Positions 1-64,000 of a stretch of DNA of 64,000 nucleotides are shown here, piece by piece. The notes under the pieces were generated by a model. That model was not told the origin of the DNA and made no database searches. It saw only the letters and a list, made by a program, of their open reading frames with translations. Positions within the stretch are counted from its first letter, which is position 1; the number at the start of each line of letters is the position of its first letter. Source of the stretch: Emticicia oligotrophica DSM 17448 (GTDB taxonomy: Bacteria > Bacteroidota > Bacteroidia > Cytophagales > Spirosomataceae). A program made the position numbers and the translations under genes. Location of the stretch: assembly GCF_000263195.1 (NCBI RefSeq), contig NC_018748.1, positions 4,650,001-4,714,000 on the forward strand, in the 5' to 3' direction.

Positions 1-1001
1 AGTTTTTCTTGCATTATAATTTCCCAGGATTCTCTACGGGCGAAATCAAACCAAACCGTGGTGCAGGTCGTCGTGAAATTGGTCATGGTAACTTGGCGAT
101 GCGTTCTTTGAAACAAATATTGCCACCAGAAGCTGATAATCCTTATACAATTCGTGTAGTATCTGATATTCTTGAATCGAATGGTTCATCTTCAATGGCT
201 ACAGTTTGTGCTGGATGTTTGGCTTTGATGGATGCTGGTGTACAAATTAAAGCACCAATCTCTGGCATTGCAATGGGTTTAATTACTGATAACTCAGCAG
301 GGAAATGGGCTGTACTTTCTGATATCCTTGGTGATGAAGACCACCTTGGTGATATGGACTTCAAAGTAACGGGTACTGAAACTGGTATCACTGCTTGTCA
401 GATGGACATTAAAATCGGAGGGTTATCTTTTGAAATTCTTGAGCAAGCATTACTTCAGGCAAAAGCAGGCAGAATTCATATCTTAGGAAAAATGAAGGAA
501 GCAATTGAAACTCCTCGTCCAGATTTGAAACCACACGCTCCACGTGCATTCACCATTGTTATAGATAAAGAATTCATTGGTGCAGTAATCGGACCTGGTG
601 GTAAAATTGTACAGGAAATCCAAAGAGAATCAGGAGCTACTATTACAATTGAAGAAAAAGAAGGTAAAGGATATGTTTCTATTTTTGCAACCAATGGCGA
701 TAGTATGGCACATGCTAAAAAGCGTGTGTATGCAATTGTAGCTACTCCAGAGGTAGGTGAAGTATATGATGCAAAAGTAAAATCGATTCAACCATTCGGT
801 GCTTTTGTTGAATTTATGCCTGGTAAAGAAGGTTTACTTCATATTTCTGAAATTTCATGGGAACGCCTTCCAAGTATGGATGGTGTACTTGAAATCGGTG
901 AAGAGCTTCAGGTTAAATTACTCGAAGTTGACCCAAAAACTGGTAAATTCCGATTATCAAGAAAAGCACTTTTACCAAGACCAGAAAAGAAACAAGCATA
1001 A
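1..1001 (+). CDS. pnp: polyribonucleotide nucleotidyltransferase (PNPase), C-terminal part
   Basis: PNPase degrades RNA 3' to 5' with phosphate and is part of the RNA turnover machinery. The gene is cut by the window start and reads in frame from base 3, so the first RNase PH domain is missing. What remains is the end of the second RNase PH domain with the active-site stretch [11 protein letters not shown], then a KH domain (IGPGGK loop, near residue 195 of the visible part) and a C-terminal S1 domain (from about residue 250). The order matches full-length PNPase and the protein ends normally after the S1 domain. An apparent TTG start at base 9 is internal to the gene. Confidence 0.97.
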
Positions 1002-1012
1002 TTTTGTTATCT

Positions 1013-1043
1013 GATATTTGTTGTTTAATAAGTAACAAATATC
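1013..1043 (+). other. 3' hairpin after pnp
   Basis: A 10-bp perfect inverted repeat (GATATTTGTT and its complement) around an 11-base loop lies just after the pnp stop codon. It is not followed by a T-run, so it looks like a 3'-end stabilising hairpin or a weak terminator and not a canonical intrinsic terminator. Confidence 0.4.
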
Positions 1044-1149
1044 AAATATTGAAACATTTAACAAAATTTAATTGTTCTTTAAGCCAAGGTATTAAAGTTT
1101 TTACGTTATATAAGAAATCTGTCGGGGATGAACCCGTTTAAATGAAGAT

Positions 1150-2013
1150 ATGCGTCAGCTAAAAATTAGTAAGCAAATTACAAACCGCGAGAGCCAATCT
1201 CTCGACAAGTATCTCCAAGAAATTGGTAAGGTAGATTTGCTAACTCCCGATGAGGAAGTTATACTTGCACAGAAGATTAGGGATGGAGACCAATACTCTT
1301 TGGAGAGATTGACAAAAGCAAACTTGCGTTTCGTGGTTTCAGTTGCCAAACAATATCAAAATCAAGGTTTGTCATTGGGTGATTTGATTAATGAAGGAAA
1401 CTTAGGTTTAATCAAGGCTGCCCAAAGATTTGATGAAACCCGTGGTTTTAAATTCATTTCTTATGCCGTTTGGTGGATTCGTCAGTCAATTCTTCAAGCT
1501 TTGGCAGAGCAATCACGTATCGTGCGTTTACCACTAAATCGTGTTGGTTCATTAAATAAAATCTCAAAAACTTTCTCCGATTTGGAGCAAAAATTTGAAA
1601 GAGAACCATCACCTGAAGAGTTAGCAGAAGTACTAGAAATTACTGCTGCGGAGGTAATTGATACATTAAAAATTTCTGGTAGACACGTTTCTGTAGATGC
1701 TCCATTTGTTCAAGGTGAAGAAAATAGCCTTTTGGATGTATTGGAAAATGACAGCGAAGTGAAGCCAGACCAAGGTTTAATTGATGATTCACTCCGAAGA
1801 GAAGTAATGCGTGCATTATCAACGCTTACGCAAAGAGAAGCAGAAGTTATCACTTATTACTTTGGGCTAAATGGCGAACAAGCAATGACTCTCGAAGAAA
1901 TTGGTGAGAAGTTTAATCTTACTCGTGAACGTGTACGCCAAATCAAAGAAAAAGCAATCAGACGATTACGTCAAACATCAAGAAGCAAAGCTTTGAAAGC
2001 TTATTTAGGATAA
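1150..2013 (+). CDS. rpoD: RNA polymerase primary sigma factor (RpoD/SigA type)
   Basis: This is the housekeeping sigma factor that directs RNA polymerase to promoters. At 287 residues it has the short Bacteroidota form without the large 1.1 region. Region 1.2 (about 14-46), region 2 with the -10 recognition and melting helix ([14 protein letters not shown], near 105), region 3 (about 130-205) and region 4 with the HTH ending [16 protein letters not shown] are all present. The ATG at 1150 gives the MRQLKI start usual for the family; a nearby ATG at 1142 is out of frame. The downstream terminator suggests a single-gene unit. It presumably reads the TAnnTTTG promoters noted elsewhere in the window. 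Confidence 0.97.
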
Positions 2014-2036
2014 GCTACACAAATAATTAATCAAAG

Positions 2037-2063
2037 AAAGGTACGTAATCGTGCCTTTTTTTG
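2037..2063 (+). terminator. intrinsic terminator of rpoD
   Basis: A 9-bp stem (AAAGGTACG with CGTGCCTTT, one G-T pair) around a TAAT loop is followed by a T-run. It ends rpoD just before menD. Confidence 0.8.
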
Positions 2064-2096
2064 TTTTTAATAAACATTAGAATAAATTTCAAAAGA

Positions 2097-3821
2097 ATGG
2101 CTATTTTACAACCAATTCATAATATCGCTGAAATTCTTGCTCAAAAAAATGTAAAGACTGCTATTTTGTGTCCGGGTTCAAGAAGTGCGGCTTTAACTAT
2201 CTCTTTAGTACGTCATCCTGAAATTCAAACATACAGTATTAGTGATGAAAGGTCTGCTGCTTTTATTGGATTAGGAATGGCACAACAAACGGGTGACACA
2301 GTAGCACTGATTTGTACTTCTGGTACTGCCGCATATAATTTTGCTCCTGCAGTTGCTGAAGCATATTTCCAAGAAATACCTTTATTAGTAATGACGGCTG
2401 ACCGTCCAGCGGAATGGATTCATCAATATGATGGACAAACAATTTATCAGCGAGAAATTTATGGAAAACATGTAAAAAAAGCCTTTGAATTACCTTCTGA
2501 TTATACCCATTCTGATTCAGTTTGGCAAATTGAGAGGGTTGTTAATGAGGCTGTAAATCTTTCTCAGATTTTTCCCAAGGGGCCAGTTCATATCAATGTT
2601 CCAATTAGAGAACCATTTTATCCTACTGAAATGGAAAAAATTGAATTTGATAGAAACGTAAGAATAATTAAACATGCACATGTAGAGAAAAAACTATCAA
2701 ATGAATTTTGGTGTAATTTTAAAGAAATCTGGGAAAGTATTGATAATAAGTTAATTATTGTCGGACATCAACATAGTTCTAAAAGGTTGAACATTGTACT
2801 TGAAAAATTTGTGGAAGAATTGGGTGTACCAGTTGTTGCAGATATTATTTCAAATGTAAATTCAATTGAGCCAGTTTTATCGGATGTTTTTTTATCTTCC
2901 AAAAATGAAAATCTAAAAAATAACTTGAAACCAGATTTGCTTATTACAATTGGTAAGTCAGTTATTTCAAAGAACCTAAAAATATTCATTCGTAATAATA
3001 AACCTAAGTTTCATTTTCATATTCAAGAAAATGGTGATTTGATTGATCCATTTCAGACATTGACTGATAAAGTTGAAGTTTCGCCAGAATATTTCTTCGA
3101 ACAATTATTTGAAGATTTAGATATTCAGAATTTTAAAAATGGCGATGAAGAAATTGATTTTGAATTTTTGCAGCAATGGTGTAATACAAATGAAAGAGCA
3201 AAGAAAAAACTTAATTCATTTATTGAGAATTTAGAGTATTCTGAATTTAAAGTCATAAAAAGCATCATTGATAAACTGCCTGAGAATTCGATATTTCATC
3301 TTGCCAATAGTATGGTAGTGAGATACGCAAATCTCATAGGCATAGAAAAGGGGAAAAATATCGAAATTTTTGCAAATAGAGGCACTAGCGGTATAGATGG
3401 TTCGCTGAGTTCGGCTATTGGAGTGGCATTAAAGACTAATAAAATTGTAACTTGTTTAATAGGGGATATGTCATTCTTTTATGATAGAAATGGTTTTTGG
3501 AATACTTATCTGCCTGATAATCTGAGAGTTATAGTCATAAATAATCATGGTGGGAATATATTTAGAATAATTGATGGTCCAAATAAGCAACCTGAAGTAA
3601 AGGAATATTTTGAAACAATTCAAAGCAGTTCTGCGAAGTATATTTGCGAGGAGGCAAATGTATTTTATCATCAAGTGAATGATGAAGAAAGCCTATTAAG
3701 TACATTAAACTTTCTTCATCAAAAATCAGAAAGGCCTATATTAATTGAAGTTGAAATTGATGGTAATAAGAATGCTGAGGTTTTTGCATCATACAAAAAA
3801 TTATTTGCAGAATTTGTTTAA
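2097..3821 (+). CDS. menD: 2-succinyl-5-enolpyruvyl-6-hydroxy-3-cyclohexene-1-carboxylate synthase
   Basis: MenD is a thiamine-diphosphate enzyme that joins isochorismate and 2-oxoglutarate in menaquinone synthesis. The N-terminal motif CPGSRSAAL, the GTSGTAAYNFAPAVAEA segment and the C-terminal TPP/Mg site (GDMSFFYDRNG, near residue 456) are all visible. I place the start at the ATG at 2097 (MAILQPIHN); the frame is open back to a TTG at 2061, but that lies in the rpoD terminator. The length of 574 residues is normal. No other men gene lies in the window. The 3' end overlaps the convergent TPR lipoprotein gene by 21 bases. Confidence 0.93.
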   Translation: MAILQPIHNIAEILAQKNVKTAILCPGSRSAALTISLVRHPEIQTYSISDERSAAFIGLGMAQQTGDTVALICTSGTAAYNFAPAVAEAYFQEIPLLVMTADRPAEWIHQYDGQTIYQREIYGKHVKKAFELPSDYTHSDSVWQIERVVNEAVNLSQIFPKGPVHINVPIREPFYPTEMEKIEFDRNVRIIKHAHVEKKLSNEFWCNFKEIWESIDNKLIIVGHQHSSKRLNIVLEKFVEELGVPVVADIISNVNSIEPVLSDVFLSSKNENLKNNLKPDLLITIGKSVISKNLKIFIRNNKPKFHFHIQENGDLIDPFQTLTDKVEVSPEYFFEQLFEDLDIQNFKNGDEEIDFEFLQQWCNTNERAKKKLNSFIENLEYSEFKVIKSIIDKLPENSIFHLANSMVVRYANLIGIEKGKNIEIFANRGTSGIDGSLSSAIGVALKTNKIVTCLIGDMSFFYDRNGFWNTYLPDNLRVIVINNHGGNIFRIIDGPNKQPEVKEYFETIQSSSAKYICEEANVFYHQVNDEESLLSTLNFLHQKSERPILIEVEIDGNKNAEVFASYKKLFAEFV

Positions 3822-4838
3822 CATTTCTATCGATTTTGCCTCATTAATTTTAAAACCTACATTCCAATATTCACAAGCTTTGGCATTATTGCCAAGGCTT
3901 TTTTGTGTTAAACCAAGGTAGTAATTCAACAGTTCAACTGTAGGGTCGATTTTATCTGCTTTTGTTAATGCTTCAAATGCTAATTGATAATCTGAGTTTT
4001 TGTATAGATAGAAGCCTAAATTTCTAAGTGCCCATGCATTATTAACATTCTTTTCTAGCAGTATATCAAGTATTTTTTTTGCTTCTTCTTTCTTTCCCAC
4101 ATTGATTAAGTAGTAGGCTTTATTATTTAAATAAATGTCATCCTTTTTTAAAAATATCGCTTTTTCAATTATATCTAATGATTTTGTGAAATTTTCTTTT
4201 TGTGCTTCAATCATACTTAGATTATTTAATGCAAAATCTTGATTTGGATTTATTGATAAAGCTTTCTCAAAATTCGATTTAGCATCGGCATATTTTTTTT
4301 CTGTGTATTGAATGTAGCCTAGATTTGTAAATGCCTTATCATTTTTAGGATTTAACTTTAAAGCCAATGCAAGGCTTGAGCTGGCATCTGAAATCTTATT
4401 TTGCTGTATTTGCACATTACTTAAAGTAACATAAAAAAATGAGGAGTCTCTATATTGGTTACTAATTTGTGTTAATAATTCATTAGATTCGTTTAACTTG
4501 CTCGTATTAGAATATGCTTCAGCTAAGTTGTATTTGGCCATTGAAAATTTATTGTCAATTTCAACTGCTTTTTCAAAGTCTAGTATGGCTCCTTCAATAT
4601 TACCCATCTCACGTTTTACAATTCCTCTATTATTGTAAGCATCGGCAAACTTTGGAGTTTTTTCAATCGCTTCTGAATAAAATTTAATCGCTTCTTCAAA
4701 ATTTCCTTTTTTATAAGCGACATTTCCCTGAATGAAGAATAATTCTGTGTCTTTCTTCGATCTCTCACATGAAGTATATAAAGTACAAATAATTATAATA
4801 GTAATAAAAGTTTTAAAAGTATTAAAAGTAATATTCAT
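3801..4838 (-). CDS. TPR-repeat lipoprotein
   Basis: This 345-residue protein has a hydrophobic leader ending in LYTSC, a good lipobox with the lipidated Cys near residue 24, so it is probably anchored in the envelope. The rest is a run of about eight tetratricopeptide repeats, for example GNFEEAIKFYSEAIEKTPKF and KKYADAKSNFEKALSINPNQ. TPRs are protein-interaction scaffolds; no enzymatic domain is visible. It is transcribed against menD and overlaps it by 21 bases. The specific partner is unknown. Confidence 0.85.
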   Translation of the reverse strand: MNITFNTFKTFITIIIICTLYTSCERSKKDTELFFIQGNVAYKKGNFEEAIKFYSEAIEKTPKFADAYNNRGIVKREMGNIEGAILDFEKAVEIDNKFSMAKYNLAEAYSNTSKLNESNELLTQISNQYRDSSFFYVTLSNVQIQQNKISDASSSLALALKLNPKNDKAFTNLGYIQYTEKKYADAKSNFEKALSINPNQDFALNNLSMIEAQKENFTKSLDIIEKAIFLKKDDIYLNNKAYYLINVGKKEEAKKILDILLEKNVNNAWALRNLGFYLYKNSDYQLAFEALTKADKIDPTVELLNYYLGLTQKSLGNNAKACEYWNVGFKINEAKSIEMLNKFCK

Positions 4839-4931
4839 TTTAGTAGTATAGTTAAATTAGTCTGTTGTTGTTATTTTTTTATTCAAATTTGTTTTGTAAA
4901 ATTGCATTTCAATCAACAAATTATTCGAAAA

Positions 4932-5174
4932 ATGAAATACATTAAAGAAATTCCAAATAATTATTGCAAAGCTTCTCTTTATGCATGGAACAATAAATAC
5001 ATAATTAAGTTTGAAGCTGGAATGTATGAGCAAACGTACAAAGTTAATGAATATGATGTATCAAGTGAAGATGAAATCGAAGAAATGCTTGGAGATACAT
5101 TTATGGAACGTGTTGTAAATAGATTTAAAGAGATGTCGGAAGATTTTGAATTAATTTTAGATTCAGTAGATTAA
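4932..5174 (+). CDS. conserved hypothetical protein, 80 aa
   Basis: A small acidic protein (MKYIKEIPNNYCKASLYAWN start) without signal peptide or membrane segment. It alternates probable beta strands (YIIKFEAGMYEQTYKV) with an acidic helix (SEDEIEEML). The ATG at 4932 is preferred over an in-frame TTG at 4902. It is flanked by its own terminator and divergent from the TPR lipoprotein gene. I do not recognise a named family; the composition suggests a cytoplasmic protein. Confidence 0.75.
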   Translation: MKYIKEIPNNYCKASLYAWNNKYIIKFEAGMYEQTYKVNEYDVSSEDEIEEMLGDTFMERVVNRFKEMSEDFELILDSVD

Positions 5175-5180
5175 AAAAAA

Positions 5181-5219
5181 AGAAAAGCTCGCTTGATGTC
5201 GAGCTTTTCTTTTTTTTTA
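5181..5219. terminator. bidirectional terminator
   Basis: An 11-bp perfect stem (AGAAAAGCTCG and complement) with an 8-base loop, with A-run before and T-run after. It can serve both the 80-aa gene and the convergent M61 peptidase gene, whose stop codon abuts it. Confidence 0.9.
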
Positions 5220-7058
5220 TTATTTTATGAACAACCATTTCTTATAAAGTCTTTCTTGTTCAGGGGTTGGATTTTGTACTTTTTCAAGTTTAAATCTTTG
5301 GTTAGGATTTCCTTTTAATGTGATTTCATAGGTAAATTCTTGCCCAAAGCGTTTAACTTTCACATTAATTTTATCTCCTACTTTTTTATCGGTAATTGAA
5401 TTAGATGGATTAGCTCCTTTCACTCCATTTATTTCTAAGATTTCATCATTTACATTTAATCCATAATCGTATGCACTTGTTCCTTTTTGGATACTTGTAA
5501 TCTTATTATTTTGCAAAGAAAAGCCCCAAAATGGATTATTTGATTCTGATTCTTTGATTAATTCTAGTCCTACATATTTATAAAATGCATTGTAATCAAT
5601 CGGTTCTGCACGCCAAATATGTTTATTAAAGAAATTATCCATATTTATACCAGCAACTAGTTCGCATGCTTTTTGAAATTCATCATCTTTAAAACCTCTT
5701 TTTTGTTTTTTATAATATTCGTTCCACAAGTATTTAAATACATCATCCAATGATTTTTCGCCCTTAGTCTCTCCTATAATATATAGGTTTAAAAGTGCCC
5801 CAAGTACATCACCTTTATCATAATATGATATTGTACTATTCTTAGAATTTTCGTTTTGTCTGTAGTATTTAATCCATGCATCCCAACTAGATTCAGTAAC
5901 TGCTTGTACAGTATTTCCAGGTTGATTCTCAATACTTCCGATAGCAATTTGTTCTCTTTTAATGTATTCGTCTGGAGTCAAAATTCCTGCTCGTAATAAA
6001 ATATTATCTGCATAAAAAGATGTCATACCTTCAGAAACCCAAAGCATGTGTGTATAGTTTTCATTGTCATAGTCAAACGGTCCCAAAGCAATAGGACGAA
6101 TTCTTTTAATATTCCATAAATGAAAATATTCGTGTGCAATCAAACTCATGGAGTTTTTCATTGAAGCTTCATTTATATAGGCAGTGGGTGAAGTTTGACA
6201 CGTTGTAGAGTTTAAATGCTCGAGTCCGCCACCGATTCCTGGTAATTGGTGAATAATGAAGGTGTAATCCTCACAAGGATGTTCTCCAACTACACTTGCA
6301 GCCGCTTCTGTAACTCTTTTAAAAGTTTCAACAGTAAGCTTTTCATCAGCTAATAGTGGAGCATTACTATATAAAGCAATTGAATGGGGAATTCCTAAAG
6401 CCTTAAATGTCAGTACTTTATGCGTTCCAATTTCAATCGGACTATCAACTAAAATATCAAAGTCTGGGGAGAAATATAAAAATTCAGTTTCCGATATTCT
6501 TTTCAGACCGGTTGATATTGTATTCCAATTCTTGTAAGGTTTAATGGTTAGGATTGATGGTGACATTTTTAATTCGGGTATATACAAAAACATGGAAGCA
6601 CCGTTTAGATATCCATGTGAATCATCCAAAAAGCTATTTCTTACACTCAACTCAAAAGCGTACACTTTGTATGAAATAATTATCTTTGAATGCTTCCCAA
6701 AAACACGCCACGTATTTTTGTTAATTTTATCAAACTTCAAATCTTTTTTACCATCACTAACTTTTACAGATTCTACATTTTTTGCATATTCTCTTACAAG
6801 ATAAGAACCTGGAGTCCAGACTGGCATTTTGAAATCAACAAAATCCTTTTTATTTAATGCGTCTATTTTATCAATATCACTCAGAGTCATACTTACTTCA
6901 AAGTAATGAGTCCATGGTTCAGACATTGACAATTCGTAATGAATGTTAGTTTTGGGAATTTGATTGCTAGAGTTATTTTTTAATGATTTCGAGAAGGCAA
7001 AATCATAAGTAACTAAAACTAAAGTTAGAATAAGGTTCTTCAAAAATGCTTTTTTCAT
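5220..7058 (-). CDS. M61 family glycyl aminopeptidase-like metallopeptidase with PDZ domain
   Basis: A 612-residue secreted zinc peptidase. An N-terminal signal peptide (MKKAFLKNLILTLVLVTYDFAFS) precedes a beta-rich N domain, the catalytic domain with the HEYFHLWN zinc motif (about residue 310) and a downstream SEGMTSFYADN segment supplying the third zinc ligand. A PDZ domain (around 500-575, DYGLNVNDEILEINGVKG) follows. This order is that of the M61/glycyl aminopeptidase family. The natural substrate is not evident. It is divergent from the large TPR gene at 7225. Confidence 0.92.
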   Translation of the reverse strand: MKKAFLKNLILTLVLVTYDFAFSKSLKNNSSNQIPKTNIHYELSMSEPWTHYFEVSMTLSDIDKIDALNKKDFVDFKMPVWTPGSYLVREYAKNVESVKVSDGKKDLKFDKINKNTWRVFGKHSKIIISYKVYAFELSVRNSFLDDSHGYLNGASMFLYIPELKMSPSILTIKPYKNWNTISTGLKRISETEFLYFSPDFDILVDSPIEIGTHKVLTFKALGIPHSIALYSNAPLLADEKLTVETFKRVTEAAASVVGEHPCEDYTFIIHQLPGIGGGLEHLNSTTCQTSPTAYINEASMKNSMSLIAHEYFHLWNIKRIRPIALGPFDYDNENYTHMLWVSEGMTSFYADNILLRAGILTPDEYIKREQIAIGSIENQPGNTVQAVTESSWDAWIKYYRQNENSKNSTISYYDKGDVLGALLNLYIIGETKGEKSLDDVFKYLWNEYYKKQKRGFKDDEFQKACELVAGINMDNFFNKHIWRAEPIDYNAFYKYVGLELIKESESNNPFWGFSLQNNKITSIQKGTSAYDYGLNVNDEILEINGVKGANPSNSITDKKVGDKINVKVKRFGQEFTYEITLKGNPNQRFKLEKVQNPTPEQERLYKKWLFIK

Positions 7059-7224
7059 TTAAAAACTGAGTTTTGTTTGTTGTTGAAATTCAATGAACAA
7101 TTTTTTTATAAAAATATCGTTTTTTTGCATGTAATTACTTCATTTTTTTACCAAATTTAAAATTGGCATTTCATTTGATTTGAGTTTTACTTAATTTGGT
7201 TTTTGTTTTACTATCCTTAATTCC

Positions 7225-10200
7225 ATGAATCAATTATTTGCTACTGGGCGGGTTTCCATCAGGACCTATTCTGCCTTAATTCTTTGTAGTTTATTACAAA
7301 TCTGCCAAACTTCGTATTCGCAAAATACGCTTGCTTATACAGACCCTGAATCTCATTACAACAAAGGTATAGAGCTTTTTCAGAAAAAAGCTTATGCTGC
7401 CTCAAGAGAAGAATTTAAACATTATATTCAACTAACCGAAAAGACACTTAAAGAAAATGAGTTTAACCTAACAAATGCTGAATATTATTCGGCACTTTCG
7501 GGTTTGTACTCAAAAGCTTTAGATGCTGATATTGAGATTGAAAGATTTGCAATTAATCATTCTAATCATCCTAAGGCAAAACTGATTTATACAGATTTAG
7601 GTAAGTATTTTTATGACCAAGGTGATTATAACAAAGCTATTACTTACCTTGAAAAAGCAACCATAAAAGCTAATAATAGTCAACAAGCAATTGAACTCAA
7701 ATATAAATTGGGCATATCATACTATTTGACTAATAATTTTAAAAAAGCTCTCCCAATTTTTAACGAAATAAAAACAATCGCTTCAGATTATCAATCGCAT
7801 TCTACGTATTATGCGGGGGTAATTAACTACAAAAATGAAGACTATAATGCCGCACTTTCTGATTTAAAAAGAGTTGAGAATGTAAATCCTTACAGAATCG
7901 AAATTCCAAATTGGATTGCCAATATTTTATATGTTCAAAAAAGAAATGATGAGCTTTTAGCATATACCGAACCAATTATTGAAAAGCCTAATGGTAAGAA
8001 AATTGACGATATTTGTTTGGTAACCGCTGAAGTTTGTTATTTCAAAGATGATTTTGAAAAAGCAGCAAAGTACTATGATAAATTCCGAAACTTAAGGAGA
8101 GGAAGTGTTTCAAATCAAGTCACGTTCCGTCATGCTTATAGCTTATATAAAACAGGTGCTTTTGAGAAGGCTGTTGAGAATTTCAAGAAAATTGCAGCAC
8201 AAAATAATGATTTAGGTCAACAGTCTGCTTATTATTTGGGTATTTCTTCTTTAAAAGCTAATGATTTGAATGCCGCTCTAGCAGCTTTTGAAAGAGCTAA
8301 ATCAAGTACTTTTGACAAAGTTATAAAGGAAGAAGCTCAGTTTAATTATGCAAAAGTAGCCATTGATTTGGGGAATAATCAACTTGGTATTAGTGAATTA
8401 CAAGATTATTTAAAAAACTATGCAAATGGAAAATATGAAGATGAAGCAAATGAAATCTTAAGTGAAGTTTTGTTTGATTCAAATAATTTTTCACAGGCAA
8501 TTTCTTACATTGAAGGATTAAAAAAACGTACAAACAAAATAAATGCAGCTTATCAACGACTTTGTTACAGTCAAGGAGTTTTAGATTTTAATGCAGAAAG
8601 GTACACACGTGCTATTCAATACTTTGATAAATCACTTACCCAACCAATAGATATTGATTTAAAAAATAATGCACTTTTTTGGAAAGCAGAATCTGCCTAC
8701 GCAGGAAAGTCACCAGAGGCTGAAGCACTCTACAAAGATGTGGTGAATAATGCCAATAATGAGAGTTTAAGACAAAAAAGTAGATATGGACTGGCTTATC
8801 TGAATTATAATAATAAAGATTACAAGCAAGCGAGTAATTATTTCAAAGAGTTCCTAAAAGGTAAACGTGATGAAAGTAATCGTCAGAATTTTGAAGATGC
8901 TCTTGTTAGAATTGGGGATTGTTATTTAGCAACTAAAAATTATAATGATGCCATCACTTACTATGACCAGGCAATTAAAGAAAACAAAACTGAAAAAGAC
9001 TATGCGATGTATCAAAAGGCATTGACATTAACATTTTTGGGTAGAAATCAAGAAGCTCAGCAAATTTTTGAAAGAATTTCAATTCAATACCCAAATTCTC
9101 GTTTAGTTGATGATGCTTTATATCAAAATGGTGCACTCGAATTAGACAAGGGAAATTATCAAAATGCTGTAAATATATTGAATAAAATGGTTCGTGAGCG
9201 TTCAAAAAGTGCTTTAATGCCAAAGGCATTGGCTAAACGTGCATTAGCTTACTCAAACTTGAAAAATTTTGAAGCAGCAATCATAGATTATAAAGTTATT
9301 CTTCAAAGATATGGTAGCAGTGATGAGGCAGATAATGCCTTATTGGGTTTACAAGAAAGTTTAAATTCAGTTGGCCGATCAGAGGATTTTGCTACTATTG
9401 TTGATGAATTTAAGAAAAATAATCCAGCCAATGGATCGGTTGAAAATCTTGAATATGAATCTGCAAAAAATCTATATTTGAATGAAAAGTATGAAAAAGC
9501 AATTCCAGCTTTTCAAAAATATATCAAAAATTATCCAAGCAGCAATAATAGTTTCGAAGCAAAATATTTTATAGCTGATTCTTACTATATTTTGAATGAT
9601 AAAGCAAATGCTTTAGCCTTCTATAATTTAGTAATTGCTGAAAATCGTACCACATACGTTACAAAATCTGCATTGAGAGCAGCAGCCATTGAAATAGGAA
9701 ATAAAAGTTTTAAAAATGCCATTACCAATTTTAGAACTGTAATTTACGCTTCTCAAAATAAAAGAGATATAGTAACAGCTTGGCAAGGCTTAGCAGATGC
9801 TTACTATACTATTGGAAATCATGACTCCACTCAAGTATTTTGTAGAGAGATTATTAATAATGGTGGTAGTATTGTCATGGGAGCTCCGAACAAAGCTCAA
9901 TTACTATTAGGCAAATCATTTATGCAAAAGAATGATTATTTAAAGGCTGAGGAAGAATTCAAGAAAACTATTCTTATGGCAAAAGATAATAATGGTGCCG
10001 AAGCAAAATATTTTATAGGCGAAATGCAGTATAAATCGAGAAAATATAAAGAATCGATAAAAACCTTACAAGAACTTGCGAAAGACTTTTCGGAGTTTAT
10101 CTATTGGTATGAAAAGAGTTTTTTGCTAATCTCTGATAATTATGTGGGTATGAATGATTATTTCATGGCTAAAGCAACTTTAAAATCAGTTATTGAAAAT

Positions 10201-10266
10201 TCAGATACTCCAGATACAATTGATACTGCTAAAAGAAAGCTAAAAGAGATAGAAAATAAAGAATAG
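7225..10266 (+). CDS. large TPR-repeat envelope protein (YbgF-like), 1013 aa
   Basis: A signal peptide (cleavage probably after the SYS near residue 32) is followed by tetratricopeptide repeats across essentially the whole length, such as GDYNKAITYLEKATIKANNS and KDYKQASNYFKEFLKGKRDE. It is therefore a long periplasmic or outer-membrane-associated superhelical scaffold. Only 51 bases separate it from the next gene, a beta-barrel, and then an HU/SPOR protein follows, so the three are likely co-transcribed and involved in envelope organisation. No catalytic motif is seen; the exact role is unknown. Confidence 0.85.
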   Translation: MNQLFATGRVSIRTYSALILCSLLQICQTSYSQNTLAYTDPESHYNKGIELFQKKAYAASREEFKHYIQLTEKTLKENEFNLTNAEYYSALSGLYSKALDADIEIERFAINHSNHPKAKLIYTDLGKYFYDQGDYNKAITYLEKATIKANNSQQAIELKYKLGISYYLTNNFKKALPIFNEIKTIASDYQSHSTYYAGVINYKNEDYNAALSDLKRVENVNPYRIEIPNWIANILYVQKRNDELLAYTEPIIEKPNGKKIDDICLVTAEVCYFKDDFEKAAKYYDKFRNLRRGSVSNQVTFRHAYSLYKTGAFEKAVENFKKIAAQNNDLGQQSAYYLGISSLKANDLNAALAAFERAKSSTFDKVIKEEAQFNYAKVAIDLGNNQLGISELQDYLKNYANGKYEDEANEILSEVLFDSNNFSQAISYIEGLKKRTNKINAAYQRLCYSQGVLDFNAERYTRAIQYFDKSLTQPIDIDLKNNALFWKAESAYAGKSPEAEALYKDVVNNANNESLRQKSRYGLAYLNYNNKDYKQASNYFKEFLKGKRDESNRQNFEDALVRIGDCYLATKNYNDAITYYDQAIKENKTEKDYAMYQKALTLTFLGRNQEAQQIFERISIQYPNSRLVDDALYQNGALELDKGNYQNAVNILNKMVRERSKSALMPKALAKRALAYSNLKNFEAAIIDYKVILQRYGSSDEADNALLGLQESLNSVGRSEDFATIVDEFKKNNPANGSVENLEYESAKNLYLNEKYEKAIPAFQKYIKNYPSSNNSFEAKYFIADSYYILNDKANALAFYNLVIAENRTTYVTKSALRAAAIEIGNKSFKNAITNFRTVIYASQNKRDIVTAWQGLADAYYTIGNHDSTQVFCREIINNGGSIVMGAPNKAQLLLGKSFMQKNDYLKAEEEFKKTILMAKDNNGAEAKYFIGEMQYKSRKYKESIKTLQELAKDFSEFIYWYEKSFLLISDNYVGMNDYFMAKATLKSVIENSDTPDTIDTAKRKLKEIENKE

Positions 10267-10317
10267 TCTAATTTAAGTATAAGGGCAACTTTTATAGAAA
10301 ACTAAAAAAATATAGAA

Positions 10318-12027
10318 ATGATTTTCAATACAATAAATAAATTTATTTTTATAAATAAGATAAAATTGTCTCAAAAGGTAGCATTTTGGGCAGTATTATC
10401 TTTGTGTTACACTCAAGTTTGTGCACAAATTGATGATGACATAGTTATCACGAAAGACCGTAAGATTGAACTTCCTCCTGCTAACAGAGTATTCGAGAAA
10501 ATACCTCCAGTAAAAACAAAACCTGAAGACCGACAAATGAAATACGCTTTCTTTGATAGAAAGCCTAAAGGTATTGAAGAAGTAAAGTTCAATCCAACAG
10601 TTGTTGCTCCTGATGGTGGAAAGAAAAAGGAAGAAGAAGATAAATACAACAATTATATAAGTTTAGGGGCAGGTAATTTTGGGCGAATTTTTGGTGAAGT
10701 CTATATTAATCCAGCCCAGGATAGAAAAATGATTTTTGGAGTACATGCTTTGCATAATTCTACATCACGAGGACCAATAGACGATAAAAATTCAGCCAAT
10801 ATGTATGACAAGGCCGAATTAAGTGGTAAATATTTGGCTGATAAATTTCAAATTAATAGCGGATTTTCATACAATAGAGACCAATATTATTTCTACGGTT
10901 ATAAACGTCCGAGAGCTGAATTTGATAGAAAAGATATTCGTCAAATTTTAAATACAGTCAATTTTAATGTTGGATTCGAAAATATTGCACCAAATCCAAG
11001 GGTAGATTATTCTTTAAAAACAAATATTCGCTCTTTAAAAGATAATTATGCCGCACAAGAAACAGATTGGACTACAACTTTTAATGCCTATTTTCCTATA
11101 ATAGATGAGAAATTTGTGGCTGTTATTGACGCGGATGCAAATATGGCACAAAGAAGTGATGGTGAAGTAGATAAGCGTAATTTGTTTAGAGTTGAACCTT
11201 CATTCAAACTTAATCTTAACAGTTTTAGTGCAAGTATTGGATACAAAGCAGTAAATGAATTTGATGAAGTTAAGAAAATCAATCGTACAACTGGATATCC
11301 TACTGTTGTGATTACCTATAAACTACCAAATCTTATTTATATTTTCGCAGGATATGGTGGAGACATTGTAAGAAATACTTTAGGAAGTTTTCTTGCAGAA
11401 AATCCCTTCTTGATGCCCAAAACAAAATTACTGAATACTGAAAAATTGCAAGAGTATCATATTGGTGGTAAAGGAGACATTGGCTCAGGCTTTAGTTTTA
11501 ACTTCAAAGGTTCAATGGGTTATTACAAAAATCTATATTATTTTAATAATTATGCACCAAAAGTAAATGAAATCAAGGCTGATACTGCCAAATTTGCTGT
11601 TTTGTATGATAGTTTAAAAACTCAGTTTGTAAACGTAAGTGCTCAATTAAATTATCAACCAGCTCAAATTTGGAGAACCTATTTACGAACTGATATTAAT
11701 CATTATCAACGTAGAAGTTATGAGAAACCATTTCATCGTCCATTAGTTACGGTTAAGTGGGGAAATACTTTTATAGTTTCTGACCGTTTAATTGCCAACC
11801 TTGATGTTGCTTATATAGGTAAAACTTTTGCTAAAAATCCAACTACCAATGAACTTGTTACCAACAAAGCAATCATTGATATGAATGCCGAGTTTGATTA
11901 CTTATTTGGTAAACAATTTACTGCTTTTGTAAAATTGAATAATATTTTGGGAAAAAAATATGAAAGATATTTGTATTATCCACAACAAGGATTGAATTTT
12001 CTTGTAGGAGTCAATTTTTCGTTTTAA
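10318..12027 (+). CDS. outer-membrane beta-barrel protein (TonB-dependent receptor-like barrel)
   Basis: After a long leader ending CYTQVCAQ, this 569-residue protein has a charged, proline-rich segment (about 45-110, including a KKKEEEDK stretch) and then alternating amphipathic strands to a C-terminal phenylalanine (GVNFSF), typical of BAM-inserted barrels. The last strands (NNILGKKYERYLYYPQQGLNF) resemble TonB-dependent receptors, but no plug domain or TonB box is recognisable. It sits between the large TPR gene and the HU/SPOR gene, probably in one operon. The transported substrate, if any, is unknown. Confidence 0.8.
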   Translation: MIFNTINKFIFINKIKLSQKVAFWAVLSLCYTQVCAQIDDDIVITKDRKIELPPANRVFEKIPPVKTKPEDRQMKYAFFDRKPKGIEEVKFNPTVVAPDGGKKKEEEDKYNNYISLGAGNFGRIFGEVYINPAQDRKMIFGVHALHNSTSRGPIDDKNSANMYDKAELSGKYLADKFQINSGFSYNRDQYYFYGYKRPRAEFDRKDIRQILNTVNFNVGFENIAPNPRVDYSLKTNIRSLKDNYAAQETDWTTTFNAYFPIIDEKFVAVIDADANMAQRSDGEVDKRNLFRVEPSFKLNLNSFSASIGYKAVNEFDEVKKINRTTGYPTVVITYKLPNLIYIFAGYGGDIVRNTLGSFLAENPFLMPKTKLLNTEKLQEYHIGGKGDIGSGFSFNFKGSMGYYKNLYYFNNYAPKVNEIKADTAKFAVLYDSLKTQFVNVSAQLNYQPAQIWRTYLRTDINHYQRRSYEKPFHRPLVTVKWGNTFIVSDRLIANLDVAYIGKTFAKNPTTNELVTNKAIIDMNAEFDYLFGKQFTAFVKLNNILGKKYERYLYYPQQGLNFLVGVNFSF

Positions 12028-12067
12028 ATTAGCAAACAAAAGACTCCAATATATTATATAATCTCAA

Positions 12068-13183
12068 ATGAGACCAGTTGCTGACCATATACGTACCTTA
12101 CTATACGAACACGACTATGTGACCGTACCAAACTTTGGAGCTTTTATCGCAAATTATTTGCCTTCAAGTTTCAATGAAATTAGTGGTTCTTTAATGCCAC
12201 CTCAAAAAAGAATTGCATTTAATGAAGTGCTAAAACAAGATGATGGCTTGTTAGCTACGCATATTTCAAGACGCGAAAGTGTAACTATTGACGACGCTAA
12301 AAGAATCATCAGATATTTTGTTACAGAGGTTAAGGATTTACTGGCTACAGAAAAAAATTATACCATTGATAGAGTCGGTAGTTTCATTTTAAATGAAGAA
12401 AACAACTTAGTTTTTGAACCAGACAGAAAACATAATTTTTATAGTGAAAGCTTTGGATTTGACAGCCTGTTCCCGCGTCATATTTCCAGTGAAAAATATT
12501 CTTTAACTCAAAACTTTAATGAAGAAAGTGAAGATTTGGCATTACATCAAAACTCATATTCTTCTACTGCAATCAAAAAGTATTCAAAGTGGACCTACGC
12601 ACTTTATTCAATACCGATTTTGTTATTATCGGGTGGATTGTTTATCGTTTTGTTTGCTGGTCCTAAATCTAGTAACACTTCTGCCAAAAGTAGTTTTAAT
12701 CCTCTAGATTATATCCCTAAACAGGAAGAGGTCATACAAAAATCTATCTCAAAACAGATTGCTGATGAAACTGAAATTGTAAAACCTAATTTTGGTAATC
12801 AACCCATTAGCAACAAAGTTGAAACTAATGTTATCCAACCAGCTCCTGTAGAAACTTCAGTTAAGGTTGTAGAAAAAGTTATTGAGGCAAAAGCAGAATC
12901 AATTACAAATACTTCTAAGTCATCTAATGAGTTTACTGCTCCAACAATAAATAATTCTTTGAAGCGTTATTTGGTTGTTTCAGGTGTATTTAAAAGTGCT
13001 GAAAATGTTGAGAAATTACAGGTAGTTCTTCAAAAAAATGGTTTTTCGCCTAAAGTTGTTAAAGTAGGTGACCTCTCGAAGGTTATAGCTGCTGAGGTTT
13101 CTACAATGGAAGAAGCGAAATTACTTGCAGAAAGACACATTAAAATTGTAGGTGAAAAACCCGCAATTATTAAGGGAAATTAA
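12068..13183 (+). CDS. HU-CCDC81-like and SPOR domain membrane protein
   Basis: The N-terminal 140 residues match the HU-CCDC81 bacterial pair of domains (MRPVADHIRTLLYEHDYVTV and VPNFGAFIANYLPSSF), an HU-like fold. One transmembrane segment follows (about 178-200, YSIPILLLSGGLFIVLFAG), then a Thr/Lys-rich linker and a C-terminal SPOR domain (about 295-370, KRYLVVSGVFKSAENVEKL) of the kind that binds denuded septal peptidoglycan. The topology puts the HU-like domains in the cytoplasm and SPOR in the periplasm. This suggests a cell-division or envelope role linked to the upstream TPR and barrel genes. Function is inferred only from domains. Confidence 0.87.
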   Translation: MRPVADHIRTLLYEHDYVTVPNFGAFIANYLPSSFNEISGSLMPPQKRIAFNEVLKQDDGLLATHISRRESVTIDDAKRIIRYFVTEVKDLLATEKNYTIDRVGSFILNEENNLVFEPDRKHNFYSESFGFDSLFPRHISSEKYSLTQNFNEESEDLALHQNSYSSTAIKKYSKWTYALYSIPILLLSGGLFIVLFAGPKSSNTSAKSSFNPLDYIPKQEEVIQKSISKQIADETEIVKPNFGNQPISNKVETNVIQPAPVETSVKVVEKVIEAKAESITNTSKSSNEFTAPTINNSLKRYLVVSGVFKSAENVEKLQVVLQKNGFSPKVVKVGDLSKVIAAEVSTMEEAKLLAERHIKIVGEKPAIIKGN

Positions 13184-13204
13184 TCAAATCGATTTATTTC
13201 ATAG

Positions 13205-13236
13205 ACCTGTAAGGACAATACTTACAGGTTTTTTTA
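13205..13236 (+). terminator. terminator of the TPR/barrel/SPOR unit
   Basis: A 9-bp perfect stem (ACCTGTAAG / CTTACAGGT) with a 7-base loop is followed by seven Ts. Confidence 0.9.
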
Positions 13237-13274
13237 TATTTTATTGTTTCTAACTCAACTTATCTTTATAAAAA

Positions 13275-14282
13275 ATGCAATCAACTTCCATTGAAAACGA
13301 AGAAAAAAGTAATCAGACTACTGCTTTTTTTATGACATTAGTTATTTATTCAGTATTTCTGGGATTATTATATTTTTTTAAGCTGATGTACACGCCACCA
13401 GAAGATATTGATGGCGTTGAATTAAATTATGGGATAGATTTGGTAGGAAGTGGAGATATACAAACAACTAACAAAGCAAATATTTCGCCCAATAATTATG
13501 ATGTAAAACCTTCTGAGAAGAGCGATGATGCTGAGGCAAAACCCTTAAAAACAAAGCCCATAGTGGTACCTCCAGCTGAAAAAGTAGAAAAATTGAAGGT
13601 AAAAGAGACTGCAACTAAACCAGTAGTAACAACAGATGATGAAAAAAGTCCAATTACTGAAAAAGTAAATAATAAGCCTCCTAAAAAAGAAGTAGTCAAA
13701 CCAGTAGAAAAAGCTAATGAACCAAAAGTAAAGTCAACACCTGTCAAAAATGAACCAATCAAAACCGAACCACCTAAACGTACAGTTGAAGATGGTAGTT
13801 TAATGAAAAAAGGAGGTTCGGGTACAGGAAGTGGAGCAAAATCTAACAGTAATTCAAATGGAACTATTGGAACTAGAGATGGAATTGGTGGAAATAATAA
13901 TGGTGATGGAAAGAAAGGAGAAGTAGGTGATAAAGGAGACCCTAGAGGAACGTTAGATGGTAAAAGTATGATGGGTAAGCCTGGTAACGGTAATGGTAAT
14001 TCAGGAGCTTCTATTGGTGGTTTGAGTGGATGGAATAAGCGAAAATTATCACTCCCTGATGATGGTTCTTCAGAAACTGGTAAAATAGTTTTCAAAGTTA
14101 CTGTTGATGATTCTGGTGATGTGGTTGGAATTAGTGTTGTTTCTTCAACTGTTAGTCCTTCTGTACAAAACTTTTATAAGAACTACATACAGCAAAAGTT
14201 AAGTTCTGTTTTATCTCCAGAGGGTACACCGCCTCCAAGAGCAACTGGAACCATTACAATTAATATACAATCAGGAAATTAA
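13275..14282 (+). CDS. TonB/TolA-like energy transducer
   Basis: A cytoplasmic N-terminus is followed by one transmembrane helix (about 17-36, FFMTLVIYSVFLGLLYFF). Next come a long Lys/Pro/Glu-rich spacer (about 75-180), a Gly/Asn-rich stretch and a C-terminal TonB-like domain (about 260-335, GKIVFKVTVDDSGDVVGI). This is the layout of proteins that carry proton-motive force from ExbB/ExbD to outer-membrane receptors. No exbB or exbD gene adjoins it in the window, so the motor subunits must be elsewhere. The low-complexity spacer creates a 199-codon antisense open frame that I do not consider a gene. Confidence 0.82.
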   Translation: MQSTSIENEEKSNQTTAFFMTLVIYSVFLGLLYFFKLMYTPPEDIDGVELNYGIDLVGSGDIQTTNKANISPNNYDVKPSEKSDDAEAKPLKTKPIVVPPAEKVEKLKVKETATKPVVTTDDEKSPITEKVNNKPPKKEVVKPVEKANEPKVKSTPVKNEPIKTEPPKRTVEDGSLMKKGGSGTGSGAKSNSNSNGTIGTRDGIGGNNNGDGKKGEVGDKGDPRGTLDGKSMMGKPGNGNGNSGASIGGLSGWNKRKLSLPDDGSSETGKIVFKVTVDDSGDVVGISVVSSTVSPSVQNFYKNYIQQKLSSVLSPEGTPPPRATGTITINIQSGN

Positions 14283-14298
14283 TATGATACATCCTAAG

Positions 14299-14327
14299 AA
14301 GAGTACCAATTTGGTGCTCTTTTTTGT
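14299..14327 (+). terminator. terminator after the TonB-like gene
   Basis: A 9-bp stem (AAGAGTACC with GGTGCTCTT, one G-T pair) is followed by a T-run. Confidence 0.8.
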
Positions 14328-14389
14328 TTACAGACATTTCGTCTTTTGAGACTATCTTAGTAGTTTTGCAATTCATTTTATCAAAATAA

Positions 14390-15682
14390 ATGACTTATCA
14401 AGAAACAATAGAATATTTATATTCAATGCTACCCGTATTTCATCGAGATGGTGAAAAGGCATTTAAGGGCAGTTTACACAACATTTTGGAGTTATGTGAA
14501 CATTTGGGAAATCCACAAAATAAGTTCAAATCAATTCACATTGGCGGTACAAATGGTAAAGGTAGTACCTCTCATTATTTAGCAGCGATTTTACAAAGTG
14601 CTGGATATAAAACGGCATTGTACACATCACCACATTTAAAAGATTATTCAGAAAGATTCAGAATAAATGGTATATCAATTGATAAAGCGAATATAATTTC
14701 ATTCATTGAATCAAATAAATCTATTATTGAATTAATTAGACCATCATTTTTTGAATTAAGCGTAGCACTTGCATTCGATTATTTTGCCAAAGAACAAGTT
14801 GATATTGCTGTAATTGAAGTTGGCTTAGGCGGAAGATTGGATTCAACAAATATTATCACTCCAATATTGAGTGTTATCACAAATATTGGTTTTGACCATG
14901 TAAACATACTTGGAAATACTTTACCACAGATTGCTTTTGAAAAAGCTGGAATAATTAAAAAAAATGTTCCAGTTGTTATTTCTGAATATCATCCTGAAAC
15001 AGCACTTGTTTTTAAAAAGAAAGCTTTTGAAGAATCAGCTCCAATAATATTTTCTTCTGATAATATTAAAGTGATAGATAAAGAAATAAATTCAACTATG
15101 TTATTAGTTGATGTTTTTTATAAGAATGAGCTTTTATATTCAAATCTTGAATCAGAGTTAATTGGGAAATATCAATTAAAAAATATTGCTGGTGTTATTC
15201 AAAGTATTTTTGAGTTAAGAAAAATTGGTCTTAAAATTTCTGATGATGAATTATTAAGAGGTATTTCAAATGTTGTTAAAATCACATCTTTAAAGGGGCG
15301 TTGGCAGATTCTTTCTGATGCTCCTCTGATGATTTGTGATACTGCTCATAATGAGCATGGCTTATCAATTGTACTGGATCAAATTGAAAAGTTAAAAGTT
15401 TCTAAAAAATATTTCATATTGGGTTTTGTCAAGGATAAGAATGTGGATGAAATTTTGGGAATGTTTCCTAAAGAGGCTGAATATATCTTTTGTCAGGCTG
15501 AAACCCCTCGTTCACTGGCCTCTGAGGATTTAATAAAAATCGCTAACAAACATCAATTATCAGGATATTCGATTCTCAATGTAAACGAAGCCATTGAAAT
15601 AGTAAAGAAAAAAGCAACAAATGAAGATTTAATTTATATTGGAGGCAGTACTTTTGTTGTTGCTGAAATTTTAAATCTATAA
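14390..15682 (+). CDS. folC: bifunctional folylpolyglutamate synthase/dihydrofolate synthase
   Basis: This Mur-ligase family enzyme adds glutamate to dihydropteroate and folates. The ATP-binding P-loop GGTNGKGSTS (about 52-61), the TSPHLKDYSERFRING segment, the VGLGGRLDSTNI motif and the C-terminal ligase domain with DTAHNEHGL are in the usual order. Its 430 residues are standard. The ATG at 14390 follows an AT-rich leader. trmB starts 51 bases downstream. Confidence 0.95.
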   Translation: MTYQETIEYLYSMLPVFHRDGEKAFKGSLHNILELCEHLGNPQNKFKSIHIGGTNGKGSTSHYLAAILQSAGYKTALYTSPHLKDYSERFRINGISIDKANIISFIESNKSIIELIRPSFFELSVALAFDYFAKEQVDIAVIEVGLGGRLDSTNIITPILSVITNIGFDHVNILGNTLPQIAFEKAGIIKKNVPVVISEYHPETALVFKKKAFEESAPIIFSSDNIKVIDKEINSTMLLVDVFYKNELLYSNLESELIGKYQLKNIAGVIQSIFELRKIGLKISDDELLRGISNVVKITSLKGRWQILSDAPLMICDTAHNEHGLSIVLDQIEKLKVSKKYFILGFVKDKNVDEILGMFPKEAEYIFCQAETPRSLASEDLIKIANKHQLSGYSILNVNEAIEIVKKKATNEDLIYIGGSTFVVAEILNL

Positions 15683-15733
15683 TTAGAATTCTATAAGTAT
15701 TTGATTATTAGTTAATTATAAATAAATAGGAGA

Positions 15734-16393
15734 GTGGCAAGACATAAACTATCAAGATTTCAATATAATGCTGCATCAGAAAATGTAGTGGAACGTGGTA
15801 AAGAATTTTATACAACCATTAAAGGAAAATGGAGAGAAAGTTTTTTTAAAAATGATAATCCAATAGTATTAGAATTGGCTTGCGGAAAAGGTGAATATAC
15901 TACTGGTTTAGCGAAAGAATTTCCAAATAAGAATTTTATTGGTATTGATATTAAAGGTGATAGAATAGCTCGTGGAAGTAAGCGTGCAATTGACATGGGG
16001 CTTACTAATGTGGCATTTTTGCGTACATCAATGGCGTATTTGGAGGAATTCTTTGAAGAAAATGAAGTAAATGAAATTTGGCTAATACACCCTGACCCTC
16101 AGCCTCGTGATAAAGAAGAAAGAAAAAGGCTAACAAATAATAGATATTTAAGTCTCTATAAGAAAATTTTAAAAAATGAGGGTGATTTTTACTTTAAAAC
16201 AGATAATTTCCCTCTTTTTGAGTATTCGTTGGTTACGATTCCCGCAGCTGGTTTTGAGATACAAAGACAAACAATCGACCTTTATAACTCTCCTTTTTTA
16301 GCAGAGCATTACGGTATAGAAACGCACTATGAACGATTATTCGTTGCTAAAGGATATAAAATAAATTATTTGGTAGCTAAAAACATTAAATAA
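15734..16393 (+). CDS. trmB: tRNA (guanine-N7-)-methyltransferase
   Basis: TrmB methylates G46 in the tRNA variable loop using S-adenosylmethionine. Visible motifs are the SAM site LELACGKGEYT (about residue 44), the acidic strand GIDIKGDR, and the family signature HPDPQPRDKEERKR near 120. The start is a GTG at 15734, giving V/M-ARHKLSRFQ. An AGGAGA sequence lies directly upstream, a rare purine-rich ribosome-binding-like sequence in this window. Length 219 is normal. Confidence 0.94.
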   Translation: MARHKLSRFQYNAASENVVERGKEFYTTIKGKWRESFFKNDNPIVLELACGKGEYTTGLAKEFPNKNFIGIDIKGDRIARGSKRAIDMGLTNVAFLRTSMAYLEEFFEENEVNEIWLIHPDPQPRDKEERKRLTNNRYLSLYKKILKNEGDFYFKTDNFPLFEYSLVTIPAAGFEIQRQTIDLYNSPFLAEHYGIETHYERLFVAKGYKINYLVAKNIK

Positions 16394-16420
16394 AAAAGGG
16401 GCGATTAAGCCCCTTTTTTA
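16393..16420. terminator. bidirectional terminator between trmB and gap
   Basis: A 10-bp stem (AAAAAGGGGC / GCCCCTTTTT) with a GATTAA loop. A- and T-runs on either side let it serve both convergent genes. Confidence 0.92.
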
Positions 16421-16426
16421 TAAATT

Positions 16427-17440
16427 TTATTTTGAAATCAATTGGGCAAAATACTTAACAGTTCTTACTAATTGACTTACATAACTCATTTCGTTATCAT
16501 ACCAGCTAACAACTTTTACCAATTGTTTATCTCCAACAGAAACTACTTTAGTTTGGGTTGCATCAAATAAACTACCGTAAGTTGTTCCAATAATATCAGA
16601 ACTTACGATTTCATCAGTATTATAGCCGAAACTTTCAGTACTTGCAGCTTTCATTGCATTGTTTACTTCATCAGTAGTAACAGTTTTCTCAACAATACAA
16701 GTTAATTCAGTTAAGCTACCAGTGATAGTAGGAACACGCTGTGCACCACCATCTAATTTACCTTTTAATTCAGGTAATACTAAGCCAATTGCTTTTGCAG
16801 CACCCGTACTATTAGGAATAATATTTGCAGCAGCAGCTCTTGCTCTTCTTAAGTCACCTTTACCATGTGGTGCATCTAGTGTATTTTGGTCATTTGTATA
16901 AGCGTGTACAGTTGTCATGCTACCAACAATAATTCCAAAATTATCATTTAAAGCTTTCGCCATTGGAGCTAGACAGTTAGTCGTACAGCTTGCACAACTA
17001 ATAATTGTTTCGCTACCATCAAGAATGCTATGGTTTACATTATAAACAATAGTTTTAAGGTCACCTGTTGCAGGAGCACTAATTACTACACGTTTCGCAC
17101 CAGCAGTTAAGTGTGCAGCAGCTTTGTCTTTGTCGGTAAAGAAACCCGTACATTCTAAAACTACATCAACATCGTGCTGTCCCCAAGGAATATCTGCTGG
17201 GTTCTTTTGAGCGTAAATTTTAATCTCATTGCCATTTACAATGATACTATTATCAGTTGATGTTACTTCGGCATTAAATCTACCTTGTGCACTATCATAC
17301 TTAAGTAAGTGTGCTAATGTTGAAGGACTTGTTAAGTCATTGATTGCTACTACATCAATTCCTTCCATGTTATAAATTTGACGATAGGCTAATTTACCAA
17401 TACGTCCGAATCCATTAATTGCTACTTTAACTTTTGACAT
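16427..17440 (-). CDS. gap: glyceraldehyde-3-phosphate dehydrogenase, type I
   Basis: GAPDH oxidises glyceraldehyde 3-phosphate in glycolysis. The N-terminal NAD-binding signature [15 protein letters not shown], the catalytic cysteine in SCASCTTNC (about residue 153) and the C-terminal helix with [16 protein letters not shown] are present. The length of 337 residues is typical. It is convergent with trmB. The 529-bp AT-rich gap upstream probably carries its promoter, but I saw no convincing TAnnTTTG box. Confidence 0.97.
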
Positions 17441-17969
17441 TTAAGTAAAATTTTGGTTTAAGTAATACGTCTGCAAGTTAATAAAAATAGGCGAAATTAT
17501 ATATCTGAAGTTTAATTTTTTAATCTGAAATAGAATAATAACTAAAACAGCACAACAATAACTAAAAAAAATAGCATTGTTTACTCAATTACTAAATATT
17601 AATTAGTAATTATTACTAAAATTATGAGTAATTAATTTGTTTTTATTTAGTAAAATATACTTTAATATAGGTCGGTTTATTAATAATTTTATTAACTTTT
17701 TGAAAAAAGGATGATTATTAGTAACTTTAAATGTGGTTGGAGGAGTAGGGGTGTATTTGTATAAAAGGGTTTAGATTTTATATAATTGTATTTGTCAACC
17801 AAATATCAAATTAATTTGAGTAGATTATTATTTTATTCTTCTTAGAATAATACAATATATCATAAATAAACAAAAGCTTAAAAAATACTTAAAATTTACA
17901 GTTAAAACACTTAATATCAATAATTTATATATATATTTCTAAAGTAAAACTTTATATTAATTTTTAATA
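17441..17969. other. AT-rich intergenic region between gap and dapD
   Basis: This 529-bp divergent gap must contain the control regions of gap (leftward) and dapD (rightward). It is rich in TTA/TAA runs with repeated ATTACTAA/TAGTAATTA-like words around 17590-17640. I see no ORF, RNA gene, terminator or well-formed promoter in it. Confidence 0.5.
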
Positions 17970-18779
17970 ATGAATCAAAGAGAAATAGTAGAAAACGCTT
18001 GGTTAAACAGAGAACAATTAAAGGAAATTTCCACCCAAGAAACTATCAGAGAAATAGTTGAAATGGTTGATAAAGGGCAATTAAGAGTCGCTGAACCAAC
18101 AGAAGATGGAAACTGGAAAACTAATGAATGGGTAAAAAAAGCTATTATCCTCTACTTCCCAATGCAACAAATGTCGGTTCAAGAAGTGGGAATTTTTGAA
18201 TTTCATGACAAAATGAAGCTTAAAACTGGTTATGAAGCACTGGGCGTACGTGTAGTACCTCCTGCAGTTGCTCGTTATGGTGCATATTTAGCTAAAGGAG
18301 TAATCATGATGCCTTCATACGTGAACATTGGTGCTTATGTTGACAGTGGAACTATGGTTGATACGTGGGCTACAGTTGGAAGTTGTGCTCAAATTGGCAA
18401 AGATGTTCACTTAAGTGGGGGAGTAGGTATTGGAGGTGTTCTCGAGCCACCTCAAGCATCACCAGTTATCATTGAAGATGGGGCATTTATTGGTTCAAGA
18501 TGTATTGTGGTTGAAGGTGCTAGAGTAGGAAAAAGAGCGGTTTTAGGAGCAGGAGTTACTATTACTGGTAGTTCTAAAATCATAGATGTAAACACTGGAC
18601 AAGAATACATTGGTTATGTGCCTGAAAACTCAGTAGTTATTCCAGGAATGCTTCCAAAAAAATATCCAGCTGGAGAATTTGGCGTTCCTTGTGCACTAAT
18701 CATTGGCCAACGTAAAGCAAGTACAGATTTGAAAACATCCTTAAATGAGGCATTACGTGAAAATAATGTTTCAGTTTAA
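17970..18779 (+). CDS. dapD: 2,3,4,5-tetrahydropyridine-2,6-dicarboxylate N-succinyltransferase
   Basis: DapD succinylates tetrahydrodipicolinate in the lysine/diaminopimelate pathway. The 269-residue protein has an N-terminal helical domain and then a left-handed beta-helix of hexapeptide repeats from about residue 108 (MPSYVNIGAYVDSGTMVDTW, GSCAQIGKDVHLSGGVGIGG). The family signature around GGVLEPPQA is present. It stands alone with its own terminator. Confidence 0.96.
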   Translation: MNQREIVENAWLNREQLKEISTQETIREIVEMVDKGQLRVAEPTEDGNWKTNEWVKKAIILYFPMQQMSVQEVGIFEFHDKMKLKTGYEALGVRVVPPAVARYGAYLAKGVIMMPSYVNIGAYVDSGTMVDTWATVGSCAQIGKDVHLSGGVGIGGVLEPPQASPVIIEDGAFIGSRCIVVEGARVGKRAVLGAGVTITGSSKIIDVNTGQEYIGYVPENSVVIPGMLPKKYPAGEFGVPCALIIGQRKASTDLKTSLNEALRENNVSV

Positions 18780-18800
18780 AAATAAAGTTGTTTAAGCAAA

Positions 18801-18831
18801 AAAAAAGGACGTAGAAACGTCCTTTTTTTAT
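18801..18831 (+). terminator. terminator of dapD
   Basis: A perfect stem (AAAGGACGT / ACGTCCTTT) closed by an AGAA loop and flanked by A- and T-runs. Confidence 0.9.
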
Positions 18832-18876
18832 TTGCCTATCCTCCACATCGAAATAAGGACAATTAAATCCCGAAAG

Positions 18877-20139
18877 CTATATTTTTGGCCATTTTGAGGC
18901 TTCATTTTTTTGGGAATGATAAATTCCCTTACTACCACTAAAATAATAGGCTATAATGCAGGAAATCGCGAAAAAAGGTAGAAATTCTCCTCCAAATAGC
19001 TCTACACCTAACAACATACTTGCCAATGGTGTATTGGTTGCAGCTGCAAACACTGAAATAAAACCTAGGCCAGCAAATAAGTCAACTGGACAACCCAAAA
19101 ACATTCCTAAAGTATTTCCTAAAGCAGCACCTATAAAAAATAATGGAGTTACTTCACCACCTTTGAAACCCATACTGAGCGTAATAGCTGTTAAAATTAA
19201 TTTCCAGAACCAACTCAATTCATCTACGCCATTGGCTTTAAAAGCAGAAACGATACTGATACCATTAGCTTTTTCGCTTATTACACTCAATCCTAAATAG
19301 TCATCAGTGTTGAGCAAAAAGCTAATAAATAATACCATTCCTCCTCCAATTACAGGAATTAACCATTTTTTTTGAATGTATTTTTTGGTTGAATTTTTTA
19401 GCAATTCTGAAAATGTCACAAAAATTTGCGAGGCAATGCCAAATGCAATTCCTGCTAAAATCACTTTCAAAAGAAATAACAAATCTATTTGATGAATTGA
19501 TATAAGAGGATTAGATGCAATTGAGTAATGTGTATGCGTAATTCCATACAATAAACAAACACTATTAGAAACAATTGAGGCAAACAAACAGGTTAAAAGA
19601 GCATCAAATCTGATTCGTCCAACAAAAAGTATTTCTAAAGCAAAAACAGTGGCTGCGATTGGCGTACCAAACACTGCACTAAAACCAGCAGCAACTCCAG
19701 CCATTACAAGTAGCCTTTTTTCAATCAATTTAAACTTAAAAATCTTGTTTGAGAAAGCAGCTAAACTTCCTCCAATTTGAACAGCAGTACCTTCACGTCC
19801 AGCAGAACCTCCAAATAAGTGCGTAAGTACAGTAGTTAAAATTATCAATGGCGTCATTCTAAGAGGTACACCTTTTGTTGATTCTTCGTTGATTTCATCA
19901 ATAATTAAGTTATTGCCTGCCTCAGAGCCTTTACCAATTACCTGATAAATTTGTGTTATCAATATACCTATAAGTGGCAGTAAATAAATAATCCATTTGT
20001 TTTGCCATCTAAAAAGGGTTGCTTTATCTAAAAGAAATAAGAATAATGCCACTAACGACCCTGTAACTACTGCCATTGGGAAAACTACTAATATACTCCT
20101 GAATAGATGCCTGAATGCTTCTCGTATGTCTTTAAGCAT
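18877..20139 (-). CDS. CLC-F type fluoride/proton antiporter (voltage-gated chloride channel family)
   Basis: A 420-residue CLC membrane protein with about ten hydrophobic helices. The canonical chloride-binding motifs are replaced by those I know from the fluoride-exporting CLC-F clade. GSGIP is replaced by EAGNNLIIDEI (about residue 73), the gating-glutamate motif reads GSAGREGTAVQIGGS (about 110) instead of GKEGP, and the third motif is GFKGGEVTPLFF (about 325). CLC-F proteins expel fluoride in exchange for protons, protecting glycolytic enzymes. Databases often label such genes simply as chloride channels. No crcB-type fluoride riboswitch core was found upstream. Assignment rests on motifs only. 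Confidence 0.85.
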   Translation of the reverse strand: MLKDIREAFRHLFRSILVVFPMAVVTGSLVALFLFLLDKATLFRWQNKWIIYLLPLIGILITQIYQVIGKGSEAGNNLIIDEINEESTKGVPLRMTPLIILTTVLTHLFGGSAGREGTAVQIGGSLAAFSNKIFKFKLIEKRLLVMAGVAAGFSAVFGTPIAATVFALEILFVGRIRFDALLTCLFASIVSNSVCLLYGITHTHYSIASNPLISIHQIDLLFLLKVILAGIAFGIASQIFVTFSELLKNSTKKYIQKKWLIPVIGGGMVLFISFLLNTDDYLGLSVISEKANGISIVSAFKANGVDELSWFWKLILTAITLSMGFKGGEVTPLFFIGAALGNTLGMFLGCPVDLFAGLGFISVFAAATNTPLASMLLGVELFGGEFLPFFAISCIIAYYFSGSKGIYHSQKNEASKWPKI

Positions 20140-20147
20140 GATTTTCT

Positions 20148-20233
20148 TTGCGAATGCGTTAAGATACTTAATTAATTACAAAGCAAATAAATGATTTTTT
20201 TCAGATTCTTTTACGCTTTATTGCGAATGCGTT
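20148..20233. repeat. 13-bp direct repeat upstream of the CLC-F gene
   Basis: The word TTGCGAATGCGTT occurs at 20148-20160 and again at 20221-20233, starts 73 bases apart. The first copy lies only 8 bases before the start codon. The two copies may be operator sites or leader elements of the transporter gene; no regulator is known. Confidence 0.5.
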
Positions 20234-20334
20234 GGATTTTTAAAACTGAATTCTTTTCGATTGCAGATTCTATATTAATAGAGTTAGAATTTCAATGTCG
20301 TAATATATGACATTTTGTCTTAGCAGTATTTAGT

Positions 20335-20524
20335 AAAATAAAAAAACTTCTACCTCAGAAAGATAGAAGTTTATGATGATTGAATCCCAAATTGTGGATA
20401 TTGCTACCCTCAATATAAACCTATACTTAAAATTATCTTAAAAGTTTATTTAAAAAAGAAAGCAACGTAAGTCGATAATTTTTTATAATCAGGAAAGCAT
20501 TTATTTTTTCGACTTAATAATTAT
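20335..20524 (-). ncRNA. candidate small RNA, about 190 nt
   Basis: A strong minus-strand intrinsic terminator (20337-20372) ends a stretch with no ORF, and a Bacteroidota-type promoter sits about 185 bases upstream (20530-20560). The predicted transcript contains a 7-bp AAGTCGA/TCGACTT stem near its 5' end. A second element is closed by GTTTAT/ATAAAC and ATTGA/TCAAT, and holds a GGGTA-GCAA-TATCC hairpin with a GNRA tetraloop. The 5' and 3' ends do not pair with each other, so it is not an obvious 6S RNA. It is divergent from the XRE regulator gene. I do not recognise the family. Confidence 0.6.
20337..20372 (-). terminator. orphan minus-strand terminator (candidate sRNA 3' end)
   Basis: A perfect 9-bp stem (AAACTTCTA / TAGAAGTTT) with an 11-base loop is followed on the minus strand by seven Ts and then ATTTT. 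No protein gene ends here, so it marks the end of a noncoding transcript. Confidence 0.85.
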
Positions 20525-20529
20525 GTTTA

Positions 20530-20560
20530 CAAAATTATAAAATACTAGTAACATTTGCAA
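20530..20560 (-). promoter_or_regulatory. promoter of the candidate small RNA
   Basis: On the minus strand, TTG (20558-20560) and TAATTTTG (20530-20537, matching TAnnTTTG) are separated by exactly 20 bases. This is the same layout as the gyrA and tRNA-Ser promoters in this window. Start of transcription is expected near 20523. Confidence 0.6.
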
Positions 20561-20796
20561 ATTATTTACGAAAATTTATTTACCAATGTTAAAGATTTGT
20601 TTCAAATTATTTGAAGCATAATTTCAATTCTGTTTGTATATCAAACCATTTAGAATGGATAAATAGTGTTTAGGTTTAGTAACTAAAAAAACCTTTGATT
20701 AACTATATAAGTAACTGATAATCAATCTATTAACATTTGTAATCACAGACTTTTTCAATCTTATTTACAATTAGAAAAATATATTTACAAAAGTAT

Positions 20797-20827
20797 TTGG
20801 TTTGCATTGTTAAACTATTTATATTTG
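20797..20827 (+). promoter_or_regulatory. promoter of the XRE regulator gene
   Basis: TTG (20797-20799) and TATATTTG (20820-20827) are 20 bases apart, the Bacteroidota -33/-7 arrangement. The predicted start is near 20834, giving a leader of about 78 bases. Confidence 0.6.
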
Positions 20828-20908
20828 TAACATGTTCAGTTTATAAATGTAACTATTTACTATTTTATACTGTTTCATTATGTAACATTTGTAATTTAAC
20901 TTTGTAAC
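20826..20908 (+). promoter_or_regulatory. phased TGTAAC repeats, possible operator
   Basis: TGTAAC occurs at 20826, 20848, 20881 and 20903, so spacings are 22, 33 and 22 bases, all multiples of 11. A TGTAAT variant lies at 20890, and an AACATGTT palindrome overlaps the first copy at 20829-20836. The array covers the region from the -7 box to the start codon of the HTH gene, as expected of autoregulation. This is inference from the pattern. Confidence 0.45.
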
Positions 20909-20911
20909 AAA

Positions 20912-21340
20912 ATGAACCTCAACGAAAAAATTAGACGCTTTATTAGTGAAAGGGATTTAACCTCAACAAAATTTGCTGATGAGATTGGCGTACCTCGTCC
21001 AAGTATTTCACACATTTTATCTGATAGAAACAAGCCAAGTCTTGAAATTGTACAAAAAATGTATCGCAGATACCCAGAATTAGGTTTCAACTGGTTTTTG
21101 GAAGAAGAAGAAGCAAGCAGCCAAAATGTCATGCAACCGACTATTAATCAATCAGTTACAGGAACTAAACGTACGGAGTATGTTCCACGAGAATTGAGTG
21201 AAAGAAAATCATCTGAACAAATATCAACACAAGCAAATCTGAACTCAAACATTTTATCAAATTTCGGACACGGAAGCATTGCTCGAATAATGGTTGTCTT
21301 CACCGATGGAACAATCCAAGAATTTAAGACGAGTAACTAA
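20912..21340 (+). CDS. XRE-family helix-turn-helix transcriptional regulator
   Basis: The first 60 residues form a Cro/C1-type HTH (MNLNEKIRRFISERDLTS, then KFADEIGVPRPSISHILSDR). The remaining 80 residues are polar, with a short C-terminal strand motif (ARIMVVFTDGTIQEFKTSN) seen in Bacteroidota chromosomal XRE proteins. Length 142. It has its own promoter, an array of TGTAAC words over its leader, and a terminator, so it is a single-gene unit that may control itself and the divergent small RNA. Target genes cannot be read from the sequence. Confidence 0.88.
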   Translation: MNLNEKIRRFISERDLTSTKFADEIGVPRPSISHILSDRNKPSLEIVQKMYRRYPELGFNWFLEEEEASSQNVMQPTINQSVTGTKRTEYVPRELSERKSSEQISTQANLNSNILSNFGHGSIARIMVVFTDGTIQEFKTSN

Positions 21341-21358
21341 TTAAAGTTACTTTCACAG

Positions 21359-21401
21359 ATTTAATGCAGCCTAATTTTTAGCTAGGCTGCATTAAATTTT
21401 T
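21359..21401 (+). terminator. terminator of the XRE gene
   Basis: A 15-bp perfect stem (ATTTAATGCAGCCTA and complement) with a 9-base loop, followed by Ts. Confidence 0.92.
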
Positions 21402-21433
21402 ACAGTGGATAATTTTAATTCAATTATTAGTTT

Positions 21434-21441
21434 TACCTTTG
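21434..21441 (+). promoter_or_regulatory. -7 box of the B12-controlled operon
   Basis: TACCTTTG matches TAnnTTTG and would start transcription near 21448, at the 5' edge of the riboswitch. No TTG lies at the right distance upstream, so the -33 element is weak or absent. Confidence 0.5.
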
Positions 21442-21448
21442 TGACGAT

Positions 21449-21670
21449 TTGCGGTGCTACTATACAATTCTACAATTGTACTTTTAGCTTAATAGGGAAT
21501 CTCGTTAAACTCGAGAACTGTCCCCGCAACTGTAAACCTCTTCAAATGTCAAATCATATTTGAAACTGATTGCAAAATCTATGGCATTCTTAGCCTTACC
21601 ACTGCTACCATAAGCGGGAAGGTGCTGTAATCAGGGAGGTGAGTCAGGAGACCTGCCGTAAATCATAGTG
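21449..21670 (+). ncRNA. cobalamin riboswitch
   Basis: The aptamer core is plain. An AATAGGGAATCTCG segment near 21491 and CCCCGCAACTGTAA near 21522 are followed by GCGGGAAGGTGCTG near 21614. The B12 box GTCAGGAGACCTGCC is at about 21642-21658. It lies in the leader of a BtuB-like receptor, about 140 bases before its start. It should repress the operon when adenosyl- or other cobalamin is abundant. The 5' and 3' limits are approximate. Confidence 0.95.
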
Positions 21671-21809
21671 AACTAATTTTCTTCGGAGGAAAGAAAGAGT
21701 TCAGAAATATTTTCAACTTGTTTTTCATAGGGTATCATGTTCATTTTTGACCTCCCAAAAAGAGGTCGAATAAGCTATTTTTATACCCCAAAAATCAATT
21801 TTAATTCCG

Positions 21810-23858
21810 ATGCAAAACCCATCGAGCATTGCTATTAAATGCCTAAAAAGAGCGACAAATATTGCCGCAAAAATTAGCAATCATTTGCTTGTTTGTGGTA
21901 TATTTTTAAGCGGCTCAATCAAGACGTTTGCCCAAAATGCAGAACCAGATTGCGAAGACTGTAAGAAGTTGAATGAGGTAAGTGTGTATAGCTTTAGTCC
22001 TGAAAAATTTATGACTGGCTACAAAATCCAAAAAATTGATTCTATCAATTTAGCTAGATTTCAATACCAAACTTTAGCAGATTTTTTACAATTCCAAGCC
22101 CCTTTAGCATTAAAATCTTATGGGTCTGGACAGCTTACAACCATTGCTTTTAGAGGCACTTCTGCCAACCATACCGCTGTACTTTGGAATGGTTTAAATA
22201 TTAATTCTCCAACAGTTGGACTTTCTGATTTATCTACAATTCCAATGATGGGATTTGACCAAATGGCCATCCAATATGGTTCATCTGCAAGTTGTGTTGG
22301 TACTGATGCAGTAGGGGGAAGTATCCTCCTCAATTCAGCCCCAAAATGGCAAAATAGAGGTATAAATTCAGTTATTGGCACTCAATTTGGAAGCTTTAGA
22401 AGTGGAAATTTAAATTCTGGAATTCGGATGAATAAGCCATTTAAACGATTTGAATATAGCAATAAAACACTTATTTACGGAGGAATTAGCAGAAATTTCA
22501 ATGGAGAAAATCCTAATACTGATGCTATCAGAACAGATAGAAAGGGGCGAGAATATAGTGTAGAACCTTCTAAAACTACACAAAAAGGATTCGTACATGA
22601 TTCATATATCAGATTTATTACGAATAAAAAGAGCGATTACAAGCTAATTTACTTTAATTCTTGGATAACTGATAATAAACTTACAATTCAACCAACTGTA
22701 CTGACTTATAGGGAAATTACTCAGACACAAGCTTACCGTTTTATTTTGGGAAGTCAGCTAAATAATACTTCTATCAAACTAGGCTTTATTCGTGATATAC
22801 TTGACTACGGAAAGGGAGATTTTACTTCACCAAGCCACGCATCAACAGATAGATATATTTTTAGAGTTGAACATGATTTTTTCAACCACAATCAATCAAA
22901 TTTTTCGGTTAGAATAGGCAGTGAAATTGTGCATTTTGCTACTCAAGTTGATGGTTATGGCCCACAAATTATTCAAGAAAATAGAGGTGATGGATATGTC
23001 TTAATTAGGAAGGCATTTAAAGTTCAAAAACAACCCAATAAACTCATTGCGACCCTAAATTTAAGACAAGCACTATCATCTGTTTACAAAGCACCTTTTA
23101 CGCCCGCATTAGGCATCAATTACAGTGCTATCACAAGCGAAAATCAACAAATAAATTTGTTGGGTAATATTGCTCAAAGCTATCGTTTACCAACCCTCAA
23201 TGAGCGTTATTGGCAAGTCTTAGGAAACCCAAATATTCAACCCGAAAAAGGTTTCAATAAGGAGATTGGAATTGAACATAAATTGATGTTTAATCAATAC
23301 CTAAATCTTTACACAACTATAAATGCTTTTCATAATTTAATTGATAATTGGACATACTGGAATCCTGCTAAAAATTACCGTGTGGAAAACCTTCAACAAG
23401 TTTTGAGTAAAGGTTTGGAGTTTTCATCTTCTTTAAAATTTAATAATTACCTTGCATTCCAGACCTCAGGTATTACATTAGCCTATTCACTCACTCATGC
23501 ATCTCAACAGAAGGTCTATGATATTTATGCACAAGATTTAGTTGGAAAGCAGCTAATATATGTCCCACGTCATTCAATTACCATGAACACCTATTATGGC
23601 AGCAAGAAATGGAATGTGAGTTTACAAGGCCTTTTCAACTCAGCTCGATATTTTACTTTTGACCATTCGGGAGAGCCTTTTCCGCCTTACTTTATCCTCA
23701 ACTCAACATTTAGCCATCAAATTAAAGTTGGACCTCAGAAGGGTAATTTTATTTTACAGGCAAATAACCTCACAAATACCGTTTACCCTAATGTAAAACG
23801 CAATGCTATGCCAGGAATCAATTTTCAGGCAGCACTTGTATTTTCAATAAGTCAATAA
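21810..23858 (+). CDS. btuB: TonB-dependent receptor, BtuB-like (vitamin B12 uptake)
   Basis: A leader peptide ending KTFAQ precedes a plug domain (about residues 48-180, with DFLQFQAPLALKSYGSGQLT and AFRGTSANHTAVLWNGLNIN) and a 22-strand-type barrel to residue 682 ending ALVFSISQ. The plug motifs and the barrel segment YRLPTLNERYWQVLGNPNIQ are those of cobalamin receptors in this phylum. The upstream cobalamin riboswitch makes corrinoid transport the likely role. The gene for a beta-propeller lipoprotein follows after 37 bases. Confidence 0.9.
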   Translation: MQNPSSIAIKCLKRATNIAAKISNHLLVCGIFLSGSIKTFAQNAEPDCEDCKKLNEVSVYSFSPEKFMTGYKIQKIDSINLARFQYQTLADFLQFQAPLALKSYGSGQLTTIAFRGTSANHTAVLWNGLNINSPTVGLSDLSTIPMMGFDQMAIQYGSSASCVGTDAVGGSILLNSAPKWQNRGINSVIGTQFGSFRSGNLNSGIRMNKPFKRFEYSNKTLIYGGISRNFNGENPNTDAIRTDRKGREYSVEPSKTTQKGFVHDSYIRFITNKKSDYKLIYFNSWITDNKLTIQPTVLTYREITQTQAYRFILGSQLNNTSIKLGFIRDILDYGKGDFTSPSHASTDRYIFRVEHDFFNHNQSNFSVRIGSEIVHFATQVDGYGPQIIQENRGDGYVLIRKAFKVQKQPNKLIATLNLRQALSSVYKAPFTPALGINYSAITSENQQINLLGNIAQSYRLPTLNERYWQVLGNPNIQPEKGFNKEIGIEHKLMFNQYLNLYTTINAFHNLIDNWTYWNPAKNYRVENLQQVLSKGLEFSSSLKFNNYLAFQTSGITLAYSLTHASQQKVYDIYAQDLVGKQLIYVPRHSITMNTYYGSKKWNVSLQGLFNSARYFTFDHSGEPFPPYFILNSTFSHQIKVGPQKGNFILQANNLTNTVYPNVKRNAMPGINFQAALVFSISQ

Positions 23859-23895
23859 ACAATTCTTTTATTTATATTTAATTTCAAATTAGTTT

Positions 23896-24981
23896 ATGTT
23901 TACCAACAAATTCTTATTCCGAACATCCTACCAACTTAGCTTACTTAGTTTGGGTTTATTTTTATTCAGTTGCGAAAAAAACGAAACGCAAGTCCAACCA
24001 TACAACAATGGCGTACTCATTTTTAATGCTGGAAATTTTTTCGATAACAATGGTACGCTTTCTTTATTCGACCGAGATACTAAAACTGTAACCACCGATA
24101 TTTTCTTGAAGGAAAATAATCGTTCACTGGCTGGTGGACTAACTGGTTATTCTGAAGTAGATGGCAAAGGGATAATTTTGGTTGATAATTCTACCGATGG
24201 AAAAGATGCTATTGAAATTGTTGATGCAAAGACATTCAAGTCTATTGCATCTATTAAAGGTGAAGTTGATAATCCAAGACAAGTTGTAAGAGTTTCAACA
24301 AACAAAGCTTATATTACTTGTTGGGATACTTTCAATACCGACTATTCTTATAAGTTTGGATTCATTGCAGTTCTTGATTTGACAACTAACAAAATCACAA
24401 AAAAAATACCGGTTGACAATGGAGCAGAAAGTATCGTTGTAATTGGCACTAATGCATACGTTGGAAATGTTGGAAGCCAGCGAACAATAAAGGTAGTTGA
24501 TACGCAAAAAGACGAAGTAGTTTCTAGCATAGAAGTAGGTGCGAATCCGAGTAATTTTGTTTTAGACGCATCTAATAAAATATGGATGATTGTTGGCAAA
24601 CAAATTGTTTTATTCAATCCAACAACTAAATCAATTGAAAAAACTTTTTCTTCTGGCAGTGATATTAAGAAGTCTCCGAGCAATTTGAGCATAAGTAATG
24701 ATAAAAATACTCTTTACTTTACTTACAATTTTTATGATGCTACTGATGGTTACAAACTAAAAGGGCAAATAAATGCAATTGAAATTTCATCTGGTGTAAG
24801 TAAAACTTTTATTAATCGAACCTTTTCTTCAGTAAATGTTGATTCTAAAAAAGAGCAAATCTATACAACACTCATTCCTTCATACAAACAAGCTGGGTAT
24901 GTTTTCCGTTATCAAATGAACGGCACTTTGATTGATTCTGTAAAAGCAGAAATCGCACCGAGTGGATTTTACTTCAAATAA
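23896..24981 (+). CDS. YncE/DUF5074-like beta-propeller lipoprotein, possible BtuG-type corrinoid binder
   Basis: A signal peptide ends in LFLFSC, a lipobox with Cys near residue 26. The mature part is a repeated-blade beta-propeller of the YncE/DUF5074 kind (for example KVVDTQKDEVVSSIEVGANP and IEIVDAKTFKSIASIKG). In Bacteroides the surface lipoprotein BtuG, a seven-bladed propeller, captures cobalamin for BtuB. The placement here, 37 bases after a BtuB-like gene under a B12 riboswitch, suggests the same role. The link to BtuG is inference from fold and position, not from a direct comparison. Confidence 0.75.
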   Translation: MFTNKFLFRTSYQLSLLSLGLFLFSCEKNETQVQPYNNGVLIFNAGNFFDNNGTLSLFDRDTKTVTTDIFLKENNRSLAGGLTGYSEVDGKGIILVDNSTDGKDAIEIVDAKTFKSIASIKGEVDNPRQVVRVSTNKAYITCWDTFNTDYSYKFGFIAVLDLTTNKITKKIPVDNGAESIVVIGTNAYVGNVGSQRTIKVVDTQKDEVVSSIEVGANPSNFVLDASNKIWMIVGKQIVLFNPTTKSIEKTFSSGSDIKKSPSNLSISNDKNTLYFTYNFYDATDGYKLKGQINAIEISSGVSKTFINRTFSSVNVDSKKEQIYTTLIPSYKQAGYVFRYQMNGTLIDSVKAEIAPSGFYFK

Positions 24982-25011
24982 AATTTATATTTTTTTGCAC
25001 TTGTTACAAAT

Positions 25012-25039
25012 AGGGGAGCTCCAAAAGCTCCTCTTTTTG
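25012..25039 (+). terminator. terminator of the B12 operon
   Basis: A 9-bp stem (AGGGGAGCT with AGCTCCTCT, one G-T pair) around CCAAA is followed by five Ts. Confidence 0.85.
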
Positions 25040-25227
25040 TGTTTTTAGTGTGATATTTTATAAATTCTCTTTACTTTGGGCTTTCAGATAAAAACACTTA
25101 TCAATAATTCATTCGATACCCCTCAAAAAATAGCCTTTAAATACACCATGTTTAACTCCAACCATTAAATTAAGGCAATCACCTTATCCCAAAAAAATAT
25201 ACCCCTTAAAACAAGTTTTTTAAAGCC

Positions 25228-25680
25228 ATATTTTTCATATTCTTATATTTAATACTAAAAATAAAATATTTTCAATAATAAATATAAATACCAAACAAAA
25301 TATACTTTTAATATTTTTTTATACTTTTATATATAAATAATTAATTTAATACTTTTTATTTAATATAAATAATAATTTATTTTTCATTAATATTATACTT
25401 TTAATAAGTTTTAAAATAATAAAACTAAAATTTATTTTCATATTAAATATACTTATTATTTATAATATAACTATTTTAAATAATTAATTAAATTAAAATA
25501 TTAAATAATTATTAATCTAATTTAATTAAACACTTAGTATAAATAGTTATATTAGTTATAATTATACAATAATTATCATACATTTAATAATTACTATTAA
25601 AATGATAATTACAATTAAAAACATACTGTGGATAAAAATAATAATGATGATATTGCTCATATATTTTATTTGACCTATAT
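25228..25680. other. extremely AT-rich tract upstream of parA
   Basis: From 25261 to 25620 only about 26 of 360 bases are G or C, roughly 7%, far below the rest of the window. TATACTTTTAATA occurs twice exactly (25301-25313 and 25394-25406), with further TATACTT or ATACTTTT words near 25320, 25349 and 25449. The few GC bases here are mostly C on the plus strand, opposite to nearby G-rich intergenic DNA at 27.2-27.3 kb. No ORF is present. In plasmid type Ib loci the centromere lies upstream of parA, so this tract could be such a site or a melting element. That is inference. Confidence 0.55.
25627..25635 (-). promoter_or_regulatory. perfect DnaA-box match
   Basis: TGTGGATAA is the complement of the consensus DnaA box TTATCCACA and sits at the edge of the AT-rich tract, 75 bases before parA. 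A single box is weak evidence; a second perfect match lies at 26958-26966 and another at 46791-46799. Confidence 0.35.
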
Positions 25681-25709
25681 TGCGAGTAAATATTATTATT
25701 TTACATCCA

Positions 25710-26474
25710 ATGATTATTAGCGTAGTGAACAACAAGGGAGGGGTTGGCAAAACCACTTCTACACAAAACTTAGGAGCAGCATTTAATAAGTTTGCGGGAG
25801 CAAGGGTATTGTTTATTGACCTCGATGGACAAGCAAGTTTAACCCGCTGCTTTGGAGTACAAGAATCACAAGTTGGAAGAAACCATGTTGGAAATTATCT
25901 AACTGGTGAGCTCTCATTTGAGACTATTGTAATCAATACACCGATTGGAGATTTGCTTCCTAGCTCAGGCGAATTAAATGCAAAAGAAGATACAATCAAA
26001 GCTTCTCCAGTTTTTCCATTTAACCTAAAACTTCTTTTAGATAAGGTTAAGAAAAACTATGAGTTTGTTATGATTGATTGTCCGCCAACTTTATCTGGTT
26101 TAACTCGTATTGCCCTTATTGCTTGTGAAATGTATCTGGTTCCACTTCAGGCCGAATATCTAAGCTATGAAGGCCTTAGAAACTTTTTATTTTATTCTTC
26201 GGAATTACAACAAATCAGTCCAAACACCCATTTAGGTGGTGTATTCGCCACTCGTTATAATCCGAAAATCAATAAAAAACTAAGCAATGACCTTATAGAA
26301 GCTACTAAGCAACAATTAGGGGAGAAATTCTTCCAAACAACAATTAGAGATAACATTGCGATTTCGGAGGCTCAAGCAAATGGAATGGACATTTTCTCGT
26401 ATTCACCCGATAGTAATGGAGCAATGGACTACTACAGTCTAACAAAGGAGATATTAAAAAGTATAAATAACTAA
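25710..26474 (+). CDS. parA: ParA family partition ATPase
   Basis: A deviant Walker-A ATPase of 254 residues without the N-terminal HTH of type Ia plasmid ParAs. Motifs are the Walker A NNKGGVGKTTS (residues 7-17), the switch region LFIDLDGQASLT, and Walker B-like EFVMIDCPPTLSG. Such ATPases bind DNA nonspecifically and move centromere complexes. The start is placed at the ATG at 25710, which puts the Walker A at the usual distance from the N-terminus; a TTG at 25680 is in frame. A small RHH gene follows 46 bases downstream, where a ParB would be expected. No ParB-type gene is present in the window. Confidence 0.9.
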   Translation: MIISVVNNKGGVGKTTSTQNLGAAFNKFAGARVLFIDLDGQASLTRCFGVQESQVGRNHVGNYLTGELSFETIVINTPIGDLLPSSGELNAKEDTIKASPVFPFNLKLLLDKVKKNYEFVMIDCPPTLSGLTRIALIACEMYLVPLQAEYLSYEGLRNFLFYSSELQQISPNTHLGGVFATRYNPKINKKLSNDLIEATKQQLGEKFFQTTIRDNIAISEAQANGMDIFSYSPDSNGAMDYYSLTKEILKSINN

Positions 26475-26520
26475 TTCAATCTTACTATAACTATATAGTA
26501 TGTAAAGTATAAATAATAAG

Positions 26521-26844
26521 ATGGCAAAAAATAAAAATTTCACTTTCGAAAGTTTAGTACCTACCAATAAATCGGCTGATACAACTCCCGCACAAACCAA
26601 TGCGATTGTTAATATCGTGCAAGAAACGGGTCCATCAACCAAAGTTACATTTGACTGCCCAAATGATTTGGTTGAACAAATGAAAGATTATGGTTATTGG
26701 GAAGGAATGTCACAAAAAGATATCATCATTGAGGCATTAGGTGTATTTTTTGAAGATAAAAAGATAAAAGAAAGACCTGAAAAGGTAAAAATGAGAAAGA
26801 AAGTTGGTCGTAAACCTAAAGCCTTGAAAGCATTTATAGGTTAA
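26521..26844 (+). CDS. small ribbon-helix-helix protein, likely ParB-type partner of ParA
   Basis: At 107 residues it has a disordered N-terminus (MAKNKNFTFESLVPTNKSAD) and then a ribbon-helix-helix pattern. The strand TKVTFDCP (about 41-48) leads into helix NDLVEQMKDYGYWEG and helix SQKDIIIEALGVFFEDKK. The tail is strongly basic (KVKMRKKVGRKPKALKAF). Small RHH proteins encoded directly after a short ParA are the centromere-binding adaptors of type Ib partition loci on plasmids. The position here fits that exactly. The fold call comes from the pattern and was not checked by a search. Confidence 0.7.
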   Translation: MAKNKNFTFESLVPTNKSADTTPAQTNAIVNIVQETGPSTKVTFDCPNDLVEQMKDYGYWEGMSQKDIIIEALGVFFEDKKIKERPEKVKMRKKVGRKPKALKAFIG

Positions 26845-26968
26845 TATAATTTTATTTGGGCACCTTGAAGTCAATTTTGGGTTAAAATTTCTTATAATTT
26901 TACAGATAGGGGACTTTTACATCAAATATCAACCACTAATTCACAATTATTCTAAGATTATCCACAAA

Positions 26969-26984
26969 TGTTCCACGTGGATTT
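26969..26984. promoter_or_regulatory. near-match to a parS centromere site
   Basis: TGTTCCACGTGGATTT keeps the left half and the centre of the parS consensus TGTTNCACGTGNAACA but ends TTT instead of ACA. The inner TCCACGTGGA is a perfect 10-bp palindrome. It starts two bases after a DnaA box. Only one copy is seen. Confidence 0.35.
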
Positions 26985-27185
26985 TTTTAGAGAAGTGGAC
27001 TATTTATTTGAAATTTTAATTCTGGCTTTTCTATTAAACAAAATTTTGAATATAGTTATAGTCATTAGATTATGTTATAATCTTCCAGGAACTTAACTTT
27101 CGTAAGAATTAATAGACCCAAACCGACATTTATACCATTTGTGAGAATTGAATATTTACGCATCTAATATCAGATTAAATTTTTC

Positions 27186-27198
27186 ATTCAATTCTCAG
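27186..27198 (+). repeat. dispersed intergenic repeat ATTCAATTCTCAG, copy B
   Basis: Exact 13-base copy, here paired with an inverted GAGAATTGAAT at 27143-27153, 32 bases to the left. The DNA after it (AGCC ... GGCTTAAATTTA) also resembles copy A. Confidence 0.5.
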
Positions 27199-27378
27199 CT
27201 AACAAATAAATAGCCAAAAAGGCTTAAATTTAGGGAGGTATAAGGAATTAAGGTTTTAGCTAAATGATGTTGATATAGTAGGAGTGTAAATAAATGAAAA
27301 GAGGAAGAAGTAAATGCAGAAAAGTATCTATTATAATAGATAAATACTTAAAAAAATAAGATATTTATTATAAAATAC

Positions 27379-27406
27379 CTGTTATATAATTTACATTATG
27401 TTAAAT
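27379..27406. other. candidate dif site (XerC/XerD recombination site)
   Basis: The right arm TTATGTTAAAT (27396-27406) is identical to the XerD-binding arm of E. coli dif. The six-base centre TTTACA and the left arm CTGTTATATAA (27379-27389) keep the ATAA next to the centre. The XerC arm is the more variable one among phyla. The site is intergenic, at the point where gene orientation in the window changes from mostly rightward to mostly leftward, as expected where two forks meet. Plus-strand intergenic DNA also changes from G-rich just left of it to slightly C-rich just right. Confidence 0.65.
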
Positions 27407-27447
27407 AGAAAATTATATAACTCCTCTATTTAATACTTATTGGGCAC

Positions 27448-27484
27448 AAAAAAAGTCTGCTGAACAATTCAGCAGACTTTTTTT
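27448..27484 (-). terminator. terminator of the 485-aa TPR gene
   Basis: A 16-bp perfect stem including AGTCTGCTGA / TCAGCAGACT with a 5-base loop, with A- and T-runs on both sides. It ends the minus-strand TPR gene and would also stop read-through from the par side. Confidence 0.92.
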
Positions 27485-27500
27485 GTGTTCTTAAAACCAA

Positions 27501-28958
27501 TTATTTACGTTTTGAACATTGCTCAAGAACACCTTTTAAGTTCTCAAGATTTGCAATAGTATCTTGGTCATCAGACTTTAATGATTTACACTTATCGAAA
27601 TAAGTCTTTGCTTCATTGAATGTTCCGCAAACTTGCTCTTCAATTGCCTTACCTTTCTCATTGTATGTTTTCATATCCATTCTATCTACTTGACCTTTAA
27701 TTACAACTGCAGAGTTGAAATAATATACTCCTAAGTTATAATTTGCATCAAAATTAGATGGGTCAATTTCAAGAGCTTTCTTATAGTTTGCAACAGCCAT
27801 ACCCTTTAATTCGCTATCTTTAGCACGTAAAGATACCAATTCTGCTTCTTTTTGAGCATTTCCTTGTGCTGCTTGGGTAAGTTTCTCAATCTTTTGCTTT
27901 ACTGATGAAACTTCTGCACTTGCAGATGCAATCATTTGATTTACACTTGCAATACTGTTTTTGATTGACGCTGCGTTTTTAGGCTCTTTCTTCAAACGAT
28001 CAGTCAAACGCTTTAATTCATCTTCTTGAGCAGATTTCTTGCCTTCAACACTCGCTAATTCTTTCTCTGCGTCAGCTTTTTCTTTGGCAGTACCTAAAAT
28101 CTCACTTTCAATTGGACGAATTTTCTTTTCAAATTCTGAGGCACCATTTTCGTATAAAGTACCTAAATTCTTATAATCTTCGGCTAAAGTTTTTGCATTT
28201 TCGGCATTATTAGGTGTGCCTGCAATTCTTTGCTTCATCATTTCAATGGCTTCATTCATCATATTACCATTGAGATAAACATTGATGAGTGAACTTTGCA
28301 AATCTTTATCTTTTGGATTAGCAGCAATACCTTTCTTCAATACTTCAATTGCTTTTGCATAATCTTTGTCACCTCTGTAAAGCTCAGATAAACCATAAAA
28401 TACTGCAATATCTTTACCTCCTTCGTCAATGAATTTACCAAAATACGTCTTAGCATTTTCCATATCTTGAGACTGCTGAGCGACAATACCAGCATAAAGT
28501 GCTGACATAGTATCTTTTGGACTTGTATTTGATGCTAATTTGAATAAATCAAGGGCATTTTTGAAATTCTTTGCATTATAAAAGCCTGCACCTTGTTGCA
28601 TTAAGGCAGTATAAAGACTTGAAGTAGTTCCAGTACTAGCTTTCTCAATATCTTTTAAACCCTTCCCTCCTGCTGCTTTCTCGATTTCTAATGCTTTTTG
28701 ATATGTTTCAAATGCTTTTTTAGATGCTAAAGAATCTTTTCCGCAGTTTGTTGCCATTTCAAGATAAGATTCAGCTAACTTGACCCAAGAAGCTGATTTT
28801 ACACCTTTTTTAGGGTCTTGAGTAGCTTTTTCTGCTTTAGCTATATTATCAGTGGCAGACTTACATTGGGCATCTTTCAGTTGGGCATCAATTCCTGCCT
28901 GTGCATAGACACCTGTTGCAATCGCTGTCATTACAGACGCTAAAATGATTTTTTTCAT
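27501..28958 (-). CDS. secreted TPR protein with a central coiled coil, 485 aa
   Basis: A signal peptide (MKKIILASVMTAIATGVYAQ) precedes TPR units (about 100-270, for example KDYAKAIEVLKKGIAANPKD). A charged helical segment of about 110 residues (270-385, rich in Glu/Lys, likely coiled coil) interrupts them, and another TPR (MAVANYKKALEIDPSNFDAN) follows. It is probably a periplasmic or outer-membrane scaffold. The gene lies 188 bases downstream of gyrA on the same strand, with a large hairpin between. Function is unknown. Confidence 0.82.
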   Translation of the reverse strand: MKKIILASVMTAIATGVYAQAGIDAQLKDAQCKSATDNIAKAEKATQDPKKGVKSASWVKLAESYLEMATNCGKDSLASKKAFETYQKALEIEKAAGGKGLKDIEKASTGTTSSLYTALMQQGAGFYNAKNFKNALDLFKLASNTSPKDTMSALYAGIVAQQSQDMENAKTYFGKFIDEGGKDIAVFYGLSELYRGDKDYAKAIEVLKKGIAANPKDKDLQSSLINVYLNGNMMNEAIEMMKQRIAGTPNNAENAKTLAEDYKNLGTLYENGASEFEKKIRPIESEILGTAKEKADAEKELASVEGKKSAQEDELKRLTDRLKKEPKNAASIKNSIASVNQMIASASAEVSSVKQKIEKLTQAAQGNAQKEAELVSLRAKDSELKGMAVANYKKALEIDPSNFDANYNLGVYYFNSAVVIKGQVDRMDMKTYNEKGKAIEEQVCGTFNEAKTYFDKCKSLKSDDQDTIANLENLKGVLEQCSKRK

Positions 28959-29012
28959 TTGATAAATTCGGTTTTGGTTTTAAAACTTTTAATTTAGGGG
29001 TTAGACTATATT

Positions 29013-29045
29013 AATTGCACGAAAATTAAAAACTTTCGTGCAATT
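29013..29045 (-). other. large hairpin between gyrA and the TPR gene
   Basis: A 12-bp perfect stem (AATTGCACGAAA / TTTCGTGCAATT) with a 9-base loop. No T-run follows on either strand, so it is not a standard terminator. It may be a processing, stability or regulatory hairpin in the leader of the TPR gene. Confidence 0.5.
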
Positions 29046-29125
29046 AACAAAGAATTAACAGAATCACTTGTTTAAATTCCTTGATAATGTTCTGATATTA
29101 AACAAGTTAAATTTTACTAATCTTA

Positions 29126-29145
29126 TAAAAAAGAGGTACTCCTCT
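29126..29145 (-). terminator. short terminator after gyrA
   Basis: On the minus strand AGAGG, AGTA and CCTCT form a 5-bp stem followed by six Ts, starting directly after the gyrA stop codon. The stem is short, so termination may be partial. Confidence 0.5.
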
Positions 29146-29146
29146 C

Positions 29147-31798
29147 CTACTCTACGGTTACTGTTTCTTCGCCTGCTGCTGTGTTTTCTTCTCCGTTTAC
29201 CTCTGATTCTTCTTCATCTTCGCGTATAATACGGGTAACAGAAGCAATATCATCCGTATCTGACATACGAATTAGCTTTACTCCTTGTGTATTACGGCCC
29301 ATCACACGTAAATCTGAAACTTTGATACGAATTGCAACACCTTTTTTTGTGATAATCATTAAATCATCATCATCTGTCACTTCTTTGATTGCAACCAAAT
29401 TTCCAGTTTTTTCGGTAATATTCAAGGTTTTAACGCCTTTTGCACCTCTTGAAGTAATTCTGTATTCATCAACATCAGAACGTTTTCCGTAGCCTTTATC
29501 AGAAACTACTAAAAGCTGCGTTTCAGGTCTAGATACACAAACCATTCCTATCGCACGATCTCCATCTTCAAGGTTAATACCTCTAACCCCTGTTGCTGTT
29601 CGACCCATTGGACGGGTTCCAGATTCATGGAAACGAACCACTTTACCATTACGTGCAGCAATCACAATATCATTATCACCATTCGTAAGAGCTACATCTA
29701 ATAGATTATCTCCTTCGTTGATATTTATTGCAATGATACCTCCTTGGCGTGGACGAGAATAGGCTTCTAAAAGTGTTTTCTTCACTGTACCATCTTCTGT
29801 ACACATCACTATATAGTTATTACTAATATAATCTGCATCAGAAAGTGTCTTTACATTCAATACTGCTTGAATTTTATCATCAGCTTCGATATTGATTAGA
29901 TTCTGTATGGCACGACCTTTAGAAGTTTTTGAACCCTCTGGAACTTCAAATACACGCATCCAGAACAGACGTCCTTTTCTTGTAAAAATTAGCAAATAAT
30001 TGTGGTTAGTTGCCGCAAATAAGTGCTCTGTATAATCTTCGTCTTTGGTCTTTACGCCACGAGAACCTGTACCTCCACGGCCTTGAGTACGATATTCTTG
30101 TAAAGGTGTACGCTTGATATAACCTTGATGAGAAATCGTTACAAGCATTTCGTCATCAGGGATCATATCCTCAATACTGAACTCACCAGAAGCCATTTCA
30201 ATTTTTGAGCGGCGTTCATCACCATAACGGGCTTTAAGTTCAGCTAATTCATCTTTGATAATATTACGTTTACGTTCTTCTGAAGCTAAAATAGAGCGTA
30301 AATCATCAATTAATGCCTTAATTTCATTGTATTCAGCTAATATTTTATCTTGCTCTAAGCCTGTCAAGCGTTGTAAACGCATATCCAAAATAGCTTTCGC
30401 TTGAATTTCACTCAAAATGATACCACTTGAAGTATCAATATCGTAAGTTTCTGCAATTTGAAGTCGTTGTAAGCCATTTACCAAGAATTCTTCTTTTTCT
30501 TTGGCTGTCATAAAATCACCAGCCATTAAAGCTGCTTTAGCTTCATCAGCATCTCTCGACTTACGAATAAGAGCAATAACAGCATCTAAATAGTCAAGTG
30601 CGATTAATAAACCAACTAAGATATGAGCACGCTTTTGAGCTTCTTTTAAATCATATTGTGTACGTCGAGTAATAATCTCTAAACGGTGCTCAACATAAAA
30701 ACGAATCATATCTTTCAAGTTCACCGTCACTGGGCGGCCCTTCGAAAGAGCTACGTTATTGATACTAAATGATGACTGTAATTCAGTGTACTTATAAAGG
30801 TTATTCAATACCACATTTGGCACTGCATCTTTGCGTAAATCATACACGATACGCATTCCTTCACGGTCAGATTCATCTCTAATATCTGAAATACCCTCAA
30901 TTTTTTTATCATTAATTAGACCCGCTGTTTTCTCAATTAAAGCAGCCTTATTAACCATATAAGGAATTTCTGTAACTACGATTTGGTCTTTACCTGTTTT
31001 CGAAACTTCAAAATTCGCTACCGCTCTAATAATGATACGACCTCTACCCGTTTCAAAAGCAGACTTAACACCACTGTAACCATAGATAACCCCACCTGTT
31101 GGAAAATCTGGAGCTTTTACGTGTTGCATTAACTCTTCAACAGTAATATCATAATTATCAATATACGCCCTTATTCCATCTACAACTTCGCTAAGGTTGT
31201 GCGGTGCCATATTGGTAGCCATACCAACGGCGATACCTGATGACCCATTCAAGAGCAAGTTTGGAATTTTTGCTGGTAGAACGGTTGGTTCTTCGAGTGA
31301 ATCATCAAAGTTCGGTTGAAAATCAACGGTTTCTTTATTGATATCTGCCAATAATTCTTCCGAAATACGCTTCAAACGAGCTTCAGTATAACGCATCGCA
31401 GCTGGCGAGTCGCCATCGATTGAGCCAAAGTTACCCTGGCCATCAACCAATAAATAACGTAACGACCACGGTTGGGCCATACGCACCATTGTCATGTATA
31501 CCGATGAGTCGCCATGTGGGTGGAATTTACCTAATACCTCCCCTACAATACGAGCAGATTTCTTATATGCACGATTATGATATACACCAAGTTCTGCCAT
31601 ACCAAATAATACACGGCGATGAACTGGTTTCAAGCCATCACGTACATCAGGTAAGGCACGAGAGATAATAACTGACATTGAATAATCAATGTACGCCCCT
31701 CGCATTTCGTCTTCGATGTTTATTGGGATAATAGTGCCGTTGTTGGAAGATTGGGAATCGTCGCCCTCTGGAATTAAATTTTCTGTTTCCTCAGCCAT
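29147..31798 (-). CDS. gyrA: DNA gyrase subunit A
   Basis: GyrA cuts and rejoins DNA in negative supercoiling together with GyrB. At 883 residues it has the winged-helix/tower domain with the catalytic Tyr137 in AAMRYTEAR, then the six-bladed C-terminal wrapping domain and an acidic tail. The quinolone region reads [17 protein letters not shown]. The residue equal to E. coli Ser83 is Ser98, but the one equal to Asp87 is Met102, which is unusual. The GyrA box is QGRGGTG, also a departure from QRRGGKG. A good promoter lies about 80 bases upstream. The neighbours do not include gyrB. Confidence 0.97.
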
Positions 31799-31878
31799 TA
31801 GCCTTTAATTTAACTTTAATGAAGATGATTATATAATTTTTTTAGGTTTTTATTGTACTTTTTAGATTTCAATATATA

Positions 31879-31909
31879 CAAATTTACTATTTTTTAGCGG
31901 ATTTTGCAA
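31879..31909 (-). promoter_or_regulatory. gyrA promoter
   Basis: On the minus strand, TTG (31907-31909) and TAAATTTG (31879-31886) are exactly 20 bases apart. Transcription should begin near 31872, giving a leader of about 74 bases. Confidence 0.65.
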
Positions 31910-32102
31910 GGATAAAACAGGGTTTGAATCGAAAAAAGATACTTTTTTAGCAAAAGAAATATGTCATTTAATACTTATTATATAAATATTTATTAATATA
32001 TTTATAATACTTTTTGTTTTTATTATACTTATATAATCAATTATGAATACCGTTAAATAAAATTTAATTACTTATTAATAATTAAATTGTAATGTTGAAA
32101 TA
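31910..32102. other. AT-rich intergenic segment upstream of the DUF4242 pseudogene
   Basis: This stretch is rich in TATTAATA and TATAATACTT words, reminiscent of the tract at 25.3 kb. It contains no ORF and no recognisable promoter for the rightward pseudogene. Confidence 0.4.
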
Positions 32103-32183
32103 GAGCGTGGAGCCCATAACTCAAAAAAAACGGGGCGACCCCGAAAAGCCAAATGAGTAGGAAAAACAAAACTACGTGAAACT
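32103..32183 (+). ncRNA. candidate structured 5' leader (possible cis-regulatory RNA)
   Basis: A GC-rich island in very AT-rich DNA, directly before the DUF4242 frame, can fold into three nested stems. They are CGTGG/CTACG (32106-32110 with 32172-32176, one G-T pair), ACTCA/TGAGT (32119-32123 with 32154-32158) and CGGGG/CCCCG (32131-32135 with 32139-32143). The joining segments are A-rich. An alternative pairing, GTAG (32157-32160) with CTAC (32172-32175), would compete with the first two stems, as in a switch. I do not recognise a known riboswitch class. Confidence 0.45.
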
Positions 32184-32446
32184 ATGCCTAAGTATGTAAT
32201 CGAAAGAGAAATTTCTGGTGCAGGAAATTTAACTGCTGAACAATTGAAAGGTATTTCACAAACCTCTTGTGGCGTACTAAACATTTTAGGACCGCAAATC
32301 CAATGGGTTTATAGTTATGTAACTGCTGATAAAATTTACTGTATTTATAATGCACCCAGATTCGCGAACACGCCTCACAAGGAGGATTTCCAGCCAACTC
32401 AGTAAGTAAAGTTTCAACAATCATTGAACTAACTACTGCAGAATAA
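32184..32446 (+). pseudogene. DUF4242 (SCO4226-type) gene broken by a frameshift
   Basis: The N-terminal 56 residues (MPKYVIEREISGAGNLTAEQ, GPQIQWVYSYVTADKIYCIY) match DUF4242 proteins, small dimeric proteins of about 90 residues sometimes annotated as nickel-binding. The frame then leaves the family after NAP and stops at 32405. From base 32360 another frame continues with IREHASQGGFPANSVSKVS and on to TTAE before a TAA at 32444-32446, which is the normal DUF4242 C-terminus. So a deletion of about 10 bases, or a sequencing error, near 32356 has split the gene. The intact product would be a cytoplasmic protein of about 90 residues. Confidence 0.8.
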
Positions 32447-32627
32447 TTTAGATAATTAAGGCAGTAAACTAAATAAGAATATCGTCTCAATTATTATAAA
32501 AATTTACCGAATCATTTTCAATAATTATATTAATTTTTCTTATCATTTTATTTACTATATCGGAAATATAATTTAATAAAGTTTAATCCATTATATTGCA
32601 AAGAGCATTTATAAATAAATATTAATA

Positions 32628-33398
32628 ATGATAAGAAGTATTTTAACCTTTATTACTTTAACTCTTCTCCCTATAAATAAATGGCGGGCAGGAAGTGCCT
32701 ATGCTTTAGAAGGCAATATCTATACTTTGAGTTGCTTTGTTTCTGGACCTTCTAACGAATGGACTTACAACGAAAAATTGAATATTATCAATAAACTCAA
32801 TGAAAGCACTCAGTGGATTACCCAACAAGCCAATAAAGAAGGAATTAGTACTCAGTTTGAAGGTGGTAATTTTGGATTGAAGCAAGATATCAAAATGGAT
32901 ATTGCCAGCGGTACAGCCTCTGGTAATGAAGCAGTTGATTTGGTTTCTAAGGTATTGCAACAAGTTGGTTATAAAAATCCCTTGGTATTTGATAGCTGGG
33001 TTAAGAAAAATACAAAATGCACAAATGCACATGTGATTATTTTCATGAAAGGAAAAGGCAATGGTTATGCAATGCCGTATAAAGACGACATGGATAAGGA
33101 AAAATACTTTGTTGAAGGAGCTATTTTATACGAGAAATACTTAAACAATTCAGATTTAGCCTCGGCCTCCATTGCTCATGAAATTTTACATCTTTATGGC
33201 GGTTGGGATTTATACAAAACATTTTCTCAAACAAAAGATAGAGAAGAAAAAGCAAAAGAACTTTTCCCGAATTCAATTATGCTACGAACTTCATATAATA
33301 TTAAAGAATTAGAAATAGATGAAGTTACAAAATGGCTTATCGGTTGGAACAAAAAACCTAAAGAATGGTATGAGTGGTTTAGGCCCAAAGGCGAATAA
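32628..33398 (+). CDS. putative zincin-like metalloprotease, 256 aa
   Basis: No family is recognised by name. The protein has a hydrophobic N-terminus (MIRSILTFITLTLLP) that may be a signal or anchor. A mixed alpha/beta body follows, then an HExxH motif at about residue 184 (ASIAHEILHLYGGWDLY), with acidic residues after it that could supply the third zinc ligand. The segment FMKGKGNGYAMPYKDD lies just before. This fits a small secreted or membrane-anchored metallopeptidase. It follows the broken DUF4242 gene and ends at a shared terminator. Confidence 0.65.
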   Translation: MIRSILTFITLTLLPINKWRAGSAYALEGNIYTLSCFVSGPSNEWTYNEKLNIINKLNESTQWITQQANKEGISTQFEGGNFGLKQDIKMDIASGTASGNEAVDLVSKVLQQVGYKNPLVFDSWVKKNTKCTNAHVIIFMKGKGNGYAMPYKDDMDKEKYFVEGAILYEKYLNNSDLASASIAHEILHLYGGWDLYKTFSQTKDREEKAKELFPNSIMLRTSYNIKELEIDEVTKWLIGWNKKPKEWYEWFRPKGE

Positions 33399-33400
33399 TA

Positions 33401-33429
33401 AAAAAGGCTTGGAGATTCCAAGCCTTTTT
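33401..33429. terminator. bidirectional terminator
   Basis: A 12-bp stem (AAAAAGGCTTGG / CCAAGCCTTTTT) with a 5-base loop, between the zincin-like gene and convergent trmD. Confidence 0.9.
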
Positions 33430-33430
33430 G

Positions 33431-34150
33431 CTACTGTAATAAATCTGGTCTGCGTGCTTGTGTTCGTTTGATTGATTGCTCCAAACGCCACTCCGCAATT
33501 TTTTTCTCATGTCCAGATAATAATATCTCAGGCACTTTCCATCCTTCAAAATCAGCAGGCCTTGTATATACTGGTGGAGCTAAAAGGTTATCTTGGAAAG
33601 AATCTGTAAGTGCTGAAGTCTCATCATTCAATACACCTGGAATCAAACGTATGATAGCATCACTTACCACAGCCGCAGGCAGCTCTCCGCCAGAAAGAAC
33701 ATAATCACCAATAGATATTTCTTTGGTTATGAAATGTTCTCTTACCCGTTCATCAATTCCTTTATAATGTCCACAAAGAATCATTAAATTTTTTGACATT
33801 GAGAGTCGGTTTGCTACTTTTTGTTCGAAACGTTCGCCATCAGGAGTCATGTAAATTATTTCGTCATAAATTCTAATATTTTGCAAACTACGAATACAAC
33901 GAGCAATTGTCTCAATTCCGAGAACCATTCCTGCTCCACCCCCAAAGGCATAATCATCAATTTGTTTTTGCTTATGTGTGGAGTAATCACGTAGGTCATG
34001 AATTACTACTTCGGCGTGCCCAGCTTCTTTAGCTCTCTTCAAGATTGAATGGTCAAAGAAACTATCTAACAATCGTGGCACACACGAAATGATATCAATT
34101 CGTAAACCTGCACTATTAGTTATTTCGGTATTCAAATTTTCGTTTTCCAT
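33431..34150 (-). CDS. trmD: tRNA (guanine-N1-)-methyltransferase
   Basis: TrmD makes m1G37 in tRNAs with a guanine at position 36, preventing frameshifts. The trefoil-knot SPOUT fold is shown by [11 protein letters not shown] (about residue 74), [12 protein letters not shown] and the SAM loop [14 protein letters not shown] (about 146). The ATG at 34150 gives about 14 residues before the usual LRIDIIS start, a small N-terminal extension. It lies 15 bases after rimM, as in the common rpsP-rimM-trmD order. Confidence 0.95.
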
Positions 34151-34165
34151 GATTTTTATACAAAC

Positions 34166-34732
34166 CTATTGTTCATCCTCATCTGCATCATCAGGCAATT
34201 CATTGCCTTCCTCTAAATACACTTCTAATAAGCCTTGAGGTAAGCTAGTGTACAACTCTTTTTTATCACGGTCAACTGTTTTTACAATTTCATCACTAAT
34301 AGGAATTAATATTTCCTTATTTTGATAAACCATTGCAATTAAGTCTTGTACCTCAGCCGTATAAACTGCCGATACTCTCCCTAATTTCCCGTACGAATCA
34401 TCCACAATATCAAAGTCAATAATTTCATGGTAGTAGAATTGGTCATCATCTAGTTCTTCAAGGTTGTCATTGGGCAAATACAAATCACAATTGACAATTT
34501 TTTGAGCGGCCTCAATGCTATTTATATCTTCAAACTTAATAATTGACTTATTAGGTCTGATTTGAATCTCTTCTACAAAGTGAGGTACTAACTCACCCTT
34601 AATTTCTACTAATACAGAATCAAGATCTTCATATTCTTCTGGATAATCTACATCCAACCAAATAGTAAGCTCGCCTTTCAAACCATGTGTTTTGGTGAGG
34701 CGTCCGAGTAGATAACAATCTTCTTTTGTCAT
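34166..34732 (-). CDS. rimM: 16S rRNA processing protein RimM
   Basis: RimM binds ribosomal protein S19 and helps mature the 30S head. The N-terminal RimM domain (GRLTKTHGLKGELTIWLDVD, residues 10-29) and the PRC-barrel domain (FYYHEIIDFDIVDDSYGKLG, from about 97) are both present. The tail is acidic (DDADEDEQ). Length 188. It sits between rpsP and trmD, though a terminator-like hairpin separates it from rpsP. Confidence 0.93.
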   Translation of the reverse strand: MTKEDCYLLGRLTKTHGLKGELTIWLDVDYPEEYEDLDSVLVEIKGELVPHFVEEIQIRPNKSIIKFEDINSIEAAQKIVNCDLYLPNDNLEELDDDQFYYHEIIDFDIVDDSYGKLGRVSAVYTAEVQDLIAMVYQNKEILIPISDEIVKTVDRDKKELYTSLPQGLLEVYLEEGNELPDDADEDEQ

Positions 34733-34768
34733 ATCAGCGGATTTTTATTTTCTTCAATAATTTTTCTT

Positions 34769-34804
34769 AAAAAAAAACCTCGCTTTAAGGGCGAGGATTT
34801 TTTG
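34769..34804 (-). terminator. terminator or attenuator between rpsP and rimM
   Basis: On the minus strand, CCTCGC/GCGAGG-type arms form a 6-bp stem that runs straight into nine Ts. It may lower rimM-trmD expression relative to rpsP. Confidence 0.75.
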
Positions 34805-34828
34805 TATGATAACATTAATTGCCAAGAA

Positions 34829-35371
34829 TTAAGCCTCTGTTGTTTCTTCTGAAGCTTCAGCTGCAGGAGCCTCTTCAGTTGTTTCTTCAGTTGCTGTTGC
34901 TGCGGCCGCTGCTTCTTCAGCTGCTTTTTGTTGAGCTGCTTCCATGTCAGCACGCTTTTTCTTTTCAGCTTCGAAAGCTGCTTTTTTAGCAGCATCTTTG
35001 CCTTCAGTTAATTTAGCAATTTTTGCTTCTCTTTTTGCGTCTTTTTCTTTAGCCCAAGCTTCGAAACGTGCGTCAGCCACTTCTTGAGTGATAGCACCTT
35101 TTGCTACACCAACTTGTAAGTGTTTTTTCAACATCACACCTCTTACAGATAAGATTTTCTTGGTTGTATCTGTTGGTTCTGCACCTACCATTAACCAATA
35201 TACAGCTCTGTCGTCTTTCAACGTAATACCAGCTGGTGTTGATTGTGGGTTGTACTGACCTAATTTCTCGATGAATTTACCATCGCGAGGTGAGCGTGAG
35301 TCTGCTACTACGATATCGTAGATAGGAGCTTGCTTGCGTCCTCTTCTTGCTAATCTGATTTTAACTGCCAT
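34829..35371 (-). CDS. rpsP: 30S ribosomal protein S16 with Ala/Glu-rich C-terminal extension
   Basis: The first 80-odd residues are S16 ([40 protein letters not shown]). They are followed by about 95 residues rich in Ala, Glu and Lys ([20 protein letters not shown]), an extension that is common in this phylum but nearly doubles the protein to 180 residues. The start at 35371 is the conserved MAVKI; the open frame continues upstream to 35458 through the promoter and is not coding. rimM and trmD follow. Confidence 0.95.
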
Positions 35372-35424
35372 TTGTTCTTTTAGATTTAAAGCTGGGGAGC
35401 TCGTCCCCGTTTTTATTTGGACTG

Positions 35425-35454
35425 CAAAGGTATTACTATTACCTTGGAAATCAA
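35425..35454 (-). promoter_or_regulatory. rpsP promoter
   Basis: On the minus strand, TTG (35452-35454) and TACCTTTG (35425-35432) are 19 bases apart. Transcription should start near 35418. Confidence 0.6.
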
Positions 35455-35536
35455 ACAATTAAGCTCTTTTTTATTATAAAATGGTCAAAAACTCTAATTT
35501 TAGGGGATTTTATCTGCATTTTAATATTTTAGAGAA

Positions 35537-35925
35537 GAAAAATAAGCCTGTAAGCCGAATTCTGTATAGTTATAAAAACTATTCTTATCATTTATCTCGA
35601 ACAAGTATCACTACTTGCCTCTATCAACCTACCCTCCGACTCGAACGAGCAGCTCTTAACGCCGAGCAAATGCTCAACGAAACGCCGGTTTATTTGGTCT
35701 TTCAGCTCATGAGGTTTACCATGCCTCGTTTGTCACCAACCGAGCGGTAGGCTCTTACCCTACCTTTTCACCTTTTCCGCATTACTACGGTAGTTTGTTT
35801 TCTGTTGCACTGGCTGTAAATAATTAGTCACCCAATTATCTCCTACCCGTTAGGTAGCATGATGCTCTATGCTGTTCGGACTTTCCTCAGTTATTAATAA
35901 ACCGCGATAAGACAGCTTATTTTTC
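35537..35925 (-). ncRNA. rnpB: RNase P RNA (M1 RNA), bacterial type A
   Basis: This is the catalytic RNA that trims tRNA 5' ends. On the minus strand the conserved CR-I segment GAGGAAAGTCCGAACAG lies near the 5' end and the terminal ACAGAATTCGGCTTACAG near the 3' end. The ends pair as P1 (AAAAATAAGC / GCTTATTTTT), which sets the limits. The length of about 389 nt is normal. It is upstream of rpsP on the same strand. ORFs across it on either strand are spurious. Confidence 0.96.
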
Positions 35926-35931
35926 TAATTG

Positions 35932-35939
35932 CAAAAATA
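35932..35939 (-). promoter_or_regulatory. -7 box of rnpB
   Basis: On the minus strand TATTTTTG matches TAnnTTTG and ends 7 bases before the predicted 5' end of RNase P RNA. No TTG lies at the usual 19-20 base spacing. Confidence 0.5.
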
Positions 35940-35940
35940 C

Positions 35941-35969
35941 AAAAAACCTGCAAGGTCATTGCAGGTTTT
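35941..35969 (-). terminator. terminator of the DUF4403 gene
   Basis: An 11-bp perfect stem (AAAACCTGCAA / TTGCAGGTTTT) with a 5-base loop, followed on the minus strand by further Ts. It overlaps the rnpB upstream region. Confidence 0.88.
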
Positions 35970-35991
35970 ATAGAATTTCTGATTTATATAA

Positions 35992-37407
35992 TTAAAGCCC
36001 TTCTACTTTTACCTCAATTTTACCCTTTGCCGTTACCAATGCTACAATACTCGTTGGTGTGAGATAGACCTTATCTGGTTGAACACTATCAATTTTACCG
36101 CTTAACTTCACTCCTTTTTTATATTCGGTATTCATAGAAGTTTCAATATTTTGCTTAGCATAAGTAATAAGCTCATCAACTGGTATACCGAATTCATCTT
36201 CAATCATCTTTACAAGCTTACCCTCTAAGAGCCATGCTGCAGCTTTAGCTAATATATTTTTGGTTTTAATATCAAATTGCGTATCCGATAATACTATTTT
36301 TTTCTTGTTTGGGTCATATACGGGTATCCCTTTTATATAGATTGTTCCTTTAAGACTCCCTTTAATATCAGCTTTGATTACTAAAAACTCATCACTACCA
36401 TAAATATCAATCCCAGTAATTTCAATTTTATACCTACCCTCTTGAAATTCATACGTTTGTCCAACAAACATCTTCTGAGCAATGGCTGCAGCTTCTGTAA
36501 ATAAAACATCACTCATGAGTCCAACTTGAAAATCATTCGAAATACCCGTTACAATTTTCAAATTAGGCACATTACTCACTGCAAATGGCGTAAAAGGTCG
36601 TTCACCAGTGAGTGTTTCAGTGTATGCTTTAATGCCTATTACAGATTTAATGTTTCTGCCCACAGTTCTTAGTGGAACCATAGAAATTTCAAGTGGCGTA
36701 AATTTTACCCAAGTACGATATTCTTCTGAAACCAAATATGGTTGTGTTGAAGCATTCCAAGCTTGAATTACATAAGGCTTCAAAGTCATGTTTTTAGCGA
36801 CTGCATCATCTAGAGACTTCGCAAACTTGGAATGATTACCATCAATAATTTTTCCAATAATAAAATCAATTGGTACATCAAAACCTACATTTAACTTGGG
36901 TTTTGTAATCCATTCGTAGCCATTAGGGGTAGTAAAGGTTTGAACTGACCAATCGGGCTTAATGGTGAATTTTGTAGAGAATTTAAGATTCATCTCAAAT
37001 TCTACTGGAATATACTTCATATAACCAAAAGCTCCTATTCCTTTTTCAGCCCAAACTTTTATTGGTACTGTAAAATCGAAAACATCATTAGTAGCGGCCG
37101 TAATTACGATATTTGATTTCTTCCAAACTTTACATTTGAAGTTATCATTGTTATCATCAGTATAACTATTATCTTCATAAATCAGACCATATACTGTGGT
37201 GTTGATTTGTTTTTCGATATCACTCATGGCAATATCGAAAGGAATACTAATATTTGAAAAAACTTTTTGCACGACTACGGTATCTTGTAAATAACTTTCA
37301 GCGGGTGCTTCTGGATTGGCCTTTTGAGCTACGACTACATGTGCTAAAAAAAACGATGAAATGAATGCAAGGGTTTTTAGTGTTAGAATCGCTTTTTTAC
37401 TCTTCAT
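35992..37407 (-). CDS. DUF4403 family secreted protein
   Basis: A signal peptide (MKSKKAILTLKTLAFISSFF, cleaved after VVVAQ) precedes a DUF4403 body with the repeated beta-rich half (FSNISIPFDIAMSDIEKQIN near residue 50) and a C-terminal half (ILAKAAAWLLEGKLVKMIED). The fold has been compared with lipid-carrying tubular BPI/SMP-type domains, but no biochemical role is established to my knowledge. The ATG at 37407 is chosen over an upstream TTG at 37440 because it starts a normal signal peptide. Length 471. Confidence 0.82.
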   Translation of the reverse strand: MKSKKAILTLKTLAFISSFFLAHVVVAQKANPEAPAESYLQDTVVVQKVFSNISIPFDIAMSDIEKQINTTVYGLIYEDNSYTDDNNDNFKCKVWKKSNIVITAATNDVFDFTVPIKVWAEKGIGAFGYMKYIPVEFEMNLKFSTKFTIKPDWSVQTFTTPNGYEWITKPKLNVGFDVPIDFIIGKIIDGNHSKFAKSLDDAVAKNMTLKPYVIQAWNASTQPYLVSEEYRTWVKFTPLEISMVPLRTVGRNIKSVIGIKAYTETLTGERPFTPFAVSNVPNLKIVTGISNDFQVGLMSDVLFTEAAAIAQKMFVGQTYEFQEGRYKIEITGIDIYGSDEFLVIKADIKGSLKGTIYIKGIPVYDPNKKKIVLSDTQFDIKTKNILAKAAAWLLEGKLVKMIEDEFGIPVDELITYAKQNIETSMNTEYKKGVKLSGKIDSVQPDKVYLTPTSIVALVTAKGKIEVKVEGL

Positions 37408-37456
37408 TGATTTTAAAATATAGGTTAATTTATTTGACAAATAACAGTAAATACTC

Positions 37457-38425
37457 TTACTTTATTTTAACTCGAGTTGCTCCATAACCAAATTTTTCTT
37501 TTTGAGCATCTTGAAACCATGCAACATTCTTATGCCCAGCTAACCTTTTTTGAATTTCTTGTCGCAATACACCATTTCCGACACCGTGAATAAAAATTAT
37601 TTCATCCATTCCAGAAGCAATAGCACTTTCAAATTTTAACTCAAACGTACGTAGTTGTAATTCAAGTATTTGGGCATTTGACATATTATTAGAATTAGAG
37701 GTTAATTCCTCAATATGTAAATCAATGGTTGACGCAGGCTTTTCAATTACTTTAGGAAGAATTTCATCAGTTCTGGATTCAAACATTTTCTCTTTTAGTT
37801 CACTTGGATTGATAACCAATGGGGCTTCTTCTGCGTCTAATTGAAAAAGGAAACATTCTTTTTGAAGAATTGGAGCCATTTTTTTGTGACTAAAAAATGT
37901 ATTTGCTCTCAACCTCAGCTTTTTTGAAAAAGGTGTCTTTTCAGAGAAATAACTAAAATTATAGTAAAATGCCTGAAAGGTAAGATTCCCCCAATTGTCA
38001 AAGTCTTTCAAATCTAAATCAATTGGAGATTTTTGAAAGGAACGGGCAGTTAAATAACCTCCGAGTAAACCTCTATGATTTTTTTCAGAACCTGAGGTTA
38101 AAGAATATGGTAAATCCCAATCGGTGTTATTGATGAGGTGAAGCGTAAGTATTTTTTCATTTTTTGGTAAAAAAGCTAAGAAAATACCTTTATCGGCTTT
38201 GGCTAAATTACCTATATTTTTTTGAGGTGCAATTACTTCAGTAACCTTTTGTTGTGGTTTGAAAATTTTATCTTCTGTTTTAGAAACAATGGCTAGTTCT
38301 TTTCTCAAAACAGGCAACTTAAAGCCTTCTTCAATTTCAACCTCAACAACATCATTTTTTAAAAACTTGGTTACAATCCCTTCTTCTTTCGAATGTATTA
38401 GTCTAACTTTATCACCGATATTCAT
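37457..38425 (-). CDS. DUF2027 and Smr domain protein
   Basis: The N-terminal segment (MNIGDKVRLIHSKEEGIVTK) is an SH3-like module, the middle is DUF2027, and the last 85 residues are an Smr domain. That domain shows IDLHIEELT and FIHGVGNGVLRQEIQKRL, with the GxGxGxL-type signature. Smr domains are DNA or RNA nickases related to the MutS2 C-terminus. The 322-residue layout is typical for Bacteroidota. It is followed after 49 bases by the DUF4403 gene on the same strand, probably co-transcribed. Confidence 0.85.
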   Translation of the reverse strand: MNIGDKVRLIHSKEEGIVTKFLKNDVVEVEIEEGFKLPVLRKELAIVSKTEDKIFKPQQKVTEVIAPQKNIGNLAKADKGIFLAFLPKNEKILTLHLINNTDWDLPYSLTSGSEKNHRGLLGGYLTARSFQKSPIDLDLKDFDNWGNLTFQAFYYNFSYFSEKTPFSKKLRLRANTFFSHKKMAPILQKECFLFQLDAEEAPLVINPSELKEKMFESRTDEILPKVIEKPASTIDLHIEELTSNSNNMSNAQILELQLRTFELKFESAIASGMDEIIFIHGVGNGVLRQEIQKRLAGHKNVAWFQDAQKEKFGYGATRVKIK

Positions 38426-38568
38426 ACACTATTTGTTGATTAAGACACAAAATTAATCAATGTTATAGCATATCATGCGAATACGTTTAATTTTATATTA
38501 AACAGGACCGAAACATCGCTTTATATTTTATTTTCAATTATATAACGAATGCAAAAGAGACAGCTTTT

Positions 38569-40656
38569 TTAATAACTTCCGAGATATTTTCTTACTCCCC
38601 ACTCAATACTAACTAAGGTCAAAAGCACAAAGAATAGCCACTTAAGATTAATAAATTCATTCATCTCCTCAGTGCTCGTAACTTTATCAGGAGCCTTGAT
38701 AGTATCAAAAAATGAGCTCAACTTATCTGCCGAATTTGCAGTAGTAAATTGGCCATTATTTTCTAGGGCCAAAGTTCTTAATAGATTAAAATCAGCCGTT
38801 GTATTCAAACTTTCTAAGTCGGTATTCCTAACAATAAATTGTCCCTCAACCAACTCGCTCTTCCCCAAAACTTGCGTTGATGCTTTATATCTATAAACAC
38901 CTTCCACAAGTCCAGTTAATTCGAAACGACTATTGTCCTTAGTGGTTGTGTAATTATAAACTCTTACTTTTCCTTTCTCATCTATCAACTCAAGTTTCAT
39001 TTCTTGATTATAGATGCGTTCATAAATATCGTTATAAGCTTCGTTTTCGAAAACTATTTTTTCATCAACTGAAAACTCTGGTGTTATTGGATAAACCCTT
39101 AACTTACGTTTATCATCCTTCACAGAAATTAGTTGTAATGATTTCATGATAATTTCATCCACAATTTCTTGTTTATCTGTCAGTGAAAACTCCTCTAATC
39201 TCCAGAGCCAAATCCCTTCTCCAGTCAAAACAGCACATTTACGAGCCACACTCGTATTAGTAATTAATAATGGTTTAGGTGTTGTTAGCGAACCAACTCT
39301 TTGATAAAGTATAGTTTCACTACCGGAATTAGGTTTATAATCACCAAAGGGTGCTAAAATGGGAGGAAGTCGTTCTAAAATACCTAGTTTTTCGGCATCA
39401 AGATTAAACAAATTGAAGTTATTATTAAACTTAGCAGTTACTTTATCAGCTCTTCCAACTTGAGAGGCAATAGAAATCGCTTGTTGTATACCATTGAATG
39501 CCGTAATATTAGTCTGATTGCCAAGTACAAAGAAAGTTGGCTTACCTTGAGCCAATAATTTACTCATCAAATTTGTACCTAATCCATAAATATCAGGTAA
39601 TTGATGTAAGATTAAAACATCAAAAGGTTGGTTTCCAATTTGATTAACATCATCACTTTGAATAATTTTAACCGTTAGCTCATACAAATCATTCTGCTCA
39701 ATGATACTTTTTAGAGCTTTCACATCAGGGTGTGGAGAAAGTGCAACTAAAAGCACTTTTTCTTTCCCATCTACCACATCAATATAAGTGTCTTTTGAGT
39801 TATTTAGAGTGGAAAATTCAGCATTGAGCGGTACAACCTCAATAGTAAATCGTTGCATTCCCTTTTCTTGAGCTGTCACATAAAATGTTACTTGTTTTAA
39901 ATCTTCTTGCTTATCAAAACTAATGACTTGTTTATCAATAATATTTCCAGCTAATTTTAGTAAAACTGTCGTATTTTTTCCCTGGAAACCAAAACTTGAA
40001 ATTTCTGCTTGTATTGGGAATTTATTACCTAAATAAGCAATTCTATTGGCATAAATAGCCTTTAACTTTACATCCTTTCTCTGGGTAGTATCTCCAACAG
40101 CAATTGAATGAATGTTAAAACTATACTTAGCATAAGTTGGAGAAACCCCCTCATTAACAATACCATCTGATACAACAACAACATCGGTCAAATTCCTTCC
40201 CTCATAGCTTGACTTAATATTAGTAAGCAATTTGGATAAATCTGTTTTCTTTTTGTCAAATTTTAAGTCGTTAATAGACCGATTTTCAGCGTTTTCATCT
40301 AAATTTTGTATTTCAACAGAAACACCTTTCGCTTCTATTGATTCTTTTAATTTTTGTAGTTTAGATTTGAGTTGGTTAAGTTTTTCGCTTCCAACAATTG
40401 TAATTGATTTGGAATTATCAATGGCTAAAACTACAATTGGCTTTTCAATAACAGACTTAATACTTCTTAATAATGGGTTCAAGAGCAAAAAGGCCAATAA
40501 ACTAACCAAAACACCACGAGCAATCGCTAAAAGCCAATTCTGAAGTGGATTAAATATTTTTTTATTCTGATATAATACAAATGCGTAAATCCCACCAGCC
40601 AATAAGCATAGTAAAACAAACCAAGGTGAAGATTGAAAAATAAATTCTGATTTCAT
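38569..40656 (-). CDS. VWA-like membrane protein (BatA/glutamine amidotransferase-like type)
   Basis: Two N-terminal transmembrane helices (about 13-30 and 42-60) are followed by a von Willebrand A-like domain. Its metal-site motif is IDNSKS (about residue 79), with a SDG strand (VVVVSDGIVNEG, about 160). Then come immunoglobulin-like beta segments, an alpha/beta middle part (DVLILHQLPDIYGLG) and a final transmembrane helix (WLFFVLLTLVSIEW). Such 695-residue proteins resemble the Bacteroides aerotolerance (Bat) membrane proteins in layout, but no other bat gene is adjacent. Function is unknown. Confidence 0.75.
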   Translation of the reverse strand: MKSEFIFQSSPWFVLLCLLAGGIYAFVLYQNKKIFNPLQNWLLAIARGVLVSLLAFLLLNPLLRSIKSVIEKPIVVLAIDNSKSITIVGSEKLNQLKSKLQKLKESIEAKGVSVEIQNLDENAENRSINDLKFDKKKTDLSKLLTNIKSSYEGRNLTDVVVVSDGIVNEGVSPTYAKYSFNIHSIAVGDTTQRKDVKLKAIYANRIAYLGNKFPIQAEISSFGFQGKNTTVLLKLAGNIIDKQVISFDKQEDLKQVTFYVTAQEKGMQRFTIEVVPLNAEFSTLNNSKDTYIDVVDGKEKVLLVALSPHPDVKALKSIIEQNDLYELTVKIIQSDDVNQIGNQPFDVLILHQLPDIYGLGTNLMSKLLAQGKPTFFVLGNQTNITAFNGIQQAISIASQVGRADKVTAKFNNNFNLFNLDAEKLGILERLPPILAPFGDYKPNSGSETILYQRVGSLTTPKPLLITNTSVARKCAVLTGEGIWLWRLEEFSLTDKQEIVDEIIMKSLQLISVKDDKRKLRVYPITPEFSVDEKIVFENEAYNDIYERIYNQEMKLELIDEKGKVRVYNYTTTKDNSRFELTGLVEGVYRYKASTQVLGKSELVEGQFIVRNTDLESLNTTADFNLLRTLALENNGQFTTANSADKLSSFFDTIKAPDKVTSTEEMNEFINLKWLFFVLLTLVSIEWGVRKYLGSY

Positions 40657-40757
40657 TAATTGTTAGTCAATAAACAAAGAGATGATGGATGAAAGCGGCT
40701 CAAATACTTACAATAATAACAAGTATTAGCGTTCAAATATTCTGCCAAGATACAAAA

Positions 40758-40799
40758 AAATGTCGTCAAGCAGAAGAAAACTTCTACTTGACGACATTT
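40758..40799 (-). terminator. terminator of fabG
   Basis: A long near-perfect stem with a 13-bp outer part (AAATGTCGTCAAG and complement) and a 5-bp inner part (AGAAG/CTTCT), closed by AAAA. On the minus strand four more Ts follow the stem. Confidence 0.92.
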
Positions 40800-40826
40800 C
40801 ATATTTAGCTTGAGCTTTTAGAACTC

Positions 40827-41573
40827 CTACATCAACATTCCTCCATCTACCTGGAGCGTTTGTCCAGTGATGTATTTCGACATGTCAGAGGCAAGAAAAA
40901 CGCAGGCATTTGCCACATCTTCACCTTGTCCGGCACGTCTCAAAGGAATATTTTTTAACCATTCTTCTAATGCCTTTTCATTAAGCTCTCCAGTCATTTC
41001 TGTTTCAATAAAACCCGGTGCTAAAGCATTTGAACGTATATTTCTTGAACCTAACTCCTTGGCTACCGATTTAGTAAAACCTAAAATACCTGCTTTAGAA
41101 GCAGAATAGTTTGCTTGACCAGCATTTCCCATCAAGCCAACAACCGAGGTAATATTGATTATTGAACCACTTTTAGCTCTCATCATTGGCTTAGTAGCAG
41201 CCTTTGTTAGGTTGAATACTGACTTTAGGTTTACACGTAATACTTCGTCCCATTGCTCTTCAGACATTCGCATTAAGAGTGTATCACGAGTAATTCCCGC
41301 ATTATTTACTAAAATATCCAATGTCCCAAATTCTGCTACAACATCTGTCACTAACTGTTCAGCTGCGGCAAAATCTGAAGCATCCGAACGAAATCCTTTT
41401 GCTTTAACTCCATAAGCTGCTAGTTCAGCTTCAAGGGCTTGTCCTTTTTCTACGCTTGATAAATATGTAAAAGCAACGTTTGCTCCTTGTTCTGCAAATT
41501 TCTTAGCAATCTCACGTCCAATACCACGTGAGGCACCTGTAACTAAGGCTACTTTGTTTTGTAGTAGAGTCAT
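40827..41573 (-). CDS. fabG: 3-oxoacyl-[acyl-carrier-protein] reductase
   Basis: This NADPH-dependent short-chain dehydrogenase reduces beta-ketoacyl-ACP in fatty acid synthesis. Motifs are GASRGIGREIA (residues 13-23), NNAGITRDTLLMRM (about 90), the catalytic Ser in NITSVVGLMG and the YSASK tetrad (about 156-160). Its 248 residues and C-terminal QTLQVDGGMLM are typical. It stands alone with its own terminator; a CAAAGGTA (minus-strand TACCTTTG) at 41606-41613 is a likely -7 box. Confidence 0.93.
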   Translation of the reverse strand: MTLLQNKVALVTGASRGIGREIAKKFAEQGANVAFTYLSSVEKGQALEAELAAYGVKAKGFRSDASDFAAAEQLVTDVVAEFGTLDILVNNAGITRDTLLMRMSEEQWDEVLRVNLKSVFNLTKAATKPMMRAKSGSIINITSVVGLMGNAGQANYSASKAGILGFTKSVAKELGSRNIRSNALAPGFIETEMTGELNEKALEEWLKNIPLRRAGQGEDVANACVFLASDMSKYITGQTLQVDGGMLM

Positions 41574-41631
41574 TATTAAGTGTATATTTTAATTATTTAA
41601 CTTGGCAAAGGTAATGTTAATTTGCTTAATT

Positions 41632-42561
41632 CTAAACAATTTTGTTCTGCTTCTGACTAACCAACTCTTCCCTAAGTTGCTTACTGGTTTTAGTACTACC
41701 ATCTGGCGACCAGCCTGGTGGCATGAATAATAGTTTTAATTTGGTCATGAAACTTGATGGCTTTTTCAAATCATTCCATAAGTCTTTCCAAGCATGAAAA
41801 ACAATATTGACAGGACCTCTATCTTCAAGTGGATATGTTAGACCATAACGAATAGGTAACTCATCAATTTCTTCTTGAAATGTACCAAACATTCTATCCC
41901 AAATAGATAGGCACATACCCATATTTTTATCTAAATATTCAATATTAGAAGCATGATGCACACGATGCTGAGACGGTGTAACAATTACGTATTCCAATAT
42001 TTTTAAAGGCATTTTACGAAATTTTGGAATATAACTTGTATGAACTAAAATACCATAAATTTGAGTGATAGAATACATTACTGCCATATCCGCAACCTTA
42101 AATCCTAGTAGAGATAAAGGAATAAAATAGATAAAACGGTAAAGTGGTTGGAAGACAGAAGAGCGAAAACCAACAGTAAGATTAAACTGTTCAGATGAAT
42201 GATGAGTTACATGTGAAGCCCAAAAGAATCTAGTATAATGGTCAACAAAATGCAGTAAGTAATACAAGAAATCTTCGGCTACAAATAATAAAACCCAATA
42301 AAGTATGGGATTTTGAACTTCAACAAAATGAAATTGATAAATCCATGCTAATATACCCCATGTAATTCCTCGAGAAATGAGGTCTAGGCCACCATTTAAA
42401 ATCATTAAATAAAGGTTGGTAATAGTGTCTTTAATGGTATAATAGTGGCGATGCTGATAATTACTAACTATAATTTCACTCAGAATAAGTACTGTGTAAA
42501 GTGGCGTTGAAGTAATAATAACCAACTGCTCTAAAGTAAGATTTTTAATTGTTTCAAACAT
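41632..42561 (-). CDS. sterol desaturase/fatty acid hydroxylase family protein
   Basis: A 309-residue integral membrane di-iron enzyme with four or more hydrophobic helices. The histidine clusters are HFVDH (about residue 105), HVTHH (about 117) and HRVHH (about 202), the HX3H/HX2HH/HX2HH pattern of the superfamily. Members hydroxylate or desaturate lipids, carotenoids or sterol-like molecules; the substrate here is not evident. It begins 6 bases after the rsmI stop codon on the same strand. Confidence 0.9.
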   Translation of the reverse strand: MFETIKNLTLEQLVIITSTPLYTVLILSEIIVSNYQHRHYYTIKDTITNLYLMILNGGLDLISRGITWGILAWIYQFHFVEVQNPILYWVLLFVAEDFLYYLLHFVDHYTRFFWASHVTHHSSEQFNLTVGFRSSVFQPLYRFIYFIPLSLLGFKVADMAVMYSITQIYGILVHTSYIPKFRKMPLKILEYVIVTPSQHRVHHASNIEYLDKNMGMCLSIWDRMFGTFQEEIDELPIRYGLTYPLEDRGPVNIVFHAWKDLWNDLKKPSSFMTKLKLLFMPPGWSPDGSTKTSKQLREELVSQKQNKIV

Positions 42562-42567
42562 ATTTTT

Positions 42568-43242
42568 TTACTTTGATTCTTTTCCTGCTACTACAATTAC
42601 GATTTCTCCTTTAACAGTACGATTGGCAAAACTAGCTATCACATCTGTTAAAGTTCCCCTAACATTTTCTTCATACATTTTTGTAATTTCTCTTGAAACA
42701 CAAGCTTGTCGGTCAGCACCAAAATACTCTACAAATTGCTCCAAGGTCTTTAATAATCGAAAGGGTGACTCATAAAAAATCATGGTTCTATCTTCCACTG
42801 ATAGTGCTTTTAACCGTGTCTGACGTCCTTTTTTTACTGGCAAAAACCCCTCAAAAACGAATTTATCGCAAGGCAAACCTGAATTTACTAAAGCTGGCAC
42901 AAAGGCAGTGGGCCCGGGCAGACACTCCACCTCTATCTGGTTTCTCAGACATTCTCTTACTAATAAAAAACCCGGGTCAGAAATAGCTGGTGTACCTGCA
43001 TCAGAAACTAATACAATTTTTTCTCCCTTTTTTATTCTTTCAATCACTTTGCTAAGCGTTTGGTGCTCATTAAAAGCATGATGGCTCTGCAAAGGTTTTG
43101 AGATGTCCAAATGTTTTAACAGAAACCCAGTATTACGGGTATCTTCGGCTAAAATCAAATCTGCTGATTTTAGTACATTGATAGCCCTTAAGGTAATATC
43201 TTCCAAATTGCCTATTGGAGTAGGAACTAATATTATTTTCAC
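42568..43242 (-). CDS. rsmI: 16S rRNA (cytidine(1402)-2'-O)-methyltransferase
   Basis: RsmI methylates C1402 in the ribosomal P-site decoding centre. Family motifs are PTPIGNLEDITLRA (residues 7-20), AEDTRNTGFLLKH, VSDAGTPAISDPGF (about 77) and PGPTAFVPALVNSGLP. The start is a GTG at 43242; no ATG is available before the conserved IILVPTPIGN. A CAAAATTA (minus-strand TAATTTTG) at 43256-43263 could be a -7 box. The sterol desaturase-like gene follows 6 bases later. Confidence 0.94.
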   Translation of the reverse strand: MKIILVPTPIGNLEDITLRAINVLKSADLILAEDTRNTGFLLKHLDISKPLQSHHAFNEHQTLSKVIERIKKGEKIVLVSDAGTPAISDPGFLLVRECLRNQIEVECLPGPTAFVPALVNSGLPCDKFVFEGFLPVKKGRQTRLKALSVEDRTMIFYESPFRLLKTLEQFVEYFGADRQACVSREITKMYEENVRGTLTDVIASFANRTVKGEIVIVVAGKESK

Positions 43243-43419
43243 AATTTTTTTTTCACAAAATTAACAATTTTAGTATCAACAATGAGTGATTTTTATCATA
43301 TAATCAAATTTGAAGTAGTCGATTTTGAGATACTTTTCACTCATTCTTAAAGCGAATTTACCACTAAATAAATTAATCAATTCAAAGTTTATATAATTTT
43401 CAAAATTTTCTGAAAATAC

Positions 43420-43450
43420 TTGACAAGTAAAACTTAATTACATATTTTTG
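43420..43450 (+). promoter_or_regulatory. promoter of the first tandem small-protein gene
   Basis: TTG (43420-43422) and TATTTTTG (43443-43450) are exactly 20 bases apart, the canonical layout in this genome. Transcription should start near 43457, giving a leader of about 38 bases. The rest of the 252-bp gap back to rsmI shows no other feature apart from the rsmI upstream box. Confidence 0.65.
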
Positions 43451-43494
43451 AAGAAATATTATTTTCTATAAATCCTAATTAATCCCATAAAGCC

Positions 43495-43629
43495 ATGTTA
43501 TTAGCAGCCTTAGCCCTTGCAATCGGTGGTATCATGATGACAAAAGTTCGTGAAACTGAAGAATTATATGCCCCTAAAGGTTATTTAGTTAACCTACAAT
43601 CTCGCCCACGAAATGTATATTACTATTAA
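43495..43629 (+). CDS. small hydrophobic protein of a tandem pair, 44 aa
   Basis: This frame is short but has a canonical promoter and a close paralogue 185 bases downstream. The N-terminal 15 residues (MLLAALALAIGGIMM) are hydrophobic and could form a short membrane helix; the rest is polar with ELYAPKGYLV and then LQSRPRNVY, ending YYY. Codon-level differences from the paralogue are mostly silent or conservative in the shared parts, which argues for selection on the peptide. I know of no described family with this motif. Location is probably the inner membrane. Confidence 0.75.
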   Translation: MLLAALALAIGGIMMTKVRETEELYAPKGYLVNLQSRPRNVYYY

Positions 43630-43813
43630 TAATTTGTACACAAAAATTATTATGGTATCCAGAGGCCAAAAGTAAAACTAAAAAAATCAGTTTTTCAAGC
43701 ATCAAAACTTAGATTTTATGACTAAAAAATCTGATAATCGGCACTTGAAAATTTATTAGTATTGCTTTTGTCTAAGTAATTAACAAAATTTATAGTATTA
43801 AACGTGCAAAACT

Positions 43814-43954
43814 ATGTTATTACTTACAATCGCCTCACTCGCAATCGGTGGTCTTTTAATGACTCGTATGAACGAAGAAAAAGAATTGTATGCTCCTAAG
43901 GGATACTTAGTAAGCTTACAATCAAGACCTCGTAATGTCTATTCATGGTATTAA
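43814..43954 (+). CDS. small hydrophobic protein of a tandem pair, 46 aa
   Basis: The second member of the pair. It begins MLLLTIASLAIGGLLM and ends with the same ELYAPKGYLV and LQSRPRNVY blocks, then SWY. About two thirds of the residues align with the first member, while the DNA between the genes does not align. No clean TAnnTTTG promoter was found directly before it, so it may be co-transcribed. A hairpin with a T-rich tail follows at 43980. Function is unknown. Confidence 0.75.
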   Translation: MLLLTIASLAIGGLLMTRMNEEKELYAPKGYLVSLQSRPRNVYSWY

Positions 43955-43979
43955 GATTTTACAAACATCTTAATTGACA

Positions 43980-44013
43980 ATGCACTTTTGGTGCATCAGC
44001 GTTTTTATTTTTA
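43980..44013 (+). terminator. possible terminator of the small-protein pair
   Basis: ATGCAC/GTGCAT form a 6-bp stem with a 5-base loop; a T-rich run begins five bases later, so the geometry is not ideal. Confidence 0.4.
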
Positions 44014-44040
44014 AAATTTGATGATTTATAGCTAAAAATG

Positions 44041-45186
44041 CTATAATATAGCTAAGTTTTTCTCTAAATCGTCAATTAAAGTTGAAGCCTCTTCTAATCC
44101 GATATAAAATCGGAGCATGCTTACTTGTGGGTCATCGGCACTAACAAATGCACATTTGGGCATAATTAGAGATTCGTGTCCTCCCCAAGAAACGGCAATT
44201 AGAAAATTTTGTAGTGATTCACAAAATTTCTTTATTTTATCAACGCGTTTTTCTTTAAAAGAAACCGTAAACATCCCCATTGGCATTTTCATTTGTCTTT
44301 GGGCGAGCTCTATTTGTGGATTATCATTACTAAAAGGATACCATAATTGCTCAATTTTATCCGAATTTTTTAAAAAATCAATAACTTTAAGAGTTGTTTC
44401 AGAGGATTGTTTTAAGCGAATAGACAGAGTTCTTAAACTCCGTAGCATTAACCACGCATTTTGAGGAGATAAAATATTTCCTAAGGTCATAAATTCATTA
44501 TGAAATATTTGCGAAATCTTCTCACGAGAACCACAAATCGCCCCAGCAACTACATCACTATGTCCGTTGTAATACTTAGTTGCAGAATATACAACTAAAT
44601 CAATTCCGAATTCCAATGGTTTTTGACATAGTGCAGTACAATAACTATTATCAATAATTGTAATTATACCCTTACTTTTTGCAAATTCTGCTATGCCCTT
44701 TAAATCTTGCAGTTCAAAGGTCCATGAGTTGGGAGATTCTAGATAGATTAATTTTGTATTAGGTCTGCAAGCTTTTATAAAGTTTTCAATATTTGTACCA
44801 TCAACAAAAGTCGTCTCAACGTTAAATCTAGTTAAAATTTTTGTCATTAAATGATTTGCCCAAGTGTATGGATTTCTTACACTAATTATATGCTCTCCAG
44901 CATTTATCTGTGAAATAACCGCATTCGAAATAGCTGCCGCACCACTTCCTACCATTAGACAGTCTTCAGCTCCCTCTAAAGCAGCCATCTTTTTACATAA
45001 CATGTCTACCGTAGGATTATTACCTCTGGTATAAATATGTTCTTCTTTTTCATTTTCTATTGCAAACTTAAATTCATCAACTGTTGGATAAGCAAAGTTA
45101 CTTGTCTGTATAATCGGAGGAGCAACAGCATTGAAGTAGCTCTCTCTTTCTTCTGCTAACTGATTAATTATAAAAGATTGATTCAT
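44041..45186 (-). CDS. Cys/Met metabolism PLP-dependent enzyme (cystathionine gamma-lyase/synthase-like)
   Basis: A fold-type I PLP enzyme of 381 residues. The N-terminal YTRGNNPTVDMLCKKMAALE, the cofactor-stacking loop (VGSGAAAISNAVIS) and the PLP lysine in YSATKYYNGHSDVVAG (about residue 208) mark the Cys/Met metabolism family. Members cleave or form C-S bonds in methionine, cysteine and cystathionine metabolism; the precise reaction cannot be told from sequence. The gene is followed upstream by an amino acid permease on the same strand (41 bases), so the pair may act on an imported amino acid. Confidence 0.88.
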   Translation of the reverse strand: MNQSFIINQLAEERESYFNAVAPPIIQTSNFAYPTVDEFKFAIENEKEEHIYTRGNNPTVDMLCKKMAALEGAEDCLMVGSGAAAISNAVISQINAGEHIISVRNPYTWANHLMTKILTRFNVETTFVDGTNIENFIKACRPNTKLIYLESPNSWTFELQDLKGIAEFAKSKGIITIIDNSYCTALCQKPLEFGIDLVVYSATKYYNGHSDVVAGAICGSREKISQIFHNEFMTLGNILSPQNAWLMLRSLRTLSIRLKQSSETTLKVIDFLKNSDKIEQLWYPFSNDNPQIELAQRQMKMPMGMFTVSFKEKRVDKIKKFCESLQNFLIAVSWGGHESLIMPKCAFVSADDPQVSMLRFYIGLEEASTLIDDLEKNLAIL

Positions 45187-45227
45187 TTAAAATAGGATTA
45201 AAATATCGCATTATCTGCACTTTACAA

Positions 45228-46529
45228 CTATATATTTAAGCTTTTATTCTTAAAAATTTGAAAAACAATAGACCCAATTCCTAAGAACATTACTCCAGCA
45301 AATGCTTGCTGTGGTTTTTCGATTAAAGTATTCAACACAATAAACAAACACATTGCAATAAAAATGCTAGCTATCATTTTACCAATAAAAGTTTTATTTT
45401 TAATTAACTTAAAATAAGTAGTAGCCGCTAATAAGAAAAAAAGCGTATCAACAAATACAACATAAGTAATTAGATTAGAAAAAGTCTTCCAGAAAATCAG
45501 CAAAAAAATGGTCCAAATTGATTGAAAAATAATTGCCCAAAAGGGAGTATGATATTTAGGATGAATCTCTGCAAATTTTTTAAAAAAAAGTTTATCATCA
45601 GACATTGCGAAGTAAATACGTGGAGCTGTTAATATATATATACCAATTGTGCCTAAAACAGAAAGTACAATTAAAAAAGAAATAAACTTACTACCCAAAC
45701 TCCAAATTGTACTTATGGCATCCGATGCAACACTATTAGAATTGACCATTTGGTTGATGGGAATCAGCTTTAAATATGCAAAATTGATAGTGAGATACGC
45801 GAAACAAACTGCCAATATGCCTATAATAAGTGCTTTGGGAACGATTTTGCTTGCATCTTTAACTTCAGAAGCGATAAACGTAGCATGTTGATATCCACCA
45901 TAAGAGAAGCTTACACCAATTAACGCTAAGCCTAAAGCTGAAATTAATGATAAATTATTCGAATTACTTGGATATTCAATGTTAAAATAATCAATTTTGG
46001 TATTAGTACCCCAAAAAAAACCTATTAAAACTACCGAAATAATTCCAAGTAATTTTGCCGACGTGAAAATACTAGCAAATAGACTTCCTAACTTAACCCC
46101 TACAACATTCATTAATGTTAGTAAAGTAATTGCTAAAATGGCAATTATTAGCTCAGCATTTTCAGAAATGTTAAAAAAGACTTTTAAATAAGTAGTAAAA
46201 ACTAAACTCAATGCTGCTAAGGAGCCAGTATTTATTACTACTAACATCGACCATCCATACAAAAATGCGGGTAAATTACCATATGTTTCCTTTAGATATA
46301 CGTAAAACCCACCCACTTGTGAAAAATGTTCTGCAATTTTTGCAAAAGTCAATGCTCCACATAATGCAATAAGTCCACCTACAATCCAAACTGATAACAT
46401 TAGACCTTCACTTGGTAAATAGTAGGCAATTTCAGATGGGGTTCTAAAAATACCAGAACCTATACTTGAGCCAATGGCAATCATTGTCAGACTATATAGA
46501 CTTATTTGTTTTTTTAATTCATTTGACAT
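45228..46529 (-). CDS. APC-family amino acid permease
   Basis: A 433-residue membrane protein with about twelve hydrophobic helices. The first helix region carries the APC substrate-site motif IGSSIGSGIFRTPSEIAYYL (residues 18-37), with GGLIALCGALTFAKIAEHF in helix 2. This places it among L-amino acid/polyamine/organocation transporters. It lies just upstream of the PLP enzyme gene in the same direction. The substrate is unknown. Confidence 0.88.
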   Translation of the reverse strand: MSNELKKQISLYSLTMIAIGSSIGSGIFRTPSEIAYYLPSEGLMLSVWIVGGLIALCGALTFAKIAEHFSQVGGFYVYLKETYGNLPAFLYGWSMLVVINTGSLAALSLVFTTYLKVFFNISENAELIIAILAITLLTLMNVVGVKLGSLFASIFTSAKLLGIISVVLIGFFWGTNTKIDYFNIEYPSNSNNLSLISALGLALIGVSFSYGGYQHATFIASEVKDASKIVPKALIIGILAVCFAYLTINFAYLKLIPINQMVNSNSVASDAISTIWSLGSKFISFLIVLSVLGTIGIYILTAPRIYFAMSDDKLFFKKFAEIHPKYHTPFWAIIFQSIWTIFLLIFWKTFSNLITYVVFVDTLFFLLAATTYFKLIKNKTFIGKMIASIFIAMCLFIVLNTLIEKPQQAFAGVMFLGIGSIVFQIFKNKSLNI

Positions 46530-46643
46530 AGTCTAGTTAATTAGGGTAAAAACTACATTTTAGGATTTTTTTATACAATTTATGTGCATTTATACTGCCC
46601 GACAATTAAATATCCTGCACTAATTATCAAATAAAAGTATTAT

Positions 46644-46656
46644 ATTCAATTCTCAG
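46644..46656 (+). repeat. dispersed intergenic repeat ATTCAATTCTCAG, copy A
   Basis: One of three exact copies in the window (others at 27186-27198 and 55370-55382). Copies A and the one at 55370 share 25 bases with one mismatch, continuing into SCGAATAAA. The word is expected far less than once by chance in 64 kb. All copies are intergenic. The rest of this 284-bp gap holds a perfect DnaA-box match at 46791-46799 and no ORF. Confidence 0.55.
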
Positions 46657-46813
46657 GCCGAATAAAGCCCTAATTATTGGCTAAATTTAAAGGGTATTGT
46701 ATAAAAAAATCCTAAACTTGCGTATTTGATAGCTAATATTTTGGATTACCATTTACATAAATAGCTGATAATCAACAACTTATAAACATTTGTGGATAAT
46801 TTGATTTTTTCAT

Positions 46814-47047
46814 TTAATTTAAAAGTCCGTCAATACTTTTGGCTAACTTTCTATCTTTTTCAGTAACTGTATTTGCTTCATCATGTGTTGTAAGTTCAAT
46901 TTGAACTACATTCCATACATTTGACCAATTTGGATGATGATTTTGCTGTTCTGCTAAAAAGGCGACACGAGTCATGAACGCAAAAGCTTCAGAGAAATCC
47001 CTGAATTTGAACGTACGCTTAAGTCGGTTATCTTGTTCTTCCCACAT
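46814..47047 (-). CDS. phhB: 4a-hydroxytetrahydrobiopterin dehydratase (pterin-4a-carbinolamine dehydratase)
   Basis: A 77-residue enzyme that dehydrates the pterin carbinolamine. The active-site block AEQQNHHPNWSNVWN (residues 32-46) with the His-His-Pro-x-Trp motif and the C-terminal LTTHDEANTVTEKDRKLAK are diagnostic. The start MWEEQDN at 47047 is preferred; the frame stays open to 47092 through a terminator stem and is not coding there. No phenylalanine hydroxylase gene is in the window. Confidence 0.9.
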   Translation of the reverse strand: MWEEQDNRLKRTFKFRDFSEAFAFMTRVAFLAEQQNHHPNWSNVWNVVQIELTTHDEANTVTEKDRKLAKSIDGLLN

Positions 47048-47093
47048 AGAATTTTTAAATAAAAGTGATATTATCGCACAGTAAATATACAAA

Positions 47094-47121
47094 AAAAGGC
47101 GAACCTTTCGATTCGCCTTTT
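47094..47121 (-). terminator. terminator of tRNA-Ser
   Basis: A 10-bp stem (AAAAGGCGAA / TTCGCCTTTT) with an 8-base loop and further Ts on the minus strand, three bases after the tRNA. Confidence 0.88.
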
Positions 47122-47123
47122 AG

Positions 47124-47208
47124 CAGAGAGAGAGGGATTCGAACCCCCGGACCTTTGACAGTCAACGGTTTTCAAGACCGCCGCATTCGACCACTCTGCC
47201 ATCTCTCT
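47124..47208 (-). tRNA. tRNA-Ser (anticodon UGA)
   Basis: On the minus strand a complete class II tRNA of 85 bases. It has a 7-bp acceptor stem AGAGAGA/TCTCTCT, the D-arm, and an anticodon loop CTTGAAA giving UGA. A long variable arm and a T-arm with TTCGAAT follow. The discriminator base is G, usual for serine. CCA is not encoded. Confidence 0.97.
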
Positions 47209-47238
47209 ATGTTTTTTGGTCACTGCCTTATTGTGATA

Positions 47239-47269
47239 CAAAAGTACGGCAAAAAAATTATTTTGTCAA
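47239..47269 (-). promoter_or_regulatory. promoter of tRNA-Ser
   Basis: On the minus strand, TTG (47267-47269) and TACTTTTG (47239-47246) are exactly 20 bases apart. Transcription should start near 47232, about 24 bases before the mature tRNA. Confidence 0.65.
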
Positions 47270-47341
47270 TAGTATAACAAGTTTTTTTTCAATATTTACA
47301 GTACATAATATCTATTCAACTGATAATCAATCACATAAGTA

Positions 47342-48109
47342 TTAATTTTTTTTTCCAATAATTATAAATAATGAACTCCCGAAAAAGGATTTTTTAAATA
47401 AATAAGATTCAAATTTTACTAGTTGAAAAAATAAATTATTGATGATTTCTGAAGGTACTTTCACATCTGATTTAATATTATTCAAATTGATAAGATTTAG
47501 TTTTATTTGGAATTGCTGTATCAAACGAACCAAAAGGATTATTGGTGAGAGGAATAAACTCCAATAAGTAAAACTATAAATTCTTAAGGGTAATACATTT
47601 AATATTCTTCTAAAACTTTTGATTGTAAATCGTTGCATTCCTCCCACTGCTATATCGTGAGTACCACGAAAAATATTAAAGGCATTATTATTAGTAATGA
47701 TGATACCAGTGGGTTTGATTATTCTACTAAAATCACCAAAAATCTTCGTGATTTCATTATCTTCAAATTGATATACGACATCATTATTTACAATTACATC
47801 AAATTCATCATGATTAAAGACTTTGTCTAATTTAGTGATATCCAAATGCTTAACATCCAAATCTCTTTGCTTACAGAATGACACTGCATCAATAGAGAAG
47901 TCAAAACCTTGAATATTTGTATAACCATTTCTAATTAAATAATCCATTAATCCTCCTGTACCGCATCCAGCATCTAAAATTTTTATTTTATTATCTTCTT
48001 TGTATCTTTCAGTTATAGCACTAAGTACTTTTTCATGTAGAATTTTATACCACCAGAGGCTTCCTTCTGCCTCGTACATCATCTTATATTCCTCGTAATT
48101 AATTAGCAT
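47342..48109 (-). CDS. class I SAM-dependent methyltransferase
   Basis: A 255-residue protein with the SAM-binding motif I ILDAGCGTGGLMDYLI (about residue 44), motif II (GFDFSIDAVSFCKQRD) and motif IV (FDVIVNNDVVYQFED). A hydrophobic segment in the C-terminal third (YSFTYWSLFLSPIILLVRLI) suggests membrane association. It is the last gene of a same-strand cluster with a glycosyltransferase and a sugar aminotransferase, so it probably modifies a lipid-linked sugar or polyprenyl intermediate. Confidence 0.85.
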   Translation of the reverse strand: MLINYEEYKMMYEAEGSLWWYKILHEKVLSAITERYKEDNKIKILDAGCGTGGLMDYLIRNGYTNIQGFDFSIDAVSFCKQRDLDVKHLDITKLDKVFNHDEFDVIVNNDVVYQFEDNEITKIFGDFSRIIKPTGIIITNNNAFNIFRGTHDIAVGGMQRFTIKSFRRILNVLPLRIYSFTYWSLFLSPIILLVRLIQQFQIKLNLINLNNIKSDVKVPSEIINNLFFQLVKFESYLFKKSFFGSSLFIIIGKKN

Positions 48110-48121
48110 TTTAGATATTTA

Positions 48122-49006
48122 CTACTTTTCAATATATTGTGGTGTATTATTTTGAGATAAGAATGCCTTTGAAATGTATTCCCCAATGATACCCAAGGAA
48201 GTCAGTTGAATACCACCAAAGAATATAAATATACATAATCCCCAATCAGGAATAAAGTGAAAAAGGTAGGCAAACAACATCAAAATGGATAAGAGAATTA
48301 GAAATATCCCCAATGAAAGAATTAATCGAACTGGTAAAATAGAATAGCCAAATAAAATTGTCATAAAAAGCGTAACCAACCTTTTAAGTGTATAGTTTGA
48401 CTCGCCCTCCATCCTTTTATTGTGTTTTACCTGAATTTTTCCTACATTATTAGTTACCCTAAATATCAACGCATCAATATATGGGTACGGTCCTTTATAC
48501 TTGATTATCTCTTGTATTACTTCAAAATTAATAAGTTTAAAGCTTGATAAATATAAGTTTTTAGGTTTTTTCAATAAAGATGTGGTTAAACGATTGACCA
48601 ACCAGCTACCAAAATTTCTAAATAAACTATGTTTTTTTTCAGCATAGTAACTATAAACCACATCGTGTTGATTCAGTTGAGCTTCATCTAATAGTTTAAT
48701 AATTTCAGAAGGTGGGTTTTGGAAATCATCATCAATGATAACTGCGTATTTTGCCTCTACATGATTTAACCCACACATAACCGCATTAAACTCTCCGAAG
48801 TTTTTTCTCAAAGAATAAAACTTTAAGTTTGTATATTTTTCTACAAGTAATTGACAAACTTTTTCAGAATCATCAGGACTACCATCATTAACTAAAATAA
48901 TTTCAAAATCATATTTATTAAGTTCAAGCTGAAGGGTTTCAACAAGTCTAGTAATTGTCTTAGCCCCTTTATAAACTGGAATTACAACTGAAAGGATTTT
49001 AGTCAT
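48122..49006 (-). CDS. glycosyltransferase family 2, membrane-anchored (GtrB/ArnC-like)
   Basis: A GT-A fold domain (LSVVIPVYKGAKTITRLVET, then the nucleotide-sugar/metal motif VIIDDDFQNPPSEI near residue 92) is followed by two C-terminal transmembrane helices. This is the arrangement of polyprenyl-phosphate sugar transferases such as GtrB, ArnC and DPM1. It lies 12 bases from both the methyltransferase and the DegT-type gene, so the three form an operon for a surface-glycan sugar. Confidence 0.9.
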   Translation of the reverse strand: MTKILSVVIPVYKGAKTITRLVETLQLELNKYDFEIILVNDGSPDDSEKVCQLLVEKYTNLKFYSLRKNFGEFNAVMCGLNHVEAKYAVIIDDDFQNPPSEIIKLLDEAQLNQHDVVYSYYAEKKHSLFRNFGSWLVNRLTTSLLKKPKNLYLSSFKLINFEVIQEIIKYKGPYPYIDALIFRVTNNVGKIQVKHNKRMEGESNYTLKRLVTLFMTILFGYSILPVRLILSLGIFLILLSILMLFAYLFHFIPDWGLCIFIFFGGIQLTSLGIIGEYISKAFLSQNNTPQYIEK

Positions 49007-49018
49007 TCCAATAAAAAT

Positions 49019-50143
49019 TTAGTACTTGTTAATTTTATCAATAATATAAGTTACTTCATTTTCACTCAAAACTACATTGAGTGGAATACTAACCACCTGT
49101 TCATGAATTTGCTCAGTAATGGTAAATGTCTTATTATTCCATTCTCGATATGCCAACTGTTTATGTGGTGGTATAGGATAATGAATGTCAGTACCTATTC
49201 CATTCTCTAATAAATATTTCCTAAAATTATCTCTATTATCAACCCTAACTACAAATAAATGCCAAGCATCAAGTTTGCAAGTATCAGCGGGAGGAAGAAT
49301 CACTTTATCATTATTTATTTCGGATAAATATCTATTTGCAATTTTTTGACGAATAAAATTATCTTCTTCTATACGATTTAATTTTACATTTAATACAGAT
49401 GCCTGTATTTCATCAAGTCTACTATTCAATCCTTGAAACTCGAAAATATATTTTTTCCCAGACCCATAATTCCGCAGAGCTCTTATTTTTTCTGCCAACA
49501 AATTATCGTTTGTTGTAATTGCTCCAGCATCACCTAATGCTCCTAAATTTTTAGTTGGATAAAAGCTAAAACCGGCACCGTCGGCAAGATTACCAGCACG
49601 CTTTCCTTCATAAATGGCTCCATGGGCTTGAGCTGCATCTTCAAAAACTTTTAAATCATATCTTTGTGCAACTTTTAAAATGGTATCCATCTCACAACAC
49701 TTACCATAAAGATGCACTACCAGAATGGCTTTTGTATTTCTGCTAATTTTTTCTTCAATCTTATGAGCATCAATTAGAAAAGTCTGAGGGTCTGGCTCGA
49801 CCAAAATTGGTTTATGACCTGCGAGAGTTATAGCTAAAATTGTTGCTATATAAGTATTTGCAGGAACAATAATCTCAGAGTCTTGTGGAAAGTTTGAGGC
49901 TTTTAACAAAAGTACCAGTGCGTCAAGTCCATTGGCTACGCCAATGCAATGTTTTGCACCACAAAATTTTGCAAATGCATTTTCAAATTTCTTTGCTTCC
50001 TCGCCAAGGATATACCACCCAGACGACGTAACTTGCCTAACAGCATTATTAATCTCCTTTTCAAATGGACGATTAATCGACTTTAGGTCGAGAAATGGAA
50101 TATTTTTAATTCCTTTCGTAGATAGTTTGGTTTCTTTTTTCAA
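49019..50143 (-). CDS. DegT/DnrJ/EryC1 family sugar aminotransferase
   Basis: PLP enzymes of this family transaminate nucleotide-linked keto-sugars. Motifs are [14 protein letters not shown] (cofactor loop), the DAAQAHGA segment (about residue 182) and the PLP lysine in [14 protein letters not shown] (about 205). There is no ATG near the conserved start (PFLDLKSI), and a stop codon lies just upstream. Translation must therefore begin at the TTG at 50143 or the neighbouring ATT. It leads a three-gene unit with a glycosyltransferase and a methyltransferase, and begins 11 bases after the AddB-like gene ends. Confidence 0.9.
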
Positions 50144-50154
50144 AATTAATCAAA

Positions 50155-53088
50155 TTATCTACCACAGATTCCTCTAAAATCACAACGTTCACAAACTTTC
50201 AAATCTGAGGTTTGTGTAAAATTCAAAGCAGGATTTAGTAAATCAGTGATAATATTAGTCAAAATTTCTTCGGATTTATCAACAAACCCAAAAGTTTCAG
50301 GGTTACTTTCAAAACTTAAATTTACTTCTAATTTTTCTTTTAAATTACGAAATGAATAAATTTTAGCATTCACCTCATAATTCTCATACTTTTTCCCTCC
50401 AATAAATAATTTTCCATTATTCATTGACTTCGTAACCAAATATTGATATAACCAAAGTTGACGCAATTTTTCTTTTTCGGGCTCAAGTAAAGCCTCTTCC
50501 AAAGAAAGTTCACGTGGGGTTTCAAGTTCCTTATTCGTTACTTTTCCCGTTTTATAATCAATAACTTTAAGAATATTACCTTCTCTTTCTATTCTATCTA
50601 TTCTTCCTGCTATTTTAATTTTTTGTATTTTACCCAAAATCTCTTTTTCAAATACTACTTCAACTAACTGTTCGGCATTTATGACTTCAATTGGCAAATT
50701 CTGAGTTTGCTTTTGATTTATAAAAAAATCAGCAAGTAATTGTTCAGCAACTTGTTTTAAAAGATAATTCATTCCAGACTCAACAACAAATCCACCAAAT
50801 TTTTCCTGATAGGCTTCATTAAGTCTTTGTTCTAACTGCGTTAAGATTATATCTATTTTTTCTTCAGTAATTATTGGCCCAAAATCCTTATCAATTTTTT
50901 CAAGTGTATTGTGCAACCATGTTCCAAAAATATCTGCCCCAAAATTTTCATCTACTTCTTCTTTTTTTGAAATATTAGCAACCTTGTCAAAATAGAATTG
51001 CAAAGTACACTTTAAGTAAGTGCTCAATGATGTTGGATAAATACCTTTTTCAGCAATAAACTTAGATAATTTATCTAAAATTTCATCATTTTTAAAAATA
51101 TCAATTTTACCAATATATTCATTTTCAACCTCTTTTTCAAATAAAATCTTCGGGTAAGTCAGATTTATATGCTTGTTTTCTTTTACTAACTCATTTTCAA
51201 TCTGCAAAATAAATCTACTTTTTTCTGAGCCACCTCCACTCAAGCCCTCTCCATTAGGAATAACATACAGAATATCCACTTCTTTAGCTCTCTGTAAGAG
51301 CCTAAAAAAATGATATGACATCACGGCATCTTGGTCAGAATGAACTGGAAGCTGAAATTCGATACAAGCATCGAAAGGAATAAGTGAATTGATATGTTTA
51401 GCTGAAGGCAAAATGCCCTCGTTCACTGATAAAATAATAACACGCTCAAAATCTAAACAGCGAGTTTCTAGCATTCCCATAATTTGGAGATTAGAAATCG
51501 GCTCTCCGCTAAAAGGAATTTTCTCTTGTTTAATTAATTCATAAAGAAAATGTTTAAAACTTTTGAGATTTAATTCTCGATTTTGAAATAGTATTTTTTC
51601 AAGACGATGTAAAATAGTTAAGAATAAATAAAGATATTCCGTTTCGATTGCATCATTTGATTCTTTGTAAACATTTCTTAATTCATCAATCAATTGGTAA
51701 AATGAAGCAAGTGCTTTTTGAGGATTATCGCCCCATCGAGAAAAAAGAATTTTAAAAATTTGTTCATTTTCACCCAATTCTAACATTTCCTCCTCACTTA
51801 AATAAACGGCATTCTTCTTTAAAATTTCGGAAAGTGTTTTCCTAAAAATGGTAGTTTTTTGTGGATTATCCTGAATTTCTACAGCATACTTTATTTGTTC
51901 GTACCTTCTAACAAATGGATGGTTAAGAACCTTAAAAATATGACGATGACTAAATTTAGGAATCTTAATCGTTCCACCATCCTTCATTTTAAACTCAGCA
52001 ATATTCTGCTGAAGTTCAAAAATTGCATCAATTAAAGTGAATAACATCGAGCCTTTCAATGAAAGACCCATCGTAATATTAAAATCAGAGATTCGTTCAT
52101 TTAGTGAATAAATCACAGGACTTAGTAAATTCTCATCTGCTAATACGATTACTGTTGGCACATCTGGATTTGAAACAATGGCCTCGGCATAAATATGACC
52201 AGCAATTTTTGCCTGTAATGTTGCATTTTCAGTACCGATTATTCTAATATTTTTTTTAGATTTCAGCAAATCATCTGTTTGCCAATTCCACTTCCCAAAT
52301 CTGCCACTATTCTTATATGCCCTTAATAACATCCCTGCTTTATGATTATATTTACTATCCATAAAGTAAGAATCGGCATCCCATAAAGTTTCTGCTCGAT
52401 TGGTCTTTACAAGTGTTTCTATGATTTTTTCTTCCGAAGCACTTAAAGCATTAAAACCAATGAAATAGTACTTTTCAAAGATTTTAGCATTGTCTTTTTT
52501 CTCAACTAAAAGTTTTTTTACCGATTCGGCCAAGATTCTATAAGCCATTCCTCGATAAGCCAAATCTTTACTTTTTAAAGATTCTTGTAAATCGTTATAA
52601 ACATGATGGATATTTTCAAAAAGCTTAAAATACTTCTCTATTGTTTGAGTAATGGTGATTTCAGGTTTACCAATATTAAGTTGAGCAGGGTTCCATCTTT
52701 CAAGAACCTTTGCTTCACTCATATATTCAAAAATAGCCTTGGGGTTATCTACCAAATAAAGGTCAATTGTATCAAAATCTCGGAGTAATGTCGGTGCCCA
52801 CGAAATAAACCTTTCAAACTTTACTTCAGGGTCATACTTCTTAAAAATTTCAAAAAGTTCGAATAATAAACTTACTGCATCAATCTGATTTACTCCAGAC
52901 ATTTGCATGACAAAATCATCAATTGCCAAAATCTCGGGTGCAATAAAAGGAATATCAGAAAATTTAGCAAGCGATTGTTTAAAATAGAATACTGCTCTTC
53001 TACTGGGCAATACCACGCAGATATTTTTCAATTCTGCAAGTGAATGCTTTTCAAAGATATATTTAGCTGTTTGGTTTAGAAATGACAT
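50155..53088 (-). CDS. PD-(D/E)XK nuclease family protein, AddB-like
   Basis: A 977-residue protein with an inactive helicase-like N-terminal part (NICVVLPSRRAVFYFKQSL), a UvrD-like middle (RVIILSVNEGILP) and a C-terminal RecB-type nuclease (GRIDRIEREGNILKVIDYKT, about residue 850). One Cys in STYLKCTLQFYF and three in CERCDFRGIC form the four-cysteine iron-sulfur staple of AddB. Start MSFLNQTAKY at 53088 is preferred to an upstream in-frame start at 53154. AddAB-type enzymes process broken DNA ends; no addA-like gene adjoins. Confidence 0.85.
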   Translation of the reverse strand: MSFLNQTAKYIFEKHSLAELKNICVVLPSRRAVFYFKQSLAKFSDIPFIAPEILAIDDFVMQMSGVNQIDAVSLLFELFEIFKKYDPEVKFERFISWAPTLLRDFDTIDLYLVDNPKAIFEYMSEAKVLERWNPAQLNIGKPEITITQTIEKYFKLFENIHHVYNDLQESLKSKDLAYRGMAYRILAESVKKLLVEKKDNAKIFEKYYFIGFNALSASEEKIIETLVKTNRAETLWDADSYFMDSKYNHKAGMLLRAYKNSGRFGKWNWQTDDLLKSKKNIRIIGTENATLQAKIAGHIYAEAIVSNPDVPTVIVLADENLLSPVIYSLNERISDFNITMGLSLKGSMLFTLIDAIFELQQNIAEFKMKDGGTIKIPKFSHRHIFKVLNHPFVRRYEQIKYAVEIQDNPQKTTIFRKTLSEILKKNAVYLSEEEMLELGENEQIFKILFSRWGDNPQKALASFYQLIDELRNVYKESNDAIETEYLYLFLTILHRLEKILFQNRELNLKSFKHFLYELIKQEKIPFSGEPISNLQIMGMLETRCLDFERVIILSVNEGILPSAKHINSLIPFDACIEFQLPVHSDQDAVMSYHFFRLLQRAKEVDILYVIPNGEGLSGGGSEKSRFILQIENELVKENKHINLTYPKILFEKEVENEYIGKIDIFKNDEILDKLSKFIAEKGIYPTSLSTYLKCTLQFYFDKVANISKKEEVDENFGADIFGTWLHNTLEKIDKDFGPIITEEKIDIILTQLEQRLNEAYQEKFGGFVVESGMNYLLKQVAEQLLADFFINQKQTQNLPIEVINAEQLVEVVFEKEILGKIQKIKIAGRIDRIEREGNILKVIDYKTGKVTNKELETPRELSLEEALLEPEKEKLRQLWLYQYLVTKSMNNGKLFIGGKKYENYEVNAKIYSFRNLKEKLEVNLSFESNPETFGFVDKSEEILTNIITDLLNPALNFTQTSDLKVCERCDFRGICGR

Positions 53089-53192
53089 TAGGAAGATTGA
53101 ATTTAGGTAAAGGAAAATACAAACAGTAAAAGCTTCCTTTATCCAAAAATACACAAATCATCTGAAGTATCAAGGCGAAATTTTTCAGATGA

Positions 53193-54506
53193 CTATTTTT
53201 TATCAAGGGCCTCTTTATATGCTTTCAGTACTCGCTCACGGGCAAAAGTATGCTCAACGATTGGCCTTGGATAATCAAAAGAATTTAATTCTGGAATCCA
53301 TTTTTTAATATACTTCAATTCTGGGTCAAATTTTTGAGTTTGAGAAGTAGGATTAAAAATTCGGAAATACGGAGCTGCATCGCATCCACTACTAGAAGCC
53401 CATTGCCAGCCTCCATTATTAGCAGAGAAATCAAAGTCTAATAATTTTTGAGCAAAATAAGCTTCGCCCCATCGCCAATCAATCAATAAATGCTTAATTA
53501 AAAAACTAGCCGTAATCATACGAACACGATTATGCATAAAACCAGTTGTATTCAACTCTCTCATACCAGCATCTACAATTGGATAACCTGTTTTTCCTGC
53601 ACACCATTTCTTAAATTCCGCTTCATTATTTCTCCATACTATATTGTCATACTCTTTTCTAAATGATTGGCCATCGTTAATATGCGGAAAATGAAATAAA
53701 ATATTCATATAAAAATCTCGCCAAATTAATTCATTCAACCATTTTTCGTTGAGAACTTTAGCTTTGCGAGCTAATTCCCTAATACTAACCGTACCAAATC
53801 TTAAATGAACACTCAACCTACTGGTTCCTGCAATTGAAGGTATATCTCGAATTTGGTCATATTTGCTAATTAGTTCTTCTCGAAGTTCTTTTTTAGGAAA
53901 ATTCATTCCTGACTCTTTAAAACCAATTTCTTCCAAAGTTGGGAAATGGAGAATTTCCGAACCTAGAAAATGATTGAAGTACTTTTCATTAGGGTAAGAT
54001 TTTAAATAAAATTCATTTAAAGTATCTTTCCATTTCCTACTGTATGGTGTGAAGACCGTGTAAGGAGTTCCGCTTCCACTCAAAACCTCATTTTTTTCAA
54101 AAATTGTTTGGTCTTTGAAAGTATAAAAGGCTATACCTTTACTATTGAGTAATTCGCCTACCTGTTTGTCACGTTCAATTGCATACTTCTCATAGTCATG
54201 ATTGGTATATACTTCTGCAATTTCATATTCTTCTGAAATTAATTTCCAAATTTCTATAGGTTCACCTTTTTTAATCAAAATTGAAGATTGAAGCTTTGAT
54301 AATGACCTTTGTAATTCTGATAAAGCATGATGTATAAATTCTACTCTTTGGTCTTGTTTATTTTCAAGCTTATTAAGAATATTAGTATCAAAAATAAATA
54401 TTGGTAAAACTTTATAACCACTTCTTAAAGCATGATACAAGCCCGCATTATCATTTAAACGTAAATCACGTCGAAACCAAAAAATAGCAATTTTCTCTTT
54501 AGTCAT
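53193..54506 (-). CDS. phrB: deoxyribodipyrimidine photolyase (class I)
   Basis: This light-driven flavoenzyme repairs cyclobutane pyrimidine dimers. The N-terminal photolyase domain starts FWFRRDLRLNDNAGL, and the FAD-binding domain has SRLSVHLRFGTVSIR (about residue 226). The C-terminal block WQWASSSGCDAAPYFRIFNP (about 375) is diagnostic. The length of 437 residues is normal. Upstream DNA is divergent with the LolA-like gene. Confidence 0.94.
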   Translation of the reverse strand: MTKEKIAIFWFRRDLRLNDNAGLYHALRSGYKVLPIFIFDTNILNKLENKQDQRVEFIHHALSELQRSLSKLQSSILIKKGEPIEIWKLISEEYEIAEVYTNHDYEKYAIERDKQVGELLNSKGIAFYTFKDQTIFEKNEVLSGSGTPYTVFTPYSRKWKDTLNEFYLKSYPNEKYFNHFLGSEILHFPTLEEIGFKESGMNFPKKELREELISKYDQIRDIPSIAGTSRLSVHLRFGTVSIRELARKAKVLNEKWLNELIWRDFYMNILFHFPHINDGQSFRKEYDNIVWRNNEAEFKKWCAGKTGYPIVDAGMRELNTTGFMHNRVRMITASFLIKHLLIDWRWGEAYFAQKLLDFDFSANNGGWQWASSSGCDAAPYFRIFNPTSQTQKFDPELKYIKKWIPELNSFDYPRPIVEHTFARERVLKAYKEALDKK

Positions 54507-54567
54507 TATTTATCAGTGTTTTATCTACTTCTGTGTATTTTTTGTAGGCACATTAAAATAAAAACTT

Positions 54568-54575
54568 TACATTTG
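54568..54575 (+). promoter_or_regulatory. -7 box upstream of the LolA-like gene
   Basis: TACATTTG matches TAnnTTTG 49 bases before the start codon; a TTG lies 23 bases upstream, at the edge of the accepted spacing. Confidence 0.4.
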
Positions 54576-54624
54576 GGTAAAATGTTTGTCTAAAAAATAA
54601 AATTCAATCAAACTTTAAAAGACA

Positions 54625-55356
54625 ATGAAAAAACTATTTGTAACCTTACTTTCTCTTATTACTTATGGTACTTTTGCACAAGATACACCTAGTGCAGATG
54701 CAATTATTGATAAATTTCTTACTGCTATTGGCGGTAAAGATGCTATTGCAAAAATTCAAGATATAACAATTAGTAGTACAAGCGAAACTCAAAGAGGAAC
54801 TTCAGAAACTGAGATTAAATATAAGTTCCCAGACCGTTATTCTATGTCTGTTTACGCAAATGGAAATGAAGTAATGAGTTCGACCTATGATGGTAATCGC
54901 TTAAAGAGTGGCGGCTTCATGGGTGGTGGCGGTGGAGGCAACCGTGCTCCAATTGAAGGACAAGCAGCACAATTGATGGCCATGAGAAGTAACCCGTTTA
55001 TGGAAACTATGTATGATAAATTAGGTGTCACACGAACTGTCGTTGGAAAAGAAAAAGTTGGTGATAAAGATGCATACAAACTTGAACTCACTACTCCAGA
55101 TGGCAGAAAATGGAATGACTATTTTGATGTTGAGACTGGTTTGAAAGTTAAAACATACTCCATGAATGAAACACCAAGAGGCAAATTTGAAAATATTGTT
55201 TCTTATCAAAATTATAAAAAATTCAAAGGGGTTGAAGTTATGCTTCCATCTCAGACTAAAAGAACTGCTGGTCAAATGGGCGAAATTACTTCCGAAGTAC
55301 AATCTGTAAAAGTAAATAAAGGGCTTAAGGATTCGGATTTCGTGATAAAGGATTAA
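54625..55356 (+). CDS. LolA-like outer membrane lipoprotein-sorting family protein
   Basis: A 243-residue protein with a signal peptide (MKKLFVTLLSLITYGTFAQ). Its body resembles the LolA/LolB-like beta-sheet family, with the early helix ADAIIDKFLTAIGGKDAIAK and strands such as YDGNRLKSGGF and YFDVETGLKVKTYSM. A short Gly-rich loop (GGGGGG) lies near residue 100. Such periplasmic proteins bind lipids or lipoproteins, but classical LolA function is not proven for this subgroup. Confidence 0.75.
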   Translation: MKKLFVTLLSLITYGTFAQDTPSADAIIDKFLTAIGGKDAIAKIQDITISSTSETQRGTSETEIKYKFPDRYSMSVYANGNEVMSSTYDGNRLKSGGFMGGGGGGNRAPIEGQAAQLMAMRSNPFMETMYDKLGVTRTVVGKEKVGDKDAYKLELTTPDGRKWNDYFDVETGLKVKTYSMNETPRGKFENIVSYQNYKKFKGVEVMLPSQTKRTAGQMGEITSEVQSVKVNKGLKDSDFVIKD

Positions 55357-55369
55357 GATGTTCTCAAAT

Positions 55370-55382
55370 ATTCAATTCTCAG
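55370..55382 (+). repeat. dispersed intergenic repeat ATTCAATTCTCAG, copy C
   Basis: Exact 13-base copy that runs directly into the terminator stem after the LolA-like gene. Confidence 0.5.
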
Positions 55383-55417
55383 GGCGAATAAAATGAAGTT
55401 TATTCGCCCATTTTTTT
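55382..55417 (+). terminator. terminator of the LolA-like gene
   Basis: An 11-bp perfect stem (GGGCGAATAAA / TTTATTCGCCC) with a 6-base loop is followed by seven Ts. Its 5' arm overlaps dispersed repeat copy C. Confidence 0.9.
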
Positions 55418-55466
55418 AGTTAATACTTAAAATTTTGGTATTTTTAGATAAAAACTTGATTTAGTG

Positions 55467-55811
55467 ATGGAAGAAAGAAGAAAAATAAGAGAAAATGAAC
55501 GCGAATTAATCATTTTTCTACTTGAAAAATCGGAAAGAAAAATAGAAAATTATCCTATCAATGAGGATGTAGAGGAGTATGAAGGTGGGAAAATGGGAAG
55601 TATTTGTATGGGCAACCCTGACGTTTCTCCTTATCAAGGCGATATTATTCAAGCAAATTATTTTGATTCTGATGGTACACAAGTAGTCATTACACTTACA
55701 GAAGATGTAAACAATCAACTTTTAGATTTAGATTTTTGGAAAGTAGATTTCTCAAAATTAATTACCTACCCTCAACCCAAAGACTTATTTTTCCAAGAAG
55801 CTGATGAGTAA
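55467..55811 (+). CDS. DUF6984-like hypothetical protein
   Basis: A soluble 114-residue protein. The ERELIIFLLEK helix near the start, MGSICMGN in the middle, and the C-terminal DSDGTQVVITLTEDVNNQLL with LDFWKVDFSKL match the pattern I associate with DUF6984. I recall this from memory and did not search. The ATG at 55467 is preferred to a GTG one codon earlier. The role is unknown. Confidence 0.65.
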   Translation: MEERRKIRENERELIIFLLEKSERKIENYPINEDVEEYEGGKMGSICMGNPDVSPYQGDIIQANYFDSDGTQVVITLTEDVNNQLLDLDFWKVDFSKLITYPQPKDLFFQEADE

Positions 55812-55847
55812 GTTTTCAATACATTCACAAGAAGAAAATAAATAAAA

Positions 55848-55876
55848 AAGTCCTCGTTAGAAATTAACAAGGACTT
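55848..55876. terminator. bidirectional terminator
   Basis: AAGTCCT and AGGACTT, extended by GTT/AAC with one mismatch, form a stem between the DUF6984-like gene and the convergent permease gene; A- and T-runs flank it. Confidence 0.75.
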
Positions 55877-55893
55877 AAAAAATTCAATTTAAC

Positions 55894-57138
55894 TTATTCA
55901 TATCGAAGTGATTCAATAGGGTCTAGTTTAGATGCTTTGTAGGCTGGATAGAAACCTGAGAGAATTCCAACTACTACACAAACTACAAATCCCATAAATA
56001 TCCAAGCCCATGGAATAATAAAACTACTTTTATCACTTATCAATTTTGCAATTACATTTCCAATACCTATTCCCATAAGGATTCCCGCAATTCCACCTAA
56101 AATACATATAACAATTGCTTCCATCAAAAATTGTAATCGAATTTTAAACGGAGTAGCACCGATGGCTTTACGAATACCAATCTCACGAGTACGCTCAGTT
56201 ACCGAAACCATCATGATATTCATCAATGCGATTGATGCTCCTAAAAGTGTAATGATTCCAATTCCAAATCCTCCAACCCTCAGATAACCAGTAACTTCTT
56301 CAAAATCTTTTGCTAAAGCATCAGAACGTTCAATTTCAAAAGACTTTGCCTGACCAATAGGGTCTTTACGAACTCTCCTCATAACAGCTTCTGCCTCACC
56401 TAAAATTAAATCCATGTCCGAAACATTATTCACAGAAGTAGTAATATCAAAGGTTAATTTTCGATTACCCGCAATTTGCCTTCCAGTTTCAAGAGGTACT
56501 AATGCAACTCTATCATCTCCACCACCTGTGATACTACCCTTCTTTTCCAATACACCAATTACTTTAAATCTCAGCCCAAGTAAAGTGATTTCCTTATCAA
56601 TTGGGTTTTCTTTTGGAAAAAGTGTAGTTGCTAATTCATTAGCTAAAATCACAACGTTATTGGTAAAATTAATGTCATTTTCGGTAATATTACGTCCAAC
56701 GGCGATTTTGTAGCCTTTCATATCAACGAAATCTTCATCAATTCCTCTAACTAAACTATTCGGATTTGTCTTGAAAGATTTATATTTCAATTGAGCAGTT
56801 CCTGTTACACTAGTGAAAATACTCACAGTAGCACCTGCATTTTTGGCCTGAAATAATTCTTTGTAAAGTTTAGCTTCTCTATATTCAATTGGAGGATAAT
56901 CTTTTTCATTGACCCCACCACTTCTCCTACGCCACATTCTGGGTCCTTTTATATCGAAAGAATTAGCTCCAAGTCCTGCAAAACTATTATCAACAGAACT
57001 TTGCATACCATCAATCGCAGTTAAGATTCCTACCAAAGAGGTGATACCAATAGCAATAATCAAAGCGGTTAGAACCGTACGAAGCATGTTACCTTTTATG
57101 GAGCGTAGGCCTTCATTGACATTTTCAGTGAAATTCAT
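55894..57138 (-). CDS. ABC transporter permease, MacB/FtsX type
   Basis: One N-terminal helix (about 17-38) and a large periplasmic MacB-PCD domain (about 40-245) are followed by three C-terminal helices of the FtsX domain. TERTREIGIRKAIGATPFKI links the helices, and the protein ends with YPAYKASKLDPIESLRYE, the standard signature. Length 414. The partner ATPase gene is not adjacent in the window. Such permeases move substrates mechanically across the envelope or transmit signals; the substrate is unknown. Confidence 0.9.
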   Translation of the reverse strand: MNFTENVNEGLRSIKGNMLRTVLTALIIAIGITSLVGILTAIDGMQSSVDNSFAGLGANSFDIKGPRMWRRRSGGVNEKDYPPIEYREAKLYKELFQAKNAGATVSIFTSVTGTAQLKYKSFKTNPNSLVRGIDEDFVDMKGYKIAVGRNITENDINFTNNVVILANELATTLFPKENPIDKEITLLGLRFKVIGVLEKKGSITGGGDDRVALVPLETGRQIAGNRKLTFDITTSVNNVSDMDLILGEAEAVMRRVRKDPIGQAKSFEIERSDALAKDFEEVTGYLRVGGFGIGIITLLGASIALMNIMMVSVTERTREIGIRKAIGATPFKIRLQFLMEAIVICILGGIAGILMGIGIGNVIAKLISDKSSFIIPWAWIFMGFVVCVVVGILSGFYPAYKASKLDPIESLRYE

Positions 57139-57397
57139 ATCGAAAGATTTATGTATTTATAAGTACCCAAAGGCCTTAATATATATCAATTTTGTAGTAC
57201 AAAATTCAAAAAGAGTTTCGATTACAGCAAGCTCTTAGCCTACCATATTTAACCGTTTATCATTTTTTTCAAGGCTTATTCTTTAATATTAATGAAATCA
57301 GTCGTAAATTTATTCTGTAGCACAAATAATCAGTGTTCTTGATTCGTTGATGTTTGATAGAAAGAATGCTACTTTTGAAAAGATAATTTTTGAAGAA

Positions 57398-58660
57398 ATG
57401 AAAAGACTAACAATTTTGGTTTTGTTGTTCATTTCATTAACATCGAATGTATTTGCTAATCGCATATTAATTCCGATGGATGAAACTCAACGTAACCACC
57501 TAAAAGCTTATGGAATAGCATTTTGGCTATTAAAAACACACGAAACCGAAGTAGAATGGCTGCTCAACTATAAAGGAGGTAGTTTTTTATTTACAGCATC
57601 ACAAACTTTTATCAATGAATGTGTCATTAGAGGTGTAAGTTATGAAGTAATTTCGGAAGCAGACGCTCAGTCAATTTTATCTGTTATTTCATCGAATGAT
57701 GCAAATATGGATGCAGTGAAATTGAATAAAGCTCCTAAAATAGCTGTTTACTCACCTAAAACTACTCAACCTTGGGATGATGCAGTAACCCTGGTATTAA
57801 CGTATGCCGAAATCCCTTATGATAAAGTTTTTGATGAAGAAGTTTTAGAAAACAAACTTCCTGAATACGACTGGCTTCATCTACACCATGAGGATTTTAC
57901 AGGACAGTTTGGTAAGTTTCTCAGAATGAGAGGTCAAGGGTGGTATCAAGAACAAAAGCAAGAAGCAGAGACAATTGCAAAGAAATTTGGATTTACAAAA
58001 ATCCCAGATTTAAAATTAGCAGTTTCGAAAAAGATTAGAGATTTTGTATTTGGAGGCGGATATATGTTTGCCATGTGTAATGCCACAGATACCTTCGATA
58101 TTGCTCTGGCAGCTGAAGGTACTGACATTGTTGAAACTCCTTATGATGGTGATGGAGCCGACCCAAATGCCGACAAGAAACTAAACTATGAAAATTGTTT
58201 TGCCTTCAAAGACTTTCGTTTGGTGACAAATCCATACGAAATGGAATTTTCAAATATTGACAATCAACAAGAAGAACGAGGAGTAAACGAAAATAATGAT
58301 TATTTTTCCTTATTCCAGTTTTCAGCTAAATGGGACCCTGTTCCTACTATGTTAACACAAAATCACGCGAACTTAATTAAAGGATTTATGGGTCAGACTA
58401 CTGCATTCAAAAAGCAGTATATCAAACCTGATGTAATAACATTAGCAGAAAATCGTTCAATTGGCGAAGCAAGATATATTCATGGTACAGCCGGTAAAGG
58501 ATTTTGGACTTTTTATGGTGGACATGACCCAGAAGACTATCAGCATTATGTTGGTGAAGAACCAACTGACTTAAACTTACACCCAAACTCTGCGGGTTAT
58601 AGATTAATATTAAATAATGTATTATTTCCGGCTGCTAAGAAAAAGAAACTTAAAACATAG
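57398..58660 (+). CDS. conserved secreted protein often annotated as asparagine synthetase B
   Basis: A signal peptide (MKRLTILVLLFISLTSNVFA) is followed by a conserved block LIPMDETQ-like (ILIPMDETQRNHLKAYGIAF), then an alpha/beta body with KIAVYSPKTTQPWDDAVTLV, FGGGYMFAMCNATDTFD and WTFYGGHDPEDYQHYVGE. This protein type is frequent in Bacteroidota and sometimes carries the name asparagine synthetase B. I see neither an N-terminal Cys glutaminase nor the ATP-binding SGGxDS motif of AsnB. The middle resembles a class I glutamine-amidotransferase-like fold. Function is unknown. Start at ATG 57398. Confidence 0.75.
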   Translation: MKRLTILVLLFISLTSNVFANRILIPMDETQRNHLKAYGIAFWLLKTHETEVEWLLNYKGGSFLFTASQTFINECVIRGVSYEVISEADAQSILSVISSNDANMDAVKLNKAPKIAVYSPKTTQPWDDAVTLVLTYAEIPYDKVFDEEVLENKLPEYDWLHLHHEDFTGQFGKFLRMRGQGWYQEQKQEAETIAKKFGFTKIPDLKLAVSKKIRDFVFGGGYMFAMCNATDTFDIALAAEGTDIVETPYDGDGADPNADKKLNYENCFAFKDFRLVTNPYEMEFSNIDNQQEERGVNENNDYFSLFQFSAKWDPVPTMLTQNHANLIKGFMGQTTAFKKQYIKPDVITLAENRSIGEARYIHGTAGKGFWTFYGGHDPEDYQHYVGEEPTDLNLHPNSAGYRLILNNVLFPAAKKKKLKT

Positions 58661-58758
58661 TTTTTTCAATAATTATATTTATCCAAACCACTTCAGATAA
58701 TTTAATAATTTATTAGAGAAAACTTTCTTATACTAGCGAAATCAATTATAAAACAAAT

Positions 58759-58800
58759 AAGCTTTTAGTCAAATTATATGTTTGAACTAAAGGCTTTTTT
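58759..58800 (+). terminator. terminator of the secreted-protein gene
   Basis: AAGCTTTTAGT pairs with ACTAAAGGCTT (one wobble), with extra CAAA/TTTG pairing inside, and runs into Ts. Confidence 0.75.
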
Positions 58801-58866
58801 ATGATTAAGCGTAACAGATTTAGAATATTATATTTTTCAATTCTAGATTAAGTAAGTAAACAAAAA

Positions 58867-58887
58867 AGCCCTGCTTAAAACAGGGCA
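58867..58887 (-). terminator. terminator of the 492-aa gene
   Basis: GCCCTG/CAGGGC form a stem around CTTAAAA; on the minus strand six Ts follow. Confidence 0.85.
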
Positions 58888-58913
58888 TTTTTATATAAAC
58901 TCTATCTATTAAA

Positions 58914-60392
58914 TTAATCACATTTTCCTTCACCGCCTTCTGTGCAGCAACGGTTGTATTTTTTACTTAATGACTTATATTGTTTCTCAGTTAGATTTAC
59001 ATACAATTTGTTATAATCTCCAATCATTACATCTTGTTTTGTAAAATTGTATGTCATTTTCACTGGAACATTAATATTTTGGTCGGCTGGAGAAACACCA
59101 TCTTTAGTGCAAACTCTAAAAATTTTTGAAACATCACTACCACCACTAGTAGTAAACTCATAAGCCGATTTTACTGGCACTTGGAAACTTCCTAAACATA
59201 AGTATTTATCAGCAGTTTCACCGTTTGCTAATTTCCCTGTTTTCTTGTAAACACCAATAATGGTTACATCATTTGTCGAACTCTTTAAGCTACCATCTTT
59301 AATTTCAGTTTTTCCAAGGAAATTAATTTTTTGGTCAGCACATTTTGTTTCGCTAGAACTAGACCCAGCAGACATAGTCTCTGAACTATTAGTAACATTT
59401 ACTTGCTTAGGGGCAACTACCAAATTTGCTGCAGCTGTTGAAGTTACATCAACTTCTTTATATGCTTTACTCAAAGCTTTGTATTGAGCTTCTGTTACAT
59501 TCAAATATAACTTTTCACCATCACCAATACTTACATCATTTCTTGTAATTTTATAGTTAAGGTTCATTGGTAAAGTTAAGTTCATAGGGGCAGGGCTTGC
59601 ATTTCCTTCCATACAAACCTCAACATTTTTTGCATATTGAACTTCGCCTTTTACGTTAAAATCATAAGTAGAACGAACACCTACAAGATATGAGCCTAAA
59701 AGTATACCTTTAGATGGTTTTGCATTTGTATTTACAGCAATGATATCCATAGTCTTACTCATAGAGACTACATCACCACTACTGATTTCTCCACTACCTG
59801 AAATTGTAATATTCTGAGTTTTACAAGTCATTATGGGAGCTGGCGGTGCAACTACTGGTGGACGATACAAGTTTGGTGGAACCGGCAAACTAGATGGAAC
59901 ATAAAATGCATTGCCACACTTTTTCATGATATAAATAAAACACTGACTTCCTTTAGCATAAATCTTAAAGGTTTCAAAATTATTACCCAATTTTGACCAT
60001 GCGTATTTATGACCACTTGCATATGCTCCCATCCAACCAACAGTTCCTGCAGGAATAATCTCAGGAATAAATGTTTTTTCTGTAATTGAAGGGTCATTGA
60101 ATCCTTTATAACCCAATGCACTAAATAGCTTATCTATTTCTTTAGCACTTTTTTTAATATTGCTACTGTAAACAGTTCTTAGATGATTGTAAGCTGATGC
60201 ACCTGTATGTTCAGGTACTTCTCCAAATTGTGGGCTTGTGCCAAGAACTTTAAGCTCAACGGGCTTCTTTTTTGACACACCCTTAAAAACTGAGTAAGGT
60301 AGTATGTCACATTTTAAGTCACGTAGCTGGGCAACTCCCGCCAAAGGTAAGAGAATTGCTAAAGTTAGCACGGAAATTAGTCTAGATTTCAT
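58914..60392 (-). CDS. secreted protein with a duplicated domain, 492 aa
   Basis: No family recognised. A signal peptide (MKSRLISVLTLAILLPLAGV, cleaved after AQ) precedes an N-terminal part (25-170). Then come a Pro-rich hinge (VPPNLYRPPVVAPPAP) and two copies of a roughly 120-residue beta-rich domain (about 188-315 and 348-480). The copies share LGSYLVGVRSTYDF / LGSFQVPVKSAYEF, a Cys before a helix-breaking PA segment, ITRNDVSIGDGEKLYLNVTE / FTKQDVMIGDYNKLYVNLTE, and QYKALSKAY / QYKSLSKKY. The tail holds a Cys-Cys pair. Conserved cysteines suggest disulfides in the periplasm or outside the cell. Confidence 0.78.
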   Translation of the reverse strand: MKSRLISVLTLAILLPLAGVAQLRDLKCDILPYSVFKGVSKKKPVELKVLGTSPQFGEVPEHTGASAYNHLRTVYSSNIKKSAKEIDKLFSALGYKGFNDPSITEKTFIPEIIPAGTVGWMGAYASGHKYAWSKLGNNFETFKIYAKGSQCFIYIMKKCGNAFYVPSSLPVPPNLYRPPVVAPPAPIMTCKTQNITISGSGEISSGDVVSMSKTMDIIAVNTNAKPSKGILLGSYLVGVRSTYDFNVKGEVQYAKNVEVCMEGNASPAPMNLTLPMNLNYKITRNDVSIGDGEKLYLNVTEAQYKALSKAYKEVDVTSTAAANLVVAPKQVNVTNSSETMSAGSSSSETKCADQKINFLGKTEIKDGSLKSSTNDVTIIGVYKKTGKLANGETADKYLCLGSFQVPVKSAYEFTTSGGSDVSKIFRVCTKDGVSPADQNINVPVKMTYNFTKQDVMIGDYNKLYVNLTEKQYKSLSKKYNRCCTEGGEGKCD

Positions 60393-60864
60393 TTTGGTAA
60401 ATTGTTAAGATTTCTGTTTGAAAAAAACTCTTCAAATCAGGTTCTAAATTTAGTTTACAGAATTAGTATAATGTAAAATTTTGTGCCAATTTATGAAAAA
60501 AATACCTTTTGACAAGACAATTCACTATAAAAATTATTGTTTGCGTATTCTTATTTCATGAAAACAATCACATTTTACTATCTTTTCTTAGACGAATAAA
60601 ATATCAAAAAGTTACGTCTGAATGAAAATTTGGTAGGTATAAATTTATACTTTATTTACTTTAGTAAGCCATCTAAATTATTGATTGTAATCTATTTATT
60701 TATCAACTCTTTCAATACAATTATAAAATGAAAACTATAAATATTCGAAGTAGCAAAATATTATTTAGCTTTATAAAATTAAACGTTAGAAATTACCGTT
60801 TTTTATCGAGGTGTTTGATTACCGCGATTTTATAATTTCACTAAATAAATAGTCTATTAAATCA
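60393..60864. other. divergent intergenic region before the M1 peptidase
   Basis: This 472-bp gap holds the 5' regions of the 492-aa gene (leftward) and the M1 peptidase (rightward). It contains a perfect 14-bp palindrome, GTATAAATTTATAC, at 60637-60650, a possible operator. A 36-codon frame from 60728 has no supporting signal and is not called. No clear TAnnTTTG box was found. Confidence 0.45.
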
Positions 60865-62856
60865 ATGAAACTAAAAACAATAATGATGTTAGGAGTTGTA
60901 ATAATCAACCAAGTAGCATCTGCACAAACTTCATCTAATACAAAATATGACCATCGAGAAGCATTCAATCCATTGTTTAACTTCCAACCAGGAACACCCT
61001 ACCGTAGTGCATCAGGAGCTCCCGGTCCAATGTATTGGCAAAACAAAGCAGATTACAAGATTAATGTAAAACTTGATGAAACCAATAACACCATTAGTGG
61101 CGAAGTAGAAATTACTTATAGAAATAACAGTCAAGATAAACTTCCATTCTTATGGCTTCAACTTGACCAAAATCAATTTACGAATAACTCAAGGGGCGGA
61201 AAAACTACAACTATTGCAGGTGGACGTTTTGGTAACACAGGATTTGAAGGTGGGTATAATATACAGTTTGTAAGTGTAGAAAAAAATGCACTTGTTGGGA
61301 AAAAAAATACATCTCGTTCAATTTATGCTGAACATCTAATTGATGATACAAGACTACAAATTAGGCTCTCGGAACCAATGCAAGCCAATGAAGTTGTAAA
61401 AATTAAAATTACTTATTTGTTTAATATTCCAAGATATGGCTCTGATAGAATGGGAAAACAAGAGACTCAAGATGGTATTATTTATGAAATTGCACAATGG
61501 TATCCTCGAATGTCCGTATATGATGACATCGAAGGATGGAATACATTACCTTATTTAGGTGCGGGTGAATTTTATTTAGAATATGGTGATTTTGAGTATA
61601 ATATTACGGTTCCAGCCAGCCATATTGTTGTTGGTTCGGGTGAGCTTTTAAATCCAAATGAAGTTTTAACATCCGAACAACTAAAAAAATTAAATGAAGC
61701 AAAAAATAGTGATAAAACTGTCATTATCCGAGGAGCCAGTGAAGTAAACGACCCAAAGTCACGCCCTAGAAACGATGGAACACTTACTTGGAAATTTAGA
61801 TGTAAGCAAGCAAGAGATATTGCATGGGCAAGTTCAAAAGCCTTTATTTGGGATGCATGCAAAATCAACCTTCCAAGTGGAAAAACTGCTTTAGCTCAAT
61901 CTGTATATCCAAAGGAAAGTGATGGTAATGATGCATGGGGCCGCTCGAGTGAGTATGTTAAAGGATGTATCGAATTTTACTCAAAATATATTTATGAGTA
62001 TAGCTATCCATCGGCAGTGAATGTTGCAGGTGTGGTGGGAGGAATGGAGTATCCAGGAATTGTATTCTGTGATTATCGAGATAAAAATGAAAGCCTTTGG
62101 GGAGTAACCGACCATGAATTTGGGCATAATTGGTTTCCAATGATTGTGGGCAGCAATGAGCGTAAATATGCTTGGATGGATGAAGGCTTTAATACTTTTA
62201 TCAATTCACTTTCTACGAAAAACTTTAATAATGGTGAATATTATAGCCCAGAGAATGTACGACAAATGACCCCTTATTATTATGAACGTGACCCAATTAT
62301 GAATATTCCTGACGTGGTTCAAGATAATAACTTAGGAATTGCCGCCTATATGAAGCCTGGTTATGGACTAACAATGTTAAGAGAGGTGATATTAGGTGAA
62401 AAACGTTTTGATTATGCATTTAAGGAATATGTCAATCGTTGGGCATTTAAGCACCCTACTCCTTTTGATTTTTTCCGAACCATAGAAGATGCTGCGGGTG
62501 AAGATTTAAGTTGGTTTTGGAAAGGTTGGTTTATTTATGATTGGAAAATTGACCAAGGAGTGAAAGATGTCAACTATATTCAGCAAGACCCTAATAAAGG
62601 CTCGGTAATCACAATAGAAAATTTAGAAAAGCTACCCATGCCTGTAACCATTGAAATTAGAGAATCTAATGGAACGAATAAACGCGTGGAATTACCTTAT
62701 GAAATTTGGCAAAGAGGCAGCACTTGGAGTTTTAAATATGATTCTAAATCTGCGATTGAATCAATCATAATTGACCCTGATAATAAGCTACCAGATGTTA
62801 ACCCAAGAAACAATCAATGGAAACCATCGAAGTTAACTGCCCCTCAACCTAACTAA
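60865..62856 (+). CDS. M1 family metallopeptidase (aminopeptidase N-like)
   Basis: A 663-residue secreted zinc aminopeptidase. A leader ending NQVASAQ precedes the beta-sandwich N domain. The catalytic domain has the substrate-binding [10 protein letters not shown] (about residue 391) and [20 protein letters not shown], with the third zinc ligand in WMDEG (HExxH-18-E, about 418-441). A C-terminal beta segment follows. It trims N-terminal residues from peptides outside the inner membrane. Confidence 0.93.
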
Positions 62857-62857
62857 T

Positions 62858-63211
62858 TTAAGGCACTGAAATCGTAACTTTAGAACGATGACAAATACCT
62901 CCTAAAGGAGGATTAAATTTCGATACATTTACGGTTACCCCTTCAATGTGTGGAAATTGTAATCTTATAGATTCTATAATTTTATAAGCAATATGCTCCA
63001 ATAGCCGATGTTTTTCTTGCATGACATCGGCTATTATTCTATACACTTCTTCATAATTTACTGTTAGTTTTAGCTTATCTTCTTGTGCAGCTTTGCTTAA
63101 ATCGGCAGTAATTGCAATATCAATTGAAAATTTACTACCAATTTTCTGTTCTTCATCATAATAACCATGATAGGCAAAAAACTCTAATCCTTCGAGTGAA
63201 ATTACTCCCAT
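62858..63211 (-). CDS. folB: dihydroneopterin aldolase
   Basis: FolB cleaves dihydroneopterin in folate synthesis. The 117-residue protein has ISLEGLEFFAYHGYYDEEQK (residues 4-23), the NYEEVYRIIADVM helix and the C-terminal SKFNPPLGG with the catalytic-site region. Its 3' end comes within one base of the convergent M1 gene stop codon, with no terminator between. folC is elsewhere in the window but not linked. Confidence 0.93.
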   Translation of the reverse strand: MGVISLEGLEFFAYHGYYDEEQKIGSKFSIDIAITADLSKAAQEDKLKLTVNYEEVYRIIADVMQEKHRLLEHIAYKIIESIRLQFPHIEGVTVNVSKFNPPLGGICHRSKVTISVP

Positions 63212-63253
63212 ATAAATATAAAAAATTAAAAATCAATTATTGGCAAAATAAAA

Positions 63254-63276
63254 GAGGTTCAAGCTAAATACCTGAA
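63254..63276 (-). terminator. terminator of the HhH protein gene
   Basis: GAGGTTCA/TGAACCTC form an 8-bp stem; on the minus strand TTTTATTTT follows. Confidence 0.75.
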
Positions 63277-63300
63277 CCTCCAAAAAATAAATATTTTGAA

Positions 63301-64000
63301 TCATATATTATCAAAAAAAGAACCGCCCTCTCCTTTTCCAATAATATCGTTTACGGTTGGTAAAGGCGAGGTATCTTTTGTTTGAGCATCACCTTTTTCA
63401 ACCATTGCTTTTCTAATAGCTGCTTTTACTTTATTAACCTTTTCTAACATATCCTCTGTAATGGAATCAAGGTTGTTTTCAGAAATTTTGTTATTACTAG
63501 CAGCATTTATCGACTGAATAACCGACTTCAATGATTCATCAATATCCGCAGCTTTTGTTTCTGGTTCTACATCCTCTACTTTGGCTAAAGGAGTTTCATC
63601 TACTTCTTCTTCAATATCCTCTTCCTTAGGTTTACGGCCACCCATCAAATAGAACTTCAATGCTTCTAAATCTTCCCAACGTCCCTCCGCAGCTAGTTTT
63701 GCTTGCTGTGTCCATGTACTTGGATCGTGCATAGCAAACTGTGGTCCAGCTTTATCTAAGATTTCTTGAATTTTATAAACTGGAGTAGTAGCTAAATCAC
63801 GAAATGTAAAGATTCCAGCATCCAACAAAAGCATTGCTATTTTAGGGCCAATTCCTTCAATAATTTCAAGTTCATCTTCTTTTGGTGCAGCCGCCTTACG
63901 ACTCAGGTTTTCTTCAAATTCTTCGGCACTCATTCTATTGGCTGAAGAGGCAATTATCGTAGTAGTTATTTCGGGTTCTTCAACGAGCACCTCCATTTCT
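63301..64000 (-). CDS. helix-hairpin-helix domain protein (partial, 5' end outside window)
   Basis: The window ends inside or just before this gene; the frame is open past the ATG at 63996 to the edge, so the true start may lie outside. The visible 231 residues contain an HhH-type domain (EIIEGIGPKIAMLLLDAGIF, about 42-61) followed by the block PQFAMHDPSTWTQQAKLAAE and WEDLEALKFYLMGGRK. This combination is that of predicted 5' DNA nuclease/HhH proteins (COG3743-like). The C-terminal half is acidic and low complexity. A nucleic-acid or ribosome-linked role is possible but unproven. Confidence 0.75.
   Translation of the reverse strand, partial: EMEVLVEEPEITTTIIASSANRMSAEEFEENLSRKAAAPKEDELEIIEGIGPKIAMLLLDAGIFTFRDLATTPVYKIQEILDKAGPQFAMHDPSTWTQQAKLAAEGRWEDLEALKFYLMGGRKPKEEDIEEEVDETPLAKVEDVEPETKAADIDESLKSVIQSINAASNNKISENNLDSITEDMLEKVNKVKAAIRKAMVEKGDAQTKDTSPLPTVNDIIGKGEGGSFFDNI

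Follow-up and report, generated by a model that had tools for sequence, protein, structure and literature searches.

This locus raises two linked questions: whether a 28-base sequence at which genes converge is the dif site of its chromosome and, if so, why genes and a site of the partition type lie directly beside it. The window, by which we mean the whole 64,000-nucleotide stretch of DNA that was analysed, corresponds to bases 4,650,001–4,714,000 of contig C5 (4,798,158 bp) in a genome of six contigs and 5.22 Mb. The initial annotation had proposed a candidate dif site here, with a right arm equal to the XerD arm of Escherichia coli dif and a left arm ending in ATAA beside a six-base centre. 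Both arms are as described: positions 27379–27406 read CTGTTATATAA-TTTACA-TTATGTTAAAT, in an 11-6-11 layout, and the right arm is identical to that of the K12 dif printed in the part of PMC2731167 consulted. The parts of the site are as follows.

27379–27389, plus strand: left (XerC-type) arm of dif, CTGTTATATAA, read directly and set against a profile of 77 sites
27390–27395, plus strand: six-base centre of dif, TTTACA, which is TTTATA in most of the 77 sites
27396–27406, plus strand: right (XerD-type) arm of dif, TTATGTTAAAT, the same as the E. coli arm, with 8 of 11 positions invariant in the 77 sites

These bases are very probably the dif site of the chromosome and lie inside its replication terminus. 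They share with the E. coli system, as set out in the same portion of PMC2731167, the layout, the XerD arm and the presence of one site per chromosome, and differ from it in the XerC arm (GGTGCGCATAA there, CTGTTATATAA here) and in having a tetratricopeptide repeat (TPR) gene and gyrA as neighbours. Taken alone, the arm match is weak evidence, because control patterns match as often or more. ATAA-N6-TTATGTTAAAT occurs in the 5.22-Mb genome once exactly, six times with one mismatch and 80 times with two, which makes 87 matches against 159 for a reversed control pattern, and at three mismatches the window holds 23 matches where shuffles predict 23.7. Numbers of this kind would suit an accidental resemblance to one half of a dif site within AT-rich intergenic DNA. 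What makes the call strong is conservation in relatives rather than the arm match: a 27-base sequence keeps its place in the gene order from genus to genus and from family to family, controls yield hardly any matches or none, and this rules out the chance reading, whose probability we regard as close to nil.

The 27-mer was searched at up to three mismatches, at which C5 carries a single match and controls gave none in 11 genomes of the genus and two in 296 genomes of the phylum; the sequence form found in the window is confined at three mismatches to 69 of those 296. A 22-base core is present at the same threshold in 32 of 38 genomes, the window's own included, and was not matched in G005, G006, G020, G024, G032 and G033; its reversed control likewise matches several genomes at three mismatches, so that some of these matches are due to chance. 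From the 32 genomes with the core, 30 loci were fetched, one per genome and all with at most two mismatches (G025 and G026 are absent). The left arm begins with GTT in 28 of these 30 loci, the window counted, as judged by eye. In relatives, a comparison that the initial annotation had proposed, the core recurs beside the TPR gene in 24 of the 30 loci (window included); that neighbour is absent at dif in the other six, G037, G031, G035, G028, G030 and G036.

Named records extend the pattern. Among the best 80 of 590 gyrA matches, mostly Cytophagales by title, the 27-base site occurs at up to four mismatches in 47, every time on the strand opposite gyrA and never on the same strand, 1.3–7.5 kb past the gyrA match, and 20 shuffled versions of the consensus gave no match over the same loci. 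The remaining 33 lack dif at four mismatches, several of these loci being short. The closest named gyrA match within the best 80 of 590, a set from which very near records may have been omitted, is from Lacihabitans, at 78% identity. In the profile of 77 sites the sequence is nearly invariant from TATAATTT to TTATGTTAA, and an A-rich stretch to the right, at profile positions 37–43, is conserved as well; by eye, the TPR gene probably has its terminator there. The dif of the window is itself ordinary and of a known kind. Predictions for 19 Bacteroidetes strains (Kono et al. 2011, PMC3025954) concern the same phylum and the same kind of site, and in the portion of that main text available the words Cytophaga and Spirosoma do not appear.

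The genes that mark this place are listed here.

20912–21340, plus strand: HTH_3 gene of 142 aa, the conserved left neighbour, whose family (F2) is found on the left side of dif in every one of 17 loci
27501–28958, minus strand: TPR-repeat gene, the usual dif neighbour, identified by TPR models
29147–31798, minus strand: gyrA, above the cut-off of TIGR01063

From left to right, the order in the family is trmB, a gene of family F4, dapD, the HTH gene, a variable slot, dif, the TPR gene and gyrA, interrupted by insertions in some members. The convergence of genes on the site, counted earlier as 17 of 21 rightward on the left and roughly three quarters leftward on the right, is borne out among non-overlapping ORFs of at least 100 aa (15 of 19 and 23 of 28, respectively), and gyrA, rpsP and rnpB do lie on the minus strand to the right of dif. 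Two RNA elements were also seen in this neighbourhood. A cobalamin riboswitch (21435–21674) stands ahead of a TonB-plug gene and a 361-aa gene (21810–24981), a set that only some members of the genus have in the slot to the left of dif, and a DUF805 RNA motif at 32102–32167, barely over the gathering score, lies about 460 bp upstream of a 256-aa ORF.

If the site is dif, the strand composition of the chromosome should switch near it, and the initial annotation had named a skew extreme close to 27.4 kb as the mark of a terminus. Skew was sampled over about a quarter of C5, as 60 stretches of 12 kb taken every 80 kb. Negative values predominate over the first 1.9 Mb or so and positive ones between 2.0 and 4.65 Mb, so that the coarse cumulative curve has its minimum at the 1.92-Mb sample and is highest at the last samples, 4.64 and 4.72 Mb. 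The maximum itself is the 4.72-Mb sample, which counts against the position of dif, and the stretches to its right are partly G-rich (4.72–4.74 Mb); steps of 10 kb over 4.57–4.80 Mb and the first 90 kb place the maximum at 4.66–4.67 Mb, with dif at 4.677 Mb. Inside the window the cumulative maximum falls at 18,814, which is 8.6 kb left of dif. Of the local asymmetry claimed at first, the slight excess of C just to the right holds (−0.14 over 5 kb), and the excess of G just to the left is weak, being +0.05 over 2 kb, −0.01 over 5 kb and 0.00 over 10 kb. A clear G excess starts farther left, and the switch on the scale of the chromosome is clear though noisy. In two relatives, the sign changes between the 2.80- and 3.15-Mb samples in G014, with dif at 3.05 Mb, and between 2.86 and 3.12 Mb in G003, a less clear case in which dif, at 2.71 Mb, lies ahead of the change.

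Short polar motifs switch at the same place. In the 1.158 Mb sampled, the KOPS-like GGGTAGG points toward dif 45 times and away from it nine times (p 7e-7); it is the second most strand-biased 7-mer of that sample and, since it was chosen from these very data for being among the top-skewed 7-mers, the p-value is optimistic. GGGTAGGG is found 12 times toward dif and never away in that sample, and GGGNAGGG, a KOPS form, 23 times toward and seven away overall, with one toward and two away within 50 kb of dif. Across 63 dif-centred loci of relatives, GGGTAGGG points toward dif in 37 cases and away in four, counts that are not independent since the loci share genes. The 7-mer AGGAGAG is biased toward dif as well (51:13 in the sampled part of C5).

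The genome encodes the proteins that such a site would need, with XerD above its model cut-off, XerC at 304 bits, below a cut-off of 335, and an FtsK_gamma domain at 6.5e-28. In the Xer system, as established for E. coli, FtsK at the septum is steered by polar KOPS motifs to dif, where it activates XerD. By analogy, when recombination leaves a chromosome dimer, septal FtsK would be guided along the DNA by the KOPS-like motifs to dif and would there activate XerD; XerD and then XerC would exchange strands in the six-base centre, and the dimer would be separated. Binding of XerC and XerD and recombination at 27379–27406 are what we infer on this basis. The likeness to bacterial dif/XerCD systems therefore takes in the switch of skew and of KOPS-type polarity and the genes for XerC, XerD and FtsK-gamma; these, together with the relatives, agree with the probable terminus first proposed. 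A firm dif of this kind gives a fixed point from which the terminus can be mapped in a lineage that has been little studied.

A better dif match elsewhere in the genome, which the initial annotation had taken as grounds for doubt, was looked for; there is none on C5, and a dif-like site with two mismatches to the 27-mer lies at C6:48325–48351, on a separate, plasmid-like contig of 100 kb. The cumulative skew of C6 peaks at 47 kb, near that site, and six of seven GGGTAGG copies point toward it on the assumption that C6 is circular and has its start at the minimum near 16 kb (by eye). C6 has its own ParA (C6:91851), and the machinery acting at the chromosomal dif probably also serves this replicon through its dif-like site. 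Contigs of G004, G007 and G009 carry dif-like sites too, with one to three mismatches: on G004:C15 a Rep-like gene, below its model cut-off, lies 4 kb from the site and a ParA is also present, and on G009:C30 a ParA lies 5 kb away. By eye, the bases upstream of C6:48325 resemble those at the G004:C15 site. A dif with KOPS polarity has been described for large secondary replicons in the available portion of PMC13342612.

The second question concerns what lies immediately to the left of dif.

25210–25709, plus strand: low-GC block of 500 bp, 4–21% GC, upstream of parA; candidate centromere or operator
25710–26474, plus strand: dif-linked ParA-type ATPase (ORF open from 25680, ATG at 25710; Pfam AAA_31, 1.9e-39)
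26521–26844, plus strand: 107-aa basic partner, possibly a ribbon-helix-helix protein, with a homologue at dif in 10 parA-bearing genomes
26958–26966, plus strand: TTATCCACA, a DnaA-box-like sequence beside the parS-like site, found by consensus match
26969–26984, plus strand: parS-like site TGTTCCACGTGGATTT, 394 bp left of dif, whose 14-mer occurs exactly once in the window

Features of this sort invite the opposite reading, in which the region is the replication origin and not the terminus: dnaA is 121 kb off, and parA, a parS-like site, a DnaA-box-like sequence and a very AT-rich stretch are all at hand. The skew passes from positive to negative here, however, the genes converge and the KOPS-like motifs point inward. 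We place the origin instead near 1.93–2.03 Mb, because the skew minimum falls there (1.93–1.94 Mb at finer sampling), three parS-like sites lie there and the 16S genes, at 1.412 Mb on the minus strand and 2.129 Mb on the plus strand, diverge from that area, about 1.94 Mb. The parS-like sites come from a search with TGTTCCACGTGGAACA, which has seven matches on C5 at three mismatches with CACGTG intact: 1.929, 1.984 and 2.034 Mb, which are the closest of the seven, one beside dif, and 1.433, 3.302 and 4.505 Mb. The inferred origin and dif would be joined by unequal arms of about 2.7 and 2.1 Mb (2.74 and 2.06 Mb). The dnaA gene begins at base 141 of C5, about 1.9 Mb from this origin. In G003 and G014, too, dnaA and the sampled skew minimum are at least about 1.5 Mb apart; the distance of dnaA from dif is 0.69 Mb in G003 and 2.1 Mb in G014, so the spacing of dnaA and dif varies. 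We set the origin reading aside as very improbable in view of the sign of the skew, the convergence of genes, the divergence of 16S genes and the parS-like sites at 1.93–2.03 Mb. It follows that dnaA is unfit as an origin marker in this genome, and the accessible text of PMC10197239 gives the same caution for gut bacteria, in which origins need not sit at dnaA.

The dif-linked ParA is a Walker ATPase by Pfam and missed the NCBIfam equivalog cut-offs. It is distinct from, and 35% identical to, the ParA paired with parB near 4.11 Mb, where the neighbouring ParB-family protein scores above the cut-off of TIGR00180. That second pair (near 4.114 Mb on C5, with a Spo0J-type ParB) itself lies some 2.2 Mb from the inferred origin and the parS-like sites there. 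Counting the window, ParA stands beside dif in nine of 11 genomes of the genus, the other eight proteins being 84–92% identical, and all nine genus genomes in which dif was found have both parA and the 107-aa gene; in G005 and G006, which are 81% and 90% complete, neither the dif-linked ParA nor dif was found. One genome of another genus, G017, has the pair at dif with a ParA of 66% identity. The low-GC block precedes parA in all ten parA-bearing loci, at about 400–500 bp (about 400 bp in G017). No homologue of ParA or of its partner was found in the 80 named loci (the best 80 of 590), and the 20-kb stretches around the ParA homologues of 59% identity in G004 and G007 contain no dif-like site at five mismatches and no 107-aa partner.

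The 107-aa partner has no Pfam match and no plasmid homologue in PLSDB at E 0.01. We take its sequence pattern to look like ribbon-helix-helix, and it is possibly such a protein: a model from the single sequence gives strand-helix-helix at low confidence (mean pLDDT 44, which is not good enough to search for similar folds), and a weak PDB match to the ribbon-helix-helix of CopG (E 0.22) is ranked under an unrelated match. Plasmid partition cassettes pair a ParA with a small ribbon-helix-helix partner. The arrangement at dif resembles these cassettes in its ParA ATPase followed immediately by a small basic gene, with an AT-rich stretch upstream, and differs from them in being chromosomal and beside dif and in a ribbon-helix-helix fold that is weakly supported.

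The reading that we prefer, with close to an even chance of being right, is that a plasmid-type par pair was captured next to dif and kept. In its specific form, for and against which we find the balance level, the pair would be a relic left by a plasmid or an integrative element that had come in at dif through Xer recombination, and would have been retained for its own sake. The ParA is of plasmid type, with plasmid matches that reach about 41% identity and are mostly from Bacteroidota (both among the matches listed); the slot between the HTH gene and dif is filled differently in different relatives; and two of four other genus contigs with a dif-like site have a rep-like or parA gene within 4–6 kb (G004:C15 and G009:C30). 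Elements of the Gonococcal Genetic Island type integrate at dif. They carry a ParA/ParB cluster, according to the part of PMC3334931 covered here, and the likeness is that par genes adjoin dif; the difference is that no second dif was found on the chromosome contig. Such a copy, flanking the par genes, was sought on C5 at up to three mismatches and rejected, which tells against the relic. So do the identity of ParA across the genus, at 84–92% above that of the TPR gene (56–80%, best segments), and the parS-like site that adjoins dif in six relatives without the pair.

That site is the more widespread element. TGTTCCACGTGGAT stands at 26969–26982, between the 107-aa gene and dif, and of 17 family loci (the window and 16 of the 23 other family genomes searched) 15 have a match to the parS-like pattern, with at most one mismatch, in the 5 kb to the left of dif, the misses being G003 and G015. 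None lies right of dif in the 17 loci, and 40 dinucleotide shuffles gave none; the test of enrichment is after the fact because the pattern was drawn from the same loci, one of which matches it on the other strand also. Six of the 15 loci lack the par pair (G011, G012, G013, G014, G018 and G021). Among the 47 named dif loci the site is found in four, three of Spirosoma and one of Telluribacter, and it was absent from those of Dyadobacter, Hymenobacter, Pontibacter and Lacihabitans over left flanks of 0.1 to 8.7 kb. The copy in G017 is near-symmetric, lies 2.6 kb from dif and may be unrelated to the others. In G014 and three Spirosoma loci (L301, L143, L154 and L164), a TAAAG-N5-CTTTA inverted repeat, seen by eye, closely flanks the parS-like site on its left and has one additional pair in L154; it is matS-like in layout only.

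Is this a site for ParB? The chromosomal parS consensus given in the portion of PMC10197239 consulted is TGTTTCACGTGAAACA; the site here shares with it the CACGTG core and a canonical-looking left half, and departs from it in a right half that reads GGAT and in adjoining dif rather than lying near the origin. It fits the parS palindrome at 13 of 16 positions, the left half fitting and the right half not, and about 2.6–2.7 Mb separate it from the three sites close to the inferred origin. There is a sizeable probability, somewhat short of even, that the palindrome is instead an operator or the site of another protein, for which DnaA and the conserved HTH protein are examples. Of the 19 copies listed, 17 have GGAT and not GGAA as the right half, and so do not form a symmetric parS; in the genome of the window the site differs from TGTTCCACGTGGAACA at three positions, and matches of that grade number 22, against 13 for the control; and 10 of 19 loci have a DnaA-box-like sequence next to it. 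We take TTATCCACA to fit the DnaA-box consensus, and the ten loci with TTWTNCACA within about 45 bp of the site, where 0.34 would be expected at random places, comprise all eight genus loci that have the parS-like site, G014 and L154; part of this enrichment may be kinship of the motifs, because both share TCCAC. An operator would be expected upstream of a gene, but the site lies between convergent genes in 13 of 15 family loci (by eye, the exceptions being G011 and G017). In G007 it is also one of two places without mismatch among the matches listed, for a pattern that had been widened to fit. In whole-genome counts at two mismatches this widened pattern did not exceed its reversed control in most of six relatives, and G007 was the only one with a clear excess; its listed matches omit rows for G003, G014, G013 and G011, so the search is uninformative on other sites of those genomes.

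Partition genes and centromere-like sites normally lie near the start of replication or on plasmids. Those at this terminus are an unusual variant whose function we infer, and neither a terminus parS-like site nor a dif-linked par pair was found in a literature search of one open-access library. A bolder reading than capture, and a rather doubtful one, takes the parS-like site together with the parA/107-aa pair next to dif as a module for handling the terminus. The family terminus might then have a partition apparatus of its own, an idea that we advance tentatively and think unlikely to hold as a whole: a conserved parS-like element at dif, often with a DnaA-box-like sequence, to which one genus adds ParA and a small putative DNA-binding partner, would position or pair the terminus or control ParB/SMC, as a counterpart of MatP/matS built from origin- and plasmid-type parts. 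A function is favoured by how well the pair is conserved and by the spread of the parS-like site through the family. What counts against a general role is that the right half is non-canonical, that the pair is missing outside the genus and G017, and that the slot varies in content. If the dif-linked site and ParA pair do act at the terminus, terminus handling in such bacteria becomes testable, as does the question of why a parS-type site is kept at dif, the place at which SMC unloading is put in the portion of PMC13342612 available.

Close to dif itself, a further palindromic element was seen in the window.

27410–27421, plus strand: AAATTATATAAC, an inverted copy of 27381–27392, with 12 exact bases in 3 of 77 sites

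It places a second XerC-like arm (27413–27421) six bases past the XerD arm. The inverted 12-base copy is found in the window, G001 and G002 (the 3 of 77 sites), five to six bases beyond the XerD arm, where shuffled flanks give a mean of 0.055 and a maximum of one, and the DNA fold of the region has a z of −3.5. It could be a hairpin fold or a second docking place for XerC. In G002 both copies of the arm are altered together (by eye), and templated repair of a quasi-palindrome would explain this paired change as well. Additional sequences near dif were also seen in named loci. L134 and L157 have TTAACATAA within 150 bp of dif, and all six Pontibacter loci fetched (L150, L158, L165, L177, L187 and L191) have a second, inverted dif-like site, TTAACATAAAGTATATTATNAGTGAC, 52–63 bp to its left, a pairing that recalls the paired inverted sites of Xer-using phages described in the accessible part of PMC3091885.
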